Source: a virus. From it: DNA of 24,167 bases. Below, in pieces: positions 1 through 24,167 of the stretch. A model generated the notes under the pieces. The model was not told the DNA's origin. It saw only the letters and a program-made list of their open reading frames with translations, and did no database searches. The first letter of the stretch is position 1, and each line of letters begins with the position of its first letter. The stretch lies in the IMG/VR virus record IMGVR_UViG_3300005264_000137, positions 1 through 24,167 of that record, one strand, 5' to 3'. Made by a program: the position numbers and the translations under genes.

Positions 1-323
1 ATAATTCAACTAATAGATATATTATTAATAATAATATAAAAATATATAATAATTATCTTAGACGAACCAATAAAAAATATTATATTGAAAACACAAAAAA
101 TGATAAATTAGTAAGCTTTTTTAAAAAAAATAATAAAGTATTACTTAATTTTTTACAATTAAACGTGGATACTTTAAATTTTATCATTAATGATTCTTTT
201 AAAGATGTTCTATATAATACAGAAGTTATTATTATAGATAAAAATATATATGATACCAAAAAAGAAATTCTTAATATGTGGAGAGGTAATATAATCATTA
301 ATGATGATGATTATAAGTTATAA
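1..323 (+). CDS. 3' end of an unrecognised gene (5' end outside window)
   Basis: A reading frame is open from the left edge (first full codon at 3) to a TAA at 321-323, giving about 106 residues of a C-terminal part. There is no plausible start inside: the only in-frame ATG is close to the end. The protein is rich in Asn, Lys, Ile and Tyr like its neighbours and ends NDDDYKL. I recognise no domain. It lies 3 bases before the next plus-strand gene, so it is probably the preceding member of the same sugar-modification operon, and its product may share that role; this is inference from position only. Confidence 0.7.
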   Translation, partial: NSTNRYIINNNIKIYNNYLRRTNKKYYIENTKNDKLVSFFKKNNKVLLNFLQLNVDTLNFIINDSFKDVLYNTEVIIIDKNIYDTKKEILNMWRGNIIINDDDYKL

Positions 324-326
324 ATT

Positions 327-1154
327 ATGAAAGAAAATGTGTTATTAATTGGCCCATATATAGGTGATTGGGAACATGAAATTACAACATTTAGACCATA
401 TGCAAAATGGATATCTGAAAATGTTGATGCAAATAAAATTTTTATTTCATCACATTTTAATAGACAATTTTTATATGACTGGATACCAAACAAACATTTT
501 ATACCTGTATATGAGCATTTAACAAGAAATGAAAAACAACAACAAAATTATTTGCATGAATCTATAGATAATAAAGATTATAAATTTTTAATTAAAGAAT
601 CAAAACAACAAATATGTAAAAAATTAAATATATCAATTAGGCAAATATTACATTATACAATTTCTTATCTTGAGTCCACACCACATTATTCATGGTATCA
701 GAAAATTTTTACACCAATTAATATTGATCCTATTCCAAATGATTATATATTATATATTCCATCAAAAAATGTATCAGATAATATTAATAAAAAATATTAT
801 AATTATTTGAATACAACATATAATAATGTTTATATGATAGGTGATAGTCATTGTTATAAATTTGATCATTTTATTAATTATCAAATTGATTATTATGAAA
901 CAGGATATAAAAATTTAATGAAATATTTATTAGGTTGTAAACTTATTATAACACCTTGTAGTCAATGGACTATGTTATGTAATTTACATAATTTACCTGT
1001 TTTTAGTTGGGGTGATTGTAGACAATATATGAAAAACAGTGATTATGGTTTTAATAATAATAATAATTATATATTAATATCAAATGATTTTAAAAGAGTA
1101 ATAAAAAGTATTGATTATTTTAAAAATGTAAGGGAGAAAAATAATGATTTATAG
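327..1154 (+). CDS. GT-B-like protein, possible heptosyltransferase-type glycosyltransferase
   Basis: A 275-residue protein with no signal peptide or membrane segment. Two features suggest a GT-B glycosyltransferase. The N-terminus is a Rossmann-like beta-strand start (NVLLIGPYIGDW). Residues 203-230 (GCKLIITP, then WTMLCNLHNLPVFSWGD) resemble the 'G.DLFIGPDSG..HLA..LG.P.V' nucleotide-sugar binding segment of ADP-heptosyltransferase-like (GT9) enzymes. Residues 170-176 (MIGDSHC) would sit in the second Rossmann domain. Length is somewhat short for the family. Its 3' end overlaps the next gene by 11 bases and the gene sits between other sugar genes, which supports a role in glycan synthesis. 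The start at 327 has only a weak SD, consistent with coupling to the gene upstream. Donor and acceptor cannot be read from the sequence. Confidence 0.55.
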   Translation: MKENVLLIGPYIGDWEHEITTFRPYAKWISENVDANKIFISSHFNRQFLYDWIPNKHFIPVYEHLTRNEKQQQNYLHESIDNKDYKFLIKESKQQICKKLNISIRQILHYTISYLESTPHYSWYQKIFTPINIDPIPNDYILYIPSKNVSDNINKKYYNYLNTTYNNVYMIGDSHCYKFDHFINYQIDYYETGYKNLMKYLLGCKLIITPCSQWTMLCNLHNLPVFSWGDCRQYMKNSDYGFNNNNNYILISNDFKRVIKSIDYFKNVREKNNDL

Positions 1155-1374
1155 AGATTTGTATTGTTCTAAATGTGGAAATAAAGAATTAGATGTTATA
1201 TTTGATTCAATAAATGATTCGATTAATCAAAAATGTTCAAAATGTCAATCAAAAATGTCAAATCTTTGTGCTTGTGGTTCATTCGAATTAAAATATGATA
1301 ATAAAAAAGATATGTGTGGATGGTCAGCTGATAATTATGATACTTCACAATATTATAGAGATTCAAAGGATTAA
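1144..1374 (+). CDS. Small zinc-ribbon protein
   Basis: A 76-residue protein with a CxxC near the N-terminus (CSKCG, residues 8-12), a second CxxC (CSKCQ) about 20 residues later, then CACG and a single Cys in MCGW. The first two pairs are the layout of an FmdB-like zinc ribbon. A good SD (AGGGAG) sits in the end of the upstream gene, and the start overlaps that gene by 11 bases, so translation is probably coupled. Tucked between a glycosyltransferase-like gene and the SQD1-like gene, it could be an accessory or regulatory protein of the sugar pathway, but no function can be assigned. Confidence 0.75.
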   Translation: MIYRDLYCSKCGNKELDVIFDSINDSINQKCSKCQSKMSNLCACGSFELKYDNKKDMCGWSADNYDTSQYYRDSKD

Positions 1375-1377
1375 ATT

Positions 1378-2517
1378 ATGAAAGATTGTATTATTATAAT
1401 TGGATCAGATGGATATATTGGTAATGCATTAGTTCAAAAATTATTGTCTGAAAATAAAATAGTTATTGGTCTTGATAATTTTTTAAGACGTATAATGGTT
1501 AAAGATTTAAAATCCAAATCAGCTATTGCTATTGATGAACCACTAGATAGAATAAAGAAAATAAAAAAATTAGGTACATTTAGTTTTCAAAGTCTTGATA
1601 TAGCAAAAGATATTGAACATACTAATAAAATTATAAAGAAATATAAACCTGATACTATTATTAATCTTGCTCATATAGCAAGTGGTCCTTGGTCAATGAT
1701 TGACGAAAAACATTCTAGTTTTACATTAATGAATAATATTATTGGTACAAATACCATTCTTTGGGCAATTAAAGAACATTGTCCAGATTGTCATTATATT
1801 ACTATTGGCTCAACCGGAGAATATGATCATTATAATAATATTGATATTGAAGAAGGTTATTTTTCTATTAAACATAATGGTAGACAATCAACTGAAATGT
1901 TATATCCAAGAAGACCTGGAAGCATTTATCATACAAGTAAAGTATCATCTACATATCTTATAGATTTTTTAACTAAAACCTGGAATTTATATACAACAGA
2001 TATTATGCAATCAATTGTATTTGGTGCATATACAAAAGAAATTAATCAGTCCAAAATATATTCAAGATTTGATACAGATGAAGCATACGGTACTGTTTTA
2101 AATAGATTTATATGTCAGGCAATATCAGATATACCATTAACTATCTATGGCAAAGGCAATCATAAAAGAGGATTTTTATCACTTAATGATTGTATTCAGG
2201 CATTAATGATAGCCATTAATAATAAACCAGAAAAAAATAGAACAAGAGTATGGAATCAATTAAGTGAATGGCACTCGATGAATGATATTGCTAAAATGGT
2301 ACAATCAGTTGGTAAATTATCTGGATATGATGTAAAAATACAACATATAAAAACACCAAGAAATGAAATTACTGATGATCATTATTATAATTATAAAACA
2401 AATATTTTAAAATCATTAGGTTATAAACCAACAAGAACAATCAAAGAAGAAATTAAATATTGTTTTGATTTAGTTAAACCACAAAAATTTAAAAAACCAA
2501 AAATAAATTGGAAATAA
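1378..2517 (+). CDS. sqdB: UDP-sulfoquinovose synthase-like SDR enzyme (SQD1/SqdB family)
   Basis: A 379-residue extended short-chain dehydrogenase. The N-terminus carries the NAD-binding glycine motif (GSDGYIG, residues 9-15) and an acidic residue after strand 2 (LDNF, 32-35). The YxxxK catalytic pair is Y184 and K188 (YHTSK), with Ser145 (IGSTGEY) where SQD1 has its active-site Thr. Beyond generic SDR motifs, segments match what I recall of plant and bacterial SQD1: SMID (106-109), NNIIGT (119-124), AIKE (130-133), NIDIEEGY (154-161), KHNGR (165-169), and a YGKG...RGFL block. SQD1 makes UDP-sulfoquinovose from UDP-glucose and sulfite, using a bound NAD cofactor. The SD AAAGGA overlaps the preceding stop. 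Full length matches SQD1. It could instead be a diverged nucleotide-sugar epimerase or dehydratase, but the SQD1-type segments make that less likely. Confidence 0.8.
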   Translation: MKDCIIIIGSDGYIGNALVQKLLSENKIVIGLDNFLRRIMVKDLKSKSAIAIDEPLDRIKKIKKLGTFSFQSLDIAKDIEHTNKIIKKYKPDTIINLAHIASGPWSMIDEKHSSFTLMNNIIGTNTILWAIKEHCPDCHYITIGSTGEYDHYNNIDIEEGYFSIKHNGRQSTEMLYPRRPGSIYHTSKVSSTYLIDFLTKTWNLYTTDIMQSIVFGAYTKEINQSKIYSRFDTDEAYGTVLNRFICQAISDIPLTIYGKGNHKRGFLSLNDCIQALMIAINNKPEKNRTRVWNQLSEWHSMNDIAKMVQSVGKLSGYDVKIQHIKTPRNEITDDHYYNYKTNILKSLGYKPTRTIKEEIKYCFDLVKPQKFKKPKINWK

Positions 2518-2520
2518 TAA

Positions 2521-4641
2521 ATGAAAAATGTATCTATTTTATTGCCAAGTAAACAGAAAAGATATTTATATCAACATTTAATACATAAAAAACATGATAA
2601 TGATGAAATAATGGTGTTTAATGCTGGTATGCATCAAATTACATCTGTTATGAATAAACGAATTAGTGAATCAAAACATGATTATATTATATTACTTGAT
2701 CCAAAAAAAAAAGACTTTGACATTAATAATATTAAAAAAGTAATACCTGATTATTATTATGATAACATTAAAGGAGTAATTGGATTTTCAAAAAATGATT
2801 TTGTTAAAGTACAATCTAAATGCTTATCACATATAAAATATCAAGAAAAAGTACTTAAATCATTAAAAACATATAAAGAAGTACTCACAAAACCTATTAA
2901 GTGGAATAAAATTTCAATTATTATTCCATTTATGTATAATGGTGATAGAATAAATCTATTCAATATCTGTATTGAAAATCTTTATAATTTAATTAAAAAT
3001 GACTCAAATATTGAATTAGTTATTCATGAAACAGGTCCAGAGCAATATTTAACTAATGATTGGATTAAAAAATATAATATTAAATATGAATTTTCTAAAT
3101 GGAATTACGTATTTCACCGAGGATGGAGCTTAAATTATGCAGCAAAACATATATCAACTGGTGATTTATATGTTTTTATGGACGCAGATCTTATTGTTGA
3201 TAAACAATGGATAAATTCTATTAAAAACGTATCTGGCGTATCAATTGGTTGGTCTGAAATGATAAATCTAAATTATAATGGTACACAAAAATTTATTAAT
3301 AAAAAATGGAATATACAAAATTCTGATATTGAACGGATAAGAAAACCAAATGCTTATGCTGCAGCAGGTGGTATTAATATTTATCCTAAAAAAGTATTTT
3401 ATGATATTAAAGGATGGTGTGAAGATTATTATGGAACATATGGTGGAGAAGATAATTCAACATTTTTAAAACTTCATAACTTTAATATACCAGTACATAC
3501 AATAAATTCTAAAGTGTTTCATCTTTATCATGCACATAATACTTTTAAACATCCAAAAAGATTTGAAATTTTTAACAAACATAAAGAATATACAAAATCT
3601 AATTGGATGAAATATATAAATAATATTAAATCATGGGGCGATAAAGAATATAAAATAAGTGATACAGAAAAATCTTTAAAAATATTATGGTTAAAAATTG
3701 ATACATCTAAAAGAGTTGCAGGTCATTATGATGATTTACCAAATGAATTATCAAATCATTGTCATATAGATATATTAACATGTGACTTACAAAATCAACA
3801 TCCAGCAATTTTTCAACAAAGATGTCTTATTAATGATATTCAAAGACCAGAAATAGTTAAAGATCATATACTTAAATCAAATAACAACTATGATTTCATT
3901 ATATGTGCTAATTTATTTGCATTTAATAATGAAGATTGGAGTAAAATTAATATTCCAAAGGCTGTATTAATTGAAGATCAACATGGTGAAAATAATCTAA
4001 ACCAAATTAAATTAGCAAAAAAAGATAATTGGATAGTATTACATAGATATCAATTTAATAAATTTCATACTGATTTAAATAAAAAATTAAATTGTATATG
4101 GTTTCCACATTCTGTTAATATTAAAAAATTTAAAAATTATAAACAACAAAAAAAATATGATATATTACAAACTGGTGCATTATATAATGTATATGAAACA
4201 AGAAATTTTATTAATAATATATTTAAATATGATCCAAATTTTCATCATATTCAAAGACCTAAAGAAAATGAAGATAAACAATGGCCTACTGGTATAGATT
4301 ATTCAAAAGAACTTAATAAATCATTATTATCAATATGTTGTGGAAGTATTTACCAATATCCTGTAATGAAGTATTTTGAAATACCGGCATCACATAGTAT
4401 TATATTTGGTGATTGGTTTCCTGAACTTGGTGATTTGGGATTTGAACCTTATAAAAACATGATAGTTGTAGATAAAGAAAATATAAAATTACAAATTAAA
4501 TTATTAAAAGAAAATATAAATAAATTGACAAAAATAGCAAATAACGGATATAATTTAATACACGAAAGACATACAAATCAAATAAGAGCAAAAGAACTTA
4601 TTAATATTATCAAAAATATACTTAAAAAAGGTGATTTATGA
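2521..4641 (+). CDS. Multidomain glycosyltransferase (GT2 plus CgeB-like GT-B domain)
   Basis: A 706-residue protein with three parts. Residues 1-125 are a degenerate Rossmann-like N-terminal part. Residues 130-345 form a GT2/GT-A domain with ISIIIPF (131-137), a metal-binding DAD (221-223), and AAAGGINIYPK (280-290) followed by GGED (308-311), as in the galactosyltransferase-type C-terminal segment, then an FHLYHAHN histidine cluster. From about residue 385 to the end is a second transferase resembling the CgeB/spore-maturation GT4-like group, including KYFEIPASHS and FGDWFPELGD before a final helical segment. A polymerising or two-step enzyme adding two sugars is a reasonable inference. It starts 3 bases after the SQD1-like gene with SD GGAAAT, and its stop overlaps the next start (ATGA). 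Cytoplasmic; no membrane segment. Confidence 0.82.
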   Translation: MKNVSILLPSKQKRYLYQHLIHKKHDNDEIMVFNAGMHQITSVMNKRISESKHDYIILLDPKKKDFDINNIKKVIPDYYYDNIKGVIGFSKNDFVKVQSKCLSHIKYQEKVLKSLKTYKEVLTKPIKWNKISIIIPFMYNGDRINLFNICIENLYNLIKNDSNIELVIHETGPEQYLTNDWIKKYNIKYEFSKWNYVFHRGWSLNYAAKHISTGDLYVFMDADLIVDKQWINSIKNVSGVSIGWSEMINLNYNGTQKFINKKWNIQNSDIERIRKPNAYAAAGGINIYPKKVFYDIKGWCEDYYGTYGGEDNSTFLKLHNFNIPVHTINSKVFHLYHAHNTFKHPKRFEIFNKHKEYTKSNWMKYINNIKSWGDKEYKISDTEKSLKILWLKIDTSKRVAGHYDDLPNELSNHCHIDILTCDLQNQHPAIFQQRCLINDIQRPEIVKDHILKSNNNYDFIICANLFAFNNEDWSKINIPKAVLIEDQHGENNLNQIKLAKKDNWIVLHRYQFNKFHTDLNKKLNCIWFPHSVNIKKFKNYKQQKKYDILQTGALYNVYETRNFINNIFKYDPNFHHIQRPKENEDKQWPTGIDYSKELNKSLLSICCGSIYQYPVMKYFEIPASHSIIFGDWFPELGDLGFEPYKNMIVVDKENIKLQIKLLKENINKLTKIANNGYNLIHERHTNQIRAKELINIIKNILKKGDL

Positions 4642-4835
4642 AAGTAGAAATGAAAATAATTATAAAATTATCAAATGACAAAACTATTGAAATATCAGAA
4701 AAAGACGCAAAAAAATTATATTATGATCTTTGTAATATATTTGATCAAATTCCAATTCCTCGTCAACCAATTCAACCTTATATATCACCAAAAAAATATC
4801 CAATAATTACATGTATATCATCAAATGAAAGTTAA
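4638..4835 (+). CDS. Small protein of unknown function within the sugar cluster
   Basis: A 65-residue protein. Residues 5-35 read as a beta hairpin plus helix (IIIKLSNDKTIEISEKDAKK), a pattern common in small phage proteins whose N-terminal strands are followed by a helix. The C-terminal half is Pro-rich with a PIPRQPIQPY segment. The start overlaps the upstream stop as ATGA and is preceded by AAGGTGA. The end overlaps the next gene by 11 bases, so this real but unrecognised gene is translationally coupled on both sides. A second Met at codon 5 is an alternative start. Confidence 0.65.
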   Translation: MKVEMKIIIKLSNDKTIEISEKDAKKLYYDLCNIFDQIPIPRQPIQPYISPKKYPIITCISSNES

Positions 4836-5529
4836 CTTTTTTTGGAAAGGTAATGATTTTAAATCATGGGATTATTTATGCCTAAAAAGTCATTTAAAGG
4901 TTAATCATGAAATAGTTATATGGTTATCAGGAGAACAACCTCAAAAAACATTATGGAATGATTTAATTAAACATAAAAATGTTTCAATTGAAAATGCAAA
5001 TGATATAATTAATATAGATAAATTTATTTCTGATGGTGGAAATTTTCAAACAGCTTCTGCTCTATTCAGATTTAAATTGTTATATTATAGTGGTGGTTGG
5101 TATGCTGATACAGATGCTTTTGCTGTTCAAAGTTGGGAAGATATTACAGAAAGTTGGATAGTTGCATCTGCAGAAGAAAATAGACAAATATTATCTATAG
5201 GTGTAATAAAAGCACCAGCATTTAGTCCAGTATTTTTATTATGTCTTAATAATATTAAACATAACTGGGGTAACGTTAAAATGTTTGATAAAATGTTTAA
5301 TACTACATATAAACATTGGACACCAAATATTAAAAATGAAGAATGGTACCCTTGGACATGGAAAAATTATAATATGTTATTTGAAAATGATTCATTAAAC
5401 AATTTTAAAAAAAATAATATTAGAAGTATTCATCTTTATAGTACAATGTTAAAAAGAAATAATATTGTTTATGGTAAACAACCGTATGATTGTTTACTTA
5501 ATGATATGATTAAATGGGTTGACGAATAA
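4825..5529 (+). CDS. DXD glycosyltransferase (Gly_transf_sug / GT32-like)
   Basis: A 234-residue protein. It opens VNFFWKGND, the typical first strand of the family. The diagnostic segment is SALFRFKLLYYSGGWYADTD (residues 78-97), in which the conserved Arg, the GG and the metal-binding DTD (95-97) match the DXD sugar-binding region of OCH1/GT32-type and capsular polysaccharide transferases. It transfers a hexose from a nucleotide sugar to an unknown acceptor. The later TWTPNIK-like Trp-rich stretch is usual for the group. Translation start overlaps the preceding gene and has no strong SD, so coupling is likely. This is the last plus-strand gene; it converges on a minus-strand glycosyltransferase only 26 bases away. 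Confidence 0.85.
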   Translation: MKVNFFWKGNDFKSWDYLCLKSHLKVNHEIVIWLSGEQPQKTLWNDLIKHKNVSIENANDIINIDKFISDGGNFQTASALFRFKLLYYSGGWYADTDAFAVQSWEDITESWIVASAEENRQILSIGVIKAPAFSPVFLLCLNNIKHNWGNVKMFDKMFNTTYKHWTPNIKNEEWYPWTWKNYNMLFENDSLNNFKKNNIRSIHLYSTMLKRNNIVYGKQPYDCLLNDMIKWVDE

Positions 5530-5555
5530 AAGTTTCCTAACAATTTTCATTTTTA

Positions 5556-6239
5556 TCATGAAGTCAAATGTGATTGAATAATCATGTTTAATTTATTCTT
5601 CTTAATAGGAATAACAAAATCATTTATAATATATCTTAATTTTTTTTGATAGTCTTTTGATGATCCAGCACTAACACTATTTGGGCTAGCATATGCAATA
5701 AAAGATGTGTTTAATGTTGGTTTACCAATCTTTCCATGATATAAAAACTTCAACCACAAAGCCCAATCTAACAATCTAAAATACTTATCATCTGTTACTA
5801 CACCACCAATTTTTTTAAGATGTTCAGATTTCATCATAGATATAGATGAAATATAATTTGATTGTAACAAATGATTAATGTCAAATTCTTTGGCATTAAA
5901 TGATATATTTATACTACCTGTAAAACTAAAATCACAATAAGTATATGCAATTTGATCTAATGAATTATTTAATGTTTTAACCATTTGTTCAAGCATATTT
6001 GGTTGAACAATAATATCATTATCCATTTTTATAATGTATTTTGGAAGAGAATAATTTTTTTCATATAAAGTAAGTGCTGTATCAAAATTTTTATACGGGT
6101 TTTTATTATCACAATATTTGATCCAATGTATTGATATATTTGTTTTAGATACAGAATCATATGTTTCTTGTAATATATTATCATTAATTCTTAATGGTGT
6201 AATAATTAAAAGTTCAGGATTTTTATTATTAATTATCAT
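5556..6239 (-). CDS. GT2-family glycosyltransferase, minus strand
   Basis: A 227-residue GT-A fold protein. It begins ELLIITPLRIND (strand 1) and carries KMDNDIIVQP with DND at residues 73-75 as the metal and nucleotide-sugar site. It then has an acceptor-side segment with LKKIGGV and LLDWALWLK. Length fits a minimal GT2 domain. Its SD (AAGGAA) lies about 9 bases before the ATG, just beyond the hairpin at 6259-6290. That hairpin separates it from the gene upstream, so its promoter is not obvious. Functionally it belongs with the plus-strand sugar cluster although it faces it. Confidence 0.82.
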   Translation of the reverse strand: MIINNKNPELLIITPLRINDNILQETYDSVSKTNISIHWIKYCDNKNPYKNFDTALTLYEKNYSLPKYIIKMDNDIIVQPNMLEQMVKTLNNSLDQIAYTYCDFSFTGSINISFNAKEFDINHLLQSNYISSISMMKSEHLKKIGGVVTDDKYFRLLDWALWLKFLYHGKIGKPTLNTSFIAYASPNSVSAGSSKDYQKKLRYIINDFVIPIKKNKLNMIIQSHLTS

Positions 6240-6258
6240 TTAAATTATTCCTTAAAAT

Positions 6259-6290
6259 AAAAAAGGACAATTAAAATATCATCCTTTTTT
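6259..6290. terminator. Hairpin terminator between the 6303 gene and the GT2 gene
   Basis: A 9-base perfect stem (AAAAAAGGA with TCCTTTTTT) around a 14-base loop. The A and T tracts flank it on both sides, so it can work on either strand: it would end minus-strand RNA from the uvsX-side operon and could also stop plus-strand read-through. Confidence 0.75.
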
Positions 6291-6302
6291 ATAATATATT
6301 AT

Positions 6303-6614
6303 TTACTTATGTGATTTACCAATATGAATTTTTAATCCTTGTTCTGTAGTATAATCATTGCCACACCAGGGACATTTCCAATTAACTTTATTTTCAGGTA
6401 TCTGTTTTAATTCACTACCTTCATAATAAATAGTTGGTTTGGCTTTTAATGTGATAGCATCTAATTGACATAATTCTGTAGTTTCTGTTATCTTAAATTG
6501 TTTTTTAACCATTTTCTTCAAATAATTAATGGCTTCTTGCATGTTAATTGCTGCTATATGAATTTTATAAAACATATCCTTAGTTTCATAATTTAATCTA
6601 TAAATATTTGCCAT
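6303..6614 (-). CDS. Small protein with C-terminal C2H2-like zinc finger
   Basis: A 103-residue protein. The C-terminal 25 residues form a C2H2 zinc finger: CPWC, 12 residues, His, 4 residues, His (CPWCGNDYTTEQGLKIH then GKSH). The N-terminal 75 residues look like an alpha/beta domain starting MANIYRLNYETKD. Such single-finger proteins occur in many phages, but no function is established from sequence. A strong SD (AAAGGAG) stands 10 bases before the ATG. It is the last gene before the terminator at 6259-6290. Confidence 0.78.
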   Translation of the reverse strand: MANIYRLNYETKDMFYKIHIAAINMQEAINYLKKMVKKQFKITETTELCQLDAITLKAKPTIYYEGSELKQIPENKVNWKCPWCGNDYTTEQGLKIHIGKSHK

Positions 6615-6689
6615 TTTTAGTTTTCTCCTTTAATAAATTTTTTATTTTTTGTCGTTCTAACTTATTATTATTTAACCATTTTATAACAA

Positions 6690-6800
6690 TTATTCATTCA
6701 AGATATCTGTATAAAAATGATAAAAATCTACTTTATAATTATGATGACCTTTTGGACATTTTACTATGAAATAATTTCTTCTGCCATTTCTAAATTTGTA
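6690..6800 (-). pseudogene. Possible relic of a zinc-finger homing nuclease next to uvsX
   Basis: This open frame runs 36 codons without an ATG, overlaps the 3' end of uvsX by 37 bases and ends at a TAA at 6690-6692. It encodes VKCPKGHHNYKVDFYHF, which resembles the repeated finger of the homing endonuclease at 16929-18524 (CDKGHQYKVSFGRF) apart from one extra residue. It has no SD or start of its own. I read it as a fragment left by a lost insertion, but a 36-codon open frame can occur by chance in DNA this AT-rich. Confidence 0.3.
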
Positions 6801-7837
6801 TTAACAGAACTATAACCAGTTGTTTTTAAATCTTCATTTATTTCATCAAGAATAGGTTGAATATCACATTGTTTAAGTTGTTCCATTAATGCTTCTTTAC
6901 CTTGAACTTTTATATCTAATGATGGTACAGTATACCATGATCCGCCTTTAATAATACATTCAAGATCAATTGCCAAATCAATTATACCAGCAAGTGAATT
7001 AACACCTTTAATGTAATCTATTTCAACTATACCTTCTTGAAATGGTGGATATGTCCTATTTTTTAATGTGGCTGCCTTTATTTTATTACCAAGAACCTTA
7101 CCTTTTGCCTTTTTACTGGTAGCATTTGGATTTTCATAAAGTATAGATTTTTTCAATGATATAATCTGATCACAAGATAATCTATAATATTTGCCTCCAC
7201 CGATTTGTTCTGGATCACCATATCCACTTGAATTTCCATAATAATGACCTGCTGAAAAGGCAACGCAGTTATGATTCTTACAAAGATTAACAACCATTTT
7301 TAACATTCTTTTAATTTCTCTTTGAAGTTTACCCATGTCAGTTTTAATTGCACCTTTTCCACCATCAGCAAGAAGTTTTTTAACTTCAAGTGCACCAATT
7401 GAATCAATGGCAATTGCCAACTTTTGATGTCCTGCTTCAATCCACTCTGTAAGATTGATCATAATTTCATCAACCCACATTGATTTAAGTTTAAGAACAT
7501 TAGTATCATCAAGACCCCATCTTGAAACAAATTCTTTTGTCCATGCACCTTCTGCATCAATAACAATAGGCAAATATCCTTTCTTTTGTGCATCGGCTAA
7601 CATAAGACACATAAAAGATGATTTGCCGGAAGCTTCCGGGCCTACTATACCAATATGATTTTTAGTTTGGACAGATTTAAATAAATCACCTGATAAAATT
7701 CTATTTAAATCATATGCAGGAGATGTTAACCATTCACCAGGAATTTCATCTTCTAATGCCTGTAATGAACTTCCTTTTGATGCTTTTAACATTTCTTCTT
7801 TTAACATTTCTAATGTTGTTATCTCTTTTTTTGACAT
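6764..7837 (-). CDS. uvsX: UvsX, RecA-like recombinase
   Basis: A 357-residue RecA-family strand-exchange ATPase. Walker A is GPEASGKSS (residues 66-74); the Walker B strand is LAIAIDSIGAL with Asp145; VIDAEGAWT (92-100) supplies the catalytic Glu region. The C-terminal core has GVNSLAGIIDLAI and GGSWY, as in RecA and UvsX. It would coat single-stranded phage DNA and drive recombination-dependent replication and repair together with gp46 and gp47 in the same block. Length is close to T4 UvsX. SD AGGAGA precedes the ATG. The short acidic tail (MAEEIIS) fits the C-terminus of this family. Confidence 0.96.
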   Translation of the reverse strand: MSKKEITTLEMLKEEMLKASKGSSLQALEDEIPGEWLTSPAYDLNRILSGDLFKSVQTKNHIGIVGPEASGKSSFMCLMLADAQKKGYLPIVIDAEGAWTKEFVSRWGLDDTNVLKLKSMWVDEIMINLTEWIEAGHQKLAIAIDSIGALEVKKLLADGGKGAIKTDMGKLQREIKRMLKMVVNLCKNHNCVAFSAGHYYGNSSGYGDPEQIGGGKYYRLSCDQIISLKKSILYENPNATSKKAKGKVLGNKIKAATLKNRTYPPFQEGIVEIDYIKGVNSLAGIIDLAIDLECIIKGGSWYTVPSLDIKVQGKEALMEQLKQCDIQPILDEINEDLKTTGYSSVNTNLEMAEEIIS

Positions 7838-7848
7838 ACAAATTTCTC

Positions 7849-8253
7849 CTACAATTCTGTTACTGTTATTTGAACCTTTTCATTTTTATTATAAAATTCA
7901 CTTATAATTAATGATTCTAACAAACTTTTCATTCTACCTTCATAATGTTCATGTTTTAATTGTTTTTTCATGTTTTCATTTTTCATTTTATCATGAGTAA
8001 GACAGGCATAATGAGCAATTTTTATCATATCAAGAAATTCTTGATTATCTCTTGAATTGTTTCCAAATCTTTTGATATATTTATTAATATTTACAAAACA
8101 CTCTTTTGAATTCCATTCAGATACACTATCACATGGTTTATCACCATATTGTGGTACTGTATATGTTTCAATATGGTTTAATACTTTATTAGAAAATTCA
8201 ACCCATTGTAATCCTCTATTTGATAATTCAGTATTTGATAATCTTTTTTTCAT
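7849..8253 (-). CDS. Conserved phage protein upstream of uvsX, function unknown
   Basis: A 134-residue soluble protein. Its central part (VPQYGDKPCDSVSEWNSKEC, then IKRFGNN, then LDMIKIAHYACL) resembles a hypothetical family I have seen in many tailed phages, often near replication genes. No catalytic motif is visible. I start it at the ATG at 8253 rather than a TTG two codons earlier, because AAGGA lies 8 bases before this ATG. It ends 11 bases before uvsX with the uvsX SD in the gap, so the two are almost certainly co-transcribed. Confidence 0.78.
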   Translation of the reverse strand: MKKRLSNTELSNRGLQWVEFSNKVLNHIETYTVPQYGDKPCDSVSEWNSKECFVNINKYIKRFGNNSRDNQEFLDMIKIAHYACLTHDKMKNENMKKQLKHEHYEGRMKSLLESLIISEFYNKNEKVQITVTEL

Positions 8254-8282
8254 ATACAAATTCCTTTTTTAAACATATTATA

Positions 8283-8654
8283 TTACTTTTGATTGTTTAA
8301 AATCAATTTATTTAAAATATTATTTAACTCTTTTACTTCCAATGGTTTATTAAATATTGCACCAATATTAAGATAATCTTTTAATTGATGTGTATATTCA
8401 TCTATATAACCAGAACATAATATAATAGGTATATTTTTATCATACTTTCTTATTTGTTTAATAAAATCAATACCATCCATTTGAGGCATATCTAAATCAG
8501 AGATAATAGCATCATAGTTATTATCATTTTTAAATGCTTCTAATGCCATAACCGGATTATCATATATATCTGATTGTTTTTTAAATGATTTTAACATTAA
8601 ATTTAAAATATTTGATATTATATCATCATCTTCAACTATCATTATTTTATACAT
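8283..8654 (-). CDS. Single-domain response regulator (CheY-like receiver)
   Basis: A 123-residue stand-alone receiver domain with the full phosphorylation set: acidic pocket E8-D9-D10 (IVEDDD), phosphoacceptor D53 in ISDLDMPQMDG, switch Ser81 (LCSGY) in the Thr/Ser position, and Lys103 in FNKP. There is no output domain. Receiver domains accept phosphate from histidine kinases, so it could tap or drain a host two-component pathway, or bind a partner protein when phosphorylated. It is rare in phage replication blocks. SD AAGGAG stands 8 bases before the ATG, and this start region is present twice in tandem (8639-8716). It lies between the phosphatase and the 7849 gene. Confidence 0.92.
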   Translation of the reverse strand: MYKIMIVEDDDIISNILNLMLKSFKKQSDIYDNPVMALEAFKNDNNYDAIISDLDMPQMDGIDFIKQIRKYDKNIPIILCSGYIDEYTHQLKDYLNIGAIFNKPLEVKELNNILNKLILNNQK

Positions 8655-8716
8655 TTATATTTCTCCTTATTAAAAAATCATTATTTTATACATTTATATT
8701 TCTCCTTATTAAAAAA
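8639..8716. repeat. 39-bp perfect tandem duplication covering SD and start codon
   Basis: Unit 1 is 8639-8677 and unit 2 is 8678-8716, identical over 39 bases. Each carries, on the minus strand, an SD (AAGGAG), an ATG and the first codons of the response regulator. The gene-proximal copy starts the real gene. The distal copy reads MYKIMIF and then stops, making a 7-residue upstream reading frame. Confidence 0.95.
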
Positions 8717-8729
8717 ATGTAATATATAT

Positions 8730-8758
8730 TATTTATAACAATTGAAGATGTATTTATA
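8730..8758 (-). promoter_or_regulatory. Two TATAAATA boxes upstream of the response regulator
   Basis: TATAAATA, the T4 late promoter box, occurs on the minus strand at 8730-8737 and at 8751-8758; the second contains the stop codon of the phosphatase gene. In DNA this AT-rich the octamer is expected several times per strand in a window of this size, so only the pairing in an intergenic gap makes them worth listing. Confidence 0.3.
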
Positions 8759-9368
8759 CAAAATAAAGTTGTTCATTAATCAAATTAATTGCCGTCAATT
8801 TTCCGTTATATGTTGCACCAGTATCAATCATCCAATGTCTATTCAATATTTTTTTCGCATTATTCTTTAATGGTGTATGTCCAAAAATATTAATAAATCC
8901 ATCATCGTATTTTTTATCATATAAACAATGATTATTATTTTGCATAGCATTATATACAGCATCACGACCCCATAATACATCATATACAAATGTTTGTTCT
9001 GCATTATATGCAAAACTATGAGAAATTAAATATCTCTTATCATTATAATTAAATTCACCAAATAAGGGTAAATTTTCAATCCATTCAATCCATTCAGAAT
9101 TTAACCAATCATTGATTTTTCCAAAATTATTTATTGTTGCTATACCACCATTTATCATCCATAATTTGTGATTATGTAATGCCATATCTTCATGATTACC
9201 AAGAACGCATTTATAATTATTATCTCTAACAAATTCAAGAACTTTTTTTGAATCTGGTCCTCTATCAATTAAATCACCCACAAAACACAAGTTATCTGTT
9301 TGTGGTAATTTATCTAGCAATCTCATTAACATATCATATTGACCATGTACATCACCTATAACAATCAT
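8754..9368 (-). CDS. Metallophosphoesterase (serine/threonine protein phosphatase-like)
   Basis: A 204-residue PPP-type enzyme. Motifs appear in order: GDVHGQ (residues 5-10), GDLIDRG, GNHED, then FGHTPL and a C-terminal DTGA. These are the dinuclear metal-site residues shared by lambda phosphatase, PrpA/PrpB and ApaH. Length is like lambda phosphatase. It may remove phosphate from host or phage proteins, or hydrolyse dinucleotides; sequence alone does not decide. Its neighbour downstream is a response regulator, so a joint signalling role is possible but unproven. The start overlaps the preceding gene as ATGA, and its SD (AGGAGA) is inside that gene. Confidence 0.9.
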   Translation of the reverse strand: MIVIGDVHGQYDMLMRLLDKLPQTDNLCFVGDLIDRGPDSKKVLEFVRDNNYKCVLGNHEDMALHNHKLWMINGGIATINNFGKINDWLNSEWIEWIENLPLFGEFNYNDKRYLISHSFAYNAEQTFVYDVLWGRDAVYNAMQNNNHCLYDKKYDDGFINIFGHTPLKNNAKKILNRHWMIDTGATYNGKLTAINLINEQLYFV

Positions 9369-9652
9369 AACGAAAAATTTCTCCTATTTATAATATCACA
9401 TAAAACATCACCATGACATTTTTTTGGTTTGCAATGACAACCTAGTATTTTTCCTTTAAGTTTATCAATTTCTTTTAATAATTTTGGATTATTATACAAC
9501 CACTTTTTATATTTTAAAATAACCTCTTGTCTATTGCCATCTATTCCAATTTTAAAAGGATTACCAAAAATTGATGGTCTTCCAATATAAACGTCATATG
9601 TATTACCTGAATTTATATTAATAACAGTTGTAAGATTAGTCATCTTTTGCAT
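9365..9652 (-). CDS. DUF4326-like small protein
   Basis: About 95 residues. The conserved core is YIGRPSIFGNPFKIG, followed by a helix with KYKKWLYNNP and then GKILGCHCKPKKCHGDVL. This matches my memory of DUF4326, found in many phages and bacteria, with a CHC...CH metal-like cluster; its activity is not established. I start at the ATG at 9652, where GGTGA stands 8 bases upstream. A longer start at 9700 would overlap the previous gene by 65 bases and lacks an SD; a second ATG at 9643 is also possible. It ends in an ATGA overlap with the phosphatase. Confidence 0.82.
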   Translation of the reverse strand: MQKMTNLTTVININSGNTYDVYIGRPSIFGNPFKIGIDGNRQEVILKYKKWLYNNPKLLKEIDKLKGKILGCHCKPKKCHGDVLCDIINRRNFSL

Positions 9653-10091
9653 AAATACTTTCACCAACTGCAAAAACTCTTTCCTTCCATTTTGGATCAT
9701 CTTTATTATATTCGATTTCTTTATAAAAATCCTCTACTTCATGACCAATTATTTTATAAGGATTTGTTGCTTCTAAATCAATAAAAATATGATTAAGTTC
9801 ATGTCTAATAATTCGTATTTGATCTGCCAAATCTAATAAAGGAAAAACATTACCATCAAGAAACATAATATAATTATAACCATCATCACTATTTTCATCT
9901 GATGAAGTTAAATAAGTTAAAATTGGTGTTGCCTTAACCATCTGACCTAAAATTAATGACCCATTACTCGTTTTCTTTTTCATATTAAATAATATTTTAA
10001 TTCTTGCATTTGATATAGTTGAAAAAGATTTTTTAATTTCATCATCCATAATTTTTATTATTGATTCGTTTACTTCTTCAAAATTACCCAT
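9636..10091 (-). CDS. Putative phage metallopeptidase (HExxH)
   Basis: A 151-residue protein with HELNH (His97, His101), followed 16 residues later by HEVEDFYKE, which can supply a third ligand. The layout (IRHELNHIFIDL, then IGHEVEDFY) matches the phage metallopeptidase family (Pfam PhageMetallopep) as I recall it. A zinc-dependent cleavage role is expected from the motif; no substrate is known. The start at 10091 is chosen because AAGGAG lies just upstream; an ATG at 10133 adds 14 residues without an SD. Its stop overlaps the next gene, and its start overlaps the end of the previous one by 8 bases. Confidence 0.82.
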   Translation of the reverse strand: MGNFEEVNESIIKIMDDEIKKSFSTISNARIKILFNMKKKTSNGSLILGQMVKATPILTYLTSSDENSDDGYNYIMFLDGNVFPLLDLADQIRIIRHELNHIFIDLEATNPYKIIGHEVEDFYKEIEYNKDDPKWKERVFAVGESIYAKDD

Positions 10092-10314
10092 ATATTGTCT
10101 CCTTATTAAACATTTTATATAATATATCTTCAATACGTCTTATTCTATCTTCAATAGATAATTTATCTAAATTAGCATGAAAACTTTCTATATTATATTT
10201 TAAATTTTTTTCTTTACAGTCATCACAAAGACAATCTGATATAGAATTAGTTGATCTAATGTTATCAAATTCTATACCACATTCTTTACATTTATTTCTT
10301 ATTATTAATGCCAT
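10084..10314 (-). CDS. Small zinc-ribbon protein with C-terminal coiled-coil tail
   Basis: A 76-residue protein. An N-terminal ribbon has CKECG (residues 9-13) and CLCDDC (residues 28-33 region), arranged as two CxxC-type knuckles. The rest is a charged helix (LSIEDRIRRIEDILYKMF) that could dimerise. Unrecognised function. It overlaps the gene on each side (8 and 23 bases), typical of this operon, and has only a weak GAGA-type SD. Confidence 0.68.
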   Translation of the reverse strand: MALIIRNKCKECGIEFDNIRSTNSISDCLCDDCKEKNLKYNIESFHANLDKLSIEDRIRRIEDILYKMFNKETIYG

Positions 10315-10468
10315 ATATATTCTCTATAATTTTTTGATGTTTTTGTCCTTGATCATCGGCTCTTTGTTTTGATGTCCATGGACCCCTTGCACCATTAAAT
10401 AATGATACAAATCTAAATGCACTAACTAGATAATTAGACTTATTTTCAATAATATAATATTTAATCAT
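10292..10468 (-). CDS. Small protein of unknown function
   Basis: 58 residues starting MIKYYIIENKSNY, with a central FNGARGPWTSKQRADDQ segment of small and polar residues and a helical end. The ATG at 10468 is preferred over one at 10531 because GGGGTTGAT lies about ten bases before it and because it gives the usual short overlap with the preceding stop (10461). No domain recognised. The compact start with IIENKSNYLVSAFRF may form a beta hairpin. Confidence 0.6.
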   Translation of the reverse strand: MIKYYIIENKSNYLVSAFRFVSLFNGARGPWTSKQRADDQGQKHQKIIENIYGINNKK

Positions 10469-10709
10469 TATTATCAACCCCTTTTTTGTTAAATTCAGAA
10501 TATTTACCTTTTTTACATTTACAATCTCCACAAGTTATACACATACCACACAAAAGACAAACCTCATGATCACTACCATCACCATATTTATCATTCATTG
10601 TTACTAAATTACATTGACCCATGTTTAAATATTTACATTTATTATTAAAAGAAGACATAATTGATGTTGGACATAAATAATTTAAATTGATATATTTGCA
10701 TTTTTTCAA
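10461..10709 (-). CDS. Cysteine-rich small protein with TTG start
   Basis: 82 residues with ten cysteines. The tightest set is CLLCGMCITCGDCKC (residues 51-65), preceded by four scattered Cys. This spacing could hold zinc, or an iron-sulfur cluster as in ferredoxin-like CxxCxxC strings; I cannot decide which. The start is a TTG at 10709, supported by AAGGA 8 bases upstream; the first ATG comes only at codon 18. The stop overlaps the next gene's ATG. Confidence 0.65.
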   Translation of the reverse strand: MKKCKYINLNYLCPTSIMSSFNNKCKYLNMGQCNLVTMNDKYGDGSDHEVCLLCGMCITCGDCKCKKGKYSEFNKKGVDNND

Positions 10710-10715
10710 TTAATA

Positions 10716-10755
10716 TTTCCTTGTCATCGTTATACAAAACTTATGGTTAAAAGCA
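10716..10755 (-). promoter_or_regulatory. Weak possible promoter upstream of the Cys-rich gene
   Basis: In the 71-base gap after gp46 the minus strand has TATAAC as a -10 like box and TTGCTT about 16 bases upstream, followed by the SD of the 10709 gene. Only the -10 match is good (five of six), so this is tentative. Confidence 0.25.
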
Positions 10756-10780
10756 ATAAAACTACCAGTTGATAATTTTA

Positions 10781-13042
10781 TTATGATTCCATTTCAATAG
10801 TACTATAACCATTATTTTTAGTTATTTTATATACATTATCTGGTTCAAAATTATCTATTTCTGTTCTATGACTAATCAAGAATAATTTTAAATTATTTTT
10901 TACTTGTTTAACTTTAATAATTTCAATAAGTTGTTGTATACCATAAGCATCAACTGAGCTATCTAGTAATTCATCAAGTATTAAAATATCTGGAAAATCA
11001 GGTATTCTTGCTATACTAATATCCATAATTGCAAATTTTAATGCCAAATCTATTGATTTTCTTTCACCACCTGACATTGATGCAAAAGAACAATCTGTAA
11101 TCCCAGGTCCTTTAATTTCTGCATCAATCCAATTATCTAACTTTAAGAAAAACCCAAAACCTGCTTCACCTAAATAATAATTTGCTTGTCTTTCAATAAT
11201 AGGTATCATATGACTAATAGCAAATTGTTTAATGTTTTCATCTTTTAACATTTCTCTAATATATTTAAGATGATCAACTTCTTTTATCTTCATTGAAATT
11301 TCGTTTTTTAATATCGAATTTTCATCTTTCATCTTAACAATTTTTTTACTTTTTATGGTGATTCTTTCATCACATTTTTTAATAATTTCTTTATTATGTA
11401 ACAATTCTTTTTTTAATAAATCTAATTTATTAGTTGTATCTTTTTTATTATCAAATTGTTCAATATCATCATTTATTTCAATTTCAATTTTTTTAATTTC
11501 ATCATTATAATCATTAATTGTATCTTTTAATAAATTCAAATCTTTATCAAGTTGTTCAATTATTTTTACTTCATTAGTATAAGTTAATAATTTTTTAATT
11601 TCTTTATTAATACCATCAAGTTCTATTTGTTTATCAGAATATGATTCAAGTTTTGCAATTTTATTATCTAATTTAAGATGATCTCTTTCTAATTGATTTT
11701 TCTTATTGATTTTTTTAGTAAAGGTATCAATATCTTCTTGACGTTTTTTAAGTCTATCATTTAATTTTTCGATACCTTTACTAATAATATTTTTACTATC
11801 AGTTTCTTGATTAATATAATTTTGATGAACATCTATTTCTTTTTGAATATGATTTTTAATTGATTTAAAATCAACATTTTGATGACAAGTAGGACATTTT
11901 GATTTACCTTTCAAATTATCAATATTAAATGATTTTATAGATATTGCATGCTCTTTAATTATATCATTATGTTCTTTATAACATTTATTAAGATTATCCA
12001 GTTGTTCTTTAAGTTCTGGTATACCTTCTTTTCTTTTTTCGAGTAATTCTTCAACATCATCATATTTACTGATTTTGATTTTGATTTTATTAGATTCTTT
12101 TTTTAATAAATCCAAATCTTTCATTTTTTCTGTTAAATCACCAATAGAATCTTTTTGTTTTTTTAAACTTTTAATTATTGTAGTTGTTTCAATAAGTTTT
12201 TCTTTTAAAACAGATTTCTTTTCATTTAATTTATTAAAAGTATCTTGTTTGTCTTGTTGTAATTTTTTTATATCAAAAAGTGATTTTTTTTTATTTAAAA
12301 TCACTTTTTCTGAAATATCTTTAAATTTTAATAATTTATTTTTATATTCATTTATTTGTATATTAAATTTGTCCAAATTAATATTATTCATTTCATCTTT
12401 AATAGATTCTTTTTCTAAAATTAAATCATTAATATAATCTTTATTTTTTTCAATAATTTTTTCACTATCATAAATTTCAAGATTAAGATTTTTAAGATGT
12501 TCATTATTTAATTTATTTAATAATGAAAATTCAGTAAGATTAAATTGTTTTTCAATAAATGCTCTTTTTTGTGCTTTAGGAGTATCAAGTAAAGATATAG
12601 AGTTATTTGGATTAGAATATATTAATGAATTAAAAATTTTAAAGTCCATACCTATAAGTTGATCTTCTATGTCTGACTGAAATTCTTTTACTGATGAATT
12701 AATTGGATAATCGTTACCATCTTTATAAACTTTAATAAAATTAGGTTTTATACCACGATGAAATTTATATTCAACACCATTTTTATCGAATACAATTTTA
12801 ACTTCACAATTTTTTTTATTTTTCCAATTAATTATTTGTGATTTTTTTAATCCCTTTGAAACAGACCCAAAAAGAGCAAAACTAATAATTTCCATAAATG
12901 ATGTTTTACCTGCACCATTACTTCTTTGTTTTTGTTTATCATAACCAATAACAAGATTTATACCTTTTTTTAAATCAATTTCATTCCATTTATTACCATA
13001 CGATAGAAAATTTTTGGCTGATACAGATTTTATTTCTAACAT
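10781..13042 (-). CDS. 46: gp46, recombination endonuclease subunit (Rad50/SbcC-like ATPase)
   Basis: A 753-residue SMC-type ATPase. Walker A is NGAGKTS (42-48) in the N-terminal head. Two long coiled coils flank a zinc hook with CPTC at 383-386. The C-terminal head has the ABC signature SGGERKS, Walker B LILDE, and the D-loop region. With gp47 it forms the Mre11-Rad50-type nuclease that resects DNA ends and feeds UvsX. It is clearly longer than T4 gp46 (about 560 residues), the extra length being coiled coil. SD AGGAAA precedes the ATG and lies at the stop of a 22-codon leader frame. A strong terminator-like hairpin (12275-12309) lies inside the coding region. Confidence 0.95.
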   Translation of the reverse strand: MLEIKSVSAKNFLSYGNKWNEIDLKKGINLVIGYDKQKQRSNGAGKTSFMEIISFALFGSVSKGLKKSQIINWKNKKNCEVKIVFDKNGVEYKFHRGIKPNFIKVYKDGNDYPINSSVKEFQSDIEDQLIGMDFKIFNSLIYSNPNNSISLLDTPKAQKRAFIEKQFNLTEFSLLNKLNNEHLKNLNLEIYDSEKIIEKNKDYINDLILEKESIKDEMNNINLDKFNIQINEYKNKLLKFKDISEKVILNKKKSLFDIKKLQQDKQDTFNKLNEKKSVLKEKLIETTTIIKSLKKQKDSIGDLTEKMKDLDLLKKESNKIKIKISKYDDVEELLEKRKEGIPELKEQLDNLNKCYKEHNDIIKEHAISIKSFNIDNLKGKSKCPTCHQNVDFKSIKNHIQKEIDVHQNYINQETDSKNIISKGIEKLNDRLKKRQEDIDTFTKKINKKNQLERDHLKLDNKIAKLESYSDKQIELDGINKEIKKLLTYTNEVKIIEQLDKDLNLLKDTINDYNDEIKKIEIEINDDIEQFDNKKDTTNKLDLLKKELLHNKEIIKKCDERITIKSKKIVKMKDENSILKNEISMKIKEVDHLKYIREMLKDENIKQFAISHMIPIIERQANYYLGEAGFGFFLKLDNWIDAEIKGPGITDCSFASMSGGERKSIDLALKFAIMDISIARIPDFPDILILDELLDSSVDAYGIQQLIEIIKVKQVKNNLKLFLISHRTEIDNFEPDNVYKITKNNGYSTIEMES
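12275..12309 (-). terminator. Terminator-like hairpin inside gp46
   Basis: A perfect 13-base stem with a 9-base loop, followed on the minus strand by a run of T. It lies within the coiled-coil codons around residues 248-258. The shape is that of an intrinsic terminator, but whether it acts inside a translated gene is unknown. Confidence 0.4.
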
Positions 13043-13058
13043 AATTAATTTTTCCTCA

Positions 13059-13127
13059 TTAATTTATATAAAGTGATAATATACATAATATATGTATAAT
13101 AACAGTTTCATAATATTTAATCAACAT
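13059..13127 (-). CDS. Possible 22-residue leader peptide before gp46
   Basis: A short frame with a strong SD (AAAGGA, 9 bases before the ATG) that begins MLIKYYET, continues with a hydrophobic VIIHILCILSLYI and stops at 13059-13061, beside the SD of gp46. It could be a small membrane peptide or a leader that controls gp46 translation. It sits mostly within a pair of 9-base inverted repeats (13099-13107 and 13160-13168) and contains a palindrome (13080-13098). Not recognised; too short to be sure it is a gene. Confidence 0.4.
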   Translation of the reverse strand: MLIKYYETVIIHILCILSLYIN

Positions 13128-13174
13128 AAATAAATTTCCTTTATTTTTTACAATCTTTTAACTGTTATAACCAA

Positions 13175-13693
13175 TCAAATATCAGGTAATAAAAAACAAC
13201 CATTTATCCAAGGTACTAATATGATTTTAAAACCCCAAAACATTATTTCTGTTTCATATTTAGGTGTGCTTCCATAATAATCACTAAAATTATTATTATT
13301 TTGTAATTGTATTTCAAAATCAACAACACCAAAATTAATTAATGATTTATTTTGTAATTCTTGAAATACATCTTGTCCCATAATTAAAAATCTTGGTTTT
13401 TGGTTCCAAATATAATCTACGTCGATTTTGTGTTTATTAATAATTTGTTCAATATCATATCTATCAAAATTAAATGATTTCATAACAAGTGTTTGATCAG
13501 ATGCCGATACAATACTAGATTTAATATTTAATTTTTTTAATAAAAACATAATTACATTAAATAGTTTTTTGTGCCAATAACCTTTAACATAAAATTTATT
13601 TTTTTTAAAAAAATTATTAATAGATGTTTCAGATGACAAATCCCATTTATCAGTAGTTTCTTTTATATAAAATCTTGTTGCTGATGGTTCCAT
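13175..13693 (-). CDS. Protein of unknown function between gp47 and gp46
   Basis: 172 residues, soluble, starting MEPSATRFYI with SD GAGGG. The C-terminal third (RFLIMGQDVFQEL, later GFKIILVPWINGCFLLPD) has the alternating strand pattern seen in some capsid- or encapsulin-fold proteins, but the match is too faint to name a family. It lies between the two nuclease subunit genes and overlaps the Cys-rich 13663 gene by 31 bases, so it is co-expressed with gp47. Confidence 0.65.
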   Translation of the reverse strand: MEPSATRFYIKETTDKWDLSSETSINNFFKKNKFYVKGYWHKKLFNVIMFLLKKLNIKSSIVSASDQTLVMKSFNFDRYDIEQIINKHKIDVDYIWNQKPRFLIMGQDVFQELQNKSLINFGVVDFEIQLQNNNNFSDYYGSTPKYETEIMFWGFKIILVPWINGCFLLPDI

Positions 13694-13917
13694 TTTATTT
13701 TCCCTCTATTCTTATGAATATTACACAATTTAATACAACCAGTAATTTTAATATTCAACAAAGAACACTTTTCACCACAATAAACACAATAAACTCTACA
13801 TGTATTATCAATATCTTCATAACAATAATTACCATATGGTATACCATTATATATAATTGACGTATCATCTTTTAATGTATTAATATATTTTTTTACTTTT
13901 CTTTTAATGTGTTCCAT
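13663..13917 (-). CDS. Small zinc-finger-like protein
   Basis: 84 residues. The C-terminal half has CRVYCVYCGEKC (residues 40-51) and then CIKLCNIHK, six or more possible zinc ligands arranged as two knuckles. The N-terminal half is basic (KRKVKKYINTLKDD). Possibly nucleic-acid binding, by composition only. The start overlaps the end of gp47 by 25 bases and its own end overlaps the next gene, so it is part of the gp47-gp46 transcription unit. Confidence 0.65.
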   Translation of the reverse strand: MEHIKRKVKKYINTLKDDTSIIYNGIPYGNYCYEDIDNTCRVYCVYCGEKCSLLNIKITGCIKLCNIHKNRGKIKWNHQQQDFI

Positions 13918-14891
13918 AATATATCCATTTCTTTTTCAATTTTATTTCTATCAATATATTTAGGAATATCAGAATTGTCAAGATATTTCTTTTCAAGAGA
14001 ACGCAAATCAATAATTTCATCTACTTTAAAATCATTGCCCTTTTCAGTAAATGATTCATCAAAATTAAATTCTATAAATAATTGATTTGGTTCAAATTTT
14101 ACTATATCATTAGTCACTTTATTTATTTTTGTGGTTCCAATATCTTTAGTAAATACTACTTTAATATTATTACCTTTTATTTGATCAGTATTAATACCAT
14201 CATGTTCAAATATAATAAATTTTGGTGCATTAGTAAATTCATAAAAATCAAGTTCGCCATCATTAAATATATAATAACCTCTAGCACCATCATCATTAAA
14301 TGTCATATGATACGGTGATCCAAGATACTCAATATTTCCAGTTATAGATTTTGTATGATAATGTCCACTTAAAACTTTTTTATAATTTTTAAATTCAGAT
14401 ATAGATATACCACTTTTTGACTCAGTACCAACCCGATTAATTACAATACCAGACATTTCAAAATGTCCAATTAAATAATCACAACTTGAAATAGATTTAA
14501 AATCATCAAGTAACCAAGGTTGCAAGTGAATATTATTATCAATAACAATTGGAGTATCAACAATAGATACACCATCCATATTATCAAATAATTGTAATGA
14601 TGTAGGTTGCAAACTATTTTTATAATATGTATCATGATTACCAACAATCAAATATATATCACTAAAGGTTTCTCTTAACATATCCATAATATTATAAGCC
14701 ACTGGTATTGTTTTAAGACTAACTGATCGTCTAACATCAAAGAAATCACCAGCATGAATAAACTCTTTAATATTAAAAGATTCGGCTATTTCACAAATTT
14801 CTTTAAATAAATTTAAGGTAATATTATGATAATCATCACTTCCATGCTTCATACCCAAATGTGTATCAGTTACTATTATTTTTTTACTCAT
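13893..14891 (-). CDS. 47: gp47, recombination endonuclease subunit (Mre11/SbcD-like)
   Basis: A 332-residue calcineurin-fold nuclease. The metal motifs appear in order: DTHLG (residues 9-13), HAGDFFD, GNHD, GHFE and GHYH. The C-terminal part is the capping and Rad50-binding region. It pairs with gp46 encoded downstream to process DNA ends for recombination-dependent replication. Size matches T4 gp47 (about 340). SD GGAGAA precedes the ATG. The start codon overlaps the stop of the preceding open frame at 14888. Confidence 0.95.
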   Translation of the reverse strand: MSKKIIVTDTHLGMKHGSDDYHNITLNLFKEICEIAESFNIKEFIHAGDFFDVRRSVSLKTIPVAYNIMDMLRETFSDIYLIVGNHDTYYKNSLQPTSLQLFDNMDGVSIVDTPIVIDNNIHLQPWLLDDFKSISSCDYLIGHFEMSGIVINRVGTESKSGISISEFKNYKKVLSGHYHTKSITGNIEYLGSPYHMTFNDDGARGYYIFNDGELDFYEFTNAPKFIIFEHDGINTDQIKGNNIKVVFTKDIGTTKINKVTNDIVKFEPNQLFIEFNFDESFTEKGNDFKVDEIIDLRSLEKKYLDNSDIPKYIDRNKIEKEMDILWNTLKEK

Positions 14892-14968
14892 TTATATAAT
14901 TCTCCAAGCATTTTTCTTTGAATGGTAAAATTTGGATTAGTTAAAAGGTTTGACCAATTATATATGAT
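14888..14968 (-). pseudogene. Out-of-frame coding-like tail between the 14958 gene and gp47
   Basis: A 26-codon open frame without an ATG until near its end. It is in the +1 frame relative to the 14958 gene, starts where that gene stops, and ends with a TGA overlapping the gp47 ATG. It reads NWSNLLTNPNFTIQRKMLGE, which has the look of real protein. It may be the true C-terminus of the upstream protein, reached by frameshift or disrupted by a mutation or sequencing error. Confidence 0.4.
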
Positions 14969-15173
14969 TTAATATTCTTTCAATTTCTTTCATTTTTATG
15001 ATTCTTTCAATACCTTTAACTTTAAACAATGGATCAAATCTTTGACACCAACTATCAACAACAGTTTTTTCATTTGAGCCAATTGCACCAAGACCCATAC
15101 CTCTTTTTTTCTTGGCAATTCTTCTTTTATTGTTTTCTTTGTTTTCTGAAAATACTGGTCCTGTTTTACCCAT
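14958..15173 (-). CDS. Small basic protein of unknown function, possibly frameshifted
   Basis: 71 residues with strong SD (AAAGGAG) before the ATG. The N-terminal half is very basic (ENNKRRIAKKKRGMGLGAIG); the rest holds WCQRFDPLFKVKGIERI. Near the end the DNA repeats a short unit (IERII, then IERIL), and the frame stops just where a coding-like +1 frame continues to gp47. The annotated end may therefore not be the natural one. Unrecognised. Confidence 0.6.
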   Translation of the reverse strand: MGKTGPVFSENKENNKRRIAKKKRGMGLGAIGSNEKTVVDSWCQRFDPLFKVKGIERIIKMKEIERILNHI

Positions 15174-15175
15174 AA

Positions 15176-15364
15176 TTATGCTCCTTTATTTTTAGCAATG
15201 TCCATTTTTGTAATTGGTTTTTTTCTTTGATATTTTTCTTCTACTTCTATTTTTTTATATAATGGTCCATAAAAAGTATCAATTGTTTTAGATTTTTCAA
15301 TAGGTTTTATAATTTTAGAATTTTTCATTATAATACCAATTACAATACCAATTATATATAACAT
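15176..15364 (-). CDS. Small protein of unknown function, possible N-terminal hydrophobic segment
   Basis: 62 residues if started at 15364: a hydrophobic MLYIIGIVIGII, which could anchor it in the membrane, then a charged tail with KPIEKSKTIDTFYGPLYKK. An ATG at 15328 would remove the hydrophobic part; neither start has a strong SD. The longer form overlaps the previous gene by 13 bases, which fits the coupled style of the region, so I prefer it slightly. Unrecognised. Confidence 0.55.
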   Translation of the reverse strand: MLYIIGIVIGIIMKNSKIIKPIEKSKTIDTFYGPLYKKIEVEEKYQRKKPITKMDIAKNKGA

Positions 15365-15750
15365 TTTTCTTTACACTTTTCACATCTAGTACTAATCCAT
15401 CCATTAGATTGTGTAACATTTTCAGTTGACCCACAAAGTTCACAGATATTACCTGATTGATGTTCAACCAACCATATCATACCATCAATAGTTTGATCAC
15501 CACCAACTATATAAAAATTTAATGTTCCATATTTTTCTTTAACCTGTGTTGCTTCTACTTGCATAATATTCAAATGTGAATTAGAATCAATATAACTTTG
15601 AATACAATTACACAAATTATCAATTAACCAGTACCAACCATCACCACATTCAAAACCAAAAGGTATTAATGATTGATTAATTGATTTATTTTTACCTGCA
15701 AATATTTTTGGATATTTATTCCATAATTTTTTAGTATTTTCTGAATTCAT
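15352..15750 (-). CDS. Conserved phage protein with C-terminal zinc ribbon
   Basis: 132 residues. The N-terminal part has YPKIF, then GFECGDGWYWLIDNLC, then VKEKYGTLNFYIVGG, a pattern I recall in hypothetical proteins of many phages. The C-terminus is a ribbon with CELCG and CEKC. SD GGAGAA is well placed. It could bind nucleic acid or protein; no activity is known. It belongs to the unit that starts at the promoter 16153-16181. Confidence 0.72.
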   Translation of the reverse strand: MNSENTKKLWNKYPKIFAGKNKSINQSLIPFGFECGDGWYWLIDNLCNCIQSYIDSNSHLNIMQVEATQVKEKYGTLNFYIVGGDQTIDGMIWLVEHQSGNICELCGSTENVTQSNGWISTRCEKCKEKCYI

Positions 15751-15779
15751 TTAATTTTTCTCCATTATAATTTTTTTAA

Positions 15780-16121
15780 TTATGCTACTTTTTGAATATA
15801 TCCATAAGGAAGATTATTAAGATATTCAAAAAACCCATAATCACCATCAACATTTTCTGCATCCATCAAATATTTAATAGCCTTTCTTTTATCACAAGAA
15901 CAATATCTTTGAATGTCTTTAACAAGATATTCAAATTTAACAATACCTTCTGCTTCCCTGGTATCATTTTCATTATTAATACGTTCAATTTCTTTATCGA
16001 AGGTATCAAACCAGTCAGACAATTCTTTTTTAGACAAAAGATGAAAATTCCAACGAGGTCTAAAACCATAAGCATCTTTATATACATCTGAAAACATTTG
16101 AATCATTTCATTTTTTGTCAT
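15780..16121 (-). CDS. Conserved small phage protein (YGFRPRW motif)
   Basis: 113 residues, helical and charged, with VYKDAYGFRPRWNF near the N-terminus, a motif I recall in small proteins of many large phages. The middle has several acidic helices and the end reads GFFEYLNNLPYGYIQ. Function unknown. It is the first gene behind a perfect sigma70 promoter (16153-16181) and has SD AGGGAG, so it likely leads the early transcript that continues through gp47, gp46 and possibly uvsX. Confidence 0.72.
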   Translation of the reverse strand: MTKNEMIQMFSDVYKDAYGFRPRWNFHLLSKKELSDWFDTFDKEIERINNENDTREAEGIVKFEYLVKDIQRYCSCDKRKAIKYLMDAENVDGDYGFFEYLNNLPYGYIQKVA

Positions 16122-16152
16122 ATTTTATCTCCCTGTTAAATATTATGTAATA

Positions 16153-16181
16153 ATTATATAATAAATTAGATATTATGTCAA
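16153..16181 (-). promoter_or_regulatory. Perfect sigma70 promoter
   Basis: Minus strand: TTGACA (16176-16181), 17-base spacer, TATAAT (16153-16158), both boxes full consensus with ideal spacing. Transcription should start near 16146, about 25 bases before the ATG of the 16121 gene. Confidence 0.88.
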
Positions 16182-16189
16182 TACTTTAT

Positions 16190-16459
16190 TTAAATAGTTA
16201 CAAAAGTTTTTTGTTCTTGTGTTTTTGCCCATACTAAAACTTGTTTTTTAATTGTAGTTGTAATTGATATAGAACCTGATACTACATTTTTATTGTTTGA
16301 TCTAACCCCACCAGATTTTCCAACAAAATAATATATATCACCTGTATCAGTAAAAACTTTATATTTTCCAGTTCTAGATTCAACTTCTTTAAAATTATTA
16401 TAATTAAACCACAAAATGATTTTTTGAGTTAAAGTTGTATTTTTAAACATTTTTTTCAT
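16190..16459 (-). CDS. Small basic protein of unknown function
   Basis: 89 residues, basic and beta-rich: KYKVFTDTGDIYYFVGKSGGVR, then GSISITTTIKKQVLVWAK. The pattern suggests a small barrel or nucleic-acid binding fold, but nothing is recognised. SD AAGGTGA stands 7 bases before the ATG. It follows the 16480 gene and its stop lies just before the -35 box of the next promoter. Confidence 0.65.
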   Translation of the reverse strand: MKKMFKNTTLTQKIILWFNYNNFKEVESRTGKYKVFTDTGDIYYFVGKSGGVRSNNKNVVSGSISITTTIKKQVLVWAKTQEQKTFVTI

Positions 16460-16479
16460 AATATATCACCTTATTTAAT

Positions 16480-16869
16480 TTATATTTTTTTAAATGCTTT
16501 TCTAATAGAATTAACACTACAAAATTTCATACCATATAATTTAATAGTTTTTTCAGTGAAATAACATCTTTTGGCAGTTGTTCTTTGAACTTCAAAATAA
16601 CCATTAAATTTTTTATGTTTAATAACAATTGTGCCATTATATACAGTATGACTTGAAATATGACTAATACTCTGAATCAATATTTTTTTCTTTTTTTCTT
16701 TAGTTTGTCCTGGGATAAGTCCCCATGTATAAAGATAATTGTAGAGTTTTAAAGGATCATTTTTGTTTAGCATAACTGTTCTAACTTTATCACCAGCATT
16801 TGTGACATATGGGTTAGAATCTGGATGAACTAATTTTATAGCTTCTTTAAATGTAATTATTTGATTCAT
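16480..16869 (-). CDS. Small phage protein with HPDSNP motif, unknown function
   Basis: 129 residues. The N-terminal part (ITFKEAIKLVHPDSNPYVTN, then AGDKVRTV, then LYNYLYTWGLI) resembles J-domain-like 'HPD' helices of some phage hypothetical proteins, with the HPD at 15-17. The C-terminal half is basic and beta-rich. It is the first gene after the nuclease island and has its own promoter (16904-16932); its SD AAAGGA is in the 3' arm of the hairpin 16874-16909. Confidence 0.68.
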   Translation of the reverse strand: MNQIITFKEAIKLVHPDSNPYVTNAGDKVRTVMLNKNDPLKLYNYLYTWGLIPGQTKEKKKKILIQSISHISSHTVYNGTIVIKHKKFNGYFEVQRTTAKRCYFTEKTIKLYGMKFCSVNSIRKAFKKI

Positions 16870-16873
16870 ATTT

Positions 16874-16909
16874 TAAAATCCTTTCTTCATTGATTATGAA
16901 AGGATTTTA
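16874..16909 (-). terminator. Hairpin overlapping promoter -10 and the SD of the 16869 gene
   Basis: A perfect 12-base stem with a 12-base loop after the homing nuclease gene. Its 5' arm on the minus strand contains the -10 box TAAAAT, and its 3' arm contains the SD of the next gene. It may stop or silence read-through RNA while leaving RNA from the local promoter unstructured. Only four T follow directly, so termination may be partial. Confidence 0.65.
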
Positions 16910-16932
16910 CATGAAATTTGATATGATGTCAA
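16904..16932 (-). promoter_or_regulatory. Strong sigma70-type promoter upstream of the 16869 gene
   Basis: Minus strand: TTGACA (16927-16932), 17-base spacer, TAAAAT (16904-16909, five of six). The -35 box contains the TGA stop of the homing nuclease. The start site, near 16897, falls in the loop of the hairpin 16874-16909. Confidence 0.8.
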
Positions 16933-16933
16933 G
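16923..16933. repeat. 11-bp direct repeat, distal copy
   Basis: The same 11 bases (ATGATGTCAAG on the plus strand) occur at 18945-18955. The two copies flank the nuclease island. This copy contains the -35 box of the 16904-16932 promoter and the nuclease stop codon. Confidence 0.7.
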
Positions 16934-18524
16934 TTTTATTATATTCAAATACGTAATTTCCACAATCCCATATTCTATCAATACCATTTTTTAACATGTT
17001 TTGATATTCTGTTAAACTTGAATCGAAAAATTGTAATTTATCTTTAATTTTATGTTTTTGAAATGCTACTCTATGATGTCTTTTTTTGTCTATAATATAA
17101 AAATAATTTGGTTGTGATATATGTTTAAATTTAAATCCTATTTTTTTATAAAATGTTCCATCACTATATCTCAAATCTGCAAATGTTTTTATATATGAAA
17201 TATTATAATGTTTTATTAAATATTTTAATAATTTACTGGCACCACCTACTATTTGTACATTAGATTTATTACAAAATCTTATCATTTCAAAATTAACTGT
17301 TTTTGATCCACCTATAGTTCTTTTACCAAATGTCATAACTGATAATAATTCTAAATTATCATATAATCCAAATTGATAAGAAGAATTATCTTTACCTTGT
17401 AAATGATACTTATCAAGAAATTGATTAGATATTTTTTTATCAATTTTCATAATTTGACATTTTCTAGCATAATATCTTTTATTAAACATACCTAATTTAG
17501 ATAATATTACTGATTTAACTATATCTGATTTATTCAACCATTCATCACTAAAAATTTGAATCAATTGAATACCTTGTTGTTCACACATTTTAGTTTTATT
17601 TAAATGATAATTTTTATCTTTACCTTGTTGTTCACTATGCCAATATAATCCATTATATTCTATTGCTATTTTATAATCAGGTAAATATATATCAAGTTCT
17701 AATGGTCTAATTATTGATCTATCATTTACTATAACATTATTAACATGTAGTTTAATAAAATTTTGTAAATCTTTTTCTTCATTACTAATCTGACTTTCTG
17801 CATTACATTGTGGACATCTTGCATTATTATGTTTGAATCTACCAAAAGATACCTTATATTGATGTCCTTTATCACATTTTATATCTAAATTAGTAAATGT
17901 ATTAACATACTCTTTACTTATTAATGTATAACCTTCTTTTTCAATATACTCTTTAATATCATTATATTCATGTTTTACATTACCATAACAATATGGACAT
18001 CTTTGTCCTCTTTTCCACATTTTATATGATATAAAATGTTCATGTCCATTTGGACAAATATAATTTAATGGGTCATTAGTACCCACATAAATATCTGATA
18101 CTAAAATATAACCTTCTTTTTCAAATGATAATTTAACATCATTATATTTATTTTTAACATTACCAGCACAAATAGGACATCTTGTTCCCATTTGAAAATC
18201 ATTCCATTTCATATTAAATTTATGTCTTTTATCACATTGTATTTCTAATTTGGTTATTGCATTAATATATTCTTTACTTATTAGTGTATAACCTTCATTT
18301 TCAATATATTCTTTTATATTTTTAATATTATTCTTTTGACTATTAGTATTACATTTAAGTGAACAATATACAGCGTTTTTTCGTAAGGTGAAAAACATTT
18401 GATTACATGATTTACAACATATTAAATAAAAATTTCGTTTTAATTTTATATTTCTATACGTTTTACCTGTTTTTGATAAAACAAAATCATCCATATTACA
18501 ATTTTTTAATAAAATATTTTTCAT
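16929..18524 (-). CDS. Free-standing homing endonuclease (zinc-finger repeats plus Vsr-like nuclease)
   Basis: A 531-residue mobile nuclease. An N-terminal treble-clef-like finger (residues 36-58) is followed by three repeats of about 55-60 residues (65-120, 125-180, 184-240). Each repeat has EGY(T/I)L(I/V)S, a CxxGH-like pair (CDKRH, CPNGH, CDKGH) and CPxC. The catalytic part (about 275-345) reads LELDIYLPDYKIAIEYNG, then LYWHSE, then IFSDEWLNKSDIV, like Vsr or EDxHD-type homing nucleases. A C-terminal domain (350-531) is typical of phage versions. It would cut an uninfected allele of this locus and copy itself by recombination. It lies between gp23 and the 16869 gene and brings no other cargo. 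Confidence 0.9.
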   Translation of the reverse strand: MKNILLKNCNMDDFVLSKTGKTYRNIKLKRNFYLICCKSCNQMFFTLRKNAVYCSLKCNTNSQKNNIKNIKEYIENEGYTLISKEYINAITKLEIQCDKRHKFNMKWNDFQMGTRCPICAGNVKNKYNDVKLSFEKEGYILVSDIYVGTNDPLNYICPNGHEHFISYKMWKRGQRCPYCYGNVKHEYNDIKEYIEKEGYTLISKEYVNTFTNLDIKCDKGHQYKVSFGRFKHNNARCPQCNAESQISNEEKDLQNFIKLHVNNVIVNDRSIIRPLELDIYLPDYKIAIEYNGLYWHSEQQGKDKNYHLNKTKMCEQQGIQLIQIFSDEWLNKSDIVKSVILSKLGMFNKRYYARKCQIMKIDKKISNQFLDKYHLQGKDNSSYQFGLYDNLELLSVMTFGKRTIGGSKTVNFEMIRFCNKSNVQIVGGASKLLKYLIKHYNISYIKTFADLRYSDGTFYKKIGFKFKHISQPNYFYIIDKKRHHRVAFQKHKIKDKLQFFDSSLTEYQNMLKNGIDRIWDCGNYVFEYNKT

Positions 18525-18940
18525 ATAAATTCTCTTATTATTAATTTGTATTGTTTATTATTATTTAACCATTCTACATCATTTATTACCAATAAATCAA
18601 TATCTATTTTAATACACTGTTCTTTCTTAATATTATCTTTAATTTTTTGGTATGGTTTATCATGCCAATAATATTCAATAGCTTTATTTAAATTAAGTAT
18701 CCATACGTCCAATTCAAGATAATGACCAGTAATTATTTCATTTCTTACTATATCTGATTTGCTACTTGTTGTTCACCTTTACTGGATGTTGATTCAATAG
18801 GACATCTTCTATTATGATTTTTAAAATTTGAAAATGATTGATGACCTTTATCACATTGAACATCCATTTTAAATTGTGTATTAATATATTGTTTAATATA
18901 ATTATAAAGACAACTTTTTAATAAAATTAACATTAAACGC
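18521..18940 (-). pseudogene. Decayed second homing endonuclease
   Basis: Two frames together carry remains of a relative of the gene downstream. Frame one (18748 to about 18940) reads KMDVQCDKGHQSFSNFKNHN, then RRCPI and SSKGEQQVANQI before a stop, like the last finger repeat of the intact nuclease but with a short deletion after CDKGHQ. Frame two (18521 to about 18756) reads LELDVWILNLNKAIEYYWH, then INDVEWLNNNK, like the nuclease core. No complete gene can be read, there is no plausible start, and the last codons overlap the ATG of the intact gene. Divergence suggests a related but not identical nuclease rather than a recent duplicate. Confidence 0.78.
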
Positions 18941-18978
18941 AAAAATGATGTCAAGAAATTAATCAAGACATCATTTTT
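18941..18978 (-). terminator. Terminator downstream of gp23
   Basis: A perfect 12-base stem with a 14-base loop, ending on the minus strand in a run of five T. It should end the capsid transcript before the nuclease island. It also contains a TTGACA (18949-18954) with only a poor -10 at the right distance. Confidence 0.85.
18945..18955. repeat. 11-bp direct repeat, gp23-proximal copy
   Basis: Identical to 16923-16933. This copy forms part of one arm of the gp23 terminator. Confidence 0.7.
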
Positions 18979-18991
18979 ATTATCTAACTAT

Positions 18992-19017
18992 TTAACTTAC
19001 CGATTATGGTAAGTTAA
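18992..19017 (-). other. Hairpin spanning the gp23 stop codon
   Basis: A perfect 10-base stem (TTAACTTACC with GGTAAGTTAA) with a 6-base loop that contains part of the stop codon. It has no T-run behind it, so it is more likely an RNA-stabilising 3' structure than a terminator by itself. Confidence 0.6.
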
Positions 19018-20221
19018 TTGCTCTAATTCTGATATAATAATTTTTTGAACCAAAAAGATTGTCCAAAATGGCATATCTACTCATTAATCCAACTGTAGGA
19101 TTAAATGAATCTTCAAATTGAGCTCTTGCAGTCATCAATTGAATATAAGGCAAATAAACAATACCCGTATCATATGCAGATGGTCCTTTGTAACCAATAA
19201 TGATATCATCTGATGTTGCAAACGTATCTCTATAAATAGAAAGTCTACCGTCAAGAGAACCTACTCTAGCAACACCTGTTACTGCAGTATTGATATCATT
19301 ATCAACTGGTGCAATAGTAAAAGAGTTAGTAGTCTCAAGAGCTGCACAAAGAGTAGGTGATGCAACAATAAAGTTACCAGCACCACGTCTTGTATCAATT
19401 GCGATTCTGTTAGCTTTTCTAATAATAAGATTAAAGAAGTTTCTATATTTTTCAGCTTCCCATCTACCATCAGCAGCTGAATAATCCCAAGTTACAGATT
19501 GTGTATTTGTAACAGCAATACCTCTGATTTTATTAATAAGTTCTCTATCAATTTCAGCAGTGATTTCGTATGAAAGGACATCCATCATTTCTTCTTCAAG
19601 ATCCAATCCATGCATTGCCTGAATATCCTGGGCAACTTCAATAGACCATTTACTTCTAAGTTTTCTTGTTTTTGCTTCAACTTGTGCTTTTTCGATAGTC
19701 ATACTAAGTTCTTTGATACCTTTACCAGTACCGATACCGAGTCCACCACCAATACCTGGATGTCCACTAACATCTGGAACTACTTTACTACCAAGAGCTT
19801 CACCTGCTGATGTTGCGTAAGATCCTGTATATGCTGGATCCATAGTATTATATCCGATTTCTTGATCAGAACCACCATCATATTGTTGATCTGCCTTAAA
19901 TCTCAAAGCAAATGCCAATCCAACAGGGCTAGTTAAAGGTTGAACACCAACAATATCATGTGCTATAAGTTCAGGAAAAGTTCTTCTTACCATAGGAATG
20001 GCAATTTTATGAAATTCACCATTACCTGCATAACCTGCAGTATTAGGATCAAGATTACCACTTGTCCATGATGTAGTTTCATTCATATCTTTACCAGAAA
20101 TATAATTTAATTGATTTTGAAGCATAATAGCAGTTGCTTTTGCTTTTCTAGGATTTTGGATTTTTTCACCTTCATTAAGGATATCTTTCCAATTTTCCAT
20201 AATTTTATCGATCTGTTTCAT
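19004..20221 (-). CDS. 23: gp23, major capsid protein
   Basis: A 405-residue HK97-fold capsid subunit. The segment PMVRRTFPELIAHDIVGVQP followed by LTSPVG (about residues 76-101) is the best-known gp23 signature, and later TRKLRSKWSIEVAQDIQAMH and RKANRIAIDTRRGAGNF are also family features. It assembles the head around gp22 and is processed by gp21. It is shorter than T4 gp23 (about 520), which suggests loss of the surface insertion and a short N-terminal propeptide. MNE (46-48) and LNE (15-17) match the hydrophobic-x-Glu cleavage rule of gp21. SD AAAGGAG precedes the start. Confidence 0.97.
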   Translation of the reverse strand: MKQIDKIMENWKDILNEGEKIQNPRKAKATAIMLQNQLNYISGKDMNETTSWTSGNLDPNTAGYAGNGEFHKIAIPMVRRTFPELIAHDIVGVQPLTSPVGLAFALRFKADQQYDGGSDQEIGYNTMDPAYTGSYATSAGEALGSKVVPDVSGHPGIGGGLGIGTGKGIKELSMTIEKAQVEAKTRKLRSKWSIEVAQDIQAMHGLDLEEEMMDVLSYEITAEIDRELINKIRGIAVTNTQSVTWDYSAADGRWEAEKYRNFFNLIIRKANRIAIDTRRGAGNFIVASPTLCAALETTNSFTIAPVDNDINTAVTGVARVGSLDGRLSIYRDTFATSDDIIIGYKGPSAYDTGIVYLPYIQLMTARAQFEDSFNPTVGLMSRYAILDNLFGSKNYYIRIRAINLP

Positions 20222-20248
20222 TTTAAATACTCCTTTATATAATTTATT

Positions 20249-21094
20249 TTAGAATTTTTTATTTTGTAATGTTTTAAGCCATTGAGCTTTTAAACTATTG
20301 TTTTCATTTAAAATATCATTTGTTTCTGATCTTGATCTTGATTCATTTTTATCATCATCATCATTATCGTCGTCTTTTGACAAATTTGTATCACATTCAG
20401 GGCATTTTTTGGCGTCTTTTGGAATTTCTTCTCCACAGTTAGGACATTCTTTTGTTTCAAATTCTTCATCTTCTTCATTTACTGATTTACCAGTAAATGA
20501 GCTTAAAAGGATATCAAATTTTTTATCGATTTCTTCTTTATTAGCACCTTCAAGAACAGCCTTAATATGTTTTTTTTGTTTAGGTGTTAAGTCTTCACAT
20601 TTAGTCATCAGATAGTGCTCATTCATAAGTTTTGTTGAGCTAATTTCTAAATCCATTTTCTCAGCGAGTATTTTGTCTTGTGTTTTTTTAAGATCAATAA
20701 TCTCGTCTCTAGATTCTCTAACTAATGTTTTAACTTCTTCATCAAGTACACCTTCATCTATTGCCAATTTTACTTTAAATGATTCAATAAGATCATGATA
20801 AGTTTCGCCAAGTCTGGCAAATTCTATCACATTGTCAGGAAGGGATATTTCTTCATCAATAATATCATCCACAAAATTTGAGAATTTTTCCACAAGATCT
20901 TCTTTATATTCTTCAAATTTTTCTTCCATTTTTTCAATTTGTAATTGTTTAGCTTCTTCAAGAGAAGCTTCCAATTTTTCTTCCACTTTTTCCGCAACTT
21001 TTGATTCAATAAGTGTTTCAATAGTTGTTTTTAATTCTTCTTGTTTTGCTTTATCGATTTTTTCGACACCAAGCATTTCGAAAAGTTTATCCAT
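20249..21094 (-). CDS. 22: gp22, prohead scaffold protein, with inserted zinc ribbon
   Basis: 281 residues between gp21 and gp23, the gp22 position in T4. Residues 15-160 are highly charged helix and coiled coil (repeated EEKLEASLEEAKQ-like stretches), the usual scaffold composition. Residues 217-234 form a zinc ribbon (CPNC, then CPEC), followed by an Asp-rich run (241-248) and a helical tail ending QWLKTLQNKKF. Scaffold fills the prohead core and is degraded by gp21. A zinc ribbon is not a feature of T4 gp22. SD AAGGAGA lies 9 bases before the ATG. Confidence 0.88.
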   Translation of the reverse strand: MDKLFEMLGVEKIDKAKQEELKTTIETLIESKVAEKVEEKLEASLEEAKQLQIEKMEEKFEEYKEDLVEKFSNFVDDIIDEEISLPDNVIEFARLGETYHDLIESFKVKLAIDEGVLDEEVKTLVRESRDEIIDLKKTQDKILAEKMDLEISSTKLMNEHYLMTKCEDLTPKQKKHIKAVLEGANKEEIDKKFDILLSSFTGKSVNEEDEEFETKECPNCGEEIPKDAKKCPECDTNLSKDDDNDDDDKNESRSRSETNDILNENNSLKAQWLKTLQNKKF

Positions 21095-21109
21095 TTTTTA
21101 TTATTCTCC

Positions 21110-21691
21110 TTAAATATTTTTTGTAATATTTTGTATTACTTGCCATATATGTTTAACGTATTTATTTTCTGCTTCAGCTATATCTGTATTAACAGTTGTA
21201 AATTCTTTTCCTTCATATATACCATTTATATATTTTGATCCTGGATTGCTTGCATCTGCAACTATATCCCAACAAATCAGATTAAAATCTTCATTAACAG
21301 TACCAGATTCACTAACAGTACCAAGACCTCTACTAGATATACCTACTTTTCCACCACTATTAATAATACCTTTTAATGTATTACCACAAGTAGTATCGAG
21401 AACTTTTGCCTTGCCCATAACATCATTACCTTGCCATGATAAATCTTCTATAAGAATGGCCACTTTTTCAAGATCAATATCTGGTTTTTCAGGATGATTA
21501 AGTTGACCATATAATGATTTTCCTTTAACCTGTTCCATTACCTTATTGACTTCTCTTTCAAGTAATTTCTTTTCATACATTCGACCATTATTATTTTTAA
21601 TAGCTGCAGATGAAAATATACCTGATACAAATAAATTCTTATCAATAGATTCAGTTATGATACTATTACTTGTTTCTGTGATAAGTTTCAT
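21110..21691 (-). CDS. 21: gp21, prohead protease
   Basis: A 193-residue herpes/HK97-type serine protease (T4 gp21 family). NNNGRMYEKKLLEREV (33-48) is the conserved N-terminal block, LNHPE holds the catalytic His66, and GISSRGLG holds the catalytic Ser119 or Ser120, followed by the WDIVADASNPGS substrate-groove strand. It removes propeptides from gp23 and degrades scaffold before packaging. It starts three bases after the stop of the small core protein, in the 68-21-22-23 order known from T4. Confidence 0.95.
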   Translation of the reverse strand: MKLITETSNSIITESIDKNLFVSGIFSSAAIKNNNGRMYEKKLLEREVNKVMEQVKGKSLYGQLNHPEKPDIDLEKVAILIEDLSWQGNDVMGKAKVLDTTCGNTLKGIINSGGKVGISSRGLGTVSESGTVNEDFNLICWDIVADASNPGSKYINGIYEGKEFTTVNTDIAEAENKYVKHIWQVIQNITKNI

Positions 21692-21694
21692 GTT

Positions 21695-21868
21695 TTATTC
21701 CTCTTCATCATCAATTGTTAAAGGGTTATTCTTTAATTTTAATTTATCTTTTAAGAAAGTATTAACACCTTTATTTAATTCTTTACTTAATACTTCTCTT
21801 GATTTAATGAAATCGTCATTTTCAAAATCATTAAAAGCATCTTTAATTTTTTCTTTATCTATACCCAT
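21695..21868 (-). CDS. Small prohead core protein (gp68-like)
   Basis: 57 residues: MGIDKEKIKDAFNDFENDDF, then KSREVLSKELN, NTFLKDKLKLK and an acidic end. It is helical and charged, with an FxxDDF and an LKDKL segment like small prohead core proteins of T4-type phages, and it occupies the gene 68 position before gp21. Its SD AAAGGAGA is strong. The stop is followed directly by the gp21 ATG. Assignment rests on position and pattern more than on firm similarity. Confidence 0.65.
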   Translation of the reverse strand: MGIDKEKIKDAFNDFENDDFIKSREVLSKELNKGVNTFLKDKLKLKNNPLTIDDEEE

Positions 21869-21929
21869 TTGACTTTCTCCTTTGTTATTATTTCACTTAT
21901 ATTTATTTATTATATGAGTTTAACCTAAA

Positions 21930-21972
21930 AAACCTTAATGATTACAATAAAATCCTTTAATCATTAAGGTTT
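21930..21972 (-). terminator. Strong terminator downstream of gp20
   Basis: A perfect 14-base stem with a 15-base loop, followed on the minus strand by a T-run. It lies in the 134-base gap between gp20 and the gp68-like gene, so 68-21-22-23 must have its own promoter or depend on read-through. The remaining part of the gap has AT-rich TATAAT-like and AATAAATA sequence but no convincing promoter. Confidence 0.9.
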
Positions 21973-22002
21973 CTTTATATTATATAAGCTGTCTAATTTA
22001 AC

Positions 22003-23535
22003 TTAATAACCACTATCTTCTTCTTTTAATAAATACTCTTTATCATCCAAAAAACCATTTTTAAGTTTATCAAGCATTTCATCATCCCATTTTAAAAATT
22101 CTCTCATAAGAAATGTTTTACTAAATTCTTCATTACTAGCTAATGCCATATAATTTTCAAATCTCATTAACATTTCAGATTGTAATTGATCTTCACGATA
22201 ATTATTTGGGACATTCATTTTTATCCAACATTGAGTTTTATCTAATTCATATTGTTTCTTTAAACCAAGAAATTCAAGATGTATCATAAATAAATCAGTT
22301 AATTTGTCACAAAATCTCTTCTGAAATGATTCTAATACTTTAGACCACATAATTTCATCACGTCTTATAATTTCACCTTGTCCATGACCATATATTGAAT
22401 CCCTTCCACCATCTTCTTGCTTCATTACTACTCTAGACATAGGATATTTTAATGATCTATATAACTTTTTTTGAAAATAATATATATCATCTAGTTCACT
22501 AAAACCACTTGGATTACCACCAATTGATTCAATTTGTGACCCACGACCATCTGAACTTTGTGCCAAAAAATAATTTTCAAGTATACTGTTAACATCAGTA
22601 GAATTAGACAATGCACCAGTTTCAGGATCATATACTTGCTTTTGTGTGAATTTATTCTTAATTTTTTCTACATAACGCATAGCCTTATCTTTAGGCATAT
22701 TCCCTGTATCTATTCTAAAAACAAGTCTTTCTGGTGATCTTATCAGCCTATATATAACAACTGATGTCTCTAACAATCTTAATTGATTAAATGGCTGTTT
22801 ACATCTATGCAAATAACCTAAAACATCTTTTTTATTTACACCATAAATACCAGAATCTATATATGTAATTTGGGCAGGATAAAATATAACAACATCTTTC
22901 GATTTTTCGGCTTCTTCCATATCTCGCGGCTTCTTAGCATTTTCTTTTAAAAATTGATAGAACATTGTGATTTTACCAGTTTCAGGATCTACATCATAAT
23001 CCATGGTTTCTGATGGTAATTTTTTTATGTTTAAAATACCAAAACTGGGCCTACCTTTATTAATTATATTTTCAAAATAAATCTTACCATCAACCAGGTA
23101 TGATCTAAAAAAACCACTTATTAAACTTTTTATCTTTATCTTATTATAAAATAAATTGTTAAATTCTTTCATAATATTTTTTTTTATGTTCTCATTTTTA
23201 CTAATCTCTTCACTAAATTCAGGAAATATAATATCACCTGATTGATTCTCTTCAGTAGACTCTATAACAGCATTATCAATAACTTCTGATATTTCTGGCA
23301 TGTCTGCCATCTTTCTATACTCTTTTAATTTGATCTTATCTGATTTAAGTTGCTTATTAATATGTCTATCATAAAATTGATTAAATGATGATAAACCAGT
23401 TTGACCAAAACCACTAACTTGATGAATATCTTCATATCCTTCACCTTGAACATTTTTATGCTTTGACTTGTTCTTAAATGACTTTAACGATTCATTTACT
23501 TGTTCCTTATTACTAAATAAATTCCACCATGCCAT
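22003..23535 (-). CDS. 20: gp20, portal protein
   Basis: A 510-residue portal subunit, close to T4 gp20 length. Recognisable family blocks are YRKMADMPEISEVIDNAV (68-85), the LLETSVVIYRLIRSPERLVF segment with RIDTGNMPK behind it, YFLAQSSDGRGSQIE, and the DDIYYFQKKLYRSLKYPMSR stem and crown region. Twelve copies form the unique vertex through which DNA is packaged and to which the tail attaches. SD AAAGGAAAT is just downstream of a terminator that separates it from the preceding gene. Confidence 0.97.
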   Translation of the reverse strand: MAWWNLFSNKEQVNESLKSFKNKSKHKNVQGEGYEDIHQVSGFGQTGLSSFNQFYDRHINKQLKSDKIKLKEYRKMADMPEISEVIDNAVIESTEENQSGDIIFPEFSEEISKNENIKKNIMKEFNNLFYNKIKIKSLISGFFRSYLVDGKIYFENIINKGRPSFGILNIKKLPSETMDYDVDPETGKITMFYQFLKENAKKPRDMEEAEKSKDVVIFYPAQITYIDSGIYGVNKKDVLGYLHRCKQPFNQLRLLETSVVIYRLIRSPERLVFRIDTGNMPKDKAMRYVEKIKNKFTQKQVYDPETGALSNSTDVNSILENYFLAQSSDGRGSQIESIGGNPSGFSELDDIYYFQKKLYRSLKYPMSRVVMKQEDGGRDSIYGHGQGEIIRRDEIMWSKVLESFQKRFCDKLTDLFMIHLEFLGLKKQYELDKTQCWIKMNVPNNYREDQLQSEMLMRFENYMALASNEEFSKTFLMREFLKWDDEMLDKLKNGFLDDKEYLLKEEDSGY

Positions 23536-23554
23536 ATCTTATTTCCTTTAAAAA

Positions 23555-23586
23555 AATAAGGTGATACTTAATTATATCACCTTATT
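23555..23586 (-). terminator. Terminator between the repeat protein and gp20
   Basis: A perfect 12-base stem (AATAAGGTGATA with TATCACCTTATT) with an 8-base loop, followed on the minus strand by seven T. A clear intrinsic terminator, just 20 bases before the gp20 start. Confidence 0.9.
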
Positions 23587-23589
23587 ACA

Positions 23590-23597
23590 TATTTATA
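23590..23597 (-). promoter_or_regulatory. Possible T4-type late promoter box before gp20
   Basis: TATAAATA on the minus strand, overlapping the stop codon of the repeat protein. Transcription from it would start next to the terminator hairpin and lead into gp20. The octamer is common by chance here, so confidence is low. Confidence 0.3.
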
Positions 23598-24167
23598 ATG
23601 TCCAAAGATTTGAATAAAACTTCTTCCAAGAATTTTCATCTTTATTAAATTTTATATAATACTTTAATTGTCTTATATCTGGTGTCGTTTTAAAAGAATC
23701 TATAGGATATTGCAATTCAATTCTCTCTGTTGACGGATTATATTCAATTGTATCAACAGTCTTTAACGTTGCTGGTAAACCAAGTACTTGTGGCTTCTTT
23801 GCCACTGTTGGATTACTTGATTGTGCTGCAAACGTTATATCATACTCTGATTCAAATGATTGAATTATACTAGTACCATAATTAGAATTATCACCATCTT
23901 TATAACTAACACAAATATGTGTATTATCTAATACCACTGCTGATATATGATAAATACTTCCAGAATTAAATACTGATTCAGTACCCCATGATATACTATT
24001 TCCTGATATTGTACCAATAATACTAGTACCATAATTAGAATTTCCACCATCCATATAACTAACACAAATATGTGTAGAATCTAATTTCACTGTTGATACA
24101 TTACTAGTTTCGGCAGTATTAAAAACTGATGCAGAACCCCATGATATACTATTACCTGATATTGTAC
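23593..24167 (-). CDS. C-terminal part of a repeat-containing tail or fibre-like protein (5' end outside window)
   Basis: The frame is open through the right edge. The visible 191 residues contain two complete repeats of 51 residues and the start of a third. Each has ISGNSISWG, a variable stretch, then THICVSY and DG.NSNYGTSII. The regular Gly and aromatic spacing suggests a beta-propeller or other all-beta repeat. A unique tail of about 75 residues follows (VAKKPQVLGLPATLK, then IRQLKYYIKFNK). Repeats of this type are common in phage adhesins and virion decoration proteins, and the position upstream of gp20 fits a structural gene, but the exact role is unproven. A GTG at 24090 is inside the repeat and is not the start. 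Confidence 0.8.
   Translation of the reverse strand, partial: TISGNSISWGSASVFNTAETSNVSTVKLDSTHICVSYMDGGNSNYGTSIIGTISGNSISWGTESVFNSGSIYHISAVVLDNTHICVSYKDGDNSNYGTSIIQSFESEYDITFAAQSSNPTVAKKPQVLGLPATLKTVDTIEYNPSTERIELQYPIDSFKTTPDIRQLKYYIKFNKDENSWKKFYSNLWTL
23869..24167. repeat. 153-bp tandem repeats in the tail-like gene
   Basis: The DNA at 23869 and at 24022 begins copies of a 153-base unit with long identical blocks, and the window ends inside a further copy. The nucleotide identity is high enough that slippage or recombination could change the copy number. Confidence 0.8.

Follow-up and report, generated by a model that had tools for sequence, protein, structure and literature searches.

Can a phage make a sulfonated nucleotide sugar? 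The question is raised by one gene, at positions 1378-2517 (+) of the window, which is the whole stretch of DNA analysed here and comes from the record of a viral fragment of 24,167 bases. Photosynthetic membranes and archaeal glycoproteins are known to contain sulfonated sugars, and in plants and bacteria SQD1 attaches sulfite to activated glucose. The original prediction described the gene product as a UDP-sulfoquinovose synthase encoded by a T4-type phage. The SQD1 family, the full length and the T4-type phage all stood; UDP-sulfoquinovose as the product is plausible only, and five pocket positions proved to be changed.

The phage and its SQD1-like gene

The major head protein of the window matches phrog_138 (1.9e-92), and gp23 matches to this protein were found in 2,519 phage records. 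Other genes match the families of the portal (phrog_213), the head maturation protease (phrog_207), UvsX-like proteins (phrog_97) and SbcC/gp46-like proteins (phrog_77). Taken together, these head, portal, protease, UvsX-like and gp46-like genes bear out the phage origin that had been proposed, and on its gene content the window is DNA of a T4-type phage.

Several other genes of the window were recorded. Beside the major head gene, the gene at 16929-18524 (-) encodes DUF4379 zinc-finger repeats, an endonuclease-like stretch and a C-terminal Mom-like domain, and it is adjoined by a short paralogous fragment at 18748-18966 (-). A stand-alone response-regulator receiver domain (8283-8654 (-); PF00072, 1.2e-18) is also present in this T4-type phage, as is a DUF4326 protein (9365-9700 (-); PF14216, 8.5e-25).

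The gene under study runs from an ATG start to a TAA stop and encodes 379 amino acids, assigned by sequence and fold matches to the extended SDRs of the SQD1 family. The NAD-binding glycine motif GSDGYIG (residues 9-15; 1402-1422 (+)) aligns with GGDGYCG of SQD1, and the catalytic YHTSK (residues 184-188; 1927-1941 (+)) carries Y184 and K188, which correspond to Y182 and K186 of SQD1 in sequence and alignment. The blocks SMID, NIDIEEGY and KHNGR lie at residues 106-109, 154-161 and 165-169. All the blocks that had been named were found, in the order and spacing of SQD1, and the claim of full-length homology is upheld.

The comparison with SQD1 (PDB 1qrr, 1i24) gave E = 6.6e-74 and 252.8 bits and covered SQD1 residues 4-350, whereas the next solved family, dTDP-glucose 4,6-dehydratase (RmlB), reached 48.6 bits only; with such values the likeness is not due to chance. 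The nearest solved fold to the AlphaFold model (mean pLDDT 86, pTM 0.90) is also SQD1 (TM 0.90, rmsd 2.1, E 1e-38), and the next fold follows at 1e-20. Pfam assigned the protein to the general Epimerase family only, and the NCBIfam UDP-sulfoquinovose synthase family ranked top for all 18 proteins of the virus clade described below. The window protein scores 389 bits against NF041015, under the curated cut-off of 575. Nevertheless, a Sinorhizobium meliloti protein of the known SqdB type scores even lower (332), so this cut-off is too narrow to decide and its being missed was dropped as counter-evidence. Furthermore, dN/dS values of 0.06-0.24 between the closer virus pairs indicate purifying selection. 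Judged from these comparisons, the protein is an SQD1-family enzyme by descent, and in function it counts as SQD1-like, its pocket being remodelled.

Catalytic residues and the changed pocket

Residue numbering was anchored on Thr145 of SQD1. The catalytic Ser/Thr, Tyr and Lys are present in the window protein as S145, Y184 and K188, and Ser145 aligns with SQD1 Thr145, confirming that a Ser takes the place of the active-site Thr. In the alignment, the segment S145-T146-G-E148-Y149 (1810-1824 (+)) has this Ser for Thr and T146 for Met, and keeps the Glu and the Tyr. E148 and Y149, the equivalents of E147 and Y148 in Agl3, are invariant in the virus clade. In Agl3 these two residues carry the dehydration step, and their alanine mutants have 12-15% of the activity left; H95A, R101A, M145A, Y182A and K186A are inactive, and T144A is still active (PMC4388408). 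Since Agl3 tolerates T144A, the Thr-to-Ser replacement at 145 is a minor change and the least important one.

Concerning the pocket, the alignment revealed five changes, which in SQD1 numbering are H96N, E99H, R101A, M146T and Q261H, all at sites that the family keeps with high conservation or that are critical for its function. The changed loop reads N96-L-A-H99-I-A101 (1663-1680 (+)), where SQD1 has H-F-G-E-Q-R. His262 (2161-2163 (+)) stands at the SQD1 Gln261 position, which is His in 18 of 18 virus-clade proteins and Gln in 31 of 31 cellular rows. In the same cellular rows H96 and E99 are invariant; in the virus clade, position 96 is Asn in 18/18 proteins, position 99 is His in 17/18, and position 101 is Pro or Ala.

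The residues H95, R101 and M145, which are essential in Agl3, are replaced in the window protein by N96, A101 and T146. A loss of pocket residues, which would count against the original prediction, was therefore found in part: three of the five changes fall on Agl3-essential positions, but the Tyr, the Lys, Glu148 and Tyr149 are kept. The loss of R101 was considered as decisive evidence and dropped, since SQD1 homologues of actinobacteria and viruses commonly have Pro at this position, so that among the Agl3-essential residues only H95 and M145 serve as strong criteria. In viral SQD1 proteins that are otherwise usual, H96N occurs singly in L140, Q261H in L141, M146T or M146A in L186, L202 and others, and R101P in many; E99H is the sole pocket change of the window not seen singly in such proteins. 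The acid-base motif [ST]DE of RmlB-type 4,6-dehydratases (motif table of PMC8987622) is absent from the window protein, which has S-T-G at 145-147.

The virus-only branch and its gene neighbourhood

In the tree with outgroups, the SQD1-like and virus rows were split from other SDRs (100/100) and the virus clade formed one group (100/100) with a long stem. The AU test did not reject keeping the cellular SQD1 rows together (p 0.84), and a place between SQD1 and the outgroups is possible for the virus clade; another choice of outgroup put the root inside that clade. Rooting with distant SDRs was dropped, since the root shifts with the outgroup, and the virus clade may be either nested or sister. 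The 103-row tree, built by a quick method with 70 more viral relatives, no distant outgroup and the root set on alphaproteobacterial SqdB, placed the virus clade inside a fully supported SQD1-type group. A position outside the SQD1 clade, which would speak against the original prediction, was not seen in this larger tree, although the root is uncertain with distant outgroups.

In the first tree, the cellular proteins closest to the virus clade were those of an Actinobacteriota SQD1 subgroup with the motif GECPSAPYSM (L045-L050, L057, L107-L109). In two of these loci the SQD1 gene is adjoined by a conserved gene for a small membrane protein, which we take to be a DUF2304 protein.

Scans of IMG/VR with the window protein and its alignment gave 22 contigs. 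Once near-identical copies were collapsed, the IMG/VR contigs, the window and one MAG sequence made up about 19 distinct loci. All members are viral contigs except for that one sequence, which was found in two MAG bins, and a search of 84,980 genomes of bacteria and archaea met the branch on this single sequence only, an 11 kb contig. GTDB genomes searched with the window protein alone gave no match, and the alignment search gave the two MAG contigs. These (L024, JAGMAD010000039.1, and L025, JAGLZA010000255.1) are 100% identical over 10,695 bases and come from a Parcubacteria and a WOR-3 bin. As the same sequence occurs in two unrelated bins, it is probably a misbinned viral contig; it also has genes in common with viral loci in which a DNA polymerase and a clamp-loader-like gene occur. 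The genes upstream (clusters 3, 1 and 2) are common to 11 distinct loci with T4-type neighbours, window included, several of which have a primase-like gene just upstream and a gp5-type baseplate gene downstream. Because these 11 loci have the same upstream genes, the gene holds a stable position in a T4-type phage group.

In the window, the upstream group begins with a partial ORF cut by the window end (3-323 (+)), recognised by locus comparison as its conserved first gene. It is followed by a probable glycosyltransferase of 275 amino acids (327-1154 (+)) with a weak GT-B fold resembling GT9 heptosyltransferases (best match 1psw, E 1.4e-4; model pLDDT 73), which is kept in 14 of 25 compared loci. 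A small zinc-ribbon protein (1144-1374 (+)) comes next and is conserved beside the gene in T4-type relatives, one of which (L014) matches PF09723. Downstream lie a two-domain glycosyltransferase with GT2 and GT1-like parts (2521-4641 (+); PF00535, PF13524), a glycosyltransferase with a DXD sugar-binding region (4825-5529 (+); PF04488) and, on the other strand, a glycosyltransferase-like gene conserved downstream in many relatives (5556-6239 (-); weak EpsE match). Very likely, the SQD1-like protein supplies the glycosyltransferases of the phage with a modified sugar.

Moreover, sulfotransferase genes occur within about 6 kb of the SQD1-like gene in 7 of the 19 distinct loci (L001, L003, L005, L006 with two, L011, L013 and L024), taken as a raw count. 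In L011 and L013, the directly adjoining gene is a weak assignment: its Pfam sulfotransferase match is below the cut-off, and it was called because it clusters with the L024 protein. L013 has a further gene, which passes the Sulfotransfer_3 cut-off. In L003 one protein combines a sulfotransferase domain with a radical SAM domain as a fusion.

Regarding the sulfite supply, no sulfite-making PAPS reductase (PF01507) was found in the 19 virus-clade records, which are mostly fragments and include contigs of 223 and 234 kb, nor was a sulfoquinovosyltransferase recognised. PF01507 is likewise absent from 18 records with usual-motif SQD1 genes, so its absence is not diagnostic. A PAPS reductase as phage-encoded sulfite source was dropped on these two counts, and the host could supply sulfite. 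On a Pelagovum pacificum plasmid (L028), a SqdB-type gene is directly followed by a phosphoadenylyl-sulfate reductase gene, a natural sulfite source for UDP-sulfoquinovose.

The family is not confined to this branch. Searched with alignments of usual SQD1 and of usual SqdB proteins, IMG/VR yielded 198 and 77 matching stretches; 80 and 76 loci from these were retained, giving a total of 155 (L113-L267), their viral status being that of the IMG/VR classification, with a gp23 check on 48 contigs. Plant SQD1 used as a single query against IMG/VR gave no match, and this wide family was seen only by the alignment scans. Most of these loci keep the usual SQD1 motifs, with R101P being common. The 48 contigs gave five strong and two weaker gp23 matches, and the SQD1-type genes of gp23-bearing contigs stand in conserved glycosyltransferase islands. 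In the 50,697 phage records of INPHARED no SQD1-family gene was found, only generic SDR matches of 24-26%. Genes of the SQD1 family are thus frequent among uncultivated viruses but missing from the records of sequenced phages. The synthesis of a sulfonated nucleotide sugar had been thought undescribed in phages, and this view has to be abandoned, given this wide family and a Mu-like phage from the Cariaco Basin for which a putative UDP-sulfoquinovose synthase was named in 2020 (PMC7785012).

Possible product and relation to known systems

We lean towards SQD1-type chemistry on a UDP-hexose, most likely UDP-glucose, in the service of phage glycosylation. The protein would act as a NAD+-dependent extended SDR and turn this activated hexose into a modified donor sugar. 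Ser145, Tyr184 and Lys188 would oxidise C4, the C6 hydroxyl would then be lost with the aid of Glu148 and Tyr149, a nucleophile would add at C6, and finally C4 would be reduced. The nucleophile would most simply be sulfite, giving UDP-sulfoquinovose, a product that is plausible, if just short of probable on the sequence, and a close relative of it is nearly as likely because the pocket is remodelled. The family, the fold, the kept catalytic residues, the remodelled pocket, the purifying selection and the glycosyltransferase surroundings come from the data, whereas substrate, product and the glycosylated target, which may be the virion, the DNA or the host surface, are what we infer here.

This SQD1-type reading is favoured because SQD1 is the nearest relative by sequence and fold, the Ser/Thr, Tyr, Lys, Glu148 and Tyr149 are kept, and the virus clade sits among usual-motif proteins in the 103-row tree and has the UDP-sulfoquinovose synthase as its top NCBIfam family. 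Purifying selection, the glycosyltransferase neighbours, the sulfotransferases in 7/19 loci and the single occurrence of each pocket change save E99H in usual viral relatives give further support. Against it stand the joint change of five positions, three of them alanine-inactive sites in Agl3, as well as the missing PAPS reductase in the 19 records, the missing sulfoquinovosyltransferase and the unreached NF041015 cut-off, which SqdB of the known type misses as well. It is possible, though not what we expect, that the protein is instead a neofunctionalised SQD1 relative that does not use sulfite, namely a 4-epimerase, a 5,6-dehydratase or some other modifying enzyme whose substrate is a different nucleotide sugar, with the changed pocket setting the new specificity. 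The co-fixation of H96N, E99H, M146T/A and Q261H across a long-stem clade, the two new invariant or near-invariant histidines and the lack of a sulfite-making gene in the 19 records point that way. GalE epimerases have small residues after the catalytic Ser/Thr, and those of the virus clade recall them. However, Glu148 and Tyr149, the dehydration pair of Agl3, are found in every virus-clade protein, and each change but E99H is seen singly in relatives that are otherwise usual.

It is very improbable that an ordinary epimerase or 4,6-dehydratase of the GalE or RmlB type merely resembles SQD1 here: the general Pfam assignment and the intermediate position left possible by the AU test would fit it, but the gap in bits and in fold score between SQD1 and the next families, the missing acid-base DE pair and the full split of SQD1-like rows from the outgroups speak against it. 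A degenerate or inactive copy, which the loss of several Agl3-essential residues could suggest, is equally hard to credit in view of the full length, the low dN/dS, the invariant catalytic Tyr and Lys and a gene order conserved in many phages. A bolder proposal, which we consider unlikely, is that the virus-only branch with its new pocket makes an undescribed nucleotide sugar, perhaps with some nucleophile in place of sulfite; together with sulfotransferases, T4-type and other phages would use this sugar for acidic glycans.

If phages do make sulfonated sugars, phage glycosylation would acquire an acidic component that carries sulfur, and viruses would be linked to the sulfoquinovose cycle. 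Of broader interest, and easier to test, is how widely SQD1-family genes occur in uncultivated phages, and the usual-motif genes in T4-type contigs are better candidates for a test than the window's own protein. The virus-only branch, for its part, is a natural test of which pocket residues are important in SQD1.

Compared with known systems, the window protein is closest to SQD1 of Arabidopsis thaliana (PDB 1qrr, 1i24, 1i2b), with 39.7% identity over the aligned stretch, the same fold, the catalytic Tyr and Lys, GEY after the catalytic Ser/Thr, and the NIDIEEGY and HNGR blocks. It differs from SQD1 in T145S and the five pocket changes, in W15N of the NAD-binding loop and in its phage location. 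Agl3 of Sulfolobus acidocaldarius (PMC4388408), compared through primer-derived motifs only, shares the equivalents of Y182, K186, E147 and Y148, and those of H95, R101 and M145 are lost. The usual-motif SQD1/SqdB genes of IMG/VR belong to the same family, lie in glycosyltransferase islands and in some cases in T4-type gp23 contigs, but they keep most or all of the usual pocket motifs, unlike the window clade. The putative synthase from the Cariaco Basin (PMC7785012) is phage-encoded too and can be likened by its enzyme name only, in a Mu-like phage.
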